Shown here: piece by piece, positions 1 to 64,000 of the stretch
Layout: every line of letters starts with the position of its first letter
Position numbering within the stretch: position 1 is the stretch's first letter
From: an uncultured Alphaproteobacteria bacterium
GTDB lineage: Bacteria > Pseudomonadota > Alphaproteobacteria > CAAHEQ01 > UBA3637
DNA length: 64,000 nt
NCBI GenBank assembly: GCA_944393195.1
Contig: CALXZG010000001.1
Span: forward strand, 62,001 to 126,000
Direction: 5' to 3'
Made by a program: the position numbers and the translations under genes
The notes under the pieces: generated by a model
The model's database searches: none
The model's input: only the letters and a program-made list of their open reading frames with translations
What the model was told of the DNA's origin: nothing

Positions 1-1
1 T

Positions 2-235
2 TTGTCAGACGTGGATCGCCGCTTTTTCGGGGACACTCATCCCGTCTTGTCCCGCCGAGAGGTTTTGGAGGCTTACCTGCCATATCTGGAACAAAATCAG
101 GCTTACCTGTCCGTGATAACAACACACTTGCTCGGCCTTTTTCATGGTCAACCGAACGCCAAAGCCTATCGCCAGGCGTTAACAAGTCGTGATTTACCGA
201 CCATTAAAGCTTTTATCGCCGATTTACCCGAATAA
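2..235 (+). CDS. dusA: tRNA-dihydrouridine synthase A, C-terminal fragment
   Basis: This is the last 77 codons of a gene that begins before the window. The segment around 'HLLGLFHGQP' followed by an Ala/Tyr/Arg-rich stretch resembles the C-terminal helical, tRNA-binding domain of DusA, an FMN enzyme that reduces uridine in the tRNA D-loop. The catalytic TIM barrel is outside the window, so substrate class rests on this tail alone. The apparent TTG at the first position is only where the window cuts the gene, not its start. The next gene is convergent, 18 bp away. Confidence 0.7.
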   Translation: MSDVDRRFFGDTHPVLSRREVLEAYLPYLEQNQAYLSVITTHLLGLFHGQPNAKAYRQALTSRDLPTIKAFIADLPE

Positions 236-253
236 CCTCTCGATTGGGTTGTA

Positions 254-937
254 TCACGGTTGAATCATGCGGGAGGCTTTTCGTTGAAACGCTTTTTTGC
301 GTGCCGGTTTGGCATCGGGATTGATAATTCCCATCGATAGGATGATTTTTAATGCATCATCCACCCGTATATCCAACGGTTGCACCTCTTTTTTCGGCAG
401 ATAAATTAAAAAGCCGGAGGTCGGGTTCGGAGTCGTCGGCACATATACGCAAACAAGTGCTTCATCCGTCTTTTTTTGAATCTCGTGATACACGGGGCCG
501 GTCAGGAAAGCAATTGTCCACATTCCTTTTCGCGGATACTCGATTAAGACGGGTTGACGAAAGGCCGTATTTTTACCGCTTCCCAACAATGTTTCGAATA
601 TTTTGCGGAAAGCATTGTAAATACCCGAAATAATCGGCATGCGCACAATAATGGCCCGCCCGATTTGGACAAAAGCCTGTCCGACAAAATTGGCCGTCAT
701 CATGCCGACAAGGATTAAAAAAGCCAGTAACAAAACAACGCCGAGTCCGGGCAATCCATAGGGCAGGTACGTTTCCGGATTGTATTTTTCGGGAATTAAC
801 GCCGTCACATGATTATCGATATATAGGAATAGTTGAACGGCTAAATAAAAAGTAATTGCCACCGGTGCCGTTACTAAAATGCCTGTAAATAAATAAGTTT
901 TTAATGTTCTTTTATTTTTGGCGTTTCTTTTTTTCAT
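254..937 (-). CDS. DUF502 family inner-membrane protein
   Basis: The 227-residue product has a basic N-terminus, a hydrophobic helix at about residues 12-32 and a second at about 62-84, then a soluble C-terminal domain. The segments after the second helix ('PIISGIYNAFRKIFETL', 'PNPTSGFLIYLP') are typical of the DUF502 family, whose biochemical role is not established. The start is supported by an AAAGGA ribosome site just upstream on the minus strand. It is transcribed divergently from rplU across about 145 bp. I infer a membrane protein with a cytoplasmic or periplasmic tail and no assigned reaction. Confidence 0.75.
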   Translation of the reverse strand: MKKRNAKNKRTLKTYLFTGILVTAPVAITFYLAVQLFLYIDNHVTALIPEKYNPETYLPYGLPGLGVVLLLAFLILVGMMTANFVGQAFVQIGRAIIVRMPIISGIYNAFRKIFETLLGSGKNTAFRQPVLIEYPRKGMWTIAFLTGPVYHEIQKKTDEALVCVYVPTTPNPTSGFLIYLPKKEVQPLDIRVDDALKIILSMGIINPDAKPARKKAFQRKASRMIQP

Positions 938-1018
938 GACTTTTGGATCCTTTCGCCCCTTGAAGATAAAATAAGTTGCCCCAAATGTCCAGAAAAAAGA
1001 ATTCTTTTATTTTTTCGC

Positions 1019-1047
1019 TTGACATTGCCCGAAAAATGCTGTATAAG
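1019..1047 (+). promoter_or_regulatory. Sigma-70-type promoter of rplU-rpmA
   Basis: TTGACA at 1019-1024 and TATAAG at 1042-1047 are separated by exactly 17 bp. They lie about 37 bp upstream of the rplU start, which fits a short leader with a ribosome-binding site (AAGGGATAAG). Confidence 0.75.
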
Positions 1048-1083
1048 CATAACCCTATTTTGTATCAGTAAAGGGATAAGAAC

Positions 1084-1383
1084 ATGTTTGCAGTAATTAA
1101 AACGGGCGGAAAACAATACAAAGTTCAAAAAGACTCCGTCATTATTGTTGAAAAATTGGCGGGCGAAGCCGGCACAAAGGTTTCTTTTGATGAAGTTTTG
1201 ATGGCCGGTGATAAGGTCGGAACGCCGGTTGTGGCCGGTGCCTCCGTTTCCGGTGAAATCGTGCGTCAAACACGCGGTGAAAAGGTCATTATCTTTAAAA
1301 AGATTCGCCGTCATGGGTATAAACGGAAACAAGGTCATAAACAAGATTTGACAATCGTCAAAATCACGGATATTAAGGCCTAA
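1084..1383 (+). CDS. rplU: 50S ribosomal protein bL21
   Basis: A 99-residue protein beginning '[15 protein letters not shown]', the near-universal N-terminus of bL21, ending in the basic region with '[13 protein letters not shown]' that contacts 23S rRNA. Length matches the family. It is the first gene of the classical rplU-rpmA pair, 20 bp before rpmA, with its own strong promoter. The ORFs seen on the opposite strand are shadows of this conserved gene. Confidence 0.97.
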
Positions 1384-1403
1384 GGGTATAAGGAGAAAGA
1401 AAA

Positions 1404-1661
1404 ATGGCACATAAAAAAGCTGGTGGTAGCACAAGAAACGGCCGTGATTCCGAAGGACGCCGTTTGGGATTGAAAAAATCCGGTGGTCAATCCGTTATTG
1501 CGGGTAACATTATTGTCCGTCAACGCGGTACGGTGTACTGTGCGGGTGATAACGTCGGTATGGGAAAAGATCATACTTTGTTCGCAACGGCCGACGGTGT
1601 TGTGGCGTTCAAGCGGAAAAAAGACGATAAAGTTTTTGTTTCTGTCGTGGCGGGCGCTTAA
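1404..1661 (+). CDS. rpmA: 50S ribosomal protein bL27
   Basis: An 85-residue protein starting '[18 protein letters not shown]', the conserved flexible N-terminal arm of bL27 that reaches the peptidyl-transferase centre. There is no N-terminal cleavage extension of the Firmicutes type. An AAGGAGA ribosome site lies 8-14 bp upstream. It is co-transcribed with rplU and followed by an intrinsic terminator. Overlapping ORFs in other frames are shadows. Confidence 0.97.
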
Positions 1662-1681
1662 TTAACCGTTCAATGTATTAT

Positions 1682-1712
1682 AAAACCCTGCATGCGCGGG
1701 GTTTTATTTTTT
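1682..1712 (+). terminator. Intrinsic terminator of rplU-rpmA
   Basis: An inverted repeat with arms AAAACCC and GGGTTTT (1682-1705) is followed by a T-rich run. It starts 20 bp after the rpmA stop. Confidence 0.8.
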
Positions 1713-1748
1713 TGCCATTCCCTATAAAACGCCATTCTCTATAATTTT

Positions 1749-2012
1749 ACGTCATCCTTGCGTAAGCGGGAATCTTTTAACCATCCCATAAGTAATCCGT
1801 CATCCCCGACCTGATCGGGGATCTCATGACCATCTTACACTCTTTCAATTCCAACATCCGCTTGTCGGTGGCGACTTCCGCTGCCTTGGCGCGCGGTGTT
1901 TCATTGCTTTGCGCATCAAAACTTGCCACCGGCAATTTTTGATTTACGCAGTATCCCCGCACAAGCGGGGATCTTTTAACATATCACCACACAAAAAACA
2001 CCATCCGCGGCA
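1749..2012 (+). repeat. Compound palindromic repeat element, copy 1 (R1, R2, core, R3, tail)
   Basis: Three copies of a GTCATCC...GGGGATCTTTTAAC palindrome lie at 1749-1781, 1798-1830 and 1951-1980. Between the second and third is a core of about 120 bp. After the third comes a short tail containing ACAAAAAACACCATCC. The whole arrangement recurs at 22771-23000, where the core (from ATTCCAACATCCGC to TTTACGCAGTATCCCC) differs at only a few bases. The core is open on the minus strand for about 35 codons in both copies. The only upstream start there is a GTG inside the palindrome, so I do not call a gene. Confidence 0.8.
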
Positions 2013-2051
2013 TTCACACCGATTAATGATTACACGGGGGATCATGAATTT

Positions 2052-2906
2052 TTGGCTCTGACGGTGTCGGCGGTGCCACAACGGGTATGTGATCACATTT
2101 TAAAAATGGATTGGAACATGCCGGTGGAAACAGCGGTTGGGGAATTTATTGTCGAGGATGATACAACCTGTGCCGCCGGGGATAATGAAATGTTATTTGC
2201 GTTTGCGAATACGTTGGATAATTCGTTGGTACCGGGGGCAGGGGGAGACGAGAATGGGGAAAGTTGTTCGGATCACGGTGTATGGGATGGAACACAATGT
2301 GTTTGTGATGAGGGTTGGTATGGGACAACCTGCTCTTCGGATGATCCATCATTCGTATGCGATGGTCACGGAACAGTATGGTTTAGGGATTATTATTGCC
2401 TTTGCGATGCCGGATGGTATGGAGGCAATGGAAATCGGTGTAACCAATATGATGAAAATATTTGTAGTGGACACGGTGTATGGATGGGATGCGGTTGTCG
2501 ATGTGATGCTGGTTGGGGCGGATATCCTTGGTGTTCTCAAAATATAGAGGTATGTAGTGGTCATGGAACTATAAACGGATATATGGGATGTTTTTGTGAT
2601 ATAGGATGGAGTGGTACAGATTGTTCGGAAAATGTAGATAAATGTAATGGTCGTGGCTTGTTTAATGATGAGTATGGATGCTCTTGTAACGATGGTTGGT
2701 ACGGTAGCGATTGTTCATCGGATGTAGGTTCTTGTAGCGGTCATGGATACTATCAAAATGGAACTTCCTGTGTCTGTGATACCGGTTGGTATGTGGATGA
2801 CTGCTCGTCAGATATAGATCCATGTAATGGGCATGGACGTTGGTGCGGAAGTTTCTGTGATTGTGATACTGGTTGGAGTGGCGACGATTGCTTAACATCG
2901 GTTTAA
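2052..2906 (+). CDS. N-terminally truncated pilin-like protein with seven EGF-like repeats (probable pseudogene or silent copy)
   Basis: The frame is open from 1980 with no ATG; TTG 2052 is the first plausible start and has no good ribosome site. The first ~60 residues ('FLALTVSAVPQRVCDHIL', then a distal Cys) align by eye with the body of the pilin-like proteins at 20412 and 23279. The prepilin motif and membrane helix are missing: repeat-element sequence runs to about 2012 and pilin-body similarity begins right after. From residue ~73 there are seven units of about 30 residues, each of the form C-x-GHG, C-x-C-D-x-GW-x-G and a closing C, like tenascin-type EGF modules. Without a signal sequence the product should not be exported. 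Confidence 0.6.
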   Translation: MALTVSAVPQRVCDHILKMDWNMPVETAVGEFIVEDDTTCAAGDNEMLFAFANTLDNSLVPGAGGDENGESCSDHGVWDGTQCVCDEGWYGTTCSSDDPSFVCDGHGTVWFRDYYCLCDAGWYGGNGNRCNQYDENICSGHGVWMGCGCRCDAGWGGYPWCSQNIEVCSGHGTINGYMGCFCDIGWSGTDCSENVDKCNGRGLFNDEYGCSCNDGWYGSDCSSDVGSCSGHGYYQNGTSCVCDTGWYVDDCSSDIDPCNGHGRWCGSFCDCDTGWSGDDCLTSV

Positions 2907-2954
2907 CGATTGTTAGAGTTGTTCTTTTCGTGTGGTAAGAAAATAAGAATAACA

Positions 2955-2986
2955 GAACAGGGTGAAGATTGCTCTTCACCCTGTTC
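2955..2986. terminator. Strong bidirectional hairpin between convergent genes
   Basis: A perfect 14-bp stem (GAACAGGGTGAAGA and its complement) with a TTGC loop sits 49 bp after the EGF-repeat gene. The plus-strand T-tract is weak (CTTATCCCCCTTTT), so termination efficiency is uncertain. The rest of 2987-3134 holds an A/T-rich imperfect hairpin near 3078-3112 and no gene. Confidence 0.6.
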
Positions 2987-3134
2987 CTTATCCCCCTTTT
3001 ATTCCACAGAATGTCTCCCTTTATCCCGCGGAACAAGTATAATATACACCCAAAAGACGTATTGTCAAGAAAAATAATCGTATTTTTATATTTTTTTATA
3101 AAAATAATACGTATTCTCGCTTCGGTACTCTCCC

Positions 3135-3533
3135 TTAACGGTGATTCACAATTCGATGAATCCGCTCCGTCATAGCAAAAAAGCCGTTGCGGCGTGTCGG
3201 TGACAAGTGTTCTTCCAACCCCAGGTCGCGAAAAACGGCCGTAATATCCACGTTTTGAATTTCGGCGGCTGTTTTCCCGTTGATGAGGGTCAGCAAAATC
3301 GCCTCTAACCCACGAACGATATGCGCGTCACTCGTCGCGTTAAAGAAGTACTTGCCGTCCTGTTGTTTAGCCGTCATCCAAACTTGGGATAAACACCCAT
3401 CCACCTTGTTTTCCTCTGTTTTATCGGTATCCGGAAAAGGGGGAAGCGTTTCCCCCAATTCGATTAAATACCGGTACTTATCCTCCCAATCCGTCAGGTA
3501 GGAAAAATTTTCCGATAATTCTTCCGGTGTCAT
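3135..3533 (-). CDS. sufE: Cysteine desulfuration protein SufE
   Basis: The 132-residue protein has the SufE fold signature, with the sulfur-accepting cysteine in 'VDGCLSQVW' (Cys47). SufE takes persulfide from SufS and passes it to SufB in Fe-S cluster assembly. Its partner genes sufBCDS lie 30 kb away (33133-37776), so sufE is split from the operon. The start overlaps the stop of the upstream secreted-protein gene as ATGA, implying translational coupling. Length is typical. Confidence 0.93.
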   Translation of the reverse strand: MTPEELSENFSYLTDWEDKYRYLIELGETLPPFPDTDKTEENKVDGCLSQVWMTAKQQDGKYFFNATSDAHIVRGLEAILLTLINGKTAAEIQNVDITAVFRDLGLEEHLSPTRRNGFFAMTERIHRIVNHR

Positions 3534-5116
3534 GCGTTATTCCCCGCCGTTTGATCGGTTTTATCAATCGTTCCCGGAGCAACCAAACTATCCGTTTCTG
3601 CGGTTTTAATGGCTTTTCCGTTTAGGGTTATCGTGTCGTCCTGATAATGAATGACAATAACATCCGTTGTGTTTCCGGACGCATCCGTTGTCCGATCCTG
3701 CGGATTTAAATAAGGCCGTAAATCATCCAAAATTCCTCCCTTCGGCGTACAGGCAATTGTCGCTTTGGTTTGGGAGCCTTTGCCGGATTTTGCGTCCTTG
3801 CGTGCCTGCGCACATGCCGCCTGATCAACATGCGGAGCCGGCGAAATGGCATCGAAATTGACGATGGATAAACGCATGTCAATAACCGGAGATAATTCGT
3901 CTTCCGTATTTTTTTGATTTTGGACGGTTCCCGTTACGGTTATTGACGCCGTATCATTTTTAATGACAAGCGGATCAATGGTTAATATCGCCTGTTGTGT
4001 TAATTGACGAACACCGTTATCCAATTTTTCTTCCAAAGCTTGGATACGATCCGTGTCGGGGGCATCTTCTGATTCCAATCGGGACAATTCTGTTTCCTGT
4101 GTTAATAATTCTTGCAGCACAGAACGATCTATGCCGCTGATCGTTATGTGGCTTTGAATATCGGTCGGTATTAATTGGGGCGGTATCGGTAAAGCCGTAT
4201 CCAATTGCATATCCGATAAAGATACCATAACACGAATATCTTTGTCTATGGTTGATTGAACCCGGGTTGTTACAGATGCTAACGGTTGTTTCGCGCCCGA
4301 TAAAGTCATGGTGACATCGCGCGCTTCGGCAACACCTGTTACTTTATCCGCCGTTAGTGTCATTGTCGCCGAATCACCGGAAATCGCACTGGCAACCCAG
4401 CTGGCATTTTGTGACATATTTGGAACACGCAACGTAATAAACGGTAACGTTAAGACCATATCACGGATATCCGTTGATATTGCCATATCCATTTTGTCGC
4501 CCTGAATTTGGGTCAGACGATCCGACACAAATTGTTCCGATATGGCATCGAAAACGTTCGGCAGAGCAACATGGAATTTTTGCGTATTTAAAGAATATTG
4601 ACTGACTAAATTAAGGGCCGGTACCCACGTTATTTTTCCCTTAAATTGATCGGCGTTTATATCCATTGTCGGAAAGAAAGAAGAGATAATGCCTTTTAAC
4701 CGTTCCAATGTGGCCGGTTCAATATCATATTGTGCTTTTCCGTTGAAATCCCCGTTGCGTACCAATGTGAATGTTTGTTCCGGAATCGTACGTGTGACGA
4801 TTTCCGCTCCTTCTTCCGATGCTGTTTTTTCATCGGATGTTTCTAAAACCTGCGCCGAAAAAGCCGGTACCGTAACGGTAAAATGATCGCCGTCGGCAAC
4901 CGTTCGGATTTCGGAAGGGACGTTAATCCCTTGTTGCCGTAATAAAGCATGAAAAGCCGTTGTTATTTCCTCTGTCGTCGGAACCGAAACGGTTTTATCT
5001 GCCTGTTCGACGATCGTAACCGGTGCCGGTACTATGACGTTATTCGTATTCTGCGCCCCCGCTGCACACGCATAAAAAATACCGGCCGCACATCCCAATA
5101 ATAAAATCTTTTTCAT
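3530..5116 (-). CDS. Secreted periplasmic protein of unknown function
   Basis: A 528-residue protein with a cleavable-looking signal peptide ('MKKILLLGCAAGIF...', likely cut after AGA near residue 21). The cysteine there is not in a good lipobox. The mature part is Thr/Asp-rich with many alternating hydrophobic strands. A short acidic coiled-coil-like stretch lies around 345-375 ('ELSRLESEDAPDTDRIQ'). No catalytic motif is visible and I do not recognise a family; a DUF945-like repeated beta architecture is possible but unproven. It is followed by sufE with a 4-bp overlap, an odd pairing. Confidence 0.7.
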   Translation of the reverse strand: MKKILLLGCAAGIFYACAAGAQNTNNVIVPAPVTIVEQADKTVSVPTTEEITTAFHALLRQQGINVPSEIRTVADGDHFTVTVPAFSAQVLETSDEKTASEEGAEIVTRTIPEQTFTLVRNGDFNGKAQYDIEPATLERLKGIISSFFPTMDINADQFKGKITWVPALNLVSQYSLNTQKFHVALPNVFDAISEQFVSDRLTQIQGDKMDMAISTDIRDMVLTLPFITLRVPNMSQNASWVASAISGDSATMTLTADKVTGVAEARDVTMTLSGAKQPLASVTTRVQSTIDKDIRVMVSLSDMQLDTALPIPPQLIPTDIQSHITISGIDRSVLQELLTQETELSRLESEDAPDTDRIQALEEKLDNGVRQLTQQAILTIDPLVIKNDTASITVTGTVQNQKNTEDELSPVIDMRLSIVNFDAISPAPHVDQAACAQARKDAKSGKGSQTKATIACTPKGGILDDLRPYLNPQDRTTDASGNTTDVIVIHYQDDTITLNGKAIKTAETDSLVAPGTIDKTDQTAGNNA

Positions 5117-5139
5117 ACATCCTCCTTTGAATATTATTC

Positions 5140-5168
5140 ACTATCTGTCATTATTGAGGAAGAATCAA
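5140..5168 (-). promoter_or_regulatory. Candidate promoter of the secreted-protein/sufE unit
   Basis: On the minus strand TTGATT (5163-5168) and GATAGT (5140-5145) are 17 bp apart, 23 bp before the start codon. A strong AAAGGAGGA ribosome site follows. Confidence 0.5.
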
Positions 5169-5177
5169 GGTTTTTCT

Positions 5178-5205
5178 TTGTTTTTTTGAAAAAATGTGAT
5201 ATAGT
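5178..5205 (+). promoter_or_regulatory. Extended -10 promoter of birA giving a leaderless transcript
   Basis: TATAGT at 5200-5205 is preceded by TGA (extended -10), with TTGTTT at 5178-5183. The predicted transcript start falls at about 5212-5213, on the ATG at 5213. No ribosome site exists between them. Confidence 0.6.
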
Positions 5206-5212
5206 ACCCTCT

Positions 5213-5881
5213 ATGAGATGGCAAATACATCATCTGGATATGGTTGTCAGTACGAATCAAACGGCCCACTCCTTTCCTGTTAACTCGGTTATCGTCGCCC
5301 AACAACAAAGCGGCGGCCGGGGGCGGTATGGTCGTGTTTGGGAAAGTCCCAAAGGCAACCTGTATCTGTCGGTCGTTGTCGGTGATTACGAATATCAAAC
5401 GCCGTTGTTGGCTTTTGTCGCCGGTGTTGCCGTGGCCGAAGCCCTATCCGATTATCCTGTTCGTTTGAAATGGCCGAACGATGTTTTGTTGGATGGGCGA
5501 AAATTGGCCGGTATTTTGTTGGAACGGACGGATGACGGGCGGACGATTGTCGGTATCGGTGTCAATGTCGCTTCCAATCCGACACAAGGAATGTTATATG
5601 AAACGGCATCGCTTGGGGGAACCGTTTCCGTTGCGACCGTTGAGGCAAATGTTCTGTCCGCTTTGGATATGTATTTGACACAATTTGAAACGACGGGTTT
5701 TGCCGGTATTCGCGATCGATGGTTGCACTATGCGGCTGGTATCGGGAAAGAAGTGACGGTTCGTCTGCCGGATCGGCAATTGTCCGGCATTTTTCAGGAA
5801 TTCAGCCCCGAAGGGGCACTTGTTTTGGCGACCTCGGACAAAACAATTTTAATTTCAGCCGGGGATGTTTTTTTTAAGTAA
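5213..5881 (+). CDS. birA: Biotin--[acetyl-CoA-carboxylase] ligase
   Basis: This enzyme activates biotin with ATP and attaches it to the carboxylase carrier protein. The biotin-binding motif 'SGGRGRYGRVW' and the 'LKWPNDVLLDGRKLAGIL' segment of the catalytic domain are both present, followed by a C-terminal SH3-like domain. The N-terminal DNA-binding domain of E. coli BirA is absent, so it should not be a repressor. I prefer the ATG at 5213 over the one at 5186, because the -10 box lies between them; the protein is then 222 residues. It precedes rnj by 11 bp and is probably co-transcribed with it. Confidence 0.9.
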   Translation: MRWQIHHLDMVVSTNQTAHSFPVNSVIVAQQQSGGRGRYGRVWESPKGNLYLSVVVGDYEYQTPLLAFVAGVAVAEALSDYPVRLKWPNDVLLDGRKLAGILLERTDDGRTIVGIGVNVASNPTQGMLYETASLGGTVSVATVEANVLSALDMYLTQFETTGFAGIRDRWLHYAAGIGKEVTVRLPDRQLSGIFQEFSPEGALVLATSDKTILISAGDVFFK

Positions 5882-5892
5882 AGGAAAATAAT

Positions 5893-7569
5893 ATGGAAGA
5901 AAATCAAGATAATATCATCATTCCGTCGGATAATCTGGTCTTTGTCCCCTTGGGCGGGGCAACCGGTGTCGGAATGAACTTTTTTGCCTATGGTTATCAG
6001 GGGAAATGGTTGGTCGTTGATTGCGGTGTCGGCTTTCCCGGCGATGGTTTGCCGGGCGTTGATGTGTTGTTGCCGAACCCTAAATTTTTGGCGGATAAGA
6101 AAAAAGATATCGTCGGCCTGGTCATTACCCATGCCCATATCGATCATATCGGCGGTATTCAATATTTGTGGCAGGATCTGCAATGCCCGATTTACGCCAC
6201 GCCGTTTGCCAATGAATTATTGGAAGATATGTTAAGTCAGGTCGGCCTGCTTGGTCGTGCCGATTTACATGTCGTTCCCCAAGGATCGGTCATTGATCTG
6301 AATCCGTTTGAGGTTGAGTTTATCTCTATGAATCACTCCGTGCCGGAACCGAACGCCTTGGCGATTCGTACTAAGGAAGGATTGGTGGTGCATACCGGCG
6401 ATTGGAAACTTAATACCGATCCGATTTTAGGGCAGGGTACCGATGTCGCCACATTGAAAGAATTGGGAAAAGAAGGTGTCTTGGCATTGGTTTGTGATTC
6501 GACAAACGTTTTCGGTACGCAAACAAATTGTACCGAAGCCGATGTCAGAGAAACGTTAACGAACCTGGTTGCGGAATATCCCGGTCGTCAAATAGCCGTC
6601 GGTTGTTTCGCCTCCAATGTCGCCCGTGTGAAAAGTGTATATGAAGCGGCCGTTGCCAACGGTCGGGAGGTTTGCCTGATGGGACGCAGTTTGTGGCGGA
6701 TTGATGCCGCGGCACGGGCAACCGGTTATTTTAAGGATATACCTGAATTTTTATCGGAAAAAGAGGCGTTGGAACGTCCCGTCGGTTCTGTTTTGTATAT
6801 CTGTACGGGTAGCCAGGGCGAACCGCACTCGGCCTTAAATACATTGGCCGCCGTTACACCGCAAAAAAATTCGGTCTATTTCGGCCCCGATGATGTTGTT
6901 ATTTTCTCCTCCCGCGTTATTCCCGGTAATGATAAGGCTATTGCTTTGTTACAACGGAAATTGAAAGCCAAAGGCGTTAAAATTATTACGGATAAAGAAG
7001 CGCTTGTCCACGTTTCGGGACACTATGCCGGTGCCGATTTGGAACAAATGTATCAATATCTGAAACCCAAGATTGCCTTGCCCGTTCATGGTGAAGCCAT
7101 GGAATTGACCGGTCATGTGGATTTGGCTAAAAAATGGGGCGTTCCGTTTGCGTTTGCCTTGGAAGACGGGGAAGTAATCGTATTGGATGATGAACCGCAA
7201 ATTTTGGGTGAAGTTCCCGTCGGTATTTTAGCCGTTGACGGGAAACGGATTATCCGGTTGGATGCCGAAGTGATTCGGAAACGGCGTAAGATGATGGATG
7301 ACGGATCGCTTGTCATTACATTGGTGGTGGATAAGCAAGGCTTTGTCCTCGGGGAACCGCAACTGTCCACTTTCGGGTTGTTGGATGCGACAGAGGAAGA
7401 TAAAGAAAAATTGTTGCAACGGATTAAGGACAGTCTGGTTGAATTGCCGGATGAACAACGGATTTCCAATACTCAGGTGGATCAAACCGTTCGATCGGTC
7501 ATTCGTAAATTTTTGAATGAATTTTACGGGAAAAAACCGTTGATTGATGTTCACCTGATTCGTATTTAA
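5893..7569 (+). CDS. rnj: Ribonuclease J
   Basis: A 558-residue metallo-beta-lactamase/beta-CASP nuclease with 5'-3' exo- and endonuclease activity on RNA. The zinc-binding 'THAHIDHIGG' motif is at about residues 79-88. Further ligands lie in 'HSVPEPNALAI', 'HTGDWK' and 'PVHGE', with the beta-CASP segment between and a C-terminal domain. Length is typical. An AAAGGAAAAT ribosome site precedes the ATG. RNase J occurs in many alphaproteobacteria beside RNase E. It is downstream of birA, an arrangement seen in this class. Confidence 0.95.
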   Translation: MEENQDNIIIPSDNLVFVPLGGATGVGMNFFAYGYQGKWLVVDCGVGFPGDGLPGVDVLLPNPKFLADKKKDIVGLVITHAHIDHIGGIQYLWQDLQCPIYATPFANELLEDMLSQVGLLGRADLHVVPQGSVIDLNPFEVEFISMNHSVPEPNALAIRTKEGLVVHTGDWKLNTDPILGQGTDVATLKELGKEGVLALVCDSTNVFGTQTNCTEADVRETLTNLVAEYPGRQIAVGCFASNVARVKSVYEAAVANGREVCLMGRSLWRIDAAARATGYFKDIPEFLSEKEALERPVGSVLYICTGSQGEPHSALNTLAAVTPQKNSVYFGPDDVVIFSSRVIPGNDKAIALLQRKLKAKGVKIITDKEALVHVSGHYAGADLEQMYQYLKPKIALPVHGEAMELTGHVDLAKKWGVPFAFALEDGEVIVLDDEPQILGEVPVGILAVDGKRIIRLDAEVIRKRRKMMDDGSLVITLVVDKQGFVLGEPQLSTFGLLDATEEDKEKLLQRIKDSLVELPDEQRISNTQVDQTVRSVIRKFLNEFYGKKPLIDVHLIRI

Positions 7570-7586
7570 ACAAGGATACCTTGCCC

Positions 7587-8540
7587 ATGCGCCTTTTAAT
7601 TATCGGAAAGAAAAACTTTATTCGCTGGCCCGAAGCCTTGGCCGAAAACATGGCAAAGCACACTACGGTTTCTTTCTTTTGCACCAATCCCAAAACAATC
7701 GGATATGCGTGGGCAAAGTATCGGGGTGGGGTATATAAAGAAAATTATTTGCGTCGTTTATTACGCAAACGCATAAAATCATTCAAACCGGATGTCGTTT
7801 TATTCGTTTCGGGATTTTTACTGCCTCAGTTTTGGTTTGATGAGGTCGCCGCCCATCCCGGTTTAAAAAAAGCCAATTGGTGTGCCGATGCCTTTGCCGA
7901 AAAAGACAGAAAAAAGATAGATTGTCTGGATGTTGTTTTTTGTTCGGATACCGGATTTATCCCGATGGTGGAACGGTATGGTTGTCGGGCGGTTTATCTG
8001 CCGCTTTGTGTTGATGAAACGCTTTTTTCACGGTATGAGGGGACTAAAACTCTCCCGCCCTTTTTTGTCGGTACCAATAATGCGACACGAACCGAATATT
8101 TGTCCGCCGTTCGTCAAAAATGCCTGATATACGGTGCTCGTTGGGATAAATCAAAATTGCCCGGGCATGATGTTCATAATCGACGTATTCCCCAAAAACG
8201 GCAATATCACTTTGTTCAACACAGTATTGCACCGTTAAATTTGGCGTTTTCTAAGAATAATATCAACGGATTGAATTTTCGTCCGTTTGAAATCGGGGCC
8301 TGTGGTGGTTTGATTATTAACAATGCTTGTCCGGATTTGGCATTGTGCTATCGGGTCGGAAAGGAGGCCGTTTCTTACCGCACACCGCAGGAGTTCGCCG
8401 ATTTGATTGACAATATTGTCGCCCATCCGACCAAGTATGCAAAAATAGCCGAGGCGGGGTATCATCGGACGATTCGGGATCATACCTATGCCAAACGGTG
8501 TGCAACCATTCTGGCTGTTTTGCAAAAATTGCCGGACTAG
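7587..8540 (+). CDS. CgeB-like glycosyltransferase family 1 protein
   Basis: A 317-residue protein with a Rossmann-like N-terminus ('RLLIIGKKNF'). The C-terminal half ('NGLNFRPFEIGACGGLIINN', then 'EFADLIDNI') matches the 'spore maturation CgeB'-type glycosyltransferase domain. The donor sugar and acceptor are unknown; envelope glycan work is likely given the GT2 gene next door. I choose ATG 7587 over the in-frame TTG at 7581 because AAGGA is 9 bp upstream. It starts 17 bp after rnj and is probably in the same transcript. Confidence 0.75.
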   Translation: MRLLIIGKKNFIRWPEALAENMAKHTTVSFFCTNPKTIGYAWAKYRGGVYKENYLRRLLRKRIKSFKPDVVLFVSGFLLPQFWFDEVAAHPGLKKANWCADAFAEKDRKKIDCLDVVFCSDTGFIPMVERYGCRAVYLPLCVDETLFSRYEGTKTLPPFFVGTNNATRTEYLSAVRQKCLIYGARWDKSKLPGHDVHNRRIPQKRQYHFVQHSIAPLNLAFSKNNINGLNFRPFEIGACGGLIINNACPDLALCYRVGKEAVSYRTPQEFADLIDNIVAHPTKYAKIAEAGYHRTIRDHTYAKRCATILAVLQKLPD

Positions 8541-8577
8541 ATTTTGTTGTTTTCGGGGTATTCATGGAAAAAGGCTC

Positions 8578-8605
8578 TTGCTTTTTCACGAATTTTATCT
8601 ACAAT
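8578..8605 (+). promoter_or_regulatory. Candidate promoter of the GT2 gene
   Basis: TTGCTT (8578-8583) and TACAAT (8600-8605) with a 16-bp spacer, 20 bp before the ATG and just ahead of an AAAGGAG ribosome site. Confidence 0.45.
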
Positions 8606-8625
8606 AAAGGCAAAGGAGTTTCAGA

Positions 8626-9609
8626 ATGGATATCGTTTCGATTTCTGTGATTGTTCCGATTTATAATGTCGAATCTCATGTAACGGGATGTTTGACCAGT
8701 ATTCAAAATCAAACCTTTGGTGATTTTGAAGTGATTTGTATTGATGACGGCTCAACGGATAATAGTGGCCAGATTGCTGCGGATTTTTGTGCCAAAGATA
8801 AACGTTTTTCCCTGATTCATCAAAAAAATAAAGGATTGTCCGGCGCTCGAAATACCGGTTTACAGGCGGCACGCGGGACTTACGTCTGTTTTGTCGATTC
8901 GGATGATTACCTGCATCCACAGGCATTGGAAATTTTATATACCGCCGTTCAGGAACAAAAAACCGATATGGCGAATATGCAACTTGTTAAAACGACCGAA
9001 GTTTATCCGCCCTCTTTTCCTGTTTTTCAGAAACCGTATCCGACACCTCAATTGATAACGGATCCGTTGTCGGCTTTTTTATCCCGCCGTGATGTGATGA
9101 CAAGTGTTTGTACGCGCCTTTATCGAAAAACATTGCTGGATTCCATTCGTTTTATTGAGGGCATTTACTTTGAAGATGTCCCATTTACGATACAGGTTAT
9201 GTCAAAGGCGCATTCTTTGTCGTTTGTTCCGGCGGCTTTGTATTATTACTATGCGAACCCGACATCCATTATGCGCTCTTCTTTTTCCACGGCAAAGGTG
9301 GCTAGCTATATCACCGTGATTCAATCCGTCTATGACTATATTCAAACGCATCGGCCGTCGGATTTGCCAGCTGTTCGTCGTGATATTTTAAATAAACGTG
9401 TTAAAATGATGATGAATCAAGCCGTCCGTAAACAAAAAGACAGGGCCGTTCGCCACCGGTTGTTTCAGGCTATGTCGCAACAATTACGTCCGTTGTATGA
9501 AGCCGGCGTAATTTCCTATGACGGATTAAAATTACGTCATAAAATCGCGTTGTTCCTCTTGTTGCATCATAAACCGCGGGCGGCGTGTCGTTGGATGGGG
9601 TTATTTTAA
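8626..9609 (+). CDS. Glycosyltransferase family 2
   Basis: A 327-residue GT-A fold enzyme. The N-terminus ('ISVIVPIYNVESHVTGCL'), the nucleotide-binding 'IDDGSTDNSG' and the DXD-containing 'CFVDSDDYLHP' motifs are all intact. The C-terminal third is variable and carries 'FEDVPF', common in the polysaccharide GT2 group. It transfers a nucleotide sugar to a glycan acceptor, probably for the cell envelope. It resembles the GT2 at 43492 in overall plan, suggesting paralogy. A terminator overlaps its stop codon. Confidence 0.88.
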   Translation: MDIVSISVIVPIYNVESHVTGCLTSIQNQTFGDFEVICIDDGSTDNSGQIAADFCAKDKRFSLIHQKNKGLSGARNTGLQAARGTYVCFVDSDDYLHPQALEILYTAVQEQKTDMANMQLVKTTEVYPPSFPVFQKPYPTPQLITDPLSAFLSRRDVMTSVCTRLYRKTLLDSIRFIEGIYFEDVPFTIQVMSKAHSLSFVPAALYYYYANPTSIMRSSFSTAKVASYITVIQSVYDYIQTHRPSDLPAVRRDILNKRVKMMMNQAVRKQKDRAVRHRLFQAMSQQLRPLYEAGVISYDGLKLRHKIALFLLLHHKPRAACRWMGLF

Positions 9610-9633
9610 AAGCCGGTTATTGCACCGGCTTTT
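9608..9633. terminator. Intrinsic terminator between convergent genes
   Basis: Ten-bp perfect stem AAAAGCCGGT / ACCGGCTTTT with a six-base loop. It uses the A/T ends on either strand as the U-tract, so it can serve both the GT2 gene and the META-domain gene. Confidence 0.8.
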
Positions 9634-9650
9634 AATGAAGCAAATTTTTC

Positions 9651-10043
9651 TTAATCCGTTACATTTCCTTTTTTGGTGAACGTTAACGTCTTGTCATCCG
9701 ATAAAGTTAACGTTAATCCCTTTTCTGTTGCCCGAAAGGTTGATACCCGGGCTAAATCTTGAAAATATTGTTGTTCGGCGGCCATGGCCTTTTCCGGTCC
9801 CATCATCATTGTAGATCCGACCGGCCCCAAAATTAATTTGTCCCCGTCAATTTGATATGTTCCGAAATATCGGTTGACCGCCCGTCCGAAAAAACGATTT
9901 TCATTTGGGGCAAAAGCCAACGTAATTTCAACATTGTCCGGCGTTTCCGTTAACACATATTCATTTCCCCGAATGGTCGGCTCCTCTTTTTGACACGCCA
10001 CTAACATCAATCCGGCAGCCAAAACAGATAAACATTTTTTCAT
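9651..10043 (-). CDS. META-domain lipoprotein
   Basis: A 130-residue protein with a lipoprotein signal ending in the lipobox 'LVAC' (Cys17). It is followed by a single META (HslJ-like) domain: 'RFFGRAVNRYFGTY', then 'LILGPVGSTMMMGP', then a beta-hairpin C-terminus. META proteins are small envelope proteins linked to heat-shock or secretion phenotypes; no enzymatic role is known. It lies 15 bp after smpB and is probably read from the same transcript. Confidence 0.82.
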   Translation of the reverse strand: MKKCLSVLAAGLMLVACQKEEPTIRGNEYVLTETPDNVEITLAFAPNENRFFGRAVNRYFGTYQIDGDKLILGPVGSTMMMGPEKAMAAEQQYFQDLARVSTFRATEKGLTLTLSDDKTLTFTKKGNVTD

Positions 10044-10058
10044 GAATTCCTCCTTTTG

Positions 10059-10541
10059 CTATTTACCGTTATTATAATGGGCTAAAATCCGGCGCTTTTC
10101 CAGATTCCAATCCCGTTTTTTGATGTCTTCCCGTTTGTCCGCATGATTTTTACCACAGGCAATTGCAATTTTGACCTTTGCCAATCCCCGTTGATTGAAA
10201 AAGATTTCAAGCGGTACAACAGTCTTGCCTTTCTTGGCCACTTCGTCCTTTATCTTCTTTAATTCTTTCTTACGCAATAAAAGCTGTCGCGGTCTTGCCG
10301 CTACCTGCTTAACAAAACCGTCCTTTGCCGCACTATATTCCATAATATGCGCATTGATCAGGAATAAACCGCTCCCTTCGAAAGAAGCATAACTTTCGTT
10401 AATCGTTGCGTGTCCGGCGCGTAACGATTTAACCTCGCCCCCCGTTAAAATAATACCGGCCTCAAATGTTTCCAGTATGGCATAGTTAAATCGTGCTTTG
10501 CGATTGGTTGCAACCGTTCCTGTCGTAATTAATGTTTTCAT
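10059..10541 (-). CDS. smpB: SsrA-binding protein SmpB
   Basis: A 160-residue tmRNA partner for trans-translation of stalled ribosomes. Diagnostic parts are 'NRKARFNYAI', 'GIILTGGEVKSLR', 'EIFFNQRGLAKVKIAIACG' and the C-terminal 'KKRDWNLEKRRIL' that forms the decoding-centre helix. Length is standard. It sits 9 bp after pepP on the minus strand. tmRNA itself is not in the window. Confidence 0.96.
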   Translation of the reverse strand: MKTLITTGTVATNRKARFNYAILETFEAGIILTGGEVKSLRAGHATINESYASFEGSGLFLINAHIMEYSAAKDGFVKQVAARPRQLLLRKKELKKIKDEVAKKGKTVVPLEIFFNQRGLAKVKIAIACGKNHADKREDIKKRDWNLEKRRILAHYNNGK

Positions 10542-10550
10542 ACCCTTATG

Positions 10551-12215
10551 TTATCCCATTGCCATAAAAAAGTCAAGCTGCGGCTGTAATATCGTCCGCT
10601 CCGTTTCCGATAAACAAGGCATGATTTTTTCTTGGATTCCCCTGTGATACTGACTCAACCAAACTTTTTCCGTTGTGGTTAGTAACGATGTATCCACCAA
10701 CCGACTGTCAAACGGAATCCATAACAGATTTTCCAAAATAATGGTGCCGTCGGGGTCGGTTTGCGTCAAAATCATGTTTTCCAACCGAATACCAAAACCG
10801 GCTGCATCATCATAATAGGCCGGCTCATTCGAAAATACCATTCCGACGGATAAAGGTTGTACCGCTTTTTCATGGATGACCGGCGGCGCTTCATGCACAT
10901 CCAAAAACATCCCGATACCGTGGCCTGTCGCATGCCGGAAGTCTACCCCGTCCGCCCGTAAAAAAGCATGGGCGCGTTTATCCAATTCGGCGGCCGAATC
11001 TCCTTCTTTTAAAGTTGTTGTTGCCAAAGCAATATGTCCCTTTAAAACCTGCGTATACCGCCGCTTCATCATATCTGTCGGTTGTCCGGTTGCAATCGTT
11101 CGTGTCATATCCGTTGTCCCGTTCAGGTAATGCCCCCCCGTGTCCACTAACGTCATTGCCGCATCGGCCAGAGGTATAGATGAAGTCATGTCAGCCTGAT
11201 AATGGGCCAAAGCCGCATGCGCCCCCACCGCCGCAATCGTGTCAAAACTATCCCCGCGATAGAGCGGATTTTCGGCCCGTAATGCTTTCAATTGTCGGTC
11301 ACAGGCACATTCGTCAATTGCATCCCGATTCATTTCAACCCAGGCTAAAAAACGGCAAACAACGGTGCTTTCCGCTAAACATGCCGTCCGAATATTATCC
11401 TGTTCAACTATGTTTTTGACGGCTTTTAACGGTGCGATGATGTCGGCTTGATTATGAAGCGTGGTAACCACCGCCAATCGTTCGTATATGTCTTGGGATA
11501 ATGTGGTAAAGTCCACGCCAATGTTTCGTCCGGATAGTTCCGATATGACCGTATCCGTCAACGCTTGATACCGACCGTCTGCCCACACAAGGCCACGTTC
11601 AAAAATCACCGGATACCCGGGTGCCCATAAACACCGTTTGTTTAATAACCAAGAAACACTGTCCGGTGCAGTAAAAATAAAAGCATCCCATCCTTTTTCC
11701 CGAACGATGGCCGCAACTCGGTTGATTTTGTCTGTTGCCGTTTCTCCGGCATAAATCGTATCGTATGTCAATACCGGCGGTACGGGAACGTCCTCTCGGG
11801 GAAATAAAAGTTGCCAAACCTCATCCGCCAATCCCCGCATCCGAATACCGACCGGGGATAAAGCCTGATACATCCGATATGTCCACGCCACAGACCGCTG
11901 CGTCGCCGGATATCCGATTTCCCGTCCGGATACGTTTTCTTTCATCCAATCCGCCGGCATTGTTTCCGTCGGAATTTCAAAAATATGAAAATCCGTCGCC
12001 TGTTGTTTGGCCTGAGCCGTATAGCGGGCATCAACAAATAAAACGGCGTCTTCCTGTGTGACGATAGCCAATCCGGCCGAACCGGAAAAACCCGTTGCGT
12101 GGTATAGTTGTTTTTTTTCGGGCGGATAATGTTCCCCCAAAAAGGAATCCGTTCGCGGAATAATCAGGGCGTCCAAATGCTCTTGTACCAAAAAAGAACG
12201 AATTTTCCTTAACAT
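10551..12215 (-). CDS. pepP: Xaa-Pro aminopeptidase, long M24B type
   Basis: A 554-residue protein with the two creatinase-like N-terminal domains and the pita-bread M24 catalytic domain of the eukaryotic XPNPEP1 type. The metal ligands are visible in 'VDTGGHYLNGTTDMTRTI' (two Asp), 'HATGHGIGMFLDVHE' (His) and 'SNEPAYYDD' / 'GIRLENM' (two Glu). It removes N-terminal residues before proline. The start overlaps the end of prmA by 7 bp, suggesting translational coupling in a prmA-pepP-smpB-META operon. Confidence 0.92.
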   Translation of the reverse strand: MLRKIRSFLVQEHLDALIIPRTDSFLGEHYPPEKKQLYHATGFSGSAGLAIVTQEDAVLFVDARYTAQAKQQATDFHIFEIPTETMPADWMKENVSGREIGYPATQRSVAWTYRMYQALSPVGIRMRGLADEVWQLLFPREDVPVPPVLTYDTIYAGETATDKINRVAAIVREKGWDAFIFTAPDSVSWLLNKRCLWAPGYPVIFERGLVWADGRYQALTDTVISELSGRNIGVDFTTLSQDIYERLAVVTTLHNQADIIAPLKAVKNIVEQDNIRTACLAESTVVCRFLAWVEMNRDAIDECACDRQLKALRAENPLYRGDSFDTIAAVGAHAALAHYQADMTSSIPLADAAMTLVDTGGHYLNGTTDMTRTIATGQPTDMMKRRYTQVLKGHIALATTTLKEGDSAAELDKRAHAFLRADGVDFRHATGHGIGMFLDVHEAPPVIHEKAVQPLSVGMVFSNEPAYYDDAAGFGIRLENMILTQTDPDGTIILENLLWIPFDSRLVDTSLLTTTEKVWLSQYHRGIQEKIMPCLSETERTILQPQLDFFMAMG

Positions 12216-13087
12216 ATTGCGTCCTTTTGCACAACAATTGTTCCCCAGCCGTTAATTCGATATCGGCGAACTAATTTTAATCCAACGGCCGTGTGCGCCT
12301 TTAACACCCACCGTTCCTGCCGCGTTAAAAATCCGGATAAAATAGCGATACCGCCCGGTGCTAAATGGGCATATAAATCCGGTGCCATTTGAATTAACGG
12401 TTTGGCTAAAATATTGCAAAGGATTAAATCGTATTGCCCTGAAACACCGGCATATCCGTCACTTTGCCAAACCCGGATTAAATCCCCTAATCCGTTGGCT
12501 GCGGCATTATCATGCGCCACCCGAACCGATTCCGGATCGATATCAACCGCATCAACTTTGTTTCCTGTTGTTTTGGCGTATGCCATCGATAAGATCCCGG
12601 ATCCGCACCCTACGTCCAAAACATGCTTCGGTGTTTGCTCTAAATCATTTAGAGCCTCTAAACAACCGTGCGTTGTTTGATGCTCCCCTGTCCCGAAAGC
12701 CGTTGCTGCGTCGATTTTAAGGGCGATTTTATCGGCCGGCGGATTTTCCTGAATATGCGAACCGTAAATATAATAACGACCGATTGTAATCGGGGGAAAT
12801 CCCTGATAACTCGCTTTTAACCAATTGACATCCGGCATTTGCGTAATTTTACCGTCAGGGCAGGGAATACCGGCAATTTCGGCGGCCCGTGCCAGATCGG
12901 CATGAAAAGCCTCCTCCGACGGTTGTTGTTCAAAGATAGCCTGAACCTCCCACAACCCTTTGTTCGGCCCTTTTTCCAAAGGCATCGTTAAAACCGCACC
13001 CGCCGTTTCACCCAATATTTCTTCAAAAACAGGCACAGCCTCCGGCGGTAAAATACATTTAAATTCAAACGGTACAATATGCGTCAT
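12209..13087 (-). CDS. prmA: Ribosomal protein L11 methyltransferase
   Basis: A 292-residue SAM-dependent enzyme that methylates L11. Motif I 'LDVGCGSGILSMAYA' and the acidic strand 'VDAVDIDPESV' are present. The catalytic-region motif 'LCNILAKP' is the PrmA version of the NPPF-type signature. The N-terminal L11-recognition domain is present. RBS 'AAAGGAGAA' precedes the ATG. It is the first gene of the minus-strand operon; a divergent promoter for corA lies upstream. Confidence 0.93.
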   Translation of the reverse strand: MTHIVPFEFKCILPPEAVPVFEEILGETAGAVLTMPLEKGPNKGLWEVQAIFEQQPSEEAFHADLARAAEIAGIPCPDGKITQMPDVNWLKASYQGFPPITIGRYYIYGSHIQENPPADKIALKIDAATAFGTGEHQTTHGCLEALNDLEQTPKHVLDVGCGSGILSMAYAKTTGNKVDAVDIDPESVRVAHDNAAANGLGDLIRVWQSDGYAGVSGQYDLILCNILAKPLIQMAPDLYAHLAPGGIAILSGFLTRQERWVLKAHTAVGLKLVRRYRINGWGTIVVQKDAIC

Positions 13088-13195
13088 ATATTTTCTCCTT
13101 TACCGCAGAGTATGACAACTTTTTAACCAAAAATCAAGCAGTTTGCACCTCTCCCCTTGATAAAAACGGAAAAATCCTTATCCTATAAATAAATA

Positions 13196-13224
13196 TTGAT
13201 TTTTTGTTTAGAACAATGTATAGC
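13196..13224 (+). promoter_or_regulatory. Promoter of corA
   Basis: TTGATT (13196-13201) and TATAGC (13219-13224) with a 17-bp spacer, 42 bp before the start codon. Confidence 0.55.
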
Positions 13225-13266
13225 TTTCACGTTATTTATGTGTCAAAAATAAACGGAGAATAGGAT

Positions 13267-14247
13267 ATGCGTCAGGATGAAACAACATTTGCGTCCGTGT
13301 TTGTATTGGACGGTAAAGGCAGCGCCAAAATCGTTGATATTAATCGATTGACCGATCGGCGGATGGCTAAACCGACATGGATTCATTTGAATTTGTCCCG
13401 ACCAGAAGCCATTGCCTGGTTGGACACACATTTATCTTTACATGATTGGGTCAAAGAAAGTTTGACAGATACGGAAATATCCGAACCGCATATCCGCCTG
13501 CGTCAAAATAATGTTTTACTTGTTATCCGATCCGTCAATATTATGCCGGATGCCGAACCGGATGATTTGGTCTTTTTACGATTATTCGCGACTAAAAAAC
13601 TGTTGATTACAACCCGCCTGGATCCCGCCCTTGATTTTGCCGAGATGACAGAATTGTTTTCGGATAAAGACGGTCCTAAAAATATTGATGAACTGATTTT
13701 GGCTATTTTGGAAAATACATTGGATAGCGTTTCCGAAGCCGTCGCCGGTATTGAAAATCAGGTTGATGATTTGGAAGAGGCTGTTATTACGGGGCATGCG
13801 ATACCTCAAACCTATCCGCAATTGTCCGAATTTTTACGACAGGTCATCGTTATTCGCCGGTTTATGATGCCGGAACGGGAGGCTGTCGGGAACTTGATTC
13901 GCCGTGGTGTTTCTTGGTTTCAAACAGAGACGGATCGGGGAATGCGGGATTGTTTTGATTGGATACAACGAATTATCGAAGATATTGATTTGCTGGAAAA
14001 ACGAATCCGGGTGAATCAGGATGCCATTAAAAATCAGGAAGATACAAAAACGCAACGCAATATGTATATGTTGACCGTTATTGCCGGTATTTTCTTGCCG
14101 CTTTCTTTCTTGACGGGTTTGTTTGGTATGAATCTGCGCGGTATTCCGTTTGAAACGCATCCCTATGGTTTTATAACGGTTTGCCTCCTGACCGGTTTGA
14201 TTGGTTTGATAGTCCTCTTTATTTTTAAAAAATTAAAATGGATTTAG
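13267..14247 (+). CDS. CorA/ZntB family divalent-cation transporter
   Basis: A 326-residue inner-membrane protein. A long acidic cytoplasmic domain with helices (about residues 130-255) is followed by two transmembrane helices. The first ends in the family-defining 'GMN' (in 'LTGLFGMNLRGIPF'). CorA-type pentamers carry Mg2+, Co2+ or Zn2+; the loop after GMN is closer to the ZntB-like branch, so the ion is not certain. It has its own promoter and a GGAGAATAGG ribosome site. The next promoter overlaps its stop codon. Confidence 0.88.
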   Translation: MRQDETTFASVFVLDGKGSAKIVDINRLTDRRMAKPTWIHLNLSRPEAIAWLDTHLSLHDWVKESLTDTEISEPHIRLRQNNVLLVIRSVNIMPDAEPDDLVFLRLFATKKLLITTRLDPALDFAEMTELFSDKDGPKNIDELILAILENTLDSVSEAVAGIENQVDDLEEAVITGHAIPQTYPQLSEFLRQVIVIRRFMMPEREAVGNLIRRGVSWFQTETDRGMRDCFDWIQRIIEDIDLLEKRIRVNQDAIKNQEDTKTQRNMYMLTVIAGIFLPLSFLTGLFGMNLRGIPFETHPYGFITVCLLTGLIGLIVLFIFKKLKWI

Positions 14248-14277
14248 TTGACATCTCGTCTTTTTTAGGATTATACT
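14248..14277 (+). promoter_or_regulatory. Promoter of the small pilin-like gene
   Basis: TTGACA (14248-14253) and TATACT (14272-14277), 18-bp spacer, immediately after the corA stop. This gene lacks the 34-nt inverted repeats found in front of the two large pilin-like genes. Confidence 0.6.
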
Positions 14278-14301
14278 TTTTTAACAATCAACGGAGGAAA
14301 C

Positions 14302-14739
14302 ATGCCTGTACATTATCATACCTCAAAGAATAACGAAACCGGTCGAACAATGGTCGAAATGTTTTCTGTGATTATTATTATCAGCGTTTTGACATTTATC
14401 GGTGTTGGTAGTTTTTCGTATGCCCGCGATCGATATTATGGTAACCGAACGGCACAAGCCGTTTTACAGGAAGGAACTGTGCTTCTGACCAATCGTAAAT
14501 TGAAGAGTTTGTCTGATGCGGCGGAGCCGCCCTTACAGACAGATATGGATCGTTTGTTGCCCGCCGGGGCGGGTTCGAGTCGTCAGAAAATCGGTAATAA
14601 CGAATACAGAATTACGATTACGAATTTAAACTCTCGCGTTTGTGAATTTGCTGTCGCGGTGACGGGCCCTTATATGACGGCGAATGGAGATAATTGTGCC
14701 GACGGGACGGCGGTTTTTTCCTTTAAACGCGGGAATTAA
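14302..14739 (+). CDS. Small type IV pilin-like protein
   Basis: A 145-residue protein with the prepilin-like signature 'ETGRTMVEMFSVIIIISV'. Gly is at -1, Arg (not Phe) at +1 and Glu at +5, followed by a membrane helix. The short soluble body has two cysteines in 'NLNSRVCEF...NGDNC', the same pair seen in the larger family members at 20412 and 23279. It lacks the Cys-rich tail, so it may represent the bare pilin module. RBS GGAGGA is clear. No pilus assembly ATPase, platform protein or peptidase is in the window. Role is inferred as pseudopilin-type or surface protein. Confidence 0.75.
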   Translation: MPVHYHTSKNNETGRTMVEMFSVIIIISVLTFIGVGSFSYARDRYYGNRTAQAVLQEGTVLLTNRKLKSLSDAAEPPLQTDMDRLLPAGAGSSRQKIGNNEYRITITNLNSRVCEFAVAVTGPYMTANGDNCADGTAVFSFKRGN

Positions 14740-14851
14740 CAGGATTTTGATACCCCTTTTATTTATTTTTTATAAGGCCGAACCATAAAATACGGTCGGT
14801 CAAATGATGATTATTGGTATTGCCGACTGCTATTCATCAAATCAAATCATC

Positions 14852-14887
14852 AAAAAAACCGCGAAAGTCAATCAATTCGCGGTTTTT
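14852..14887 (-). terminator. Terminator of tRNA-Phe
   Basis: On the minus strand AAAAACCGCGAA and TTCGCGGTTTTTTT form a 12-bp stem directly after the tRNA 3' end. The remaining stretch 14740-14851 shows no gene. Confidence 0.8.
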
Positions 14888-14890
14888 AAC

Positions 14891-14966
14891 TGGTGCCTGG
14901 GGACGGGATCGAACCGCCGACACAGGGATTTTCAGTCCCTTGCTCTACCAACTGAGCTACCCAGGC
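14891..14966 (-). tRNA. tRNA-Phe (GAA)
   Basis: The reverse strand folds as a complete 76-nt cloverleaf with encoded CCA. The acceptor stem pairs GCCTGGG with CCCAGGC, the D-arm is TAGCTCAGTTGGTAGAGC, and the anticodon loop CTGAAAA gives anticodon GAA. Confidence 0.95.
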
Positions 14967-14983
14967 AATGGGCTTGTGAAAGT

Positions 14984-15012
14984 CTTATACCCTAAAATAA
15001 ATCAAATGTCCA
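14984..15012 (-). promoter_or_regulatory. Promoter of tRNA-Phe
   Basis: Minus-strand TGGACA (15007-15012) and TATAAG (14984-14989) with a 17-bp spacer, about 17 bp before the mature tRNA 5' end. Confidence 0.6.
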
Positions 15013-15038
15013 GCCTTTTTTTATAAAAAATGATTTTT

Positions 15039-15242
15039 TTATTGTTCTTCGTCCGAATGATGCCGTATTTCCGCCAAATCTTCATCGGTCGGAACCTCTT
15101 CCGTATGTACGACATAACTGCCTTTTAACCACCGTCCCAAATCAATATCCGCACATTTTTTGGAACAAAAAGGTTTATACGACAATACGGACGGCTTGCC
15201 GCAAATCGGACACTTCGTGTGTAAAATAACAATCTCTTCCAT
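15039..15242 (-). CDS. yacG: YacG family zinc-binding protein (DNA gyrase inhibitor)
   Basis: A 67-residue protein with the treble-clef zinc site 'CPICGKP' and '[15 protein letters not shown]', the full YacG signature. In E. coli YacG inhibits gyrase; here the role is inferred. The start abuts the stop of the RNase-G-like gene. This maf / rng-like / yacG run is a recurrent alphaproteobacterial arrangement. Confidence 0.9.
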
Positions 15243-16169
15243 TTATTCCTCCCTTATTTCAAAAAAAGAAACCGGCTTGTCAAAACACGGCTTGACCGCG
15301 ATCTCCGGATGATGCTTGGTCAATAAAGCCACAACATTCGGATGCGCCGTTACCATCGGATGCCCCATCCGGCAAGTGTACCAATTCCGCACAATTTGGT
15401 AATAAACAGCCACCGGTTGTTCCCCATGGCTATCCCATAAAGAAGCCGTTGTTCGCGTTCTTTGTATTTCAAACAAGCCGGCCGGTGTCCATCCGGATAG
15501 TGTTGTTCGATTGTCCCCGGCAAAAGCCTGTTGTAATGCTTTTTCTAAAACCGGACGTATCCGACCACGCTTGGATCCTGCTAAATCAATTAAAATCAGG
15601 CCCGCCATATTTTTTAGGATAACCTGTCGCGCGACTTCAACAATGGCTATTTTGTTGACGGTTGTTAAATCATCCCGACTGCGTCCCGAATCCACATCAA
15701 TGGTCCACCCGATTCGCGTCCGCTCTATATGCAGTTCGCCCCCGTTGTCCAAATAAATATCGGGTGTCATCGCCTCTGCAATTAGGGTGTCCATATCTGC
15801 GGTCGATATTGTGTCAATGCCAACCTTAAACATCTCCGCCCACACATTGGCTTTGTCCGGCGCAGGGGAGGGGGCTTCTGTCGTTCGTTCCGCCGTTGCC
15901 TCTTTACTCGCCCGCGCCTCTCGCTTGATACGAACGGTGATAGTTTGCCCTTCGGTTAACGGGGCAGCATCCGGCAAAAAAACGCTTCCTTTTTCCGTTT
16001 CCAAAAAATAACCGTGCAGTGTCGGATGAAACGTTACGACGCGGGCCGATACGATATCCCCTTCATTTAAAGAAATATCCCGTTGGAAAGCAAAGGAAAT
16101 AACACGTCCCTGATCGTCGGTCAGGGCAACCCTGTTTTCCCCGCCCGCTTTATTTTGCAGAATTTTCAT
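15243..16169 (-). CDS. Short ribonuclease E/G-family protein
   Basis: The product is about 308 residues, well short of RNase G (near 490). An N-terminal S1-like segment is followed by a linker and the RNase H-like/DNase I-like core. The two metal-binding aspartates are kept ('IDVDSGRS' and 'ILIDLAGS'), but the zinc-link cysteine pair needed for RNase E/G dimer formation is not evident. I place the start at the internal Met ('MKILQNK', 16169) because it shortens the overlap with maf to 20 bp. The role is likely RNA processing; whether it is active as a monomer is unknown. Confidence 0.8.
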   Translation of the reverse strand: MKILQNKAGGENRVALTDDQGRVISFAFQRDISLNEGDIVSARVVTFHPTLHGYFLETEKGSVFLPDAAPLTEGQTITVRIKREARASKEATAERTTEAPSPAPDKANVWAEMFKVGIDTISTADMDTLIAEAMTPDIYLDNGGELHIERTRIGWTIDVDSGRSRDDLTTVNKIAIVEVARQVILKNMAGLILIDLAGSKRGRIRPVLEKALQQAFAGDNRTTLSGWTPAGLFEIQRTRTTASLWDSHGEQPVAVYYQIVRNWYTCRMGHPMVTAHPNVVALLTKHHPEIAVKPCFDKPVSFFEIREE

Positions 16170-16767
16170 GTGTGCGCAAAGCACCTTTCAAAACCTGAGC
16201 CACTTCAAAAATCGGCAGCCCGACAATATTCGGGAAAGAACCGATAACCTTTCGGACACAGGCCGATAGCACGCCTTCAATGCGATAGCCGGCCACGTTA
16301 CGCCATTCACCGGACGCTAAAATAACGGCAATATCCGTTGCATCAAAATGTTTTGTGATAACGGCGGTTTGAACAACCTTGGCAATTTCACGACCATCCG
16401 GCAGAATAACGCAAAAACCGGTTATCACCCGATGCCGCCGTCCGGAAATAAGCTCTAAATGTTGGCGGGCCTCTTCTTCCGTTTCGGCTTTTCGAATCAG
16501 ACGTTTTCCGACGGCAATAACCGTATCTGCCCCTAAAACGCATATGCCGGGATGTTTGGCTGCCACGGCCCGCGCTTTTTCAATGGCTATGCGCTTGACA
16601 TACCGTGCCGGTAATTCATTTTTGCGGACGGATTCATCAATGTCGGCTGATTCAATCCGATCCGGTTTAAATCCGGCTTGCTCCAACAACCGTAGTCGCT
16701 GCGGTGATGCCGAAGCTAAAATAAACGGTTGTGTTAGCCGCCAGGGAGAACGTTCTGTTTCCATCAT
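16150..16767 (-). CDS. maf: Maf family nucleoside triphosphate pyrophosphatase
   Basis: A 205-residue house-cleaning pyrophosphatase that hydrolyses non-canonical or modified NTPs to NMPs. The N-terminal 'ILASASPQRLRLLEQAG' substrate loop and the 'GADTVI' motif with the catalytic Asp are intact, with 'ISGRRHRVITGF' later. Length is typical. The start follows dksA by a single base, and the 3' end overlaps the RNase-G-like gene. Confidence 0.92.
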   Translation of the reverse strand: MMETERSPWRLTQPFILASASPQRLRLLEQAGFKPDRIESADIDESVRKNELPARYVKRIAIEKARAVAAKHPGICVLGADTVIAVGKRLIRKAETEEEARQHLELISGRRHRVITGFCVILPDGREIAKVVQTAVITKHFDATDIAVILASGEWRNVAGYRIEGVLSACVRKVIGSFPNIVGLPIFEVAQVLKGALRTHENSAK

Positions 16768-16768
16768 A

Positions 16769-17185
16769 TTATTCGGCGGTCACTTTTTCTTTGCGTTCGT
16801 GCCGTTCTTGGGCTTCAATACTTAATGTCGCCACAGGACGTGCCTCTAAACGACCAAGCCCGATCGGTTCACCCGTTTCTTCGCAATACCCGTAGGTGCC
16901 GTCTTCAATGCGATCAAGAGCCTGATTGATTTTTTTGATCAGCTTCCGCATCCGATCCCGCGTCCGCAATTCCAACGATTGATCCGTTTCATTACTTGCC
17001 CGATCATTTTCATCGGCTTCCCGCAAGTTGTTTTCACGTAAATCCTGTAATGTCATTTCCGATTCTTTGGTTAATTCGGTGCGCCAGTTGATTAACTTTT
17101 GTTTAAAATACTCCAACTGCATATCATTCATGTATTCTTCTTTCTCGCTGGGCTTATAGTTGGGGGGTAAAGTCACAATCGGCAT
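16769..17185 (-). CDS. dksA: RNA polymerase-binding transcription factor DksA (alphaproteobacterial type)
   Basis: Works with ppGpp on RNA polymerase secondary channel to control rRNA and stress promoters. The start is the ATG at 17185 ('MPIVTLPPNYKPSEKEEYM'), preceded by AAGGAGGAA; a longer frame to 17419 is an artefact running through the promoter. The 138-residue protein has the coiled coil with 'DENDRASNETDQ' and the globular end 'YGYCEETGEPIGLGRLEARP'. Only the first of the four canonical zinc cysteines is kept, as in many alphaproteobacterial DksA proteins. Confidence 0.93.
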   Translation of the reverse strand: MPIVTLPPNYKPSEKEEYMNDMQLEYFKQKLINWRTELTKESEMTLQDLRENNLREADENDRASNETDQSLELRTRDRMRKLIKKINQALDRIEDGTYGYCEETGEPIGLGRLEARPVATLSIEAQERHERKEKVTAE

Positions 17186-17224
17186 AAATTCCTCCTTTTG
17201 CATTAAAAGATTTACAATGCGCTC

Positions 17225-17253
17225 AACATAGCTTTTTTTTTGCCAAAAGTCAA
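17225..17253 (-). promoter_or_regulatory. Promoter of dksA-maf-rng-yacG
   Basis: Minus-strand TTGACT (17248-17253) and TATGTT (17225-17230) with a 17-bp spacer that contains a run of nine A. Confidence 0.6.
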
Positions 17254-17267
17254 ATGCTTTTTTTTGC

Positions 17268-17296
17268 TTGTTTTCGGAATGCTTTTTTGCTAAATT
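17268..17296 (+). promoter_or_regulatory. Candidate promoter of the Sel1-type gene
   Basis: TTGTTT (17268-17273) and TAAATT (17291-17296), 17-bp spacer, divergent from the dksA promoter. Confidence 0.45.
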
Positions 17297-17326
17297 AACA
17301 ATCATTGAAGTGAAAGGAAACGGAAA

Positions 17327-18628
17327 ATGCGATACGGACTTCTTTTTTTGTCGGCGGCGTTGTGTTGTTGGATCGGTGGGGCGGCGGCTCAGGAAAAAAA
17401 TACGCCCGATATCGCCCAATGTGAAGAAATGCTGGTTCGTGCCGAAACGGAACCGGATGCAACTGTGTATGATTCTTGCGGTTTTAATGACGAATTGCGT
17501 GCTTGGAATACATGGGCACCGTTTGCCTCATCACGTCAATTGAAAATCGCTTTGTTCGAATTGTGTCACCGTTATCCGGAACACACGTATCATGAACTCT
17601 ATTGCGATAAATCGGCACAGCTTGACTATGCTCCGGCTTTGATGGAAATGGGATTTATTAAACTGAAAGCCGATGATGTTCCGGCGGCGCAGCAATACTT
17701 TACCCGGGCTTTAAAAACAGGTAATCTGACTGCCGAAGACAGCGGTCGGATTAGTGCGGCTTTGGGGTTATTGTATACCACGGAAAACAGCCCGTATTAT
17801 CAACCGGAAGTCGGTCTGGCTCTTTTGTCTACGGCGGCAACGGCGCGTTCGGCCGAAGCCAATAACGCCCTCGGCTATTATTATTTCGCTGGTAAACACG
17901 GCCTGAAACAAAATATGCAGGAAGCCTTAACATCTTTTTGGCGGGCTATTTTGCTCGGTTGTCCGGCCGCTGAGGAAAATCTGGGTGCTTTTCATCTGGC
18001 GCGCCAAAATAAAGTCACCGAAGCCGATGCCTTGAACTATATTCGGTCGCAGGCTTTGACGTGTCAACCGGCGGCGAAAAAAGCCGTGCCCGCGCCGACC
18101 TTTCGTCCGAATTGTCCCTGTGATGAGATTCGCCGTCAGGATAGTGTTTTTAAATCCAAAAAGTACTTATACATAACCTATCTTCCCGAAGAAGTCGGTG
18201 CCGTTGTTCGGGATTTGCAGGGAAAAGAATATCCCGTTAAAGTCGGTACATTCCTGCCGGATGGATCTTTTGTGTCCGAAATTCATCCGCGTGCTTTGGC
18301 GTTGCAGCGGGATAATACGCGCATTTTGTTGAATCGGTACCATACCGGTGAGTGTGTCACATATTGTTTGCAACCGCAAAAAATAACTCCGCCAAGCGTT
18401 CATATCATGCCTTATCGCCTTCAATTTACACCGCAGGAATGCGCGGATATTACCTATTATGCCGAACATTTGGTCGATACGTCGTTACCGTATACGGGGA
18501 AAGAAGAGTGTGCTCCGCCCGATCCCCAAAAAACAATAGAGTTGGACGAAGCGACACAGTTGTTATTGGGCGGTTTGGAGCCCCCGACGGCTGAGGCTGA
18601 TGACAATTCCGCGCCTTTGCAAAAATAA
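17327..18628 (+). CDS. Secreted Sel1/TPR-like repeat protein
   Basis: A 433-residue exported protein with a signal peptide ('MRYGLLFLSAALCCW', cut after AAA/Q near residue 21). Helical Sel1-type repeats follow ('APALMEMGFIKLKADDVPAAQQYFTRAL', described here as two halves; 'AEANNALGYYYFAGK'; 'AEENLGAFHLARQ'). The C-terminal domain of about 190 residues is Cys-containing, beta-rich and not recognised. Sel1 proteins scaffold protein-protein contacts, so a periplasmic adaptor role is likely. It is monocistronic between two promoters. Confidence 0.72.
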   Translation: MRYGLLFLSAALCCWIGGAAAQEKNTPDIAQCEEMLVRAETEPDATVYDSCGFNDELRAWNTWAPFASSRQLKIALFELCHRYPEHTYHELYCDKSAQLDYAPALMEMGFIKLKADDVPAAQQYFTRALKTGNLTAEDSGRISAALGLLYTTENSPYYQPEVGLALLSTAATARSAEANNALGYYYFAGKHGLKQNMQEALTSFWRAILLGCPAAEENLGAFHLARQNKVTEADALNYIRSQALTCQPAAKKAVPAPTFRPNCPCDEIRRQDSVFKSKKYLYITYLPEEVGAVVRDLQGKEYPVKVGTFLPDGSFVSEIHPRALALQRDNTRILLNRYHTGECVTYCLQPQKITPPSVHIMPYRLQFTPQECADITYYAEHLVDTSLPYTGKEECAPPDPQKTIELDEATQLLLGGLEPPTAEADDNSAPLQK

Positions 18629-18631
18629 TAC

Positions 18632-18660
18632 TTGATTTTATCCTAAAAATCGGATATAAT
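18632..18660 (+). promoter_or_regulatory. Strong promoter of rpsF-rpsR-rplI
   Basis: TTGATT (18632-18637), 17-bp spacer, consensus TATAAT (18655-18660). Confidence 0.75.
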
Positions 18661-18666
18661 ACTGGC

Positions 18667-18779
18667 GTTTCCGATAATCCTTGCTCCTGCTATCGGACAG
18701 GGGCTATGTTTCAGGCCGGTGTTCATGGGGAACATTGTGTATAAACCGAAACGAGATAATCCAAAAGGAGAGGATATAA
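18667..18779 (+). promoter_or_regulatory. rpsF leader, candidate S6:S18 autoregulatory element
   Basis: About 113 nt of leader precede rpsF. It contains a CCGATA...TATCGG pairing, then a GTTC-ATGG-GGAAC hairpin flanked by CCGG and ACCG. A CCG next to such a stem is a feature of known S6:S18-binding leaders. The match is by eye only. Confidence 0.4.
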
Positions 18780-19157
18780 ATGCCTTTTTATGAAAACGTA
18801 TTCGTTGCGCGTCAGGATTTAACGCCGAACAAAGTCAACGAATTGACAGATAAATTTGCCGCCGTTATTGAAGCACAGGGCGGTAAAGTAACAAAACGCG
18901 AAGATTGGGGTTTGCGTACATTAGCTTACAAAATCCAAAAGAACCGGAAAGGGTACTATGTTCTGATGAACATTGATGCTCCGGCGGCGGCCATTGTTGA
19001 AATGGAACGTTTAATGCGCTTGGACGAAAACCTGTTGCGTTATTTGACAACGAAAGTGGACGCTTTGGAAGAAGGTCCGTCCATCATGTTGGAACCGAAA
19101 TACAAAAAAGCCAAATCCGATGACAAATTTGACATCGAAGTTGGGGAAGGAGAATAA
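18780..19157 (+). CDS. rpsF: 30S ribosomal protein bS6
   Basis: A 125-residue protein with the ferredoxin-like fold of S6: '[14 protein letters not shown]' at the start, '[20 protein letters not shown]' and '[13 protein letters not shown]' later. It has an acidic C-terminal tail. S6 pairs with S18 in the 30S platform. First gene of the operon, preceded by AAAGGAGAGG. The stop is one base from the rpsR start. Confidence 0.96.
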
Positions 19158-19158
19158 A

Positions 19159-19392
19159 ATGGCCGATATTAAAGGATCTTTCTATCGTCATAAGAAAACA
19201 TGCCAATTTTGCGCGGATCAAGTCGGCGAAATTGACTATAAAGACATCAAATTATTAAGCCGCTTTATCACGGAACGTGGTAAGATGGTTCCGTCCCGCG
19301 TGTCGGCGACCTGTGCGAAACACCAACGCAGCGTTTCAAAAGCGATTAAGCGCGCTCGTTTCCTGGCTTTGTTGCCGTTTGTCAACGATTAA
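19159..19392 (+). CDS. rpsR: 30S ribosomal protein bS18
   Basis: The start is the ATG at 19159 (after GAAGGAGA), giving 77 residues; a longer frame from 19120 lies inside rpsF. The N-terminal 'CQFC' and later Cys/His ('ATCAKHQR') make this a cysteine-retaining (C+) type S18. The '[19 protein letters not shown]' region binds S6 and 16S rRNA. The shadow ORF overlapping the start is not real. Confidence 0.96.
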
Positions 19393-19402
19393 GGAGGCTG
19401 CT

Positions 19403-19933
19403 ATGGAAATTATTTTATTGGAACGAATCGAACGTTTGGGACAAATGGGTGATATTGTTAACGTGAAAAACGGATACGCCCGGAACTATTTGTTCCCGCA
19501 AAAGAAAGCTTTGCGTAAAACTAAAGACAATATGGCTTTCTTTGAATCTAAACGGAAAGAATACGAAGCGCACAACCTGAAAATGAAACAGGAAGCCGAA
19601 GAAATGGCGAAAAAACTGGAAGGTTTGTCCGTCATTATCGTTCGTCAGGCTGCCGAAACAGGGCAACTGTACGGTTCTGTCACGATGCGCGATATTTGTG
19701 AAGCGATTCGCGAAGCCGGATTTAAGGTTGAACGTCATCAGATTGACTTAAACCAACCGTTTAAGACGATGGGTATCTTTGATGTACGTTTGTCTTTGCA
19801 CCCGGATGTGGCGCAAACCATTCGCGTGAATATTGCCCGCTCTGAAGAAGAAGCCAAACGCGCTCATCAAAAGCACGAAAAAAAGGCTGAACAACCGGTT
19901 GCCGAAGTTGTTGAAACGACTCCGGAAGCTTAA
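19403..19933 (+). CDS. rplI: 50S ribosomal protein bL9
   Basis: The start at 19403 follows AAGGAGG and gives 176 residues beginning 'MEIILLERIERLGQMGDIV'. The N-terminal domain, the long connecting helix and the C-terminal rRNA-binding domain ('GQLYGSVTMRDI') are complete. The C-terminus has an extra acidic/basic tail of about 25 residues, common in alphaproteobacteria. A terminator follows. Confidence 0.96.
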   Translation: MEIILLERIERLGQMGDIVNVKNGYARNYLFPQKKALRKTKDNMAFFESKRKEYEAHNLKMKQEAEEMAKKLEGLSVIIVRQAAETGQLYGSVTMRDICEAIREAGFKVERHQIDLNQPFKTMGIFDVRLSLHPDVAQTIRVNIARSEEEAKRAHQKHEKKAEQPVAEVVETTPEA

Positions 19934-19950
19934 TTCGGCTTATTCCAATT

Positions 19951-19980
19951 ATCCCCTCTGGTTTCAGAGGGGATTTTGTT
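19951..19980 (+). terminator. Terminator of rpsF-rpsR-rplI
   Basis: Perfect 10-bp stem ATCCCCTCTG / CAGAGGGGAT with GTTT loop, followed by TTTGTTTAT. Confidence 0.85.
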
Positions 19981-20004
19981 TATCGTTGTTCCTTTTTATA
20001 ACAA

Positions 20005-20138
20005 CGTCATCCCTTATTATCCTTGCGCAAGCGAGGATCTTGGGACATTAAAAATCTGTCATCACCTATAATTCTACGTCATCCCTGCGAAAGCGGGGAT
20101 CTTTTAACACATTACCACACAAAAAACACCATCCACGA
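20005..20138 (+). repeat. Palindromic repeat pair (R4, R5) with tail
   Basis: Two palindromes of the GTCATCC...GGGATC family lie at 20005-20040 and 20077-20108. The second is followed by the same ACAAAAAACACCATCC tail seen at 1990-2010 and 22980-23000. The ~120-bp core of the compound element is missing here. Confidence 0.8.
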
Positions 20139-20229
20139 CCTTAATCCGCGAATTTTTTACTATTTTTACCATTTTCTGATTTTAAACCACACTAAATATA
20201 CCTTATTTGTCAAACAGATATCAAATGAA

Positions 20230-20263
20230 GTGTAACATTTTAATGTTCCTTTTTGTGTTACAC
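20230..20263 (+). promoter_or_regulatory. 34-nt inverted repeat, distal copy, pilin-like gene 1
   Basis: Arms GTGTAACA (20230-20237) and TGTTACAC (20256-20263) around an 18-nt A/T-rich centre. The same 34-nt format recurs at 20361-20394, 23085-23118 and 23228-23261. Confidence 0.65.
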
Positions 20264-20328
20264 TTTTTGACGCGATGCAACTTTTTCACAAAATGACTGA
20301 AAGTTTTTAGAATATAAATATTTTTCTC

Positions 20329-20394
20329 TTGCTTTATATTTCCCACCTATGCTATAAAATCTATAACAATTTAATAAACCTTTTTTTGTTATAG
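20329..20394 (+). promoter_or_regulatory. Promoter and proximal 34-nt inverted repeat, pilin-like gene 1
   Basis: TTGCTT (20329-20334) and an extended -10 TGC-TATAAA (20353-20358) are followed 8 nt after the -10 start by an inverted repeat. It has arms CTATAACA (20361-20368) and TGTTATAG (20387-20394). It ends exactly 17 nt before the ATG, with AAAGGAAG between. The predicted transcription start lies inside the left arm. Confidence 0.65.
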
Positions 20395-20411
20395 TCTGAA
20401 AGGAAGTACAA

Positions 20412-22682
20412 ATGATTGAAAATCAGTTGAAATTTCGCAAAATGACATCAATGGAAAGTGGCAGAACGATGGTCGAAATTCTGGCAGTGTTGGCGATTAT
20501 GGGTGTCCTGACATTAGGGGCAGTCATGGGGTATCGGTATGCGGTTGATAAATTAAATGCGAATGATATTATTGACGGCGTGAACAAACGGGCGGCGGTT
20601 GCGGCACCGCAACGAATTTTGGGTCAACCGATTAATTTGACCGAATTTCATCCGGACAGTGATATTGATTTGATTAAAGGGGTATATGAAGTCGTGGCGG
20701 TAGATATTCACGGCCGTAATCCGGATTTTTTCAGTTTAACGGCTTATGATATCCAAAAAGGCGTTTGTGATCGGATTATGGATTCGGGGTATGCAGTTCC
20801 TTCGGTCATAGAAGTCAATAGTGTTGCTCAACTGAATGGTAGTACCTGTGAGGAAAGTGAAGATGGTTTGTATGATATTACGTTTGTTTTTGATAATACA
20901 TTGGGTGAAAAAGAATATCAAGAGTGTGAAATTGATACCGAATGTGGCACAGGGAATATTTGTAATCAAATAACGTCAACCTGTATGCCGATTCCCAAGG
21001 GACAAATCATTGATATTGATGGTAATAGCCATGATTGTAATTCAAATCGACTTATTTTACCGTTAACGGCGTCGGAATGTGATAAGTGTCCAAATCGGAA
21101 AATGTTTTCCGGATACTGCATACCAACGTGTCGGGATGATGAATGGCTTGAACGACAGGAAGGTGGAAGTCAGCCACGCGTTGTTTGTCGCAAATGCGAT
21201 GCTCGAACGGGATGGCATTATGGGACACAAAATCGTGCTTTTTGCGAAGTTTGTCCCGAACGGTATTATTTTGAAGATACCTGGGGAACCGAACACATGT
21301 GTGTTTTAAGGGATTGTGGGGAAGGGTATATATCCTGTAATGATGGATGTTGCGGCTGCGGTGGTGGTGGCGCTATTTCCATAGCCCTTGCACCGACGGG
21401 CAGAGCTTCTTGCGAAGCGTGTAATGATCCGACTTTCGGACCACGGGAAGTTGTAGGGAATCTCTGTCGTGTCAGAAATTGTCCGGCAGGGTATTTCCGG
21501 TACAATAACGATTGCATTGCTTGTTCATCAACGAACTCCTATGATGTTTCCAATGCAACTAATCGTGCCAATTGTCTGGCGTGTACGGATGACAATGGCA
21601 ATAAAATGCGGCGATTGAATGGACAATCCTGTGTCTTGGCCTCCAAATGTTTACATGGAACACAGGAGGATGATCCGAGTACGCCGGATGTCGATGAATC
21701 GATTTATTGCGCAGATTGTCCGCCGGATACTTTCCCGGTAGGAAATGAATGTAAATCGTGTGATGATAATTATTGGTATGAAGTCAGTCCCGAAATATGC
21801 GCCCGATGCGGGGATAAACGCTTTGTGCGTGAATCTTTCCAGACATTTGAGTGGTGGTGGAAATCTAATGTCTGTATGCGGGTGAAAAAAGATGGGGAAT
21901 TTTATTCCAGTGCCGGAACGCAGGCGTGCACCTATACCGGCAATACGCTTGATAATGGGGATTGCGGATCTTGTGGTGATTTACGTGTCATAACGCAAGA
22001 TGCAAATACTAATGAACGATATTGTACTTTGGCTTGTCAGGAAGGGGAATTCATGGCGATTGGGGGAACGTGTTATTCCTGTGATGCGGCGGCATCGCCC
22101 AATTTGAGCTCAATCAATCATGTACGACAATATTGTTCAAGTGTTTGTCCGGGGCAACGATATTTGCGTTCGGGGAAGTGTGCCAAGTGTCCGGCTGGGA
22201 CATATAGCATTGGTTCTAATGCAACCTCCTGCGACGGTGTTTGTCCGACGGATCGAACGGGATTGGCAAAAGGGCCGTGTATTGCTTGCGGAGGAAAGTG
22301 GGATGGAACGACCTGTGATGGGCAGGGATGTGCTTCCGGTGAGTACAATAAAAACGGTATATGTACGACCTGTCCGGAAGATTTATCTGATTTTACCGGT
22401 GCGATTAACGAAACGTATTGTCGGGCGTGTGGTGGGTTATGGAATAACCTGAGTTACAAATGCTGTCCGTCTTCCGATTTTTCCAGCCTGAAAAATCAAA
22501 ATGATTGTGAGGGATGTTACGGTCAATGGGCCAATAATACGTGTACCAAATGTCCGACAGGATACTGGGGAGGTGATGGTGTTTGTAATCAATGTTTGGC
22601 ATATGCCGATATTTCGGATCAATTGAATTGTCAGGTTTGCGGTGGATCTTGGAATGCCGAAACAGAAACCTGTTCATCATAA
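20412..22682 (+). CDS. Large Cys-rich pilin-like surface protein
   Basis: A 756-residue protein. Residues 1-15 are a short basic leader, then 'ESGRTMVEILAVLAIMGVL', a prepilin-like cleavage and helix motif with Arg at +1. A pilin-like body follows to about residue 170 ('YDIQKGVCDRIM' and a distal Cys). The remaining ~580 residues are tandem Cys-rich modules with CxxC pairs. One segment ('CPAGTYSIGSNATSC') looks like a GCC2/GCC3 ephrin-receptor-type module. I infer a membrane-anchored or pilus-tip adhesin stabilised by many disulfides. Ligand unknown. It shares its control region with the gene at 23279. A terminator follows. Confidence 0.75.
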   Translation: MIENQLKFRKMTSMESGRTMVEILAVLAIMGVLTLGAVMGYRYAVDKLNANDIIDGVNKRAAVAAPQRILGQPINLTEFHPDSDIDLIKGVYEVVAVDIHGRNPDFFSLTAYDIQKGVCDRIMDSGYAVPSVIEVNSVAQLNGSTCEESEDGLYDITFVFDNTLGEKEYQECEIDTECGTGNICNQITSTCMPIPKGQIIDIDGNSHDCNSNRLILPLTASECDKCPNRKMFSGYCIPTCRDDEWLERQEGGSQPRVVCRKCDARTGWHYGTQNRAFCEVCPERYYFEDTWGTEHMCVLRDCGEGYISCNDGCCGCGGGGAISIALAPTGRASCEACNDPTFGPREVVGNLCRVRNCPAGYFRYNNDCIACSSTNSYDVSNATNRANCLACTDDNGNKMRRLNGQSCVLASKCLHGTQEDDPSTPDVDESIYCADCPPDTFPVGNECKSCDDNYWYEVSPEICARCGDKRFVRESFQTFEWWWKSNVCMRVKKDGEFYSSAGTQACTYTGNTLDNGDCGSCGDLRVITQDANTNERYCTLACQEGEFMAIGGTCYSCDAAASPNLSSINHVRQYCSSVCPGQRYLRSGKCAKCPAGTYSIGSNATSCDGVCPTDRTGLAKGPCIACGGKWDGTTCDGQGCASGEYNKNGICTTCPEDLSDFTGAINETYCRACGGLWNNLSYKCCPSSDFSSLKNQNDCEGCYGQWANNTCTKCPTGYWGGDGVCNQCLAYADISDQLNCQVCGGSWNAETETCSS

Positions 22683-22700
22683 CGCAGTCCGCTGTACAAT

Positions 22701-22731
22701 AAAAGCCGTCTTTAAGGCGGCTTTTTTGTTA
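22701..22731 (+). terminator. Terminator of pilin-like gene 1
   Basis: Stem AAAGCCGTC / GGCGGCTTT (with one G-T pair) followed by TTTTTGTT, 18 bp after the stop codon. Confidence 0.8.
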
Positions 22732-22770
22732 TATTATTTATGATTGTGGCGTTTCTATTTTTTTTAATCG

Positions 22771-23000
22771 TCATCCTCTATAATTTTACGTCACCCCCGA
22801 CCTGATCGGGGATCTTTTGACCATCTTACTCCCTTTCCAATTCCAACATCCGCTTGCCGGCGGCGACTTCCGCTGCCTTGGCGCGCGGTGTTTCATTGCT
22901 TTGCGCATCAAAACTTGCCACCGGCAACTTTTGATTTACGCAGTATCCCCAACCTGATCGGGGATCTTTTGACATCTCCCACACACAAAAAACACTATCC
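22771..23000 (+). repeat. Compound palindromic repeat element, copy 2
   Basis: Palindromes at 22789-22821 and 22943-22973 flank a ~120-bp core that is nearly identical to 1842-1950. The tail ACAAAAAACACTATCC follows. The palindrome after the core is a different sub-type (CCCCAACCTGATCGGGG) from that of copy 1 (CCCCGCACAAGCGGGG). So cores and palindromes may move or convert independently. 23001-23084 holds nothing further that I recognise. Confidence 0.8.
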
Positions 23001-23084
23001 ACGGCTTTAACCCGTGAATCTGTCACTATTTTACTTTTTTCCGATTTGGAAAGAGCCCTTTGTTGTGATGAAAAATAATTCAGA

Positions 23085-23131
23085 GTGTAACAATTTAATG
23101 TTCATTAAAATGTTATAGATTTTTATAACAT
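23085..23131 (+). promoter_or_regulatory. 34-nt inverted repeat, distal copy, pilin-like gene 2
   Basis: GTGTAACA (23085-23092) and TGTTATAG (23111-23118) flank 18 nt, as in gene 1. The right arm also takes part in a second tight palindrome, ATGTTATA-GATTTT-TATAACAT (23110-23131). Confidence 0.6.
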
Positions 23132-23219
23132 AAAACTATAATCGAATACAAGCTCTTTTTTTAATATTTTGCATTTTTTTGAAATGGTTATGTAAGGCCG
23201 TCGAAAGAGGGAATTTGGG

Positions 23220-23261
23220 TATAAAAAGTATAACAAAAAAAGGAACATTTTTTTGTTATAG
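23220..23261 (+). promoter_or_regulatory. -10 box and proximal 34-nt inverted repeat, pilin-like gene 2
   Basis: TATAAA at 23220-23225 stands 8 nt before the inverted repeat at 23228-23261. The repeat's arms GTATAACA and TGTTATAG extend inward to a 13-bp stem with loop GGAACA. The repeat ends 17 nt before the ATG, exactly as in gene 1. No convincing -35 is visible. Confidence 0.6.
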
Positions 23262-23278
23262 TTGAAAAGGAGCGATAA

Positions 23279-24631
23279 ATGACTGAAACAAAAAATAAAA
23301 ACGGAAAAAGTGGTGTGTATCAAAATAGTGATTTAGGGGCATCGGGTGTGTGTCATAAGACCCCCGATCAGGTCGGGGATGACGGTTTAACAGTAGGGAG
23401 TGGGCGTTCAAAGATCCCCGCTTTCGCAGGGATGACGGAGAATATAGGGGGCGCAGGGATGAGAGAGAATAAAGAGCGCAGGGATGATGGATGGGATAAA
23501 AAAACAGGGATGGCGGAAAAAAATAAAACGCGCAGAGATAACGAACAATATTCTTGGATTGAGGGGATGAACGGTATCATGTCGTCCGAATCGGGGAAGA
23601 GTATGGTTGAAATGCTGGGCGTGTTGGCTTTAATGGGATTGTTGGCCGTGTTGGGTGCCAAAGGATACAGCATGGCCATGGAACGGGCAACCGCCAATCG
23701 GATCGTGGAGGAAATCAATCGACGCTCCATTGTCTATTCACAACAATTGTTGATGACAACCTCCAATACCGCCCTGAACCATTCGGAACTGGCAACGGAA
23801 ATCGAGGGCGGATATCCGGTCTCCGGCAACCGTTTCGGGGACGATTATTTTCAAATCGTCGTTCAAAAGCTTCCCCAAAATATCTGTACTCGGATTGGTA
23901 AACTGGGTTACGCCCGCGCCATACAGGTGTTGGCAAACGGAACAGCCTTAACCACCGCCGATCAATCGGCGTGTCAAGCTACCGGAAACGTGTTGATCTT
24001 TACATTTACCAAAGATATGACGCCGTGCGATGAATGTTTAAATAATACGAAGAGCTGTGAAACGGATAGCCAATGCGCGACAAATCAAACATGTCAAAAT
24101 GGTATGTGCTTGTGTTCACCGTATTACGCGTGTAACGGGACATGTTGTCCGGCAGGTCAATTTTGTGTAAACGGACAATGTTCGGCGAATGACAGTTGTC
24201 AAAGCACGGACGATTGTGATCAAGGATTGTGTATTAGCGGAAAATGTCAATGTCGGAGCTACCGAGATAATTGTACATATTTCTGTCAAATGAGTAGTCC
24301 AAGCTATGGTGTTTGTTCGACAGGGGCATATTATGAAGAAGGGGCGTTCAGTATGGCCGGCACGGTTTGGTCTACGAAAACGCTGAATTGGTACACGGCA
24401 TCGGATTTTTGCGCATCGTTGGGAAAAGAAATGGTGAGTTTGGAGGATTTGGGATGTGTTGCGGCCGGAGATACCTATACCTGTACCATTCCGGAAAAAT
24501 TTAAAGGACATGGGACTGTTTGGACGACGGATTGGAAGGATAGTTCAAATATTTGGTTTGTCAACACTACGTCAGGCGCGGTCGCGTCTAACGTTTGGCA
24601 CGCCATGCACCCCGTCGCCCTCTGCCATTAA
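23279..24631 (+). CDS. Cys-rich pilin-like protein with C-type-lectin-like C-terminus and repeat-derived N-terminal insertion
   Basis: The 450-residue frame starts at the ATG that matches the conserved 17-nt spacing to the upstream inverted repeat. Residues ~20-100 are translated palindromic repeats ('TPDQVGDDG', 'KIPAFAGMTE') and degenerate copies. The prepilin motif follows at ~104 ('ESGKSMVEMLGVLALMG', Lys at +1). Then come a pilin body ('LPQNICTRIG'), a Cys-rich stretch (260-345), and a final ~100 residues ('ASDFCASLGKEMVSLEDLGC', split Trp motifs, closing Cys) resembling a C-type-lectin-like fold. An internal ATG at 23579 with GAGGGG upstream could give a normal short leader. Confidence 0.72.
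   Translation: MTETKNKNGKSGVYQNSDLGASGVCHKTPDQVGDDGLTVGSGRSKIPAFAGMTENIGGAGMRENKERRDDGWDKKTGMAEKNKTRRDNEQYSWIEGMNGIMSSESGKSMVEMLGVLALMGLLAVLGAKGYSMAMERATANRIVEEINRRSIVYSQQLLMTTSNTALNHSELATEIEGGYPVSGNRFGDDYFQIVVQKLPQNICTRIGKLGYARAIQVLANGTALTTADQSACQATGNVLIFTFTKDMTPCDECLNNTKSCETDSQCATNQTCQNGMCLCSPYYACNGTCCPAGQFCVNGQCSANDSCQSTDDCDQGLCISGKCQCRSYRDNCTYFCQMSSPSYGVCSTGAYYEEGAFSMAGTVWSTKTLNWYTASDFCASLGKEMVSLEDLGCVAAGDTYTCTIPEKFKGHGTVWTTDWKDSSNIWFVNTTSGAVASNVWHAMHPVALCH
23353..23438 (-). repeat. Two palindromic repeats inside the pilin-like coding sequence (R8, R9)
   Basis: Reverse-oriented copies of the GTCATCC...GGGGATC family at 23353-23384 and 23410-23438 lie in frame within the N-terminal coding region. 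Fragments containing GCAGGGATGA continue to about 23490. Confidence 0.8.
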
Positions 24632-24674
24632 AATCTTATCAGGGGATACGTTTCAAATCATACGACCGGTTTTT

Positions 24675-25631
24675 CTATTTATGATTGTGTGCCCGGGGGT
24701 GTGAACTGTCATAAACTTCCTGTAAATGCTCCATGGTGATTTCGGTATAACGCTGCGTCGCCGATAACGAAGCGTGCCCCAATAATTCCTGTACCGTTCG
24801 TAAATCTCCGCCTCCTTGTAACAAATGTGTGGCAAAGCTATGCCGCAGTGCATGCGGTGTTACCGTGTCCGGCAGATTGAGGTACCGCCGAATTGCCCGG
24901 ACATTCCTTTGGACAACGCCGGGATTAATGCGATCCCCTCGGGCACCGATAAATAAAGGTGTTTGCCCCCCGGGATTGGAACGGGCTTTTAAATAGGTCA
25001 CCACCGCTTTGCGTACTGCCGGTAAAATCGGAATCATCCGTTGTTTATTTCCTTTACCGGTAATGGTAAACGTTTCCCCGCGCACAGGAAAGTCCGCAAC
25101 ATTTAAAGATAATGCCTCGGCTATCCGTAAACCGCACCCGTACATCATCATGTATAAAGCAACATCACGTTTAGCCTCCCATGGTTCTTTGGCGATTTTG
25201 CGGGCTGCGTCCAAAAAACGGCCGGCATCCGTGACGGATAAAGGCTTGGGCAATATTTTTCCAGGCCTGGCCGATCGAATGGCCATAATGGCGGTATTTT
25301 CCAAAATATGATTGCGCATTAAATACTTGAAAAAATTACGAACCGCCGACATTCCGCGGGCAATGCTAGCACGTGAAATATGCAACTCCGACCGCCAAAC
25401 CAAAAAAGACCGAAAATCGGAAACGGTTAATGTTTTTAAATCATGCAGGTCAACACGACCCCCGATATGATCAAATAAAAACGTAAAAAATTCCTTAATA
25501 TCCCGATAATAGGATTCGCCCGTTTTATCCGATAACCGTCGCTCTAACAATAAATTTTGTTGCCACTCATCAACGATGACCTGTAATTTTTCCGCACAAG
25601 TTTCATCAATAGTCTTGTATTCTGTCGTCAT
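24675..25631 (-). CDS. xerC: Tyrosine recombinase XerC
   Basis: Resolves chromosome dimers at dif with XerD. The start is taken as ATG 25631 ('MTTEYKTIDET'), which has AGGA 9 bp upstream; a longer frame would run into the divergent priA start. The 318-residue protein has the SAM-like N-domain and the catalytic set: Arg in 'GCGLRIAEAL', Lys in 'TGKGNKQRMIP', HxxR in 'PHALRHSFATHLL', and His and Tyr in 'LGHASLSATQRYTE'. It sits beside priA, as is usual in alphaproteobacteria. It is convergent with the preceding pilin-like gene. Confidence 0.92.
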   Translation of the reverse strand: MTTEYKTIDETCAEKLQVIVDEWQQNLLLERRLSDKTGESYYRDIKEFFTFLFDHIGGRVDLHDLKTLTVSDFRSFLVWRSELHISRASIARGMSAVRNFFKYLMRNHILENTAIMAIRSARPGKILPKPLSVTDAGRFLDAARKIAKEPWEAKRDVALYMMMYGCGLRIAEALSLNVADFPVRGETFTITGKGNKQRMIPILPAVRKAVVTYLKARSNPGGQTPLFIGARGDRINPGVVQRNVRAIRRYLNLPDTVTPHALRHSFATHLLQGGGDLRTVQELLGHASLSATQRYTEITMEHLQEVYDSSHPRAHNHK

Positions 25632-25682
25632 TTTTTGTATCCTGTCTGTACTTATGATTAATATAAAGGAAAATAAATCAAA

Positions 25683-27641
25683 ATGCAACGTTTGACTGTT
25701 TTAATGCCGGCGCCTTTGGGATGTTATGATTACGCCGCGGAAACCGATATCGCCCCCGGTACGTTTGTCCGTGTCCCTTTCGGTCGGAAAGAAAATGTCG
25801 GCGTTGTATGGGATCAGGCACCGGATAATACGATTCCCGATACCAAAGTCAAATCCGTCACAACCGTTCTGGATATACCACCTTTGCCGTCCGAAACAAT
25901 CCGTTTCGTTAATTGGGTGGCCGGGTATACCCTCTCCCCCTTGGGTATGGTTTTGAAAATGGCCTTAATTCCGGATATGGAAAAAGAAAGTAAACACTCT
26001 TTGTCTTTTGCTCATCCGATTCCCGATTTTCAAACAGTGGCCTTTTCCGATGCCCAAACCGCCGCCGTTCGGAAATTAATCGGTAAAATGGGGCAAGGCT
26101 TTACTGTTTCCCTGTTGGACGGTGTGACCGGCTCCGGAAAAACCGAAGTATATTTCGAAATGATGGCTTCGGCCTTACGAGCGCAAACTCCTGTTTTGGT
26201 TTTATTACCGGAAATAACCCTGACAACGGCTTGGTTGGAACGATTTGAAAAACGATTCGGTGTCCGCCCCGCCGTATGGCATTCCTCTTTAACCCCGAAA
26301 CAACGCCGTGATACGTGGCAGGCGGTTGCCGCCGGTCAGGCTCCTGTTGTTGTCGGGGCGCGATCGGCGCTGTTTTTACCGTATCAAAAACTCGGTTTGA
26401 TTATCGTGGATGAAGAACATGACGCCTCTTTTAAACAAGAAGATGGTGTTTTGTATCAGGCGCGCGATATGGCTATCGTTCGCGCTAAAATCGCCAATTG
26501 CCCTATCGTATTGGCATCGGCAACACCTTCGGTTGAAACATATTGTAATGTCGCCGCCGGCCGGTATGACCACATTCTGTTGCCCGAACGTTTTTCCGGA
26601 GCCGTTTTCCCGGATATTCATATCGTTGATATGCGTCGAAAAGAAAAAGGAAAAATTTCGTTTATTTCCCCTTTGTTGCGCGATTTGTTGGCGGCTCGTT
26701 TGGCGGCCAAAGAACAATCCCTTTTGTTTATTAATCGACGGGGATATGCACCACTGATTTTGTGTCGCGCTTGCGGGGAAAGAATCCAATGCCCGCATTG
26801 TTCAGCTTGGTTGGTAGAACACCGGCATCAAAAATGTCTGCAATGCCACCATTGCGGCTATACACGTCCCGTTCCGACCGTTTGCCCGGCTTGTCAGGAG
26901 GAGGGAACACTTATTGCCTGTGGCCCCGGTGTGGAAAGAATTGAAGAGGAGGTTCGGCTTTTGTTTCCGGAGGCCGTTTGTGCCGCCGTTACCTCCGATA
27001 CATTGGCCGATGTTCGTCAGTTTGAAACGTTACTGGAACGTATTGCCGCCCATGAAATTGATATCCTAATCGGTACGCAAATGTTGGCCAAAGGACATAA
27101 TTTTCCTGATTTGACATTAGTCGGTGTCATAGATGCGGATATGGGATTGGCCGGTGGTGATTTGCGGGCCAGTGAACGAACCTTTCAATTGTTGCATCAG
27201 GTAATGGGGCGTGCCGGCCGTGATCGCAAAAAAGGGGAGGCGGTTTTGCAATCCTATTGCCCTGAAAACCTGATTATTCAGGCTTTACAGGCAAACGATC
27301 GCCATCGTTTTATGGACGAGGAAATTGCATCGCGTGAGGTGTTGGGCATGCCGCCCTTTGGTCGCTTGGCTGCTGTGATTGTCAGTGGTAGGGATCAAAA
27401 CCAAACGTATCGGATAGCGGCCGATTTGGCCAAGAAAGCCCCCTATATCCCCAATGTATCCGTATTAGGGCCGGTGGCCGCTCCGTTGGCTGTTTTACGC
27501 GGTCGGTATCGGTTTCGATTGTTGGTTAAAACACCACGGGACTTTAAATTGCAAAATATGTTGATGTCATGGTTGTCCCGTGTGCCTGTGCCGGCCGGTG
27601 TGGATGTCCGTCTGGATATTGATCCGTATAGTTTCTTTTAA
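25683..27641 (+). CDS. priA: Primosomal replication protein N' (PriA helicase)
   Basis: A 652-residue 3'-5' helicase that restarts stalled forks. Walker A 'GVTGSGKTEVYFEM', DEAH-type box 'IVDEEHDASFK', motif 'LASATPSVET', an eight-cysteine zinc region between 'CRACGERIQCPHC' and 'CPACQEEG', and helicase motif 'GTQMLAKGHNFPD' are in order. The N-terminal 3'BD is present but short, making the protein somewhat smaller than E. coli PriA. It starts about 50 bp from the divergent xerC. Confidence 0.95.
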   Translation: MQRLTVLMPAPLGCYDYAAETDIAPGTFVRVPFGRKENVGVVWDQAPDNTIPDTKVKSVTTVLDIPPLPSETIRFVNWVAGYTLSPLGMVLKMALIPDMEKESKHSLSFAHPIPDFQTVAFSDAQTAAVRKLIGKMGQGFTVSLLDGVTGSGKTEVYFEMMASALRAQTPVLVLLPEITLTTAWLERFEKRFGVRPAVWHSSLTPKQRRDTWQAVAAGQAPVVVGARSALFLPYQKLGLIIVDEEHDASFKQEDGVLYQARDMAIVRAKIANCPIVLASATPSVETYCNVAAGRYDHILLPERFSGAVFPDIHIVDMRRKEKGKISFISPLLRDLLAARLAAKEQSLLFINRRGYAPLILCRACGERIQCPHCSAWLVEHRHQKCLQCHHCGYTRPVPTVCPACQEEGTLIACGPGVERIEEEVRLLFPEAVCAAVTSDTLADVRQFETLLERIAAHEIDILIGTQMLAKGHNFPDLTLVGVIDADMGLAGGDLRASERTFQLLHQVMGRAGRDRKKGEAVLQSYCPENLIIQALQANDRHRFMDEEIASREVLGMPPFGRLAAVIVSGRDQNQTYRIAADLAKKAPYIPNVSVLGPVAAPLAVLRGRYRFRLLVKTPRDFKLQNMLMSWLSRVPVPAGVDVRLDIDPYSFF

Positions 27642-27700
27642 TCCCTTGATTCACAATTTCAACGGGTTGTCAAAAACATAATATCAGATGCTTTTTTTGC

Positions 27701-27728
27701 TTGCTATTCGTCATAAAATTTGTAAAAT
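27701..27728 (+). promoter_or_regulatory. Candidate promoter of the pyrG leader
   Basis: TTGCTA (27701-27706) and TG-TAAAAT (27723-27728, extended -10) with a 16-bp spacer. It places the transcript start near 27735. Confidence 0.45.
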
Positions 27729-27753
27729 GACACACATAAATAAGGAAAGAAAA

Positions 27754-27897
27754 ATGCCGCAAGTGATAACATCCTCTCGATATCTGTTGACGGATAAGGC
27801 TTTTTCTCCCCTTTTAATACCTGTTAATTTTAACCGAAGCTCCCTGAATTTAAAGGGAGTTTTTTCTTTTCAACTTAACAAAGGAATATGCGTATGA
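27754..27897 (+). CDS. Putative 47-codon leader peptide translationally coupled to pyrG
   Basis: An ATG at 27754 follows a strong AAGGAAAG. The frame runs through a pyrimidine-rich tract and straight across an intrinsic terminator, and ends at TGA 27895-27897, which overlaps the preferred pyrG ATG (27894) as ATGA. The peptide ('MPQVITSSRYLL...') has no recognisable domain. I infer a regulatory leader rather than a functional protein; it could also be a chance frame. Confidence 0.4.
   Translation: MPQVITSSRYLLTDKAFSPLLIPVNFNRSSLNLKGVFSFQLNKGICV
27838..27870 (+). terminator. Attenuator-like terminator in the pyrG leader
   Basis: CTCCCT (27840-27845) pairs with AGGGAG (27854-27859), followed by TTTTTTCTTTT. 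An upstream CTCCCCTTTT (27806-27815) can pair with AAAGGGAG instead, an antiterminator possibility. Confidence 0.6.
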
Positions 27898-29522
27898 CAA
27901 AATATGTTTTTATCTTGGGCGGTGTGGTTTCTTCTTTGGGCAAAGGGATAGCTTCGGCCTCTGTCGGTTGTTTGCTGAAAGCGCGCGGTTATTCGGTTCG
28001 GATGCGTAAAATGGATCCGTATCTGAATGTGGATCCCGGTACGATGTCACCGTATCAACACGGCGAAGTCTTTGTGACGGATGACGGGGCGGAAACCGAT
28101 TTGGATTTAGGTCATTACGAACGCTTTACGGACGGTAATTGTCATAAAACGGATAGTATTTCCGGCGGTCGAATTTATTATAACGTGATTCAAAAAGAAC
28201 GCCGCGGTAATTATCTGGGCGCAACGGTTCAGGCGATTCCCCATGTGACAAATGAAATTAAAGATTTTATTAAATCCGACCTGCATGGTGAAGATTTTGT
28301 TTTATACGAAGTCGGCGGTACCGTCGGTGATATTGAAGGAACATTGTTTTTAGAGGCTATTCGTCAATTTGCCAATGATGTCGGTCGCCAAAATGTCCTG
28401 TTTTTATTCCTGACCTTACTGCCTTACATCGATACGGCCGGTGAGTTGAAAACCAAACCGACGCAACATGCGGTTAAAACATTGATGGAAGCCGGTATTC
28501 AGGCCGATATTCTTTTGTGTCGCAGTAAGGTTATGCTCGGTTCCGATGAACGTCGTAAACTCGGCTTGTTCTGTAATGTCGCGCCGGATGATGTTATCAT
28601 GGCTTTGGATGTGGATAATATCTATAAAATTCCCCTGACCTATCATAAACAAGGTTTGGATACACAGGTTTTAAAACATTTCGGTATGTTGGATAACGCG
28701 CCCGAACCGGATTTATCCCTCTGGAAAAATATTATTACGATTTGTCAGAATTATGAAAAAGAAGTCAAAATCGCCGTCGTCGGTAAATATTGCGGTTTGT
28801 TGGAGGCGTATAAATCATTGCATGAAGCTTTAATTCACGCCGGAATTGATAATCATGCCAAAGTGAAAATCAGTTGGCTGGATGCCGAACAATTGGAATC
28901 TATGTCGCAGGAAGAAGTGAATACTACTCTGTCCGATTTTGCGGGTATCTTGGTCCCCGGCGGTTTCGGTATTCGCGGCATTGATGGTAAAATAAAGGCT
29001 ATTCGGTATGCGCGCGAACATAACATTCCTTTCTTTGGTATCTGTTTGGGCATGCAAATGGCCGTGGTGGAAGCCTGTCGTTCTTTACTGGGAATAGAAA
29101 ATGCCGGCTCGGCCGAATTTGGCGGTAACGGAACGCCGGTCATTTCGAAAATGAAAGTCTGGGAACAAGACGGTGTTCAACATATCCGCCCCGATAACGG
29201 TGATTTGGGCGGTACAATGCGGTTGGGGGCTTATCCTTGTGTCTTACAACCCGGTTCGTTGGCTGCGCAAATTTATGATAATGCTGTCGAAATTCGGGAA
29301 CGGCACCGTCATCGTTATGAAATGGATATTTCCTATGAAAAAGATTTGGCGCAGCACGGCTTTATCGTTTCCGGTAAATCACCGGACGGCTTGTTGCCTG
29401 AAATTATCGAAATACCGGATCACCCTTTCTTTATCGCGGTTCAATTCCACCCGGAATTTACATCGCGTCCCGGTAAACCGAATCCGATTTTCCGAGCCTT
29501 TATCAAGGCTGCTTTGAAATAA
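27894..29522 (+). CDS. pyrG: CTP synthase
   Basis: Converts UTP to CTP using glutamine. I prefer ATG 27894 ('MTKYVFILGGVVSSLGKG') to the in-frame ATG six bases earlier, because AAGGA is then 9 bp upstream; the protein is 542 residues. The N-terminal synthetase domain has the P-loop-like start. The C-terminal class-I amidotransferase has Cys in 'GICLGMQM' and His/Glu in 'QFHPEF'. The leader with sORF and terminator suggests attenuation control. A strong terminator follows. Confidence 0.96.
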   Translation: MTKYVFILGGVVSSLGKGIASASVGCLLKARGYSVRMRKMDPYLNVDPGTMSPYQHGEVFVTDDGAETDLDLGHYERFTDGNCHKTDSISGGRIYYNVIQKERRGNYLGATVQAIPHVTNEIKDFIKSDLHGEDFVLYEVGGTVGDIEGTLFLEAIRQFANDVGRQNVLFLFLTLLPYIDTAGELKTKPTQHAVKTLMEAGIQADILLCRSKVMLGSDERRKLGLFCNVAPDDVIMALDVDNIYKIPLTYHKQGLDTQVLKHFGMLDNAPEPDLSLWKNIITICQNYEKEVKIAVVGKYCGLLEAYKSLHEALIHAGIDNHAKVKISWLDAEQLESMSQEEVNTTLSDFAGILVPGGFGIRGIDGKIKAIRYAREHNIPFFGICLGMQMAVVEACRSLLGIENAGSAEFGGNGTPVISKMKVWEQDGVQHIRPDNGDLGGTMRLGAYPCVLQPGSLAAQIYDNAVEIRERHRHRYEMDISYEKDLAQHGFIVSGKSPDGLLPEIIEIPDHPFFIAVQFHPEFTSRPGKPNPIFRAFIKAALK

Positions 29523-29560
29523 CGATCAGGTTTGCGTAATCATACGCGTGTCGGTATATC

Positions 29561-29590
29561 AAAAAAGGTTATCACATGATAACCTTTTTT
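29561..29590. terminator. Terminator between pyrG and pyk
   Basis: Near-perfect palindrome AAAAAAGGTTATCA / TGATAACCTTTTTT, usable on both strands by the convergent genes. Confidence 0.85.
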
Positions 29591-29628
29591 CGATAAGCTG
29601 ATTCTTTGAAACGGAATAACCGCAATAA

Positions 29629-31044
29629 TTATTCTACGGTTGCAATATGCAGAATATTGGTTGTTCCTTTCTCGGCGAACGGAATACCGGCCGTCATAAT
29701 AACCGTTTCTCCTTTTTTAGCCAGCTTTAATTCTTTGGCTGTTTCTACGGCAACCGGTGATACCGCCGTCATGTCCTTTAAACTTTTGGTGACAAAAGGT
29801 CGCACTCCCCATACCAAAGCCATGCGATTGGCAATTCGAACATCCGGCGTTAATCCTAAAATCGGAACCAAAGCCCGTTCCCGCGCCGCCCGTAACGTTG
29901 TCTTGCCCGAAATAGAGTAAGTCGCAATACAGGCCGGTTTTTCCAATACTTTCACCATTTGCTTCATACTGGACGTAATGGCGCTGGCCGTTGTTTTATC
30001 CGGCGGCATTGAATTTACTTCCATGGCGTGCGCATAATAAACGTCATCTTGAATTTTGGAAATAATGCGTCGCATCATCGTAACCGCTTGTACCGGATAC
30101 CGACCGGCCGCCGTTTCAGCCGATAACATCACGCCATCCGCCCCTTCATAAACGGCCGTCGCCACATCGGATACCTCCGCCCGTGTCGGCACCGGCGCAT
30201 GAATCATACTTTCCAACATCTGGGTAGCGACAATCACCGGCTTGCCCGCTAACCGACAAACATCAATAATTCGTCGTTGCAGCGACGGAACCGATTCAAT
30301 CGGGCATTCAACCCCTAAATCCCCGCGCGCAACCATAACCCCGTCGGCTAAATCCACAATTTCATCTAAATGGACTAAGGCTGACGGTTTTTCGATTTTA
30401 ACAATGATACCGGCTTTGTCCCCGATTAAATCCCGGGCCATTTTAACATCTTCCGGTTGCTGTACAAATGATAGGCAAATCCAATCCACACCCAATTTTA
30501 ACGCAAATTGTAAATCATCCTTGTCCTTTTCGGTTAAGGCCGAAATCGGTAAAACAACATCCGGGACATTGACCCCTTTATGATCGGATAAAGGGCCACC
30601 TACAATAACCTTTGTATTGACATAATTTTTTCCGAAATCCATGACCTGTAATTGAACTTGTCCGTCATTTAAAAGTAACACCATATCCTTTTTTAAAACG
30701 GCAAAAATTTCCGGGTGCATGAGGGCAACACGACTTTCGTCCCCCGGTGTTTCGTCCATATCCATCCGAAACATTTGTCCGTTTTTCAAAACAATTTCTT
30801 CATGAGCAAATCGCCCGACACGTAATTTCGGTCCCTGCATATCGGCCAATATGCTGTAATGTGTTCCGTTTTCTTTGGCCAGTTCCCGAATAAAGGTATA
30901 CCGTTCCCGATGTTCGTCATGAGATCCATGACTGAAATTTAACCGAAAGACATTTACACCGGCACGCATCAATGCCGCAATTTTTTCCCGTCCCGAAGAC
31001 GACGGACCCAAAGTGGCCACGATTTTAGTAAAATTTGTTTTCAT
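29629..31044 (-). CDS. pyk: Pyruvate kinase
   Basis: Final ATP-forming step of glycolysis. The 471-residue protein has 'KIVATLGPSS', the substrate loop 'RLNFSHGSHDEH', the catalytic-Lys region 'GIIVKIEKPSALVHLDEI' and the metal/phosphate motif 'MVARGDLGVE'. The C-terminal domain carries the effector-binding plan of bacterial type PK. With Pfk at 59823 it indicates a working Embden-Meyerhof route. It starts 5 bp after the aldose epimerase gene. Confidence 0.95.
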   Translation of the reverse strand: MKTNFTKIVATLGPSSSGREKIAALMRAGVNVFRLNFSHGSHDEHRERYTFIRELAKENGTHYSILADMQGPKLRVGRFAHEEIVLKNGQMFRMDMDETPGDESRVALMHPEIFAVLKKDMVLLLNDGQVQLQVMDFGKNYVNTKVIVGGPLSDHKGVNVPDVVLPISALTEKDKDDLQFALKLGVDWICLSFVQQPEDVKMARDLIGDKAGIIVKIEKPSALVHLDEIVDLADGVMVARGDLGVECPIESVPSLQRRIIDVCRLAGKPVIVATQMLESMIHAPVPTRAEVSDVATAVYEGADGVMLSAETAAGRYPVQAVTMMRRIISKIQDDVYYAHAMEVNSMPPDKTTASAITSSMKQMVKVLEKPACIATYSISGKTTLRAARERALVPILGLTPDVRIANRMALVWGVRPFVTKSLKDMTAVSPVAVETAKELKLAKKGETVIMTAGIPFAEKGTTNILHIATVE

Positions 31045-31049
31045 TTTTT

Positions 31050-31931
31050 CTATCCTTGAATATTAAACGTAATTTTTCCCGTTATGGTTTGTCCGGGACC
31101 AATACTGCGAATTCCCGTGCCGATAACACCGCCTGCCGCCAGGTTGAAAGCGTTTGTCGCACAGGTCGTCGGTTCTAAACAAAAGAAATTTTTTCCCTTT
31201 GGGGCATATAATACAACATGATGAAATAACGCATCCGTTTGCATTTGAATCGTTATGCCTTTGTCGGGATAAACAACTTTTGCTTGTTCTTCAAATCCAC
31301 CGAAACACGTATCAAATACGGCATTTTTTAACGGTTTTCCGCCATCGAACTGCCACGCGTCAGGGGTGGTATAGGGTTGATCGAAAATCGGATCGGATTC
31401 ATTGCTCCACACAACTTGCGTCTTAAAATCCAACACAACATCCTTTTCCTTGGGAAAGAACGGATGAATGCCTAATCCGCAAGGCATCGGCAATGGTCCG
31501 GGATTGGTAACACTGATGGTGATTTGTAATCCGCTTTCGGATAAAGTATAATTGACTTCGGCCTGATAATTAAACGGAAAACCGCCGTCTTCTTTCCGGT
31601 GCGTCATACCAATTGTTATTGCATTGTCATCTTGCCGGATAATTTGCCATACGGATTTCCAACCGTCACCATGAATCGGATCACTGAATCCGACTTGGTT
31701 TTTGGCAACCTTGCGTAAAATGCCCCAATAGGTAAAACTGCCGCCGCGAATACGCCCGCAATAAGGCAACATTAAAAACATAGCCGATTGAATCGCTTCA
31801 TTTTTTTCTTTTGATAAATCGGTCGGGCGTAAAATATCATGCCCGCGATAGGTCAAAAAAGATAACGAACCCCCAAGTTCCGGAAGAATGCCGACCTTCA
31901 TCTGACCGGCGGATAAGACAATTTCTTGCAT
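31050..31931 (-). CDS. Aldose 1-epimerase family protein
   Basis: A 293-residue galactose mutarotase-like beta-sandwich protein. The 'LPYCGRIRGGSFTYWG' segment corresponds to the N-R motif of the family. The region around 'PCGLGIHPFFP' holds the catalytic His, and an acidic residue near 'FCLEPTT' is the likely base. It belongs to the broader YeaD/epimerase-like group, so the sugar is not certain. It overlaps the GGDEF gene's stop by one base and precedes pyk. Confidence 0.8.
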   Translation of the reverse strand: MQEIVLSAGQMKVGILPELGGSLSFLTYRGHDILRPTDLSKEKNEAIQSAMFLMLPYCGRIRGGSFTYWGILRKVAKNQVGFSDPIHGDGWKSVWQIIRQDDNAITIGMTHRKEDGGFPFNYQAEVNYTLSESGLQITISVTNPGPLPMPCGLGIHPFFPKEKDVVLDFKTQVVWSNESDPIFDQPYTTPDAWQFDGGKPLKNAVFDTCFGGFEEQAKVVYPDKGITIQMQTDALFHHVVLYAPKGKNFFCLEPTTCATNAFNLAAGGVIGTGIRSIGPGQTITGKITFNIQG

Positions 31932-33016
31932 TATTTTAATCCTTTCCTGCTGTCTTGTTTGATATATTGCTGACGCGTGTTTTTATCCGCTTCCTGTAAT
32001 GCATTTAACGCTTTTAATAAAAGGGAATCGATTGTATCCTCTTTACTTGTTTTCCCGGCAATGCCAAATGTAGCCGATACAAAGAAACTATTGCTTTCTT
32101 TTAAATTCTTTTCTTGAATTTTTTCTTTCAAACGCTCCGCCAAAAAAGCCGCGTTTTCGGCCGGTGTTTCCGGTAAGACAATGGCAAATTCCACATCCCC
32201 GACCCGGCCGATGTAATCCGAATCTCGTGTTGCTTTACGGCAAATGGCAACGGCTTGGCGGATAATTTCATCGCTGAACCCCGGATCATTCCCCATTTCA
32301 TTGATGCCGTGGAAATAATTTAACTTTAATACCAAAATGGATAATTGCCGCTTGTACCGAATGGCCCGCTTTAACTCCCGCGCTCCGGCTTCCAATAAAG
32401 CCTGCCTGTTTAATACGCCCGTTAAGGGATCAACCGATGCCAAATACCGCAGTTCTTCTTCCAACCGTTTACGCTTGGTAATGTCAAAACCGACCGATCG
32501 AATTTCAACCGGTTGCCCCGCATCATCATAAATCACGCGATTCGTCCATGAAATCCAAAAACGTTCACCATTCTTTTTAATATTTTCGGTTTCATGTTCA
32601 ACATATAACTTCGGATTGGTAAAAATGCGTGAAACAATATTTGCTTGTAAAGAATCCTTTTTTTCCGGCACCGGAAAAATAGTGCCGAATACCTCATGCC
32701 CGACCATTTCATCCCGTGTGTATTTGAAAATCTCCGTGGCATATTCGTTGACATCCGTGATTTTTCCCGCCGGGTCTATCGATACAATGATGCTTTTCGA
32801 TGTTTCGGGAATAAAAGGCGATAAAACATTCTGACTCGATTGTCGCACATCCTCTAATTCTTTGTTTTTGGCGGCCAAAGCCTCAATCATACCGGATAAT
32901 TTTTTTTGCAGGTGACGGCTGCGGTTTAAAAACATCATAGAGACAAAAATAAACAAAATAGTCGTGAGGATAAAAAAACTCTGCGCAACGGCAAAACAAT
33001 CAATTGTCCCCAACAT
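31931..33016 (-). CDS. Membrane-anchored PAS and degenerate GGDEF protein
   Basis: A 361-residue protein with one N-terminal membrane helix (about 9-30), a coiled coil (about 34-58), a PAS/PAC domain (about 70-180, ending 'GFDITKRKRLEEEL') and a GGDEF-fold domain. The signature reads 'RVGDVEF' instead of R-GGDEF, and the first metal Asp is replaced ('LKLNYFHGINEMG'). So it is probably not a diguanylate cyclase. It may instead bind a ligand or act as a sensor-scaffold. It heads a three-gene transcript with the epimerase and pyk. Confidence 0.82.
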   Translation of the reverse strand: MLGTIDCFAVAQSFFILTTILFIFVSMMFLNRSRHLQKKLSGMIEALAAKNKELEDVRQSSQNVLSPFIPETSKSIIVSIDPAGKITDVNEYATEIFKYTRDEMVGHEVFGTIFPVPEKKDSLQANIVSRIFTNPKLYVEHETENIKKNGERFWISWTNRVIYDDAGQPVEIRSVGFDITKRKRLEEELRYLASVDPLTGVLNRQALLEAGARELKRAIRYKRQLSILVLKLNYFHGINEMGNDPGFSDEIIRQAVAICRKATRDSDYIGRVGDVEFAIVLPETPAENAAFLAERLKEKIQEKNLKESNSFFVSATFGIAGKTSKEDTIDSLLLKALNALQEADKNTRQQYIKQDSRKGLK

Positions 33017-33044
33017 ACGGTATTATCTCCTTTTTTTGAAACCT

Positions 33045-33072
33045 GTTTTACATTAGCTTTTTTTTTTGTCAA
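33045..33072 (-). promoter_or_regulatory. Candidate promoter of the PAS-GGDEF/galM/pyk unit
   Basis: Minus-strand TTGACA (33067-33072), a run of ten A, and TAAAAC (33045-33050), 16-bp spacer. Confidence 0.45.
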
Positions 33073-33132
33073 AAACAAGTAAAAAAATGCTTTTTCTTGA
33101 CTTTTTTTTGAAAATAAGGCATAAGGAAGCTC

Positions 33133-34572
33133 ATGAACAACACAAAAACAACATTGCGTGAAATTGTGTCCGAACGGTATCGGTACGGATTTGAAACTCC
33201 CGTTGCGGCCGAAACGGCGCCGAAAGGCTTGTCCGAGGATATTATCCGCTTTATTTCTGCCCGGAAAAAAGAACCGGATTGGTTGCTTGAATTCCGTCTG
33301 AAAGCCTATCGCCATTGGTTAACCATGACGGAACCGCATTGGGGTAAATTTACCTATGATCCGATTGATTATCAGGATTTGTACTACTACGCGGCACCGG
33401 TGCCGAAAAAAGTCAACTCATTGGATGAAGTTGATCCCGAAATTTTAAAGACATACCAAAAACTCGGTATTCCGCTTCAAGAACAAAAAGCGTTGGCCGG
33501 TATTGCCGTTGATGCGATTTTTGATAGTGTTTCCGTTGCTACGACATATCGTGCACAGTTGAAAGAAAAGGGTATTATTTTTTGCCCGATATCCGAAGCC
33601 GTTCGCGATTATCCCGAATTGGTACGCACGTATTTGGGATCGGTTGTTCCGTATACCGATAATTTTTTCGCCTGTCTGAACAGCGCTGTTTTTTCGGACG
33701 GTTCCTTTGTTTATATTCCGAAAGGGGTTCGCGCTCCGTTGGAATTATCCAGCTACTTTCGTATCAATGCCAAAAATGCCGGTCAATTTGAACGTACCCT
33801 GATTGTTGCCGAAGATGATTCTTATGTCAGCTATCTGGAAGGGTGTACGGCGCCGCAACGGGATGAAAATCAATTGCACGCCGCTATCGTCGAAATTATT
33901 GTCAAAGATGGGGCAGAGGTTAAATATTCAACCGTTCAGAATTGGTATCCCGGTGATGAAAACGGTCGCGGCGGTATCTATAACTTTGTGACGAAACGCG
34001 GCATTTGCCACAATCACGCCAAACTTTCGTGGACGCAGGTGGAAACCGGTTCCGCCATTACATGGAAATATCCCAGCTGTATTTTAAAAGGTGATTATGC
34101 GGTCGGCGAGTTTTACTCCGTCGCCTTAACCAATCATTGTCAACAGGCCGATACCGGCACCAAAATGATTCACTTGGGTAAACATACAACCTCAACCATT
34201 ATTTCCAAAGGTGTTTCCGCCGGTCGTTCCAATAACACCTATCGCGGTATGGTTAAAATTGCGTCGACGGCAACCGGCGCCCGAAATGTTTCCCGATGTG
34301 ATAGCCTGTTGATCGGCAATCAATGCGGTGCCCATACTATTCCGGTGATGACTTGTGCGGACCCGAGCGGTGTGATCGAACACGAGGCAACGACTTCCAA
34401 AATTTCGGAAGATCAGTTGTTTTACGCGCAATCCCGCGGTTTAAGTTCGGAACAGGCTGTCGGTTTGATAGTAAATGGTTTTTGCCGCGAAGTCATGCAA
34501 AAACTCCCGATGGAGTTTGCGGTGGAGGCTCAACGTTTAATCGGTATTAATCTGGAAGGAAGCGTCGGATGA
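33133..34572 (+). CDS. sufB: Fe-S cluster assembly scaffold SufB
   Basis: A 479-residue member of the SufBC2D complex that builds Fe-S clusters. '[18 protein letters not shown]', '[20 protein letters not shown]' and '[17 protein letters not shown]' are typical SufB core motifs, and the C-terminal 'INLEGSVG' is standard. RBS AAGGAAG lies 8 bp upstream. TTGACT upstream (about 33105) may be the -35 but the -10 is poor. It overlaps the next gene by 4 bp. Confidence 0.96.
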
Positions 34573-34850
34573 CACGATATGTATCACAAGAAATTTGTAA
34601 AGCGGCTTTAACAACTTGGGGAAAACAAAAACAACTCATGATGTTGTTGGAGGAAATGAGTGAACTGCAAAAAGAAGTGTTAAAAAACATCAACCGAAAC
34701 AAAGATAATGTGGCCGCTATTGCGGAAGAAACGGCCGATGTTTTGATTATGCTTGACCAATTGATTGATATGTATGATATACGGGATGCCGTCGGTCAAC
34801 AAGTCGCTTTTAAATTAAACAGAGTCAAAGAGTATTTGGGGATCAAATAA
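34569..34850 (+). CDS. MazG-like nucleotide pyrophosphohydrolase inside the suf operon
   Basis: A 93-residue all-alpha protein with the metal-binding '[11 protein letters not shown]' and '[10 protein letters not shown]' motifs of the MazG/all-alpha NTP pyrophosphatase fold. The start overlaps the sufB stop (ATGA) and the end is 1 bp from sufC, so it is fully embedded in the operon. This position is unusual; a link to Fe-S assembly is not known. It might hydrolyse a nucleotide or simply be carried along. Confidence 0.75.
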
Positions 34851-34851
34851 A

Positions 34852-35595
34852 ATGGCATTATTAACCATTGAAAATCTATGCGCCCGTGTCGGTGACAAAG
34901 AAATTTTAAAGGATTTTTCTCTGACGATTAACCCCGGTGAGGTTCATGTCATTATGGGACCGAACGGATCGGGGAAAAGTACGCTGGCGAATGTCATTGC
35001 CGGACATCCTGCGTATGAAGTGACCGGCGGTCGCTTGATGTTTAAGGATCGTGATGTTCTGAAAATGACACCGGACGAACGGGCTAATATCGGTATTTTT
35101 CTGGCGTTTCAATCTCCCACCGAATTACCGGGTGTCGGTTCGGCTTTGTTTTTGAAAACGGCCTTAAATGCCAAACGTCAGGCTGCCGGAGAAAAAGACA
35201 TAGATGCCGTTTCTTTTATGCGTCGGTTACGACCGCGGGCAACGGCACTCGGTATTACCGATGATATGTTAAAGCGTGCTTTAAACGTCGGTTTTTCCGG
35301 TGGTGAAAAAAAACGAATGGAAATGTTGCAAATGGCGTTTTTGGAACCGGATTTTTGTATGTTGGACGAAATTGATTCCGGATTGGATATTGATGCTTTA
35401 CATACTGTTTCCCAAGCCGTTAATATTATGCGGGAATCCCATCGGTCTTTTTTACTGATTACCCATTTTCAACGCCTGTTGAACGATATTACGCCGGATT
35501 ATATTCATATTATGATGGATGGTCGTATCGTTAAAACAGGGGATAAAACATTGGCTGCCACATTGGAAGAAAAAGGATATGACATCTATCGATAA
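34852..35595 (+). CDS. sufC: Fe-S cluster assembly ATPase SufC
   Basis: A 247-residue ABC-type ATPase of SufBC2D. Walker A 'GPNGSGKSTLANV', signature 'FSGGEKKRMEML', Walker B 'CMLDEIDSGLD' and H-loop 'LITHFQR' are all present. SufC binds SufB and SufD and drives conformational change. It is followed by sufD with a 17-bp overlap. Confidence 0.96.
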   Translation: MALLTIENLCARVGDKEILKDFSLTINPGEVHVIMGPNGSGKSTLANVIAGHPAYEVTGGRLMFKDRDVLKMTPDERANIGIFLAFQSPTELPGVGSALFLKTALNAKRQAAGEKDIDAVSFMRRLRPRATALGITDDMLKRALNVGFSGGEKKRMEMLQMAFLEPDFCMLDEIDSGLDIDALHTVSQAVNIMRESHRSFLLITHFQRLLNDITPDYIHIMMDGRIVKTGDKTLAATLEEKGYDIYR

Positions 35596-36199
35596 CCTGT
35601 TTTTGATGACCTTATCCGGCCAATCGGAAAGCGGAACCGTACCGCCCGAAGGGCGTCGCATTATCGTGCCGGCGGGACAACATGTCGATATTTCCTTGTT
35701 GCTTTTGCACGGCAATGCCGATATTCATGTGGTATTAACCGGGAAGCAGGCATCTTGTCGTATTCAAACGCTCTATTTATCCTGTCAAAACAATCGGAAC
35801 AACCTGAATCTTGAAGTGATACATGAATCACCGGAAACCACATCGGAACAAATCATTAAAGGTATTGTCACCGATACGGCGCACACCGCTTTTCATGGGA
35901 TTATCCGTATGCCGCATCAGGCACAACAATGCGTCGGGAGTCAAAATCATCGCGCCGTTTTATTAACGCCGCAGGCTGTGGTAATGGCAACGCCGGAATT
36001 GGAAATTTACGCCGATGATGTCCAATGCGCCCACGGTTCCGCTATCGGGGCGTTGGATACGGCGGCTTTGTTTTATCTGATGTCCCGGGGGATTGCGGAA
36101 AAAACGGCACGCCATATTTTATTGCAGGCAATGATTAATGATAGTTTACCCCCGTCCTTTGAACCGGTTGTACAGGAGTGGATGGCACAACATGCATAA
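35579..36199 (+). CDS. sufD: Short SufD-like protein
   Basis: The start is the ATG at 35579 inside the sufC end. The product is only 206 residues, about half of E. coli SufD. It retains part of the beta-helix core and the C-terminal helical SufC-binding region ('HGSAIGALDTAALFYLMSRG'); the N-terminal helical domain is missing. Its position between sufC and sufS supports the SufD role. Heavily shortened SufD proteins occur in several alphaproteobacteria. It overlaps sufS by 8 bp. Confidence 0.8.
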   Translation: MTSIDNLFLMTLSGQSESGTVPPEGRRIIVPAGQHVDISLLLLHGNADIHVVLTGKQASCRIQTLYLSCQNNRNNLNLEVIHESPETTSEQIIKGIVTDTAHTAFHGIIRMPHQAQQCVGSQNHRAVLLTPQAVVMATPELEIYADDVQCAHGSAIGALDTAALFYLMSRGIAEKTARHILLQAMINDSLPPSFEPVVQEWMAQHA

Positions 36200-37379
36200 A
36201 CAAGATTTTCCGTTATTAACAAATACACCAACCGTTTATCTGGATTCGGCTGCGTCGGCGCAAAAACCGCAATCGGTATTGGCGGCCATGGATACGTTTT
36301 ATCGAACATACTATGCGAATGTCCATCGCGGACAATGCCATATCGCTGCACAAGCCACCGATTTATACGAACGGGCCCGCCGCACAATTGCTGCCTTTAT
36401 CCATGCCGAACCCGATACGGTTGTCTTTACCAAAAGTACAACGGAAAGTATTAACCTTGTCGCCGCCGGGTATGAACGCCTGTTGCGGGCAGGCGATGAA
36501 GTTCTTGTCTGCATTGCCGAACATCACGCAAATTTTGTGCCGTGGCAACAGGCTTGCCTGCGATCCGATGCCACCTTTAAAACATTTGGGATCACATCGG
36601 ACGGAACAATTGATATGGCGGACTTTAACGCGCAACTTTCTCCGCGAACCAAAATCGTTGCCGTGGCGCAACTCGGCAATGTTCTCGGTGTTGCAAATCC
36701 TGTTCGGGAAATAGTTGCCGCCGCGCATGCCGTCGGTGCGCGCGTTTTGGTTGACGGTGCCCAAAGTTGTGCACATATGCCTGTCAATGTCAAAGACTTG
36801 GATTGTGATTTTTTTGCTTTTTCCGGCCACAAACTATATGGTCCGACCGGTATCGGTGTATTGTACGGAAAAGCCGAGGCCTTGTCTGAATTACCACCGT
36901 ATCAGTTTGGTGGTGATATGATTCGCCATGTTAGTGTTGCCGAAACAACGTTTGCCGAAGTCCCCGCTAAATTCGAAGCCGGTACCCCTCCCTTTGTAGA
37001 AGCTGTCGGATTGGCGGCCGCCGTCGATTATGTACAGGATATCGGGATGGAAACAATTGCCGAACACGAACAAAATTTAACCTCTCTTTTGTGCCAAGGT
37101 CTGTCCGATATTCCCGGCCTGACAATGTTGGGGGATGGTTCTTTGAAAAAAGGCATTGTCACCTTTAATGTGGCCGGTATTCATCCGGCAGATATCGCGT
37201 TTGCCCTGACGCAAGATAATATTTGCGTTCGGGTCGGTCACCATTGCGCCATGCCGGTTCATGCCCGTTTTCATCAGGATGTTTCTCTGCGCGTTTCATT
37301 CGGCCTCTATAACGAACCGGCCGATGTTGCGACTTTTTTGACATCCTTGCATAAAACAATATCCTTATTCGGAGGTTGA
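36192..37379 (+). CDS. sufS: Cysteine desulfurase SufS
   Basis: A 395-residue PLP enzyme taking sulfur from cysteine to SufE. The start is ATG 36192; the longer frame to 36138 lies within sufD. The PLP lysine is in 'FSGHKLYGPTG' and the catalytic cysteine in 'RVGHHCAMPVH', the group II (SufS) arrangement. N-terminal 'YLDSAASAQKPQ' is conserved. SufE partner is at 3135-3533. Confidence 0.95.
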   Translation: MHKQDFPLLTNTPTVYLDSAASAQKPQSVLAAMDTFYRTYYANVHRGQCHIAAQATDLYERARRTIAAFIHAEPDTVVFTKSTTESINLVAAGYERLLRAGDEVLVCIAEHHANFVPWQQACLRSDATFKTFGITSDGTIDMADFNAQLSPRTKIVAVAQLGNVLGVANPVREIVAAAHAVGARVLVDGAQSCAHMPVNVKDLDCDFFAFSGHKLYGPTGIGVLYGKAEALSELPPYQFGGDMIRHVSVAETTFAEVPAKFEAGTPPFVEAVGLAAAVDYVQDIGMETIAEHEQNLTSLLCQGLSDIPGLTMLGDGSLKKGIVTFNVAGIHPADIAFALTQDNICVRVGHHCAMPVHARFHQDVSLRVSFGLYNEPADVATFLTSLHKTISLFGG

Positions 37380-37380
37380 T

Positions 37381-37776
37381 ATGTCATCGGAAGAAGTGTC
37401 TGATTTAGAATCCCTTGTGCAACCTGACCTGACATATCGTGCAACGGCCGGGGCTCCATTGCCGCCCGATACGCCCCATGCTTCCCGTGACGATATTATC
37501 GCGGCATTAAAGGCGGTTCAAGATCCCGAATTATTACTGAATGTTTATGAACTCGGCTTGATTTACGATATTAAGCAAGAACCCGACGGTTCCGTTTTCG
37601 TTGTCATGACGTTGACGTCTCCGACCTGTCCGATGGCGGGGGAAATGCCCGGTATGGTTGCGAATGCGGTCGCTTCCGTTCCCGGTGTTGGTTTGGTGAC
37701 CGTTGAATTAACATTTGAGCCGCCCTGGACAATAGAGCGGCTCAGTGAAGATATCCGATTGATGATGGGATTTTAA
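37381..37776 (+). CDS. sufT: SufT/MIP18-type DUF59 Fe-S maturation factor
   Basis: A 131-residue protein with an N-terminal acidic extension and the DUF59 core: 'LKAVQDPELLLNVYELGLIYDI', described here as the typical DPE and D-LGL-Y segments, then 'LTSPTCPMAGEMP' with the conserved Cys. SufT-type proteins help deliver clusters. It is the last gene of the suf operon, and its stop overlaps that of the convergent XRE gene by 4 bp. Confidence 0.9.
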   Translation: MSSEEVSDLESLVQPDLTYRATAGAPLPPDTPHASRDDIIAALKAVQDPELLLNVYELGLIYDIKQEPDGSVFVVMTLTSPTCPMAGEMPGMVANAVASVPGVGLVTVELTFEPPWTIERLSEDIRLMMGF

Positions 37777-38342
37777 TCCTTTGTATCGTCGATATCGGAT
37801 TCATCAAATGGTTGATATTTAATATCCGAATCAATAGCGCTTCCGGGATCATCCGTACCTGTATTCACGTTGGTATCCGAACCGTTAATCGGCGCAATAG
37901 ATTTGATCAATTCTAAAATATTATGTGATATTTTCGGATTGACGATTTGAATGTAGTGCCGTACCAAATCCATCACATCACGACGCAAAAAGACTTCCGT
38001 ACTGATATACGGCACGTCGGAATCCGATAACTGAAAACCGGAAATCTTTCGCGGACTGTTGCTTTGTGAAGCTTCATCCATTTTATCAAAGAAGAAATCA
38101 ACCGGCACATCCAAAACCTGTGACAAATCCCACAACCGGCTGGCACCGATACGATTCAGGCCTTTTTCATACTTTTGTACTTGTTGGAATGTGATTCCCA
38201 ATGCTTCCGCTAAACGTTCCTGGCTTAATCCCAACATCGTTCGTCTAAAACGAATGCGTGTTCCGACATAAATGTCAATCGGGTTGGGTGTTCCGTCCGA
38301 TAACCGTCCGCGAATCGTTCCTTTTCTCTTTTTTTGAACCAT
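37773..38342 (-). CDS. XRE family transcriptional regulator
   Basis: A 189-residue protein with an HTH_3 domain at about residues 25-85 ('LSQERLAEALGITFQQVQKYEKG' spans the two recognition helices, cited here only by its ends). A middle segment and an acidic, disordered-looking tail (150-189, many Asp and Ser) follow. This form with 'IGASRLWDLSQVLDVPVDFFFD' is widespread in alphaproteobacteria. Targets are unknown. Palindromes abutting its own -35 suggest autoregulation. Confidence 0.85.
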   Translation of the reverse strand: MVQKKRKGTIRGRLSDGTPNPIDIYVGTRIRFRRTMLGLSQERLAEALGITFQQVQKYEKGLNRIGASRLWDLSQVLDVPVDFFFDKMDEASQSNSPRKISGFQLSDSDVPYISTEVFLRRDVMDLVRHYIQIVNPKISHNILELIKSIAPINGSDTNVNTGTDDPGSAIDSDIKYQPFDESDIDDTKD

Positions 38343-38375
38343 AGTTTTTTTCCTTTCTCTACAACTATTACGGTT

Positions 38376-38440
38376 ATTTTACATATAATCTGATGTTTTG
38401 TCAATATCATGATATGATTTTTTTCATGACAAAAATCATG
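38376..38440 (-). promoter_or_regulatory. Promoter and candidate operators of the XRE regulator
   Basis: Minus-strand TTGACA (38399-38404) and TAAAAT (38376-38381), 17-bp spacer. Immediately upstream sit the perfect 12-bp palindrome ATATCATGATAT (38404-38415) and CATGA-N6-TCATG (38425-38440). Confidence 0.55.
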
Positions 38441-38543
38441 TGTGATAAAAAGATTTGTTAACTATTTAAAAACAAAATAAATTATGACACTGTGAAAATA
38501 AAACGAAGGTTGAAACAGTCGCCAAAATATCGGCGTATGCTGT

Positions 38544-39530
38544 TTATCTTTCAAAAAGACAGACAATTTCAATGTGATTTGACCATGTGAATTGATCAAC
38601 GGGTGTGACGGATGTTAACCGCCACCCGGCCGTTGTTAATATTCCGGCATCTCGGGCCGCCGTTGTCGGATTGCATGAGATCATAATAACTTTGGGAACC
38701 TGAGTTTGGGCGATTTGTTCAACTTGTGCCTTGGCTCCGGCCCGTGGCGGATCTAAAACAATTAAATCCAATCCCGCCATTTCATCGGGTAATAAAGGGG
38801 ATCGAAATAAATCCCGAACGATACCGTTTGTTCCCAATATGGCAACACTGTCCGCCGCGCAATCATATCCCGTTGTTCGAATGCCGGCCGCCAATAACGG
38901 TCGTGAAAAAGTACCGCTGCCACAAAATAAATCAACGGCTTTTCGATTTCCGGCGGCTGCCTGTAATACCAAATCAACTAAGATTTTCTCTCCGGCCAAT
39001 GACGGTTGTAAAAAAGCATCTGCCGGTAAGGGCAGGGGGACTTTGGCAACAATCGGTTCTTGATTATAACTTAATCGCACCACGGCCGCATCGGATGCCA
39101 TGATTGCTAATTTTTCCAATAAAGGTAAGCCGGGGCGCCCGCCCGCCGTCTTGATATGAATATCCAATCCCCATTCCGTCGCCAGAACGAATATATCCCC
39201 GTGTCCCCCCAAACATTGCGCCCATTGCCGTAACGTCGGCAGAAAAGAAACAATTGCGGGAACCAAAACACGGCATTCGTCAATTTCAATAATACGGTGA
39301 CTTTTTAACGCGTTATAACCGACTTTTCCGCCTTGAAAAGCAAAACAAGCCCGCCGTCGACTTTGAATCGGAACGGTTTTGACCGGTTCCGTCGTTACCT
39401 TTAATCCGTGATCGGCAAAAGCCCGCTCAACAAAATCTTTCTTTTTTTGTAAATAAATATCTGTCGGCAGATCCTGGTACAGGCATCCGCCACACATGTT
39501 GAAAAAAGGGCATATTGTTTGTGTCATCAT
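38544..39530 (-). CDS. TrmA/RumA-type RNA (uracil-5-)-methyltransferase
   Basis: A 328-residue SAM-dependent RNA methyltransferase, without the TRAM domain. The N-terminal cysteines in 'CPFFNMCGGCLYQDL' plus a later Cys in 'IDECRVL' are the [4Fe-4S] ligands of the RumA/RlmD group. The SAM motif is 'AVDLFCGSGTFSRPLL', 'VLDPPRAGA' is the family motif, and the catalytic Cys is in 'ISCNPTT'. Which uracil of rRNA or tRNA it methylates is not settled by sequence alone. Confidence 0.87.
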   Translation of the reverse strand: MMTQTICPFFNMCGGCLYQDLPTDIYLQKKKDFVERAFADHGLKVTTEPVKTVPIQSRRRACFAFQGGKVGYNALKSHRIIEIDECRVLVPAIVSFLPTLRQWAQCLGGHGDIFVLATEWGLDIHIKTAGGRPGLPLLEKLAIMASDAAVVRLSYNQEPIVAKVPLPLPADAFLQPSLAGEKILVDLVLQAAAGNRKAVDLFCGSGTFSRPLLAAGIRTTGYDCAADSVAILGTNGIVRDLFRSPLLPDEMAGLDLIVLDPPRAGAKAQVEQIAQTQVPKVIMISCNPTTAARDAGILTTAGWRLTSVTPVDQFTWSNHIEIVCLFER

Positions 39531-39573
39531 GCCTCTATCATATCATTTTTTTTGAATTTGTCATCTAAATAGT

Positions 39574-39602
39574 TTGACTTTTGTCGTAAAAAACGCTAAC
39601 TT
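39574..39602 (+). promoter_or_regulatory. Promoter of lysS
   Basis: TTGACT (39574-39579), 17-bp spacer, TAACTT (39597-39602), 34 bp before the ATG. Confidence 0.5.
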
Positions 39603-39636
39603 GGCCACATTAGAGATATAACCAAAGAGGATAATT

Positions 39637-41115
39637 ATGTCAGAGATACAAAATACAGGACACGAACAACGTCGTATTCGGATTGAAAAATTAAAGGCGA
39701 TTGAGGCAACGGGCCTCAACGCCTATCCGCAAATTTACCGACCGACCGATACATCCGCCGGTTTAAATGCCACTTTTGCCGATTTGCCGAATGATACTCA
39801 AACCGATACGGTGGTTAAAGTCGCCGGCCGTATTCGGGCCATTCGCAACTCCGGTATGTTTATGGATATCTATGACGCAACCGGTAAAGTTCAAATTTAT
39901 ACCTCATTGGAAAATGCGCCCGAAACAACAAAGCAAATTCTTTCATGGCTTGATATCGGTGATATTATCGGTGTTGAAGGAACCGTTCGTCGGACAAAAC
40001 GCGGTGAATTGTCTGTTGCCTCGACACACATAACAATATTGGCCAAAGCATTACAACCGCTGCCGGAAAAGTTCCACGGCCTGACCGATACGGATACCAA
40101 ATATCGGCAACGCTATCTGGATATGATTATGAATCCGGAAACGACGGAAACGTTAATTAAGCGCAGTCGGATTATTACGGCCGTTCGTCAATTGTTATTG
40201 GAAGAGGGATTGCTTGAAGTTGAAACACCTCTTTTGCATGTTATTAAAGGCGGTGCAACGGCAAAACCGTTTATTACCCACCATAATGCATTGGATATGG
40301 ACTTGTTTTTGCGCGTGGCGCCGGAATTGTATTTGAAACGGTTGATTGTGGGCGGACTGCCGGGTGTTTTTGAAATCGGTCGTAACTTCCGGAACGAAGG
40401 TATCGATACCCGTCACAATCCGGAATTTACCATGATGGAAGTCTACCGCCAATATAACGATTACACCGATATGATGACGTTGTTTGAAAAAATTGTTGAA
40501 ACGGCTTGTTTTGCCGTTAACGGATCGTATGAAGTGGAAATCGGCGGTCGGAAGATTAACCTGAAAGGGCCTTATCCGCGCCGTTCTATGGCTGATTTGG
40601 TTAAGGAACATACGGGTGTTGATTTTATGGCTATTGATACGGACGAGGCTGCTCGTGCCGCTGCCCAAGATTTACATGTTCCCGTGACGGATGATATGGA
40701 TTGGGGACATTGCCTGGCGGCTGTGTTTGAAGAAAAATGCGAAGAACATTTAATTCAACCGGTTCACGTCATCGATCATCCGAAATCCATTTCACCGTTG
40801 ACGAAAGAACATCGGTCGGAATCGCGTTTGGTCGAACGGTTTGAAACATTTATCAATACCTGGGAAATGTGTAATGCTTATTCGGAATTAACCAACCCCT
40901 TGGATCAACGGGAACGGTTTGAAGAACAAGTCAAAGCGCGTGAAGCCGGTGATGATGAAGCCGACATGATGGATGAAGATTTTGTCACGGCATTGGAACA
41001 CGGTATGCCGCCAACCGGGGGATTGGGGGTTGGTATTGATCGGTTGATCATGATTTTGACGGGTAACCCCTCGATTCGTGATATTATCGCTTTCCCAACA
41101 ATGCGTAAAAAATAA
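39637..41115 (+). CDS. lysS: Lysyl-tRNA synthetase, class II
   Basis: A 492-residue class II synthetase charging tRNA-Lys. It has an N-terminal OB-fold anticodon-binding domain ('VAGRIRAIRNSGMFMDIYDA' cited by its start) and the catalytic core with motif 2 'FEIGRNFRNEGIDTRHNPEF' and motif 3 'GLGVGIDRLIMIL'. Length is typical. It appears to lead a transcript continuing through a small membrane gene, tRNA-Arg and hprK. Confidence 0.95.
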   Translation: MSEIQNTGHEQRRIRIEKLKAIEATGLNAYPQIYRPTDTSAGLNATFADLPNDTQTDTVVKVAGRIRAIRNSGMFMDIYDATGKVQIYTSLENAPETTKQILSWLDIGDIIGVEGTVRRTKRGELSVASTHITILAKALQPLPEKFHGLTDTDTKYRQRYLDMIMNPETTETLIKRSRIITAVRQLLLEEGLLEVETPLLHVIKGGATAKPFITHHNALDMDLFLRVAPELYLKRLIVGGLPGVFEIGRNFRNEGIDTRHNPEFTMMEVYRQYNDYTDMMTLFEKIVETACFAVNGSYEVEIGGRKINLKGPYPRRSMADLVKEHTGVDFMAIDTDEAARAAAQDLHVPVTDDMDWGHCLAAVFEEKCEEHLIQPVHVIDHPKSISPLTKEHRSESRLVERFETFINTWEMCNAYSELTNPLDQRERFEEQVKAREAGDDEADMMDEDFVTALEHGMPPTGGLGVGIDRLIMILTGNPSIRDIIAFPTMRKK

Positions 41116-41133
41116 TTGAAAGGAGAAAACAAA

Positions 41134-41394
41134 ATGGATAAAGAAAAATTAAAAGCTGTCGGACATGAATTGTCGATATTGGAACCGGTTTTGATAACGA
41201 AACTCGGGCCGAAATTGAAACCCTATATTCGGATTATTTATTTTGTCCTGATGGGGTTGTTGGCATTAACGACATTGGGCGCGATCGTTCACCTGTTTAC
41301 GGCGGGTATTACGATGTTTATCTTTGAACTGGTTGTCTTGTTCATTGAATTTGTGATCGTCCGGATGTTCTGTGAATACGTCAACAAAGAATAA
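41134..41394 (+). CDS. Small two-helix membrane protein, DUF4282-like
   Basis: The start is ATG 41134 after GAAAGGAGA, giving 86 residues. A short soluble N-terminus is followed by two transmembrane helices ('IIYFVLMGLLALTTLGAIV' and 'FIFELVVLFIEFVIV'). The layout resembles DUF4282 proteins; the family match is tentative and no function is known. It lies between lysS and tRNA-Arg. Confidence 0.6.
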   Translation: MDKEKLKAVGHELSILEPVLITKLGPKLKPYIRIIYFVLMGLLALTTLGAIVHLFTAGITMFIFELVVLFIEFVIVRMFCEYVNKE

Positions 41395-41402
41395 GGGGTT
41401 CC

Positions 41403-41479
41403 GTTCTCGTAGCTCAGATGGATAGAGCACAGGATTCCTAATCCTGGGGCCGTGGGTTCGACTCCCGCCGAGAACGCCA
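41403..41479 (+). tRNA. tRNA-Arg (CCT)
   Basis: A 77-nt cloverleaf with encoded CCA. Acceptor GTTCTCG pairs with CGAGAAC, and the anticodon loop TTCCTAA gives CCT. The last A of CCA (41479) is also the A of an ATG opening the hprK frame. Confidence 0.95.
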
Positions 41480-41949
41480 TGGATACGTCGGCGATGATAC
41501 AAAGACAGGCTACCTGTGTGACGATAAACGGTGCTGCTATTTTGATAGAAGGTGCTGCCGGTATCGGAAAATCATCGCTGGCGCTCCGTTTGCTACATCA
41601 CGGTGCCCGTTTAATATCGGATGATGTGACGGCCTTAAAGGGACAAGATGGTACCTTAACGGCTGTTTTGCCGGAACGGGGCCGGGGATGCATGGAAATC
41701 CGATCCCTTGGTGTTTTATCCGGATTTCCAACGGGAAAAGCCACCCCAGTTCGATTGCGCGTTGTTCTGGTTCCCAATTATCCGGAACGATTACCGCAAT
41801 TGCAAACAGAAAACATTGACGGCGTATCGGTTCCGACATTTTATTTGTGGGCACAACATCCCGCATTGCCGGAACAGGTTTTGTCTGCCCTTGGTATAGT
41901 TAACGGAGATTTAGTACCGGTCTCCACTTTGATGAAAGAAGAGGATTAA
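41479..41949 (+). CDS. hprK: HPr kinase/phosphorylase, short alphaproteobacterial type
   Basis: Phosphorylates HPr on the regulatory serine. The protein is about 156 residues: only the P-loop C-terminal domain, as in other alphaproteobacteria. Walker A is 'GAAGIGKSSLAL', followed by 'LISDDV' and the HprK signature-like 'GRGCMEIRSLGVL'. The ATG at 41479 shares its A with the tRNA CCA end. If the tRNA is cut from the same transcript, the usable start would be ATG 41494. HPr is encoded 400 bp downstream. Confidence 0.88.
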   Translation: MDTSAMIQRQATCVTINGAAILIEGAAGIGKSSLALRLLHHGARLISDDVTALKGQDGTLTAVLPERGRGCMEIRSLGVLSGFPTGKATPVRLRVVLVPNYPERLPQLQTENIDGVSVPTFYLWAQHPALPEQVLSALGIVNGDLVPVSTLMKEED

Positions 41950-41952
41950 ACG

Positions 41953-42354
41953 ATGATAGGAATAGTTTTGGTAACACACGGTCGCTTGGCTCAGGAAATG
42001 TTAGCTGTGACACAACACGTTGTCGGCCCTCAAACGGGTGTGGCCTGTGTCGGTATTGACCCGACGGATGACAGCGAACAAAAACGACATGAAATTTTGG
42101 AAAAAACAGCCGAAGTTGATACTGGCGACGGTGTGATCGTGATTACGGATATGTTCGGTGGTACACCGTCTAATTTGGCTATTTCCATTATGGAAGAGCG
42201 GAATATAGAGGTTATTTCCGGTATGAATATCCCCATGTTGGTTAAGTTGATGCGTGAACGTGGTGAAACGGTTAACGATGCCGTCATGGCTGCCCAAGAA
42301 GCCGGTCGAAAATATATCAATATCGCGTCACACTTATTGAAATTGGATACCTGA
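41953..42354 (+). CDS. PTS EIIA component, mannose family
   Basis: A 133-residue EIIA-Man domain with the phospho-accepting His in 'IVLVTHGRLAQEML' (His10) and the 'ITDMFGGTPSNLA' motif. No EIIB/C/D sugar permease is near, so this is probably the regulatory EIIA of the alphaproteobacterial HprK-EIIA-HPr module, not a transporter part. It is 3 bp after hprK and 1 bp before hpr. Confidence 0.92.
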   Translation: MIGIVLVTHGRLAQEMLAVTQHVVGPQTGVACVGIDPTDDSEQKRHEILEKTAEVDTGDGVIVITDMFGGTPSNLAISIMEERNIEVISGMNIPMLVKLMRERGETVNDAVMAAQEAGRKYINIASHLLKLDT

Positions 42355-42355
42355 T

Positions 42356-42634
42356 ATGTCAAAGCAAATCTTGGATATAAAGATTCAAAATTTAAAAGGT
42401 CTTCATGCTCGGGCAACGGCGGCTTTTGTTAAAACGGCCGAACAATTTCAATCGAATATTACCGTGGAAAAAGCGGGTGAATTGCCTGTTTCCGGAAAAT
42501 CCATTATGGGGTTGTTGATGTTGGCTGTTCCTTTGGGGGAAAGTATTCATATTACGGCGACCGGTCCCGATGCTTCCGAAGCCATTCAAGCATTGGAAGC
42601 CCTTATCAACGATCGTTTCGGTGAAGGGATGTAG
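42356..42634 (+). CDS. ptsH: Phosphocarrier protein HPr
   Basis: A 92-residue HPr. The EI-dependent phosphorylation site is His17 in 'LKGLHARATA' and the HprK-dependent serine is about residue 49 in 'GKSIMGLLML'. The presence of both sites next to hprK implies dual control. Enzyme I is not in this window. A terminator follows. Confidence 0.93.
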   Translation: MSKQILDIKIQNLKGLHARATAAFVKTAEQFQSNITVEKAGELPVSGKSIMGLLMLAVPLGESIHITATGPDASEAIQALEALINDRFGEGM

Positions 42635-42650
42635 GGCTATTAAGTTATAA

Positions 42651-42684
42651 AAAAAACACCTTGTTTCGGCAAGGTGTTTTTTTT
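42651..42684 (+). terminator. Terminator of the hprK-EIIA-HPr unit
   Basis: Stem AAAAAACACCTTG / CAAGGTGTTTTTT with a six-base loop and a further T-run. Confidence 0.85.
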
Positions 42685-42699
42685 GTTAATGCCATAAAG

Positions 42700-42954
42700 T
42701 TAATTTGTTTCTAGGGCCATATCAATGGCTTTTGCCAATTGATCCGCGCAGGATGTTCCTTTGCCACGGCAATCATTTCCTCTCAGAATATCGGCAACCG
42801 CTTTGGCATCCTTGCCTTCTACCAATTTGGCGATAGCCAGTAAATTACCGACGCATCCGCCGATAAACTTTAAATTGTGAATTTTTCCGTCAATGATGTC
42901 AAAACTGATGTTTTTAGAACAAACCCCTTGCGGTGTATAGGAAAAATGTTTCAT
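42700..42954 (-). CDS. TSCPD domain protein
   Basis: An 84-residue protein matching the stand-alone TSCPD domain family. 'GVCSKNISFDI', 'FIGGCVGNLLAIAKLVEG' and 'CRGKGTSCADQLAKAI' hold the conserved cysteines. The domain occurs at the C-terminus of some ribonucleotide reductases; the free-standing form has no proven role. It has its own promoter and ends opposite the HPr terminator. Confidence 0.85.
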   Translation of the reverse strand: MKHFSYTPQGVCSKNISFDIIDGKIHNLKFIGGCVGNLLAIAKLVEGKDAKAVADILRGNDCRGKGTSCADQLAKAIDMALETN

Positions 42955-42983
42955 CTGTCAATCTCCGTTTAATTGTTTTCTTT

Positions 42984-43012
42984 TTTATAACAAAATACCG
43001 CTCTGAAATCAA
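42984..43012 (-). promoter_or_regulatory. Promoter of the TSCPD gene
   Basis: Minus-strand TTGATT (43007-43012), 17-bp spacer, TATAAA (42984-42989). Confidence 0.55.
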
Positions 43013-43098
43013 CGTAAATATATCCCTTTTGCCTAGATTTTAATCGTTTTTTGTGGTTGTTCGGCGCTTTTAGGGGATTTTATTTAAACATGAACAAT

Positions 43099-43121
43099 AA
43101 AAAAAACGCCCTATGGCGTTT
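43099..43121 (-). terminator. Terminator of tRNA-Val
   Basis: Minus-strand AAACGCC-ATAG-GGCGTTTTTTTT, right after the tRNA 3' end. Confidence 0.75.
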
Positions 43122-43125
43122 GGAA

Positions 43126-43202
43126 TGGTGGGTGTGGCAAGACTCGAACTTGCGACCTTTACGATGTCAACGTAACGCTCTAACCACCTGAGCTACACAC
43201 CC
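43126..43202 (-). tRNA. tRNA-Val (GAC)
   Basis: A 77-nt cloverleaf on the minus strand with encoded CCA. Acceptor GGGTGTG pairs with CACACCC, and the anticodon loop TTGACAT gives GAC. Confidence 0.95.
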
Positions 43203-43405
43203 TTTCTGTCGAAAGTAAAATTCTTTTACACGATTTTGAAACGAATTGCAAGTCTTTTTTTGAAAAAATGTATTTTAATTGTTCCCGATGATATGTATCC
43301 ATGACATATAATCTGTTTATTTATTTGATTTTACGACGATTTATTTAAATTAAAAAATAATTTTCTTGGTTTGATTATTTCATCCTTTTTTGAAGAAATT
43401 ATTGC

Positions 43406-43434
43406 TTGCCTTTTTTGGAATATTTATGTATGAT
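43406..43434 (+). promoter_or_regulatory. Promoter of the surface-glycan cluster
   Basis: TTGCCT (43406-43411), 17-bp spacer, TATGAT (43429-43434). About 58 bp of leader follow. The region 43203-43405 is A/T-rich with no gene. Confidence 0.5.
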
Positions 43435-43491
43435 TCTATATCGCTGCTACGATTAGTTTAAAAGTTATTAACCAGGGAAAGGTAAACGTCA

Positions 43492-44439
43492 ATGCCTAAA
43501 ATATCAATCATCGTGCCGGTTTATGGTGTTGAACGTTATTTAGCCCGTTGTTTGGATTCTATTTTAAATCAAACATTTCGGAATTTTGAGGTTATTTGTG
43601 TCAATGACGGCAGCCCGGATAATTGTGGCGTTATTCTGGCTGATTATGCGGTTCGCGATAATCGTATTCGTATTATTACACAGGAAAATAAAGGTCTTTC
43701 CGCGGCCCGCAATCATGGTTTGAAGCAGGCGACCGGTACATATGCTTTGTTTGTTGATTCGGATGATTATATCCATCCGCAATTATTGGAAAGAACGTTG
43801 GCCGTTATTGAACAATCTCATGCCGATATTGTTTGTTTTTCTTTTCAAAATACTTTGCCCGATACACCTGTTTTTTTTCCATTATTAGAGCCAAGCAAAG
43901 TATTATTAACGGATTATCCGCTGACCTTTTGCCGTAAAAGATGTTCTTGGAGAATCTTTTTTAACGTCTGGTCAAAATTATACCGTCGTGATTTTATTGC
44001 GGATCTCTCTTTTATGGAAGGTATTTGTTTTGAAGATTTTCCGTATATTCTTTCTTTAATGGCGAAACGGCCGAAAACGGCAATTATCAAAGATAAATTA
44101 TATTATTATGTTGATAATGAAAGTTCTATTACACATCGGGCGTTAACACCGCGTCACATTTATGATTACCATGCGGGATTATGTGCTATTTATGAAACAT
44201 ATCAATCCTGTCCGGTTAAAGATTGGCACTTTGTTCGACGTATCGTTTTTCCCAATATTTTAAAACAACAGCTGCATCGTATTTATTCGTCGGCAACAGA
44301 TAAACAACCGCTGCTTTGGATGGCATTTGCCCATGAATTACGTGATTTAAAAAGAAAGGGATGCCTCCCTTTTTGCGGTCATAAATTAAAATATTATTGG
44401 ATGTATTGCCGTTTGCTGAAAGGGAAAATGCCGTTATGA
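43492..44439 (+). CDS. Glycosyltransferase family 2
   Basis: A 315-residue GT-A enzyme, first gene of the glycan cluster. 'ISIIVPVYGVERYLARCL', 'VNDGSPDNCG' and 'LFVDSDDYIHP' are the donor-binding and DXD motifs. 'FEDFPYIL' lies in the acceptor half. It is similar in plan to the GT2 at 8626. An AAAGG ribosome site precedes the ATG. Its stop overlaps the next start (ATGA). Sugar specificity is unknown. Confidence 0.88.
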   Translation: MPKISIIVPVYGVERYLARCLDSILNQTFRNFEVICVNDGSPDNCGVILADYAVRDNRIRIITQENKGLSAARNHGLKQATGTYALFVDSDDYIHPQLLERTLAVIEQSHADIVCFSFQNTLPDTPVFFPLLEPSKVLLTDYPLTFCRKRCSWRIFFNVWSKLYRRDFIADLSFMEGICFEDFPYILSLMAKRPKTAIIKDKLYYYVDNESSITHRALTPRHIYDYHAGLCAIYETYQSCPVKDWHFVRRIVFPNILKQQLHRIYSSATDKQPLLWMAFAHELRDLKRKGCLPFCGHKLKYYWMYCRLLKGKMPL

Positions 44440-45254
44440 CAATTCATTTATTCGTTTGTTGCCATAAACCCGCTATCGTGCCGCAAAATGATATCATTAA
44501 ACCGATACATGTCGGTAAAACTCTGTCCCCGCTTAATTTGAATATGCCGGGGGATGACACGGGCGATCATATTTCCGAAAAAAATCCCCATTTTTGTGAG
44601 TTGACGGCCACCTATTGGATTTGGAAGAATTGTCACGCCGATATTGTCGGTTTATTCCATTATCGTCGCTATTTAAATTTTAAGACATCGGATACAAAAT
44701 CCTTTCATGTGCCTGCCGATTTTACGGAAAAATACGGTTTGACTCCGGCCTGCATTCAAAACGCTTTGGCTGATTGTGATTTGATTGTTCCCCGTGCGAG
44801 TAAACCGACGGAGGTAAGTGTCTACGATTATTATCGGAACGCGCATGTTGTCTCTGATTTGGATTTAGTTCTGGATATTATTCGTGACAAATATCCGGAT
44901 ACATATGTCGCCGCGGAACAAGCCTTAAAAAACACCTCCCAAATGTATCTCGGTAATATACTGATTGCTAAAAAGGAAATCTTTGATTTATACGCGGCAT
45001 GGCTGTTTGATATTTTATTTGCCGTTGAACAAAAAATCCAACCGGAAGTCCTGAAACGGGATGCGTATCAACAACGTGTTTATGGTTTTTTGGCGGAAAG
45101 AATGATGGGCGTGTTTTTGGCAACGCATCCGACCTTAAAGGTCAAAACACTGCCGCTGTTGTTTGTTGAGGAAAATCTGAAAAAGTGGTGCCGCTATTGT
45201 ATCCGTCAATGGAAGCGTCGTATCTTGCGACTATTGGGATTGCGGAGGAAATAA
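44436..45254 (+). CDS. DUF4422 glycosyltransferase
   Basis: The start is ATG 44436, overlapping the previous stop. The 272-residue protein carries the DUF4422 hallmarks: 'ELTATYWIWKN' and 'IVGLFHYRRYLNF', then 'DLIVPRA'. DUF4422 proteins are found in capsule and LPS clusters and include galactofuranosyl- or galactosyltransferase-type enzymes. The neighbouring Glf makes a Galf donor likely, as inference. Confidence 0.85.
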   Translation: MTIHLFVCCHKPAIVPQNDIIKPIHVGKTLSPLNLNMPGDDTGDHISEKNPHFCELTATYWIWKNCHADIVGLFHYRRYLNFKTSDTKSFHVPADFTEKYGLTPACIQNALADCDLIVPRASKPTEVSVYDYYRNAHVVSDLDLVLDIIRDKYPDTYVAAEQALKNTSQMYLGNILIAKKEIFDLYAAWLFDILFAVEQKIQPEVLKRDAYQQRVYGFLAERMMGVFLATHPTLKVKTLPLLFVEENLKKWCRYCIRQWKRRILRLLGLRRK

Positions 45255-45256
45255 TC

Positions 45257-46384
45257 ATGCATGTGCAAAACCTGATTGTCGGTTGCGGTTTTTCTGGCGC
45301 AACATTGGCGCATAAAATAGCTACCGAGCTGCATGAAGAAGTCTTAATCATTGATGCAAAACCGCATATCGCCGGTCATTGTTATGATGATTGGCAGGAT
45401 GGTATCTGCGTTCATCGATATGGGACGCATATTTTTCATACAAACTTGAAACATGTTTGGGATTTTGTCGGTCGCTTTACACAATGGTATCCCTATATGC
45501 ATACGGTTAAAGCCCAAATTGATGGTCAGGAAGTCCCCATTCCCTTTAACCTGAATACGATTCATCAATTGTTTCCATCGACTATGGCGACTCTGTTGAC
45601 GGAAAAATTAATTTCTCGGTTCGGGTTTAATGTGAAAGTTCCGATTTTGCAATTACGTGCGGCCGAGGATAAAGATCTGGCTTTTTTGGCTGATTATATT
45701 TATGAAAAAGTTTTTCTTAATTATACCCTTAAACAATGGGGTATGAAACCGGAAGAGCTGGATCCTGTCGTCACCGGTCGTGTTCCGGTTTATGTTTCCC
45801 GCGATAACAGATATTTTCAAGATACCTATCAAGGGATTCCCTTGAACGGTTATACGGCCATTGTTGAAAAGATGTTGGATCACCCGCTGATAAAAGTGCA
45901 ACTAAATACGTCATATCAGGATGTTAAAAATAACATTTCATGTGATAGATTATGTTATACGGGCCCGATAGATGAATTTTTTGATTATACGTTGGGTGCA
46001 TTGCCGTATCGTAGCTTGGCCTTTGATTTTGTACGGTTTAATCGTCCGTATTTTCAATCCGGGGCCGTTATCAATTATCCGAATAATTATAATTGGACCC
46101 GTATCGGGGAATATAAATATTTCTTAAACACGCCTTCTGAAACCACGATTGTTTCATATGAATATCCGCAACCTTTTGTTCAAGGGCAAAATGATCGGTA
46201 TTATCCGATTGTTAAAGCGGAAAATACAGCCTTATATGCGCAATACGCGGAATGTGCGACGCAATTAAAAAATACTTTTTTTCTTGGCCGTCTTGGCGAT
46301 TATCAATACTACGATATGGACAAAGCCGTTGCCCGTGCCTTGGATGTGTTTGAAAGGATAAAAAATGAAACGTCAAATGATTAG
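45257..46384 (+). CDS. glf: UDP-galactopyranose mutase
   Basis: FAD enzyme interconverting UDP-galactopyranose and UDP-galactofuranose. The start is ATG 45257 ('MHVQNLIVGCGFSGATLA', the FAD-binding GxGxxG region), giving 375 residues. 'HIAGHCYD', 'YGTHIFHT' and the C-terminal 'GRLGDYQYYDMDKAV' are typical UGM motifs. It implies galactofuranose in the surface glycan. It overlaps the next gene by 20 bp. Confidence 0.94.
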   Translation: MHVQNLIVGCGFSGATLAHKIATELHEEVLIIDAKPHIAGHCYDDWQDGICVHRYGTHIFHTNLKHVWDFVGRFTQWYPYMHTVKAQIDGQEVPIPFNLNTIHQLFPSTMATLLTEKLISRFGFNVKVPILQLRAAEDKDLAFLADYIYEKVFLNYTLKQWGMKPEELDPVVTGRVPVYVSRDNRYFQDTYQGIPLNGYTAIVEKMLDHPLIKVQLNTSYQDVKNNISCDRLCYTGPIDEFFDYTLGALPYRSLAFDFVRFNRPYFQSGAVINYPNNYNWTRIGEYKYFLNTPSETTIVSYEYPQPFVQGQNDRYYPIVKAENTALYAQYAECATQLKNTFFLGRLGDYQYYDMDKAVARALDVFERIKNETSND

Positions 46385-47114
46385 AGTATTGTCCGCTCTG
46401 ATTCCTTATAGAAATTGGCGTCATCGTATAAGGAACAGATTTCTTAAAGGTGTAAAGTCCGAAAACCGATTGAACATCTATTCCGGTCAAGTTGTTTTGT
46501 TTGACGATACAGGGCGTGAGGTTAAATTTAATCCCGGAAAATATTCCCGGATTCAAGGTATTGTTAATGCATCAAACACGGTTATTAAAATTCATGAATC
46601 CTGTACCGATTTAGATTTGAATTTGGAAGTAACTTCACCATATTCAGAAGTGATCATTCATAAAAATGTTTCCGGTCGGATGCGTGTACGATTGAGCTAT
46701 GGCGTTGGGCAGAAACTTCATGTCGGTGCAAATACAAAATGTGTCGGGGTATCTTTTATTTTAGATGAAAATGCACAAATTTTTATTGGAGAAAATAATT
46801 TAATATCGGCTCATGTTGTTATTTTTGGAGCAGATGGGCACGCGGTTATTGATCGGGAAACAGAAAAAGTTATTAATGGCGTTAAACATCCGTTGATAAT
46901 AGGCAATCATTGTTGGATCGGGTATCGTGCCATGATTTTAAAAAATGCGTATATTCCGAATAATTGTATTGTAGGTGGGGGAACGGTTGTTACCGGTCAA
47001 TTTAATGAAGAAAATATCGTTTTGGGTGGTAACCCGGCGCGTATTGTGAAACGTAATGTCGATTGGACACACAAAAATGCTTATTTTTTAGTTAACCAAA
47101 AGGAAATAAAATAA
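46365..47114 (+). CDS. Left-handed beta-helix acyltransferase (hexapeptide family)
   Basis: A 249-residue protein. The C-terminal half has hexapeptide repeats and the acetyl-CoA transferase pattern 'GADGHAVID', 'IGNHCWIGYRAMIL' and 'GGTVVTGQF', ending 'GNPARIVKRN'. The N-terminal ~100 residues are a second beta-rich region. It probably O-acetylates a glycan sugar. It is a diverged paralogue of the gene at 50195. Confidence 0.85.
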   Translation: MKRQMIRVLSALIPYRNWRHRIRNRFLKGVKSENRLNIYSGQVVLFDDTGREVKFNPGKYSRIQGIVNASNTVIKIHESCTDLDLNLEVTSPYSEVIIHKNVSGRMRVRLSYGVGQKLHVGANTKCVGVSFILDENAQIFIGENNLISAHVVIFGADGHAVIDRETEKVINGVKHPLIIGNHCWIGYRAMILKNAYIPNNCIVGGGTVVTGQFNEENIVLGGNPARIVKRNVDWTHKNAYFLVNQKEIK

Positions 47115-48079
47115 TGCCAAATATATTCTATCGTTTCATTTCTTATTTAATCCCTGATAGGAAAAAACGTCGCCAATTCCGTAAGGCTCATATGCGTTTG
47201 TCCTTATCGGAAATCAATGCGAAAAAGCTGGAAAGTATTAACCATATTTTAAAATTTTCAATTGATCCGCGTACCATACCTCCGGCACAAGGATGTTTAA
47301 AAATGATTCAAGACGGATCTGTTGCTATTTTAAATTATTTGGATGGTATCTGTCGCCGACATGGTATTACATATTGGATTGACAGCGGAACACTCATTGG
47401 TTACATGCGTCATCGCGGTTTTATTCCCTGGGATGATGACATAGATATTGCCATGCTTCGTTCCGATTATGATAAGTTGTTGTCTTTATTGGATACAGAA
47501 TTTAAAAAAGACGGTTTTTATTCTCGCGGCGGTGAAATTATACAGCTTTTTTATAAAGATACTCCTTGTCAGGTCGATGTTTTTCCTTTTGATGTCGGGG
47601 ATTCTGTTCATCCGCCGAAAGGGGAACAATATCAACGCTTTTTGTCGGTATTGGAAGAAATAAAGTCACATATGGATTTTAACTCGGACGCTTGGCGCGC
47701 CCGTCGTCAGCCGGTATCGGACGATTATCTGAAATATTGCTTTCATATGCGGGATACGCAATTGGTGCCTCAACCTGTGGATAAGGGCTTTTTATTTTAC
47801 GGTGTGGAAACGGCTGTGCATAACAGGTCTTGTTTTGCTTACGAAGATATTTTTCCCTTGCGTCCGATTGATTTTATGGGTATATCAACGTATGCTCCCA
47901 ACCAAGCCGACTACTACCTGTTTTGTCAATATGGCGACTATATGACATTACCGTCGGATTTTTCCTCCCATCATGGTAGCTCTCTGGCGGCTCAAATAAC
48001 ACCCGATAATTATAAAACATGTTGTGAATTGATACAAAAATATACACCGTCTCATCGGGAGGATTCATGCCCCGCGTAG
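47114..48079 (+). CDS. LicD family phosphotransferase
   Basis: A 321-residue LicD/fukutin-like protein. 'YWIDSGTLIGYMRHRGFIPWDDDIDIAM' (positions ~95-122; the GT and DDDID motifs are key) is the nucleotidyltransferase-fold active region. LicD moves phosphocholine or a similar phospho-alcohol from CDP-linked donor to glycan. The LicC-like gene follows with a 13-bp overlap. The N-terminal basic segment is like that of the acyltransferases here. Confidence 0.88.
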   Translation: MPNIFYRFISYLIPDRKKRRQFRKAHMRLSLSEINAKKLESINHILKFSIDPRTIPPAQGCLKMIQDGSVAILNYLDGICRRHGITYWIDSGTLIGYMRHRGFIPWDDDIDIAMLRSDYDKLLSLLDTEFKKDGFYSRGGEIIQLFYKDTPCQVDVFPFDVGDSVHPPKGEQYQRFLSVLEEIKSHMDFNSDAWRARRQPVSDDYLKYCFHMRDTQLVPQPVDKGFLFYGVETAVHNRSCFAYEDIFPLRPIDFMGISTYAPNQADYYLFCQYGDYMTLPSDFSSHHGSSLAAQITPDNYKTCCELIQKYTPSHREDSCPA

Positions 48080-48942
48080 ATAATGCCGTTATTTTAGCCG
48101 CCGGTTTTTCCAGCCGCTTTGTGCCAATTTGCTTCGACAAACCAAAGGCTTTATTGCCCGTTTGCGGGGAAACGTTGATCGAACGTCAAATTCGTCAGCT
48201 GCATGATGTTGGTGTTCACGATATTATCGTTATTACAGGTGCTTATCGGCATCAATTTGATTTTTTACAAACAAAGCATCATGTCACTTTAATTCATAAT
48301 CCGGACTATGCGGTAAAAAATAATTTTGCCAGTTTATATGCCGCTCGCTCTGTTTTAAAAAATACAATTATTTCTTCATCTGATTTGTTTTTTCCGGATA
48401 ATATTTTTGTTAATCAGTCGGATTATGCGTATTATGCCTCTGTTTTTGTGAACGGTCCGACAACGCAAAGGTGTTTGACACTAAACGAACGGGATGAAAT
48501 TATTGCAACTTCTTATAGCGGAAGGGATACGTGGATAACATTCGGCGGACATGCCTTTTTAACCGAGGATATTTCTCAAAAATTGATAGATTTAATACAT
48601 CCTGTATACCACGATCCTTTATATGCCAATAAATATTGGGTCGATTTTCAAGATGAACATTTATCAGATATGCCGATGCGTATCAAAAAACTGCCGCCCA
48701 ATGCCATTGTTGAATTTAATACATTAGAGGCACTGCGTTCGTTTGATACGAATTTTAACGCGCGTTCTTTTTCGGCCGCAATGGATATCATCTGTCGGCG
48801 GTTGGATTGTCCGGATGATAAAATGATTCATTCTTTTGAACCGATTAAATCGAATAATGAAGCTGTCGGCTGTTTTTTTGTTTATCGGGGAAAAAAATAC
48901 CAATATTTACATTCAACGCAACAAGTGGAGCTATGTATATGA
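48067..48942 (+). CDS. LicC-like nucleotidyltransferase
   Basis: A 291-residue protein. The N-terminal 'VILAAGFSSRFVP', then 'DKPKALLPVCGETLIERQI' and 'SSSDLFFPDN', are sugar/choline-phosphate NTP-transferase motifs of the LicC and PntC group. It likely makes the CDP-activated donor used by the adjacent LicD. No choline kinase, choline transporter or PEP mutase is seen, so the activated group (choline, ethanolamine, aminoethylphosphonate or another) is open. Confidence 0.82.
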   Translation: MPRVDNAVILAAGFSSRFVPICFDKPKALLPVCGETLIERQIRQLHDVGVHDIIVITGAYRHQFDFLQTKHHVTLIHNPDYAVKNNFASLYAARSVLKNTIISSSDLFFPDNIFVNQSDYAYYASVFVNGPTTQRCLTLNERDEIIATSYSGRDTWITFGGHAFLTEDISQKLIDLIHPVYHDPLYANKYWVDFQDEHLSDMPMRIKKLPPNAIVEFNTLEALRSFDTNFNARSFSAAMDIICRRLDCPDDKMIHSFEPIKSNNEAVGCFFVYRGKKYQYLHSTQQVELCI

Positions 48943-50177
48943 TAAAAGAAATAGAACAAATTCAAAATCTGCATAAAGAATTTCGGGCATATCACGACAA
49001 ATCCTTACCGCTGTGCGCGGCCGAAAACGTCATTTCTGATTTTGTGAAATGGCCATTGATTAGCGGGTATCAGGAACGTTATATTATGGGGAGTGCATAT
49101 GATTTTTCAATGGACGGTAATTTTATCGGGGCCGAAAAATTGTATCCGTATTATCAATTGATTAGTACGCTGGGTAAAGAACTTTTTCACGCTACCTATA
49201 CGGATGTGCGAACCTTGACGGGAATGAACGCCGCGAATATGTTGGCCAGCGCTTTGATTTCTCCGGGTGATAATGTGATGATTTTAGGGCAAGAGTGGGG
49301 TGGTCATGCCTCTATGAAACCCACATTTGAACGCTTGGGCGCAAACGTTTTTGATGCTCCGTATGATTTAAATGCGTATGATTTTGATTATGAAGCGTTG
49401 AACCGGGAAATAAAAGAGAAAAATATTCAATTTTTGAATATAGCTCCATCGGATATTTTATTCCCGCATGATTTTTCTAAAATCGATGATACCAACTGTG
49501 TTGTTTTATTTGATTACAGTCAGTTATTAGGGCTTATTGCTGCCGGTTTATTGCCTAATCCCCTGGATGTTATGCCGAACTGTATTTTATTTGGTGGAAC
49601 GCATAAGACCATGCCCGGGCCGGCACATGGAATTATTATGACAAATAACAAAATATTGTTCCAAAAAATAGATCGGGAAATTAATCCCAAATATTTACGG
49701 AATGTACAGACGCATCAGGTCGTCAGTCTGTTATGCACTCTGATTGAAATGAAATATTATGGTAAAGCTTATCAGGAAAATATCGTGCGGATGGCGAATA
49801 CTCTTGGTGCGGAATTGGATAAAAATGGTTTTAATATTGTTTCTAAAAACGGTGTCTATACACAAACGCATCAACTGTTTTTGGAAATGACCGAAAACCA
49901 GATGAATATATTCTTCCGAAATGCAATGGCGGAACACATTACTTTAAATACAAAGAAAAAACCGTTGTTCCATGGTGGCTTTGGCATTCGTTTGGGATTA
50001 CAGGAAATCGCCCGCTACGATTGGGATGATAATGCGTTAACAACAATTGCCCAAATTTTAACGTGTATCAGGGATGCATCTTATCCGACTGAAACGGTTC
50101 GACGTTTCATGGCTCAGTTACCGCCGAAAAAGATTCATTTTACATTTTCCGAAAATGAATTTAACATTAATATGTAA
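48939..50177 (+). CDS. SHMT-like PLP enzyme in the glycan cluster
   Basis: A 412-residue fold-type I PLP protein resembling serine hydroxymethyltransferase. The PLP lysine is in 'GGTHKTMPGPAHG', and the 'LCAAENVIS' and 'TGMNAANMLASALI' regions parallel SHMT segments. The sequence is too diverged to be the housekeeping glyA. I prefer ATG 48939, which overlaps the previous stop and is 9 bp from GGAG. In this setting it may build or modify a small amino-alcohol or amino acid that decorates the glycan; this is inference. Confidence 0.75.
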   Translation: MIKEIEQIQNLHKEFRAYHDKSLPLCAAENVISDFVKWPLISGYQERYIMGSAYDFSMDGNFIGAEKLYPYYQLISTLGKELFHATYTDVRTLTGMNAANMLASALISPGDNVMILGQEWGGHASMKPTFERLGANVFDAPYDLNAYDFDYEALNREIKEKNIQFLNIAPSDILFPHDFSKIDDTNCVVLFDYSQLLGLIAAGLLPNPLDVMPNCILFGGTHKTMPGPAHGIIMTNNKILFQKIDREINPKYLRNVQTHQVVSLLCTLIEMKYYGKAYQENIVRMANTLGAELDKNGFNIVSKNGVYTQTHQLFLEMTENQMNIFFRNAMAEHITLNTKKKPLFHGGFGIRLGLQEIARYDWDDNALTTIAQILTCIRDASYPTETVRRFMAQLPPKKIHFTFSENEFNINM

Positions 50178-50194
50178 GAACGAAAGGAGATAAT

Positions 50195-50944
50195 ATGAGA
50201 AAATTATTAGCCAATTTTATTTGCCTTTTTATTCCGAAAAAAGAACAGAGGAAAAGAATAAGAAGTGCTTTATTATTAGGTAGTTATAAAATTCTGGGGG
50301 GGGGTAATCAGATCATTGTGGAGGAAAATGGTCGGGAACGTTTTTTGCGGAAAAAGGAACGAATCCCCGGTTTGAATATTCGCATTAAGGGGTGTAATAA
50401 TCGCATTAAATTACACTTGCCAATTCGGGCTGCCGATAGTTGTATTTGGATTAAAAATGATAATGCTTCCGTTGAAATCGGTCCTTCCCGTGAATTTTTT
50501 AATAGCCTGGTCTATATCGCGCGGGCGGAACATCAAAAGTGCGTTATTGGGGCAAACACCACGGTATCCGGTGCACAAATTGTTTTAACGGAAACATCGG
50601 CGGAATGCCATATCGGAAAAAATTGTATGATATCGCATGGCGTTATTATTCGTGGTAGTGACGGGCACTCTATTATTGATCCTAAAACGAAAAAGATATT
50701 GAATGCCCCGGTTTCTCCGCTGATTATCGGGGATCATTGCTGGATTTGTGAAAATACGACCATTTTGCGTAAAGCGCGTATTCCCAATCATACGATTATT
50801 GGAAACGGCTCCATCGTCACAAAAGTATTTTCAGAAGAATATACGGCTTTGGCCGGCAATCCGGCCCGGGTTGTATCCCGTAATGTTTCATGGATACCGG
50901 AAAATGAATATGAATTCATCAATGGATTAAAATGTATATTTTAA
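50195..50944 (+). CDS. Hexapeptide-repeat acyltransferase with G9 tract (possible phase variation)
   Basis: A 249-residue paralogue of the gene at 46365, with the same two-part plan. Matching motifs are 'GSDGHSIID', 'IGDHCWICENTTIL', 'GNGSIVTKVF' and 'GNPARVVSRN'. RBS AAAGGAGA is clear. A run of nine G at 50296-50304 encodes part of 'LGGGN' early in the gene. The sequenced length keeps the frame open. Loss of one G would end it 26 codons on, and gain of one G would end it at once. Confidence 0.85.
   Translation: MRKLLANFICLFIPKKEQRKRIRSALLLGSYKILGGGNQIIVEENGRERFLRKKERIPGLNIRIKGCNNRIKLHLPIRAADSCIWIKNDNASVEIGPSREFFNSLVYIARAEHQKCVIGANTTVSGAQIVLTETSAECHIGKNCMISHGVIIRGSDGHSIIDPKTKKILNAPVSPLIIGDHCWICENTTILRKARIPNHTIIGNGSIVTKVFSEEYTALAGNPARVVSRNVSWIPENEYEFINGLKCIF
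50296..50304 (+). repeat. Poly-G tract (G9) in coding sequence
   Basis: Nine consecutive G within an otherwise A/T-rich gene, the longest G run I see in the window. It is in the slipped-strand mispairing class. Confidence 0.9.
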
Positions 50945-50952
50945 TTTGAAAA

Positions 50953-50984
50953 GAGGCGGGGAGGTACCCGCCTCCCTGTTTTAT
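50953..50984 (+). terminator. Terminator of the glycan cluster
   Basis: Stem GAGGCGGG / CCCGCCTC with loop GAGGTA, followed by CCTGTTTTATT. The T-run is moderate. Confidence 0.6.
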
Positions 50985-51286
50985 TCTTTCGGATATTTGG
51001 CTTTTATCGCCGCAATAGTGTCCTGCCATACGGTCGTTCCGTTGACTTTGTCCCAGTATATCATATCCAATTGCTCCCCGATGGCCGGATATTCGGCTGC
51101 CCGTTTTTCCACATAGCTCGGTTCCGGCGGTGTCGGTTCTGTTCCTTTAAAGTATCGTTTCCCGTTATATCCGTACACAATTTCATTTTCTGTTGTCATT
51201 GTTAAACCGGAAATTTCGGCAATATGTTGATTCGGTGTCGACCGACCGATAGTTCCGTCTGTTAAAATCTCATAATATATTGTCAT
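50981..51286 (-). CDS. Phage tail-module protein, XkdW-like
   Basis: The start is ATG 51286 after AAAGGAGAAA, giving 101 residues. The C-terminal pattern 'AIGEQLDMIYWDKVNGTT' with 'IAAIKAKYP' is common in small phage tail proteins found beside tail fibres. The ATG overlaps the fibre stop (ATGA). It is likely a fibre-associated or assembly protein; function is not proven. Confidence 0.65.
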   Translation of the reverse strand: MTIYYEILTDGTIGRSTPNQHIAEISGLTMTTENEIVYGYNGKRYFKGTEPTPPEPSYVEKRAAEYPAIGEQLDMIYWDKVNGTTVWQDTIAAIKAKYPKE

Positions 51287-52290
51287 ACATTTTCTCCTTT
51301 TGCATAGTAAAAACGCCATGTCGAAATTGTGATATTACCGTGAGTCGGAGTGACGATTGATCCGCATGCGACCGGTATAGTAGCGCATAAAGTGTTTCCT
51401 GAATCGGATTTTACAGTCATATAATCGGCACTGGAACTGGCGGTTCCCAAACTGATTGCAAGGTAGGCTCCCGAACCCCCACTGGTACCACGCAGATAAA
51501 AATAACCGTTTTTGGGAGCCGTATAGTTGTTTCCGGATGTATAACTGTAATCAATATAGTTTTCACTCGGCATTGGAGCTGTCGCAATGACGGTTTGTCC
51601 TGCCTCAGTTAAATTATCCAGATTAATATTCGCTTTGTTGTTCATCGTTTCTTCTGCATTTGCCGCCGACGTTGCCGCTTCCGTCGCTTTTTGTGTGGCT
51701 GTTTCGGCTGCATTAATTGCCTGTGTTGCCTGGGCTGTTGCTTCATCGGCTTTGACAATTGCCGTATCCCGATAGGAACGTAACGTGCTTTCCAACACAT
51801 TAATTTCAACAGCCGAGTTTTCTAAATTGGTGCCGTCCGCATTCCATACAATGGCTTTACCCGCACTCGGTGTCGGTAATGTCAAGTCAATGTCGGTATC
51901 GGTCGCATAGGGCGGTAATACCATGGAACGGTTCAGGTTATCGGCAATTTGTTGTTGACAGGCGATTTGATAATCCAATTCGTAATTTAACGCACTGGCA
52001 CGTAAGGCACCGCCTTCTTGAAAATCCGTTGTCCGTTCAATGTCTAAATTGCGAAATAAAGTGATTACGCTTCCCTTTTCCGGTACCGTTGTAAATGTCA
52101 CCGTACCGCCGGCCGTATCGGTATCAAAAGAAACCGTATACGTATCACTGTCCTGCAATACGTCATTGCAATAAACATTCATATTTTCGGCCTTAAAAAT
52201 AGCGAACGAAAATTCAAATGTCGATAATATCCCGTCCGCAATATATTGAATACGCGGCGGAATACTTTTGATTTGTATGTGTTCCGTCAT
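51283..52290 (-). CDS. Phage-type tail fibre protein
   Basis: The start is ATG 52290 after AAAGGAGAAAT, giving 335 residues. The first ~130 residues ('FEFSFAIFKAENMNVYCNDV', 'RNLDIERTTDFQEGGALRAS') match the N-terminal attachment domain of T7-type tail fibres. An Ala-rich coiled coil follows (about 165-225), then a small C-terminal receptor-type domain. No other phage structural, lysis or integrase genes are present, so this is a remnant or a domesticated module. Confidence 0.75.
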   Translation of the reverse strand: MTEHIQIKSIPPRIQYIADGILSTFEFSFAIFKAENMNVYCNDVLQDSDTYTVSFDTDTAGGTVTFTTVPEKGSVITLFRNLDIERTTDFQEGGALRASALNYELDYQIACQQQIADNLNRSMVLPPYATDTDIDLTLPTPSAGKAIVWNADGTNLENSAVEINVLESTLRSYRDTAIVKADEATAQATQAINAAETATQKATEAATSAANAEETMNNKANINLDNLTEAGQTVIATAPMPSENYIDYSYTSGNNYTAPKNGYFYLRGTSGGSGAYLAISLGTASSSADYMTVKSDSGNTLCATIPVACGSIVTPTHGNITISTWRFYYAKGENV

Positions 52291-52337
52291 AATTTCTCCT
52301 TTATCTAGAATGAGGGTGGTCAAGCAGAAACAGGCAT

Positions 52338-52450
52338 AAAAAAACACCGGATAAATCATCCGGAGCCTGAAAAAATAGGTTCCGTCTGCTTTGTTCGGAA
52401 CCCTATATTATAGGCGTAAATCCTCTTTCGATACTATCGTGCCTATAACT
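52338..52450 (-). ncRNA. Structured leader or small RNA with tandem terminators, upstream of the tail fibre gene
   Basis: From a predicted start near 52450, the minus-strand RNA has an 8-bp stem TTATAGGC / GCCTATAA (52441-52448 with 52408-52415). It then has a terminator ATAGGGTTCCG / CGGAACCTAT plus T6 (52370-52406), and a second terminator CCGGAT-GATTT-ATCCGG plus T7 (52338-52363). The UAUAGG and CCUAU segments each occur twice and can pair in alternative ways. I recognise no known RNA class. Confidence 0.55.
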
Positions 52451-52456
52451 GATAAC

Positions 52457-52485
52457 AATATATCATATTTTTTCCTAAAAGTCAA
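52457..52485 (-). promoter_or_regulatory. Promoter of the structured RNA/tail fibre unit
   Basis: Minus-strand TTGACT (52480-52485), 17-bp spacer, TATATT (52457-52462). Confidence 0.65.
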
Positions 52486-52511
52486 GAAAAAATGATTAAA
52501 TTCCTAAAAAA

Positions 52512-53264
52512 TTATTCTTGTTCCGGTCGAATTAAATCTGTCACAACACCATGCAATGTTTTGACTTCGGCCTGCGTTAAACCCGTTCGGGTAAAAATAT
52601 TCCGCAAATTTCGTTGCATACGCTCCCGCTTGTCCGGAAAACGAAAATATCCCCGTTTGTCCAGCTCTTCTTCCCAATGGGCGAATAAAGCCTCCAATTC
52701 CCGTTTGTTGGCCGGTGCGGCACCACCTGTGGCAAAATGTGAATTATCGTGATCATGCCGATACTTAAACCATTCATACCCCATCAATAAAACCGCCTGA
52801 GATAAATTAAGTGAGCAATGCACCGGATTTAACGGAATTTCCACAATACCGTCCGCCATAACAAGCTCATCATTTTCCAATCCGGTTCGCTCGGCTCCGA
52901 ATAATAAAGCCGTTTTTTGATGATTGACCCGATCCGCCAACAAATGAATAGCCTTCTCCGGATGATATACCGGCTTGGTCATATCTCGCGGCCGCGCCGT
53001 TGTTGCCAAAGCAAAATGAATATCGGCCATCGCATCGGATAAAGAATCGTATACCGTTGCCTGTTCTAAAATCGTTTGTGCCCCGGATGAAGCCGAAATC
53101 GCTTTATCGGATAAATGGGATTCTCTCGGACAAACAAGGCGTAAATCAGATAACATGCAATTCATCATGGCACGGGCCACCATACCGATGTTTTCGGCCA
53201 TTTGGGAACGAACCAAAATAACACAGGGGGCATTTTCGGCCTGATACGATACACGCTTGCTCAT
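52512..53264 (-). CDS. trmJ: tRNA (cytidine/uridine-2'-O-)-methyltransferase TrmJ
   Basis: A 250-residue SPOUT methyltransferase acting at tRNA position 32. 'VILVRSQMAENIGMVARAM', 'ALLFGAERTGLENDEL' and 'CSLNLSQAVLLMGYEW' are the three knot motifs. The C-terminal helical extension is present. Its start abuts the stop of the next secreted-protein gene, so the run 52512-55918 on the minus strand may be one transcript. Confidence 0.92.
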   Translation of the reverse strand: MSKRVSYQAENAPCVILVRSQMAENIGMVARAMMNCMLSDLRLVCPRESHLSDKAISASSGAQTILEQATVYDSLSDAMADIHFALATTARPRDMTKPVYHPEKAIHLLADRVNHQKTALLFGAERTGLENDELVMADGIVEIPLNPVHCSLNLSQAVLLMGYEWFKYRHDHDNSHFATGGAAPANKRELEALFAHWEEELDKRGYFRFPDKRERMQRNLRNIFTRTGLTQAEVKTLHGVVTDLIRPEQE

Positions 53265-53786
53265 TTAAAAATCACTCAGGTTAATCCCCGGATATTTCGG
53301 TTTTGTTTCGGCCGCTGTTTGAACCGCTTTTTCTAACCGATCGGCCTCGGCTTCTGTTGGTTGGATTTTGTTCAACTCATCGGCGGAAATATTAACCTGA
53401 ATTTTGTCGGCTCGATCGGATAGAATTTCGGTTGCATGATGCTTAAAATCCCGACCGTTTAAATCACTGCCGAATGCTTTGTCTTTTAACCCATAGTCCA
53501 CATTTTTGGCTGCGGCGACCTCATTTGCCAATTGTTTTTGTAAAGCCGGATCCAACGTCGGATCGATCGCCGCTTTATCCATATGATACAAATAGGAATA
53601 TTCCGGTTGATTATCCGCTTCCCATGCCGACCGATAACTGATTTTGGCAATCAGCGGACTGGTCATAATCGCTGTATCAAAGGCGTCAACCGTTATCGGG
53701 GGGGCGGGTGGTTGAACTTCCTCGGCCAAAACAGACATCCCTGTCAAACAACATCCCAATATTCCCAAAAAATATCCGGTGCGCAT
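53265..53786 (-). CDS. Secreted protein of unknown function
   Basis: A 173-residue protein with a signal peptide ('MRTGYFLGILGCCLTGMSVLA', cleavage after residue ~21, key part VLA/E). The mature part is acidic with predicted helices and no cysteines. No family is recognised. It lies directly upstream of trmJ and 8 bp downstream of another small secreted-protein gene, suggesting a paired envelope role that I cannot define. Confidence 0.65.
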   Translation of the reverse strand: MRTGYFLGILGCCLTGMSVLAEEVQPPAPPITVDAFDTAIMTSPLIAKISYRSAWEADNQPEYSYLYHMDKAAIDPTLDPALQKQLANEVAAAKNVDYGLKDKAFGSDLNGRDFKHHATEILSDRADKIQVNISADELNKIQPTEAEADRLEKAVQTAAETKPKYPGINLSDF

Positions 53787-53794
53787 ATGACCTC

Positions 53795-54304
53795 CTATCG
53801 TCTGGCATCCAATATTCTTAACGAATTTTCAATTAAGTTTTGAATGGATAACCCTGTTTGTTTTTCAAATATTTTGGCATAGGTATTTGAAGCCGTGGCT
53901 ACCGGATGACCGGATCGTTGCAAATAAACCATAGACGACATAATTTGCCGCCGTAACTTTTCCGGAGCCGTTGTAATTAAATTGTCCAATCCGTCCGGAA
54001 TTTGATACCCTAAATTACGTAAATGCTGTGTCATCAATAACATATTGGTAATGTTGACATCCGGCGCAATGGCATCCTGTCCCATTGCAACATCCCACGT
54101 TGTGTTCGATCCGACAAAATCCGGCAATTGTTGATACAACGTGTTTTCCGTTTCATCTGCCCCCGGAACCGTCGTCGTGCTTTGTGCATTCAATTTATCC
54201 TGTGCCGGAGATTTGTTTGCCCACGGATTCGGATCTAACTGCGCGGCAGCCGATAAAGCCACACCCGCTACCATAATGAAAATCGGTAAATATTTGTATG
54301 TCAT
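53795..54304 (-). CDS. Small secreted protein of unknown function
   Basis: I place the start at 54304 ('MTYKYLPIFIMVAGVALSA'), preceded by GGGAGGAC, giving 169 residues; the longer frame runs into pssA's end. The signal peptide is cut near 'AAA/Q'. The mature protein has a low-complexity linker, then a helical domain. No known motif is seen. It is 13 bp after pssA. Confidence 0.65.
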   Translation of the reverse strand: MTYKYLPIFIMVAGVALSAAAQLDPNPWANKSPAQDKLNAQSTTTVPGADETENTLYQQLPDFVGSNTTWDVAMGQDAIAPDVNITNMLLMTQHLRNLGYQIPDGLDNLITTAPEKLRRQIMSSMVYLQRSGHPVATASNTYAKIFEKQTGLSIQNLIENSLRILDARR

Positions 54305-54317
54305 GCCTGTCCTCCCG

Positions 54318-55103
54318 TCACGAATCTTCTTTTTTGAATTTGATAAAGTAATATACACAAACCGGAATGGATAAAATATAGCCCGTTCCGACAAGGCTGA
54401 GCGTCATCCACGGATTGGCAAATAATCCCGCCATTAACAGTAATGCCGCCACCCCTAAAGCCGATACATACTTTTTGGGAATGTGCAGGTGTTTTAAACT
54501 GAGTGTCGGAATTTTACTGGCCATCATGATACCGCTGAAAACCAAAAAGAAGCCGACAAATGCCGGAGAACGGAAAAAGTCAACCTGTTCACCGCCCGCC
54601 AACCATAATACAATCGGGAAAATAGCTAATCCTGCGCCGGCCGGTGCCGGAACACCTATAAAAAAATGCGTCCAATAAGTCGGTTGTTTTTCATCCAACA
54701 TTGCATTAAAACGGGCCAGCCGTGTCGCGCAACACATCGCTAAGAACAAAGCAAACGCCCAATAGATGCCGATGGCCTCCGATCGTGCCATTTCATTTTT
54801 CAGGACTTCAATTTTAATGTCGGCATTCATCGTCCATTGATACATCAAAAAACCGGGGGCGACACCAAAACTGACAAAATCGGATAAAGAATCCAACTCT
54901 GCGCCAAATCGGGAAGATACGCCTAACATTCGGGCAACTTTTCCGTCGAAAAAGTCAAAGGCAGCCGATAATAAAATGAACAAGACCGCTAACCGCCAAT
55001 GTCCCCATAAAGCCATATTCAAGGATGACACCCCGAATGCCAAAGCCGTCATCGTTACGGCATTGGGAAAAATAGCACGAATATTAATGTCTTGTTTGAC
55101 CAT
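54318..55103 (-). CDS. pssA: CDP-diacylglycerol--serine O-phosphatidyltransferase
   Basis: Makes phosphatidylserine. The 261-residue multi-pass membrane protein carries the CDP-alcohol phosphotransferase motif (D-x2-DG-x2-AR-x8-G-x3-D-x3-D), seen here as 'DFFDGKVARMLG' plus 'GAELDSLSDFVSFG'. Its ATG overlaps the psd stop by one base. With psd it forms the phosphatidylethanolamine pathway. Confidence 0.94.
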   Translation of the reverse strand: MVKQDINIRAIFPNAVTMTALAFGVSSLNMALWGHWRLAVLFILLSAAFDFFDGKVARMLGVSSRFGAELDSLSDFVSFGVAPGFLMYQWTMNADIKIEVLKNEMARSEAIGIYWAFALFLAMCCATRLARFNAMLDEKQPTYWTHFFIGVPAPAGAGLAIFPIVLWLAGGEQVDFFRSPAFVGFFLVFSGIMMASKIPTLSLKHLHIPKKYVSALGVAALLLMAGLFANPWMTLSLVGTGYILSIPVCVYYFIKFKKEDS

Positions 55104-55918
55104 TATTTTCTCCCCTTCCGTTCTTCTTTTTGCGCAGTATTGTTCTCGATTGTCTCTGTTTTTGATTGTTTGGTCATTGTCCCCATGTCGGCCAAAATGG
55201 TTTCACCGGCAACGGCTACCTGTCCCAACTTAACTTGCGGATAAACCCCTTCCGGCAAAAAGACGTCCAATCGGCTACCGAACCGAATCATACCGAATAT
55301 TTCACCGGCTTTTAATTTTTGTCCGATTTGTAACGGACAATAAATCCGACGGGCTACCAATCCGGCAATTTGTATCACGCCGATTTTAACTCCGTTGTTC
55401 GCAATAATTGCAATTTCCTGCCGTTCATTATCTTCACTGTCTTTTTCCGCAACACTGATGAATTTTCCCGGTCGGTAATGTAATTTATCTACCACACCCG
55501 ATACCGGTGACCGATTTACGTGCACATTAAAAACACTCATGAAAATACTGACGCGTGTCATCGGTTTGTCCCCCAATCCCAATTCTTTGGGCGGAACAAC
55601 CGGTTTTATGTTGCTGACAATACCGTCTGCCGGCGCGATAATTAAATTATCCCCGTCCGGTGTAACACGATCCGGATTGCGGAAAAAGTAAAAAGCAAAC
55701 ACCAAAAACGGGATGCCAAGCCACCAAAAGGAGGGCAGGGGCATATCAAATAAGTGCGCTACCCCCATTCGTAAGCCGTCTAACAAAGCGATAATAATAA
55801 CGGCGGCGGCTATGATTTTCCACCCCTCCGGATGCAGGGAAGGAAATAAATACCGCCCCCAGGATAAATCTACTTTATCCAAATCGGCCTGTGTGGGGAA
55901 AATATAGTTTTGTGTCAT
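55103..55918 (-). CDS. psd: Phosphatidylserine decarboxylase (Psd-A type)
   Basis: A 271-residue proenzyme that self-cleaves to make a pyruvoyl cofactor. The Gly-Ser cleavage site is in 'GMIRFGSRLDVFLPEG', the short Psd-A form common in alphaproteobacteria. There are two N-terminal hydrophobic segments, and 'FMSVFNVHVNRSPVSG' holds conserved His residues. The C-terminus has an extra ~40-residue charged tail. A GAGGAG ribosome site precedes the ATG. Confidence 0.94.
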   Translation of the reverse strand: MTQNYIFPTQADLDKVDLSWGRYLFPSLHPEGWKIIAAAVIIIALLDGLRMGVAHLFDMPLPSFWWLGIPFLVFAFYFFRNPDRVTPDGDNLIIAPADGIVSNIKPVVPPKELGLGDKPMTRVSIFMSVFNVHVNRSPVSGVVDKLHYRPGKFISVAEKDSEDNERQEIAIIANNGVKIGVIQIAGLVARRIYCPLQIGQKLKAGEIFGMIRFGSRLDVFLPEGVYPQVKLGQVAVAGETILADMGTMTKQSKTETIENNTAQKEERKGRK

Positions 55919-56012
55919 GGCTACTCCTCGTTTAAATATTGCATTGCATTTAGTTTAAAACATTTTCGGATAAAATCAAAGCACTTTTTACAAATTTTTG
56001 AAAAAAAATATC

Positions 56013-56041
56013 TTGACAATCTGTTTCGTGTCGTGTATCTT
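56013..56041 (+). promoter_or_regulatory. Promoter of tRNA-Leu
   Basis: TTGACA (56013-56018), 17-bp spacer, TATCTT (56036-56041), 10 bp before the mature 5' end. Confidence 0.7.
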
Positions 56042-56050
56042 ACTTTCCGT

Positions 56051-56137
56051 GCCCAGATGGCGAAATTGGTAGACGCGCTAGTTTCAGGTGCTAGTCCTGT
56101 CAAAGGGGTGGAGGTTCGAGTCCTCTTCTGGGCACCA
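56051..56137 (+). tRNA. tRNA-Leu (CAG)
   Basis: An 87-nt class II tRNA with a long variable arm and encoded CCA. The acceptor is GCCCAGA / TCTGGGC, and the anticodon loop TTCAGGT gives CAG. Confidence 0.94.
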
Positions 56138-56159
56138 TTCCAAAAAACTATAACAAAGG

Positions 56160-56190
56160 CCTTTCGTTGCAAAACGAAAGGTCATTTTTT
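56160..56190 (+). terminator. Terminator of tRNA-Leu
   Basis: CCTTTCGTT-GCAA-AACGAAAGG followed by TCATTTTTT. Confidence 0.8.
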
Positions 56191-56357
56191 ATGTGAATCG
56201 GTTTTGTTGCGATGTTTGTCATAAGATACTTTGCTCTTTTGGCGTAAACGGTAACCCGGCTTCCGACCGTCTGTTGTCCGACTGTATCTTTTTTCTTGCT
56301 TTTCCCCGGCTGATGTTGTATAAAAAACCATTATTAACAGAAATAAATGAGGTTAAA

Positions 56358-56969
56358 ATGCCTGAAATTCATGTATGTAATGGTGATTTGCCGGCCGGCC
56401 TGACTTGGGGCAAGGCCGTAGCGGTTGATACCGAAACAATGGGATTGGATTTACTCCGGGATCGTTTGTGTTTGGTGCAAATCGGGGACGGTTGCGGTCA
56501 TGCGTATTTGGTTCGTATTTTGCCCGGTTGCGATTGTCCGAACCTGAAAAAATTATTAACCGATGACACTATTTTAAAGATTTTTCATTTTGCCCGTTTT
56601 GATGTCGCTAAAATCAAACATGATCTCGGTATCGTTGTCGCGCCGGTTTATTGTACGAAAATAGCCTCTAAATTATGTCGTACAAATGCCCCCGCACACG
56701 GATTGAAAAGCCTGTGTGGCGATTTACTCGGTGTCACGCTTGATAAAGAACAACAAACATCGGATTGGGGGGCTGATACCCTGACACCGGAACAGCAACG
56801 GTATGCGGCTAATGACGTCCTGTATCTGCATGCCTTGAAAGAAAAATTGGATATCCTGTTGGCAAGGGAAGGACGCGCCGATTTGGCGCAACAATGCTTT
56901 GCTTTTTTGCCGACCCGTGCGGATCTGGATTTACTGCATTTTGATGCACCCGATGTTTTCGCTCATTAA
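56358..56969 (+). CDS. RNase D-like 3'-5' exonuclease (single domain)
   Basis: The start is ATG 56358; the longer frame passes through the tRNA terminator. The 203-residue protein has only the DEDDy exonuclease domain: 'VDTETMGLD' (Exo I), 'HFARFDVAKI' (Exo II) and 'YAANDVLYL' (Exo III). The HRDC domains of classical RNase D are absent. Such short forms are typical of alphaproteobacteria. Likely tRNA or small-RNA 3' trimming. It leads into kdsD and the Lpt genes. Confidence 0.9.
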   Translation: MPEIHVCNGDLPAGLTWGKAVAVDTETMGLDLLRDRLCLVQIGDGCGHAYLVRILPGCDCPNLKKLLTDDTILKIFHFARFDVAKIKHDLGIVVAPVYCTKIASKLCRTNAPAHGLKSLCGDLLGVTLDKEQQTSDWGADTLTPEQQRYAANDVLYLHALKEKLDILLAREGRADLAQQCFAFLPTRADLDLLHFDAPDVFAH

Positions 56970-56984
56970 ATAAAGGAAGAAAGA

Positions 56985-57956
56985 ATGACCCCGACTGAAT
57001 TAATTACCGCCGCTCAACGTGTTTTGGATACGGAATCGGCCGCCTTACAACTGATGAAAACCATGATCGGTGATGCTTTTGTGAAAGCCGTTCAAACAAT
57101 TTTGGAAACCAAAGGTCGCGTCATCGTTTCCGGTATGGGTAAAAGCGGCCATATCGGTCAAAAAATTGCCGCTACGTTTGCCTCAACGGGAACGCCGGCC
57201 TTTTTTGTTCACCCCGGTGAAGCCAGCCATGGTGATTTGGGTATGCTGACCCCCGATGATGTTTTAATTACCATTTCCAATTCGGGCGAAAGCCGTGAAA
57301 TGGGGGATATTATTTCTTTCTCCCGCCGCTTTCATATTCCGATGATTGCCATTACCGGTAATCCGGATAGCTCAATGGCCAAGGCGGCTGATATTACTTT
57401 GCTGATTCCGAATAAGACGCAGGCGCCGGAAGCGTGTCCGCTCGGTTTGGCTCCGACGACATCAACAACAACAACGCTGGCTATGGGGGATGCGTTGGCT
57501 GTCGCGTTGATTGAAATGCGCGGTTTTTCGGCGGCTCAATTCCATGATCGCCATCCGGGCGGAAAACTCGGTAATGTTTTATTAAAAGTTTCCGATGTCA
57601 TGGCGCGGGATGAGGCTATGCCGCTTGTCGGTCCGGATATGATGATGTCCGATGCTTTGGTGGTTATGACGGCAAAGAGCTTGGGATGCCTTGGTATCGT
57701 GGATGCGGACGGCCGTTTAATCGGTGTGATTACGGACGGTGATCTCAGACGCCATATGTCGACCGACTTGATCGGTCGAAAAACGGCGGAGGTCATGACC
57801 GCAAACCCCAAAACAATTGCTCCCGATTTATTGGGTGCTGCCGCTTTGGGTTTTATGAATGATAATAAAATTACCAATCTTTTTGTTGTGGACACGGCCG
57901 GCCATCCCGTCGGTTTGTTGCACCTGCACCATTTGTTGCAGGCCGGTGTTATGTAA
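56985..57956 (+). CDS. kdsD: Arabinose-5-phosphate isomerase KdsD/KpsF
   Basis: Produces arabinose-5-phosphate for Kdo synthesis. The 323-residue protein has an N-terminal SIS domain ('VSGMGKSGHIGQKIAATFASTG' region cited by its start, 'ISNSGESREM') and two CBS domains in the C-terminal third. 'QFHDRHPGGKLG' is diagnostic. It precedes the Lpt genes, as in many proteobacteria, supporting a Kdo-containing LPS. Confidence 0.94.
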   Translation: MTPTELITAAQRVLDTESAALQLMKTMIGDAFVKAVQTILETKGRVIVSGMGKSGHIGQKIAATFASTGTPAFFVHPGEASHGDLGMLTPDDVLITISNSGESREMGDIISFSRRFHIPMIAITGNPDSSMAKAADITLLIPNKTQAPEACPLGLAPTTSTTTTLAMGDALAVALIEMRGFSAAQFHDRHPGGKLGNVLLKVSDVMARDEAMPLVGPDMMMSDALVVMTAKSLGCLGIVDADGRLIGVITDGDLRRHMSTDLIGRKTAEVMTANPKTIAPDLLGAAALGFMNDNKITNLFVVDTAGHPVGLLHLHHLLQAGVM

Positions 57957-57965
57957 AGGAGCCCG

Positions 57966-59000
57966 ATGTTTACGCCACGCCTGTTTAAAATAAAAATGCA
58001 TACTCGGCGCGTCTTGATTTTTAAGCGCACGTTGCCGGTTTTTGCTTTTTTCTTGGCTGCACTCATGATTGCTTGGCCGACATTGTTGTCTCAAAAAGAG
58101 CAATTTGCTTTGGCGGTTAAAACGAATAAAAATCAGGCAACGTCGGATGTGGATATGGAACGGGTTCGTTTTTTTGCTCAAGATCGAAAAAATCAACCGT
58201 TGACGGTTACGGCGCCCAAAGTTCGGGAAACCGACCCGGAACGCCAAATTGTTACGCTTTTTGAACCGGTCGCCGTCTATAAAATGCAATCCGGTGTCAC
58301 CCTGAATGCGCGAACAACATACGGTCTGGCATTTCAAAAAGAAGAATATTTGTATTTTGAAGAGGAAGTGACTGCCACAACGGATACCGGTTATACCGCG
58401 CGGGCAACGCGCATCTTGTGCGATTATAATATCGATAAAATGGAAAGTGAAAGCCCCGTTTTTGTGGACGGTCCGACCGGTCGTTTGCATGCCGAAGGCT
58501 TTGTGATTTACAACAAAGGCAACAATATCGACTTTAAAGGCGAAACCGATACACTTGTTTATTCTGTGGAGGGGAACATTCATGTTCAATCCGAAGACGG
58601 ATTGTTGATTGATCAAGTTCCGCAAACAATAACGGCTCGGAAAAATGTTGTTATTACCCAGAATGATAAAACAATCACGGCCGATAAAGCCGTCATGGTG
58701 TATAATACGTCTTCACAAAATATGGATAACCGAATTGCCCGATTGGATGTGATGGGGCATGTCAGTGTCACATCTCCGACACATAAAATGACCGGAGATA
58801 AAGGGATGTACGATCCCCGATCCGAAACCCTGCAAATGACGGGTAATGTTGTTTTATATCAAGGTCCTAACCGTTTAGAAGGAGAATCGGCCGTTGTTAA
58901 TTTAAAAACCGGTGAAAGTACACTGGTACCGCGGCAAAATCCGAATACAAATCAACCGGAACGCATTCGCGGACAATTGCTGCCGTCAAGTTTGAATTAG
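57966..59000 (+). CDS. lptCA: LptC-LptA fusion protein
   Basis: One 344-residue polypeptide spans the normal LptC and LptA positions. A membrane anchor lies at about 22-42 ('LPVFAFFLAALMIAWPTL'). An LptC-type beta-jellyroll follows ('QPLTVTAPKV', 'GVTLNARTTYGLAF'; to about 205). Then comes an OstA/LptA-type domain with 'ITARKNVVITQNDKTITADKAV' (start cited) and 'LQMTGNVVLYQG'. No separate lptA or lptC is visible. It would form a covalent stretch of the LPS bridge. AGGAG lies upstream and lptB follows 9 bp later. Confidence 0.8.
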   Translation: MFTPRLFKIKMHTRRVLIFKRTLPVFAFFLAALMIAWPTLLSQKEQFALAVKTNKNQATSDVDMERVRFFAQDRKNQPLTVTAPKVRETDPERQIVTLFEPVAVYKMQSGVTLNARTTYGLAFQKEEYLYFEEEVTATTDTGYTARATRILCDYNIDKMESESPVFVDGPTGRLHAEGFVIYNKGNNIDFKGETDTLVYSVEGNIHVQSEDGLLIDQVPQTITARKNVVITQNDKTITADKAVMVYNTSSQNMDNRIARLDVMGHVSVTSPTHKMTGDKGMYDPRSETLQMTGNVVLYQGPNRLEGESAVVNLKTGESTLVPRQNPNTNQPERIRGQLLPSSLN

Positions 59001-59009
59001 GAGGAAATC

Positions 59010-59747
59010 ATGGTCATCACATCACAACCCGGACTTGTTGTCTCTCATCTGAGTAAAAGCTATAAAAAACGGCTTGTACTGCGGGATGTATCCATGCATG
59101 TCCAATTAGGTGAAGCCGTCGGACTTCTGGGACCGAATGGGGCCGGTAAAACGACTTCCTTTTATTGTGTGACGGGCTTGATTTCACCGAATTCGGGGAA
59201 AATTATGTTGAACGGTATCGATATTACCCGCTTTCCCGTGTATCGCCGTGCCCGTCTCGGGATTGGTTATTTGCCGCAGGAAGCCTCTATTTTTCGCGGA
59301 TTGAACGTGGAAGATAACATTCGCGCTGTTTTAGAGGTTGTTGAAAAAAACGAAGAAAAACGGGAACGGGAATTGGACTCTTTATTAAAAGAGTTTTCAA
59401 TCGAACATTTGCGCTTTTCTCCGGCGCGGGCTTTGTCCGGTGGGGAAAGACGTCGTCTTGAAATTGCGCGGGCCTTGGCATCTCGTCCCTCTTTTATTTT
59501 GTTGGACGAACCGTTGGCCGGTATTGACCCGATTGCCGTTGGGGAAATTAAAGAATTGGTCAGCCAATTGAAAAACCGCGGCTTGGGCGTTTTGATTACA
59601 GATCACAACGTGCGTGAGACTTTGGGAATTATTGATCGTGCTTATATTTTACACGATGGTATTGTCTTAAAACAGGGAACGCCGGACGAAATTATCGCCG
59701 ACGAAAGTGTGCGTCGTACGTACCTTGGTAAAAATTTCTCGCTGTAA
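59010..59747 (+). CDS. lptB: LPS export ABC transporter ATPase LptB
   Basis: The 245-residue ATPase drives LptFGC extraction of LPS. Walker A 'GPNGAGKTTSFY', signature 'LSGGERRRLEIARAL', Walker B 'FILLDEPLAGID' and H-loop 'ITDHNVRE' are all clear. Adjacent to the LptC-LptA fusion. LptF/G are not in the window. Confidence 0.95.
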   Translation: MVITSQPGLVVSHLSKSYKKRLVLRDVSMHVQLGEAVGLLGPNGAGKTTSFYCVTGLISPNSGKIMLNGIDITRFPVYRRARLGIGYLPQEASIFRGLNVEDNIRAVLEVVEKNEEKRERELDSLLKEFSIEHLRFSPARALSGGERRRLEIARALASRPSFILLDEPLAGIDPIAVGEIKELVSQLKNRGLGVLITDHNVRETLGIIDRAYILHDGIVLKQGTPDEIIADESVRRTYLGKNFSL

Positions 59748-59758
59748 TGTGTTTTTTT

Positions 59759-59797
59759 AGTGGCAAAAAAAAGAAAAGTATGTATAATCGTGCCACT
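59759..59797 (+). promoter_or_regulatory. pfkA promoter spanned by an inverted repeat
   Basis: An extended -10 (TG-TATAAT, 59781-59788) is flanked by AGTGGCA (59759-59765) and TGCCACT (59791-59797). The arms cover the -35 and the transcription start, an operator-like layout. Confidence 0.5.
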
Positions 59798-59822
59798 GTT
59801 TGATTGAATGAAAGGATATAGT

Positions 59823-60917
59823 ATGACTCAGGAAACAAAGAAAATCGGCGTTTTGACAAGCGGCGGAGATTGCTCCGGCCTGAATACGGCTATTCGCGCC
59901 GTTACGTTCAGCGCGTTGGCTCGTGGTTGGGAAGTGTATGGTATTCATAATGCGACCGACGGTTTGTTTGTTCGTCCGATGTGGTACCAAAAATTAACGA
60001 TGGCCGATTTCGAATTCCCGTATGCGGCACTCGGCGGCACTATGCTCGGTACCAATAACTCGGGTAATCCCCATATCTTGACACGTGAAGACGGAACGGT
60101 TGAAGAATTGACGGATGACGAATTAAATCAACGCTTTGCCGACGGTGTGCGTGAATTGGGGCTGTCCGCTCTGGTCGTAATCGGCGGTGACGGTTCTATG
60201 GCGATTGTCAGTAAATATTGTAAAGCGGCCGGTATTTCCATGATCGGTATCCCCAAAACGATTGATAACGATGCGCCGGGTACGGAAACCGCTATCGGCT
60301 TTGCCACCGCTCGTGAAGTTGTGATGGATGCGCTGGATAAATTGGATACAACGGCGACCAGTCATCATCGTGTAATGATTGCCGAAGTTATGGGACGCGG
60401 GGCAGGGCATTTGGCGTTGCAATCCGCTATTGCCGGTTTTGCGGATGTTGCTTTGATTCCGGAAATTCCGTATACATACGAAGGTGTTGTCAACCGCCTG
60501 CGTCAATCATTTGCCGCCGGTCGTAAGCATGCCTTGGTCGTTGTGGCCGAAGGTATTAAAAATCCGGAAGGGAAACACGCTTTTGCGGTCAATGGTCGGA
60601 CGTTTGCCGGTATTTCCTCCTATTTTGCGGAACGTTTGGGGGCGGACGGTTTTAATGTGCGGGCGAATGTGTTGGGCCATATCCAACGCGCCGGAACCCC
60701 GATTGCCGAAGACAGATTATTGGCTTCCGCCTTTGCCGTTCGTGCTATCGAATTGTTGGCCGACGGACAAAACAATCGTGTTGTCGTTTATCGCGACGGT
60801 CGGGTTCAGGATGAAGATTTGGATGAAATCCTGAAACTGGCCAATACTCCGGTTGATCCGAAAGGTGCCATGGTTAATGTTGCGCGCAGCATGGGAATTT
60901 ATGTCGGCGAAAAATAA
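59823..60917 (+). CDS. pfkA: 6-phosphofructokinase
   Basis: Phosphorylates fructose-6-phosphate. The start is ATG 59823 (AAAGGA upstream), giving 364 residues. 'VLTSGGDCSGLNTAIRA', 'GGDGSMAI' and 'GIPKTIDNDAPGTETAIGF' are key. The donor-pocket residues are Gly (as in ATP enzymes) in GGDGS and Lys (as in PPi enzymes) in PKTIDND. This mixed type is usually ATP-dependent, though the donor should be tested. Confidence 0.92.
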   Translation: MTQETKKIGVLTSGGDCSGLNTAIRAVTFSALARGWEVYGIHNATDGLFVRPMWYQKLTMADFEFPYAALGGTMLGTNNSGNPHILTREDGTVEELTDDELNQRFADGVRELGLSALVVIGGDGSMAIVSKYCKAAGISMIGIPKTIDNDAPGTETAIGFATAREVVMDALDKLDTTATSHHRVMIAEVMGRGAGHLALQSAIAGFADVALIPEIPYTYEGVVNRLRQSFAAGRKHALVVVAEGIKNPEGKHAFAVNGRTFAGISSYFAERLGADGFNVRANVLGHIQRAGTPIAEDRLLASAFAVRAIELLADGQNNRVVVYRDGRVQDEDLDEILKLANTPVDPKGAMVNVARSMGIYVGEK

Positions 60918-60920
60918 AAC

Positions 60921-60948
60921 TTGATTTTATTTTGACAGCCACTATATT
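60921..60948 (+). promoter_or_regulatory. Candidate promoter of the DUF465 gene
   Basis: TTGATT (60921-60926), 16-bp spacer, TATATT (60943-60948). Confidence 0.4.
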
Positions 60949-60970
60949 ATATTATGTAAAGGAGAAAAAA

Positions 60971-61147
60971 ATGGAAAAATTACAAAAACACTTGGACGCT
61001 TTAAAAAAACGTCATGCGGAATTGGATACGATGATTACGGAAGAATTGGCTCGTCCGATGCCAGATGATATGAAAATTCAAGAATACAAAAAACAAAAAT
61101 TGGCCATTAAACAGGAAATTGAAGAAGTCGAAAAAGAATTGGCTTAA
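60971..61147 (+). CDS. DUF465 (YdcH-like) small helical protein
   Basis: The start is ATG 60971 after AAAGGAGA, giving 58 residues. It is highly charged and heptad-like throughout, with 'LDALKKRHAELDTMI' and 'YKKQKLAIKQEIEEVEKEL', the antiparallel helical hairpin of DUF465. Function is not established for the family. It is followed by a strong terminator. Confidence 0.85.
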   Translation: MEKLQKHLDALKKRHAELDTMITEELARPMPDDMKIQEYKKQKLAIKQEIEEVEKELA

Positions 61148-61166
61148 TTTTTCCGCTACATTACTT

Positions 61167-61194
61167 CCTCCGCCATTCGGCGGAGGATTTTTTT
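61167..61194 (+). terminator. Terminator of the DUF465 gene
   Basis: Perfect 8-bp GC-rich stem CCTCCGCC / GGCGGAGG, loop ATTC, then ATTTTTTTG. Confidence 0.9.
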
Positions 61195-61214
61195 GTACCC
61201 CTCCTTTTTCAGGG

Positions 61215-61243
61215 TTGACATTACTTTTTTTGTCGCTTAAACT
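61215..61243 (+). promoter_or_regulatory. Promoter of the MFS gene
   Basis: TTGACA (61215-61220), 17-bp spacer, TAAACT (61238-61243). Confidence 0.65.
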
Positions 61244-61267
61244 GCCGGTTTATGAATCGGAGGAAAT

Positions 61268-62515
61268 ATGTTCGGGAATCCCCTTAAAGTTTTTAATCTG
61301 TCCGTTTTTTTGCAAACACAGATTTTTATGCTGCCGGTTTTACTGTTGTTTTATCAGCAAAACGGTTTAACGGTCGGTGATTTCTTTTTGTTTCAGGGGA
61401 TTTTTTCTCTGACGGCTCTTCTGTTCGAAATTCCGGCCGGCTATATCGGTGATATTTTTCCGCGTAAAAATATCCTTATTCTTTCTTACGTTCTCTTCTT
61501 GATGCGCCTTGTCCTTTGGCTTTTTTTCGCCCACCTCGGTTATTGGATTATTCTGGCCGGTGAAATTTTGTATTCGGCTTCCAAAGCCTTTTATTCCGGT
61601 GTTGCCGACGGCTATGTTTATGATTATTTAAAAGAAAGCGGTACAACGCATAAAATGCTTGAAAAATACGGCTGCCTTAATTTCTTTATGTCAATCGGAA
61701 CCGCCATATCCTCGTTGCTCGGGGCTTACTTTTACGGGACGTTTTCAAAATGGACGCAAGCCCATTGGGGACACGATTACGGCTTTTTGATTCTGATCCT
61801 GATTGAAATCGTCTTTAATACTGCCGCCCTTTTACTCCTGTTTGCTTTGCCGAAACTGCCATCGGCCAAAACCAAAGTTACCGGATTATGGGAAAAATAT
61901 AAGGATTTATTTCATATTACCCGACGCGCTTTGCGAAACCCGGACATTAAATACCATATGTTTTATTCCGGATTGCTGGCCGGTACAACCATGGTTTTTG
62001 TGTGGAGTTTTCAACCTCTCATGACAACAGCCCTGATTCCCGTTTCCCTTTTTGGCGTTGTTTATTTTGCCAATCATTTTTTCCGCGCCGTGGCTTCCTA
62101 TTTTTTACATAAAACGATGCGCTTTTTTTCTTTACCCGCGTTCGGTGTTGTCACATTCATCATGTTTGCTCTTTCATTCCTGTTGGCCGTAGAAATGGCA
62201 CATGTCGGTCAACCGAATGTGTGGATTAGCTTTGGCATACTCTTCTTTATCTGTTTGACAATCGGTTTCCAACTGACTTTTACCTTGGCCAGCACAACCC
62301 GTATTCATACTTTAATCAGTTCGGATATTCGGTCTACCGTCGTTTCCGTTAATTATATGATCGGTCGTATGTGTGCCGGTTTTTTCCTGATTTTGTTCAA
62401 GGTGTTGTTGGACGGAGTCTCGATGCAAACAACATTCATGGTCGCTTTTGGTGTTTTCTTGTTCGGCCTTTACCCGTTGTGGCGTATTGTTCGCTTGCCG
62501 AAAATAACGCCCTGA
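61268..62515 (+). CDS. MFS transporter
   Basis: A 415-residue protein with about 12 hydrophobic helices. The loop after helix 2 contains 'EIPAGYIGDIFPRKN', the MFS A-motif (GxxxDxxxRK-like). It belongs to the DHA1-like group with an 'EIPxGxxxD' start. Substrate unknown. GGAGG precedes the ATG and a strong promoter stands alone upstream, so it is monocistronic. Confidence 0.85.
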   Translation: MFGNPLKVFNLSVFLQTQIFMLPVLLLFYQQNGLTVGDFFLFQGIFSLTALLFEIPAGYIGDIFPRKNILILSYVLFLMRLVLWLFFAHLGYWIILAGEILYSASKAFYSGVADGYVYDYLKESGTTHKMLEKYGCLNFFMSIGTAISSLLGAYFYGTFSKWTQAHWGHDYGFLILILIEIVFNTAALLLLFALPKLPSAKTKVTGLWEKYKDLFHITRRALRNPDIKYHMFYSGLLAGTTMVFVWSFQPLMTTALIPVSLFGVVYFANHFFRAVASYFLHKTMRFFSLPAFGVVTFIMFALSFLLAVEMAHVGQPNVWISFGILFFICLTIGFQLTFTLASTTRIHTLISSDIRSTVVSVNYMIGRMCAGFFLILFKVLLDGVSMQTTFMVAFGVFLFGLYPLWRIVRLPKITP

Positions 62516-62528
62516 TACTTTTTGGGGG

Positions 62529-62557
62529 TTGAGTTCAGGCCGATTATTTGCTATACT
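62529..62557 (+). promoter_or_regulatory. Promoter of rarA giving a leaderless transcript
   Basis: TTGAGT (62529-62534), 17-bp spacer, TATACT (62552-62557). The start codon at 62564 is six bases after the -10, where transcription should begin. Confidence 0.65.
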
Positions 62558-62563
62558 ACCCCC

Positions 62564-63865
62564 ATGACAACATTGTTCGATCATTTAACCGAAAAGCCGT
62601 TGGCCGACCGTATGCGTCCCCAATCTCTGACCGATGTCGTGGGGCAAGACCACCTGCTGGGTGAAAAAGGTCCGTTGCGTCGTATGATTGCTTCCGGACG
62701 GATGAGTTCCTTTATCCTCTGGGGACCTCCGGGATGCGGTAAAACAACCATAGCTCGTATTTTGGCTCAGGAAACGAACCTTCATTTTGCATCTCTGTCT
62801 GCCGTTTTTTCGGGTGTTTCCGATTTGCGTAAAGTGTTTCAGGAAGCCCAAAACCGCCGCCGAATGGGGCAGGGAACTCTCCTGTTCGTGGATGAAATTC
62901 ATCGTTTTAATCGCTCTCAACAAGACGGCTTTTTACCCTATGTTGAAGACGGTACCGTCATCCTTGTCGGTGCCACGACGGAAAATCCGTCCTTTGAATT
63001 AAACAGCGCGTTACTCAGTCGGGCAAAAGTCTTTGTCTTAAACCGATTGGATGACGCGGCATTGGATCAGATTTTAGCCAAAGCGGAAACCTTGATGCAA
63101 CAACCGATTCCGTTGGACGAAGTCGGTAAAAAGTATCTGAAAAATCTGGCGGACGGGGATGGTCGTTATTTTATCAATTTGATTGAAAGTGTTTTTCAAT
63201 ATGCCTTGCCTGATGAAATTTTGGATCAGCCGGCTTTGGAACAATTGCTACAAAAACGTTTGCCGAATTACGATAAAGACAGGGAAGGGCATTATAACCT
63301 GATTTCCGCGTTGCACAAATCCCTTCGTGGTTCGGATCCGGATGCCGGTTTATATTGGCTGGCGCGTATGATTACGGCCGGTGAAGATATGAAATATATC
63401 CTACGGCGACTCACTCGGTTTGCCAGTGAAGATGTCGGTATGGCCGATCCGGGAGCCTTGGTTCAGGCTCATTGCGCTTGGGATTCTTACGAACGCCTCG
63501 GTTCTCCGGAAGGTGATTTAGCCGTTGCCGGCTTGGTTGTATACCTGGCCACGGCGCCTAAATCCAATAGTATCGAATCTGCCTGGAACGAAGTTCGCCG
63601 TGTTGCGCAAACAACGGCAACCCTGATGCCGCCGAAACATATCCTGAACGCTCCGACAAAATTAATGGCTGATTTAGGGTACAATCGCGGCTATCAATAC
63701 GATCATGATACAAAAGAGGGGTTTTCCGGTCAAAATTATTTTCCGGATGATATGCCGCGTCATACGTTTTATAAGCCTGTCGAGCGTGGATACGAACGCG
63801 AAATTACAAAAAGATTGGCTTATTGGAACGAATTACGGCAAAAAATACGTAAATCACAAAAATAA
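62564..63865 (+). CDS. rarA: Replication-associated recombination protein RarA (MgsA)
   Basis: A 433-residue AAA+ clamp-loader-like ATPase acting at stalled forks. Walker A 'GPPGCGKTTIARIL', Walker B 'LLFVDEIHRFN', sensor 1 'VGATTENPSFELN' and the C-terminal MgsA domain ('RFASEDVGMADPGALVQA') are complete. I choose ATG 62564, which gives the family's usual N-terminus, over the one at 62522. There is no ribosome site and the promoter implies leaderless translation. Confidence 0.94.
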   Translation: MTTLFDHLTEKPLADRMRPQSLTDVVGQDHLLGEKGPLRRMIASGRMSSFILWGPPGCGKTTIARILAQETNLHFASLSAVFSGVSDLRKVFQEAQNRRRMGQGTLLFVDEIHRFNRSQQDGFLPYVEDGTVILVGATTENPSFELNSALLSRAKVFVLNRLDDAALDQILAKAETLMQQPIPLDEVGKKYLKNLADGDGRYFINLIESVFQYALPDEILDQPALEQLLQKRLPNYDKDREGHYNLISALHKSLRGSDPDAGLYWLARMITAGEDMKYILRRLTRFASEDVGMADPGALVQAHCAWDSYERLGSPEGDLAVAGLVVYLATAPKSNSIESAWNEVRRVAQTTATLMPPKHILNAPTKLMADLGYNRGYQYDHDTKEGFSGQNYFPDDMPRHTFYKPVERGYEREITKRLAYWNELRQKIRKSQK

Positions 63866-63918
63866 AACTTGCTTTTTTGTTCCCAATATGTGAAAAATAA
63901 GAAAAACAAAGGGGCAAA

Positions 63919-64000
63919 ATGGCTGTTCAATTAGTAACTGTTAAACCGGAAGATGAAGGTATTCGCTTGGACCGTTGGTTCGCGCGTCATTATCCTGCTT
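63919..64000 (+). CDS. RluC/RluD-type pseudouridine synthase, N-terminal fragment
   Basis: The gene starts at ATG 63919 after AAAGGGGC and runs off the window after 27 codons. 'DEGIRLDRWFARHYP' is the start of the S4-like RNA-binding domain of RluC/RluD enzymes, which convert uridine to pseudouridine in 23S rRNA. The catalytic domain is not visible, so the sub-type is unassigned. Confidence 0.75.
   Translation, partial: MAVQLVTVKPEDEGIRLDRWFARHYPA

Follow-up and report, generated by a model that had tools for sequence, protein, structure and literature searches.

Palindromic 34-bp repeats upstream of pilin-like genes in an uncultured alphaproteobacterium: probable invertible promoters and a candidate Mpi-family invertase

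Pilin phase variation by DNA inversion is known from Moraxella, in which Piv, an IS110-type enzyme, inverts coding sequence. Promoter inversion governed by a master invertase has so far been known mainly from Bacteroides. In Bacteroides fragilis the master invertase Mpi brings about global promoter inversion (Coyne 2003, as cited in PMC4747536), and the account in PMC4747536 gives the number of its regions as 13. The fim switch of E. coli is, as described in PMC5763102, a single switch of 314 bp. A survey of inversions reported none in its four alphaproteobacterial samples (PMC5903667), and no description of a multi-promoter inversion regulon in Alphaproteobacteria was found in the literature that we searched. 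Here we report that 34-mer repeats preceding pilin-like genes in the genome of an uncultured alphaproteobacterium are most likely the ends of invertible promoter switches of about 100 bases, and not binding sites of a regulator.

The window, as we call the whole stretch of 64,000 nucleotides that was analysed, contains two pilin-like genes, each preceded by two copies of the repeat (Table 1). The first-pass annotation of this DNA had described these four copies as 34-nt elements of the form STRTAACA-N18-TGTTAYAS. All four are present with 0 mismatches, and they are the only matches in the window when up to 2 mismatches are allowed (chance expectation 0.10); four sites were reached in none of 100 shuffles of the window. 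The spacings of 131 and 143 given for the two pairs agree with the start-to-start distances, and the proximal copies end, as had been claimed, 17 nt before ATG 20412 and ATG 23279. A TATAAA beginning 8 nt before the proximal copy is found in both genes; in gene 1 it is the -10 element of a promoter with a matching -35, and in gene 2, where no -35 is visible, it probably has no such role. Two other descriptions had to be revised. The middle of the repeat had been given as 18 A/T-rich nt, and the 34-mer turned out to be a near-perfect palindrome that runs through a conserved centre, ATGTTC or GTAC. The remaining flanking DNA had been said to differ between the genes, and the 97-nt interior at gene 1 is of one family with the interiors of other loci, relative to which it lies inverted.

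Table 1. Coordinates of the two window switches and their genes, and type A units grouped by orientation
Feature	Position	Strand	Remarks
Distal inversion site, switch 1	20230..20263	+	outer half GTGTAACATTTTA; core ATGTTC at 20243-20248; inner half exchanged
Invertible interior, switch 1	20264..20360	+	type A, 97 nt; inverted with respect to most type A loci
Predicted promoter, directed toward gene 1	20329..20358	+	TTGCTT 20329-20334, 18-nt spacer, TATAAA 20353-20358
Proximal inversion site, switch 1	20361..20394	+	core AAACCT at 20376-20381 (usual GAACAT)
Gene 1	20412..22682	+	756-aa Cys-rich pilin-like protein; processing motif G/RTMVE
Distal inversion site, switch 2	23085..23118	+	exact 34-mer match
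Interior, switch 2	23119..23227	+	type C, 109 nt; majority orientation; identical at two other loci
Predicted promoter, switch 2, pointing away from gene 2	23122..23151	-	TTGTAT 23151-23146, 18-nt spacer, TATAAA 23127-23122
Proximal inversion site, switch 2	23228..23261	+	exact 34-mer match
Gene 2	23279..24631	+	450-aa pilin-like protein; C-terminal ALCH-type variable end
Forward type A units	L016:7754, L020:13048, L021:11301, L024:4223, L026:4780, L146:1198		
Inverted type A units	window gene 1, L018:15637, L032:4679, L143, L192:20		

The genome-wide search that the annotation had proposed was carried out on the genome of the window (G000; 1.15 Mb in 24 contigs, 88.6% complete). It gave 63 exact copies of the 34-mer, and a control with the reversed pattern gave 0. 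The sites are mostly paired, with copies 118, 130-133 or 143 bp apart, and at least 28 complete units stand before pilin-like genes with the proximal site ending 17 nt before the start. In the L143 unit the gap to the gene start is approximately, not exactly, 17 nt; L033 and L034 are among the complete units although their gene start or frame looks damaged, and a few further units lie at contig ends or have no pilin-like neighbour. The sites are strongly biased to pilin-like genes and not randomly placed, and the suggested selection on spacing is borne out by a genome-wide set with fixed positions before such genes. Taking together the genome-wide set, the pilin-like bias and the selected spacing, the 34-mer marks a co-controlled gene set, and in this respect the regulon proposed earlier stands.

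In an N-terminal alignment of the pilin-like proteins the prepilin motif G/xxxxE followed by a hydrophobic helix was found, with G and E invariant; PF07963 gave a weak match, below the cut-off, in one paralogue. REP-like palindromic repeats (CCCGATCAGGTCGGGGATGACG, PAFAGMT reading) occur in the window at 23279-23590 and also at 20030-20110 and 22780-22990. In gene 2 and several paralogues they are in frame within the leader, the part that prepilin processing would remove.

On the basis of the DNA between the sites the units fall into three types: type A with 96-99 nt and core ATGTTC (11 units), type B with 84 nt and core GTAC (14 units before genes) and type C with 109 nt (3 units before genes). 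Relative to the following gene, the type A interiors are forward at 6 and inverted at 5 of the 11 loci (Table 1). L018 is 90% identical to the type A reference when reverse-complemented and 54% otherwise, and for L032 these values are 94% and 53%. The interior of switch 1 in the window, a diverged member of type A, shows 71% identity inverted and 55% in the other direction. A type B-like switch (L198:1210-1390, G000:C3) precedes a lipoprotein gene (MKQTIATIFVLALLAGCSPYHRG), the sole non-pilin target seen.

The half-sites bear on how the two directions could have arisen. In a forward unit the distal site consists of the outer half GTGTAACAATTTA, the core ATGTTC and a TTTTAA-type inner half; at the proximal site the inner half is of the AAAAAA type. 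Inverted units keep the same outer halves, with the inner halves swapped. This pattern, a constant outer half and an inner half that moves with the interior, was seen in three of three clean inverted units and in all six forward units. Outer halves that are kept and inner halves that are exchanged are the expected product of strand exchange inside the core and thus a footprint of conservative DNA inversion. Of the five type A units that lie inverted, two (window gene 1 and L143) have a damaged core, so some of these units may be fixed. All 14 type B and all 3 type C units before genes have one orientation throughout, which restricts the demonstration of flipping to type A. The type B core GTAC is self-complementary, and the single orientation of types B and C contrasts with type A.

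The evidence on orientation comes from comparisons between paralogous loci and from one contig end. No locus was found in both orientations, either in the G000 assembly or in a scan of the public collection with the own genome left out. Contigs of the G000 assembly overlap by 77 bases, and contig C9 ends ...GTGTAACATTTTAATGTTC, at the last base common to both orientations, before the crossover, in a single-copy flank. This one case fits the presence of both orientations in the sampled population. The contig ends C18/C21/C14 and C7/C12 have switch interiors in common, which is no proof of a flip. Some units are hybrid (L019:5379-5544, L031:3950-4109 and L020:4004-4037), with distal-type outer halves on both sides or mixed A/B halves; they look as if exchange between loci had taken place.

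Read in the inverted direction, the interiors end with TTGCNN (TTGTAT in type C), a spacing of 17-18 nt, and TATAAA or TACAYA near the site. Among the 14 type B copies TATAAA is invariant and 10 of the 17 spacer columns vary; outside the hexamers and spacer 7 of 55 columns vary. When type A units were scanned for promoters, the best score toward the gene averaged 8.1 in inverted and 3.7 in forward units, and in several units the best-scoring site was farther upstream than the named hexamer pair. The scan does not separate the directions of type B (5.7 vs 5.9). From the conservation of the hexamers and the asymmetry of the type A scores, the forward orientation is read as OFF and the inverted one as ON. 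For types B and C we infer the ON/OFF calls; the OFF call for type B rests on conservation, the scan being neutral. By this reading 5 of the 28 units would be ON, all of them type A.

Applied to the window, this reading predicts, from the direction of the promoter, that gene 1 is ON. Because the core of its proximal site is mutated, switch 1 may be locked in this state. Gene 2 is predicted to be OFF, since the predicted promoter of switch 2 points away from it. The position and design of this promoter are as in types A and B, and the TATAAA that begins 8 nt before the proximal copy is probably coincidental.

We consider it very probable that pairs of 34-bp palindromes bound invertible promoters that are flipped by the Mpi-family invertase of this genome. 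The serine invertase would act at the centre of both inverted sites, recombining them and flipping the 84-109 bp in between. In the majority orientation the one promoter of the segment would lie near the end adjoining the distal site and read away from the gene (OFF); once the segment is flipped, the promoter would be just upstream of the pilin-like gene (ON), with the predicted transcription start inside the proximal site. Since at least 28 units stand before pilin-like genes in a 1.15-Mb genome, the cell could vary which surface filament protein is made, the genes being switched one by one. The sites and their positions, the type A orientations with half-site exchange, the promoter conservation, the membership in the Mpi family and the exclusive co-occurrence described below are read from the sequence; that the Mpi-family enzyme acts on the 34-mer sites we infer from this co-occurrence, and inversion would be ongoing.

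A single small serine invertase is intact in the genome (G000:C8:25265-25906; L090:7262-7906); it scores 282 bits against NF009949 (NCBIfam 'master DNA invertase Mpi family', cut-off 272) and 107 bits for the Resolvase domain. Its gene is not adjacent to any switch. A truncated Mpi-family relic in L031, from another branch of the family than the intact invertase, ends a few bases before a switch, and there is one large serine recombinase. An IS110/Piv-type invertase was dropped as the flipping enzyme since no IS110-type match was found in the window's genome. Its position beside gene 2 led us to consider the XerC gene of the window (24675-25688); this gene also borders priA (25683-27641) and has the look of the housekeeping one. 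With an assembly 88.6% complete, a further recombinase could have gone unsequenced.

The intact invertase forms a clade with its relative in G003 (79% identity, support 100/99), and the next best match among 43 family genomes is at 59%. Within these 43 genomes the 34-mer sites are found in G000 and G003 only, and the same is true of this Mpi-family clade; in the public genome collection, with the own genome left out, G003 was the only record found with sites. G000 and G003 are of the same genus, two other members of which have neither the sites nor the clade, and the match between sites and invertase therefore counts as one co-occurrence, not many. The G003 units have the same promoter layout with core GGTC or GGAC, and one pair (L156/L158) shows opposite orientations. 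In G004 the interiors of the pair L181/L199 (core GGAC) lie inverted to each other before near-identical pilin starts, and in G006 and G008 GATC-centred inverted-repeat pairs precede pilin-like genes, the distances being similar in G006. In this family invertible promoters look like a general feature upstream of pilin-like genes, with sites that differ by genus.

The distribution of the clade also bears on the possibility, which we regard as unlikely, that the promoters are inverted by a tyrosine recombinase, either a 198-aa FimB-sized integrase (G000:C1:232153) or XerC/XerD working at a site that resembles dif. Three such enzymes are encoded in G000 (the window XerC, a XerD-like protein and the 198-aa protein), one of them of FimB size, and by eye the type B centre TAATGTACATTA resembles what we take to be the dif core, a point for this alternative. 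However, XerC/XerD are universal and the sites occur in G000 and G003 only, a distribution that the Mpi clade, by contrast, matches. The 198-aa single-domain enzyme (L066:12121-12717, G000:C1), located beside a tRNA at a contig end, resembles a mobile-element integrase, and its three close relatives are in G002, a genome without sites. A palindrome of about 30 bp lies upstream of its gene.

Less probable still is the paired operator with looping that the first-pass annotation had suggested, in which regulator dimers at both 34-mers would loop the DNA to repress or activate without any recombination. Such an operator would account for palindromic sites at fixed positions before the ATG, for a distal copy whose distance is the same throughout a type and for the single orientation of types B and C. 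It does not predict inverted interiors with half-sites swapped at the centre, as seen at 5 of 11 type A loci; moreover, spacings of 118, 130-133 and 143 are not in one helical phase, and an invertase clade co-occurs with the sites. It is very improbable that the units are MITEs, a small mobile element having landed before the genes in one direction or the other: the many loci with near-identical units, the terminal inverted repeats and the contig breaks at repeats would agree with this, but an inserted element would bring its whole ends and here the inner halves move while the outer ones stay with the flanks, on which ground it was rejected, and the units keep a fixed 17 nt from the start codon of genes whose 5' ends are themselves paralogous, so that their spread fits gene duplication. 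An RNA hairpin at the 5' end, also suggested earlier, was discarded because it does not account for the distal copy: this stands upstream of the promoter in window gene 1, as in the ON units generally; Rfam matches in the window were tRNAs only.

Besides the inferred promoter switches, the pilin-like genes carry signs of a second source of variation. A shared variable 3' end was found in at least 19 (about 20) of them in G000. In the last five codons before GCC-CT the third base is C in 90 of 95 cases, and bases 1 and 2 vary; this NNC pattern is as expected when diversity-generating retroelements mutagenize the adenines of AAC codons. Variable ends with NNC codons and the termini ALCR/ALCH are found in the window at 24560-24631 and in L245-L266, and window gene 2 appears to have an end of the retroelement type. 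The retroelements of G003 (L241) and G004 (L243) comprise an Avd-like protein (below the cut-offs of the models), a template and a reverse transcriptase, with a pilin-like gene and a lectin-like target as neighbours, and the differences between template and variable repeat are all at template A (6/6 in G003, 9/9 in G004). A reverse transcriptase frame of G000 (L240:1355-2161, C1), directly following a pilin-like gene with a variable 3' end, is similar to those of the relatives' retroelements and stops before the YVDD motif, the catalytic part being absent; a template repeat was searched for in the window's genome and not found. With the catalytic part and the template both lacking, the process may be dead in this genome, or the locus incomplete. 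Whether surface diversity has two layers here, a master invertase picking among about 30-40 pilin-like, lectin-like proteins and a retroelement having rewritten about 20 of their binding ends, we consider evenly balanced. No description of promoter inversion and retroelement diversification on one gene family was found in the literature searched.

These observations suggest that the surface filaments of these uncultured bacteria change and that the tips of some have been diversified by a retroelement. At least 28 switches in a genome of 1.15 Mb, over twice the count of Mpi regions, appear to serve one protein family. Relatives with the same design and other core sequences form a natural series in which the specificity of invertases for their sites could be compared, and the claim is cheap to test because metagenome reads that already exist show the orientation directly.

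Among described systems, Mpi is like the present one in its single NF009949-family serine invertase, its promoters scattered over the genome, their inverted-repeat flanks and their association with surface structures. The host here is alphaproteobacterial and there belongs to the Bacteroidales; at least 28 units face 13 regions, pilin-like proteins take the place of capsule operons as targets, every site forms a 34-bp palindrome of its own, and the link of inversion to the enzyme rests on the co-occurrence of clade and sites. The fim switch (FimB/FimE) likewise places a short invertible promoter segment immediately 5' of a filament subunit gene, but it is one switch, served by tyrosine recombinases and controlling chaperone-usher fimbriae, whereas the proteins here are type IV pilin-like. 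Moraxella Piv is comparable as a case of pilin phase variation by DNA inversion and differs in being an IS110-type enzyme, without a match in the window's genome. With Hin/Gin the system would have in common a small serine recombinase with a resolvase domain, palindromic sites and central exchange; Hin inverts one adjacent segment, whereas in this genome dozens of segments, far from one another, would depend on one enzyme.
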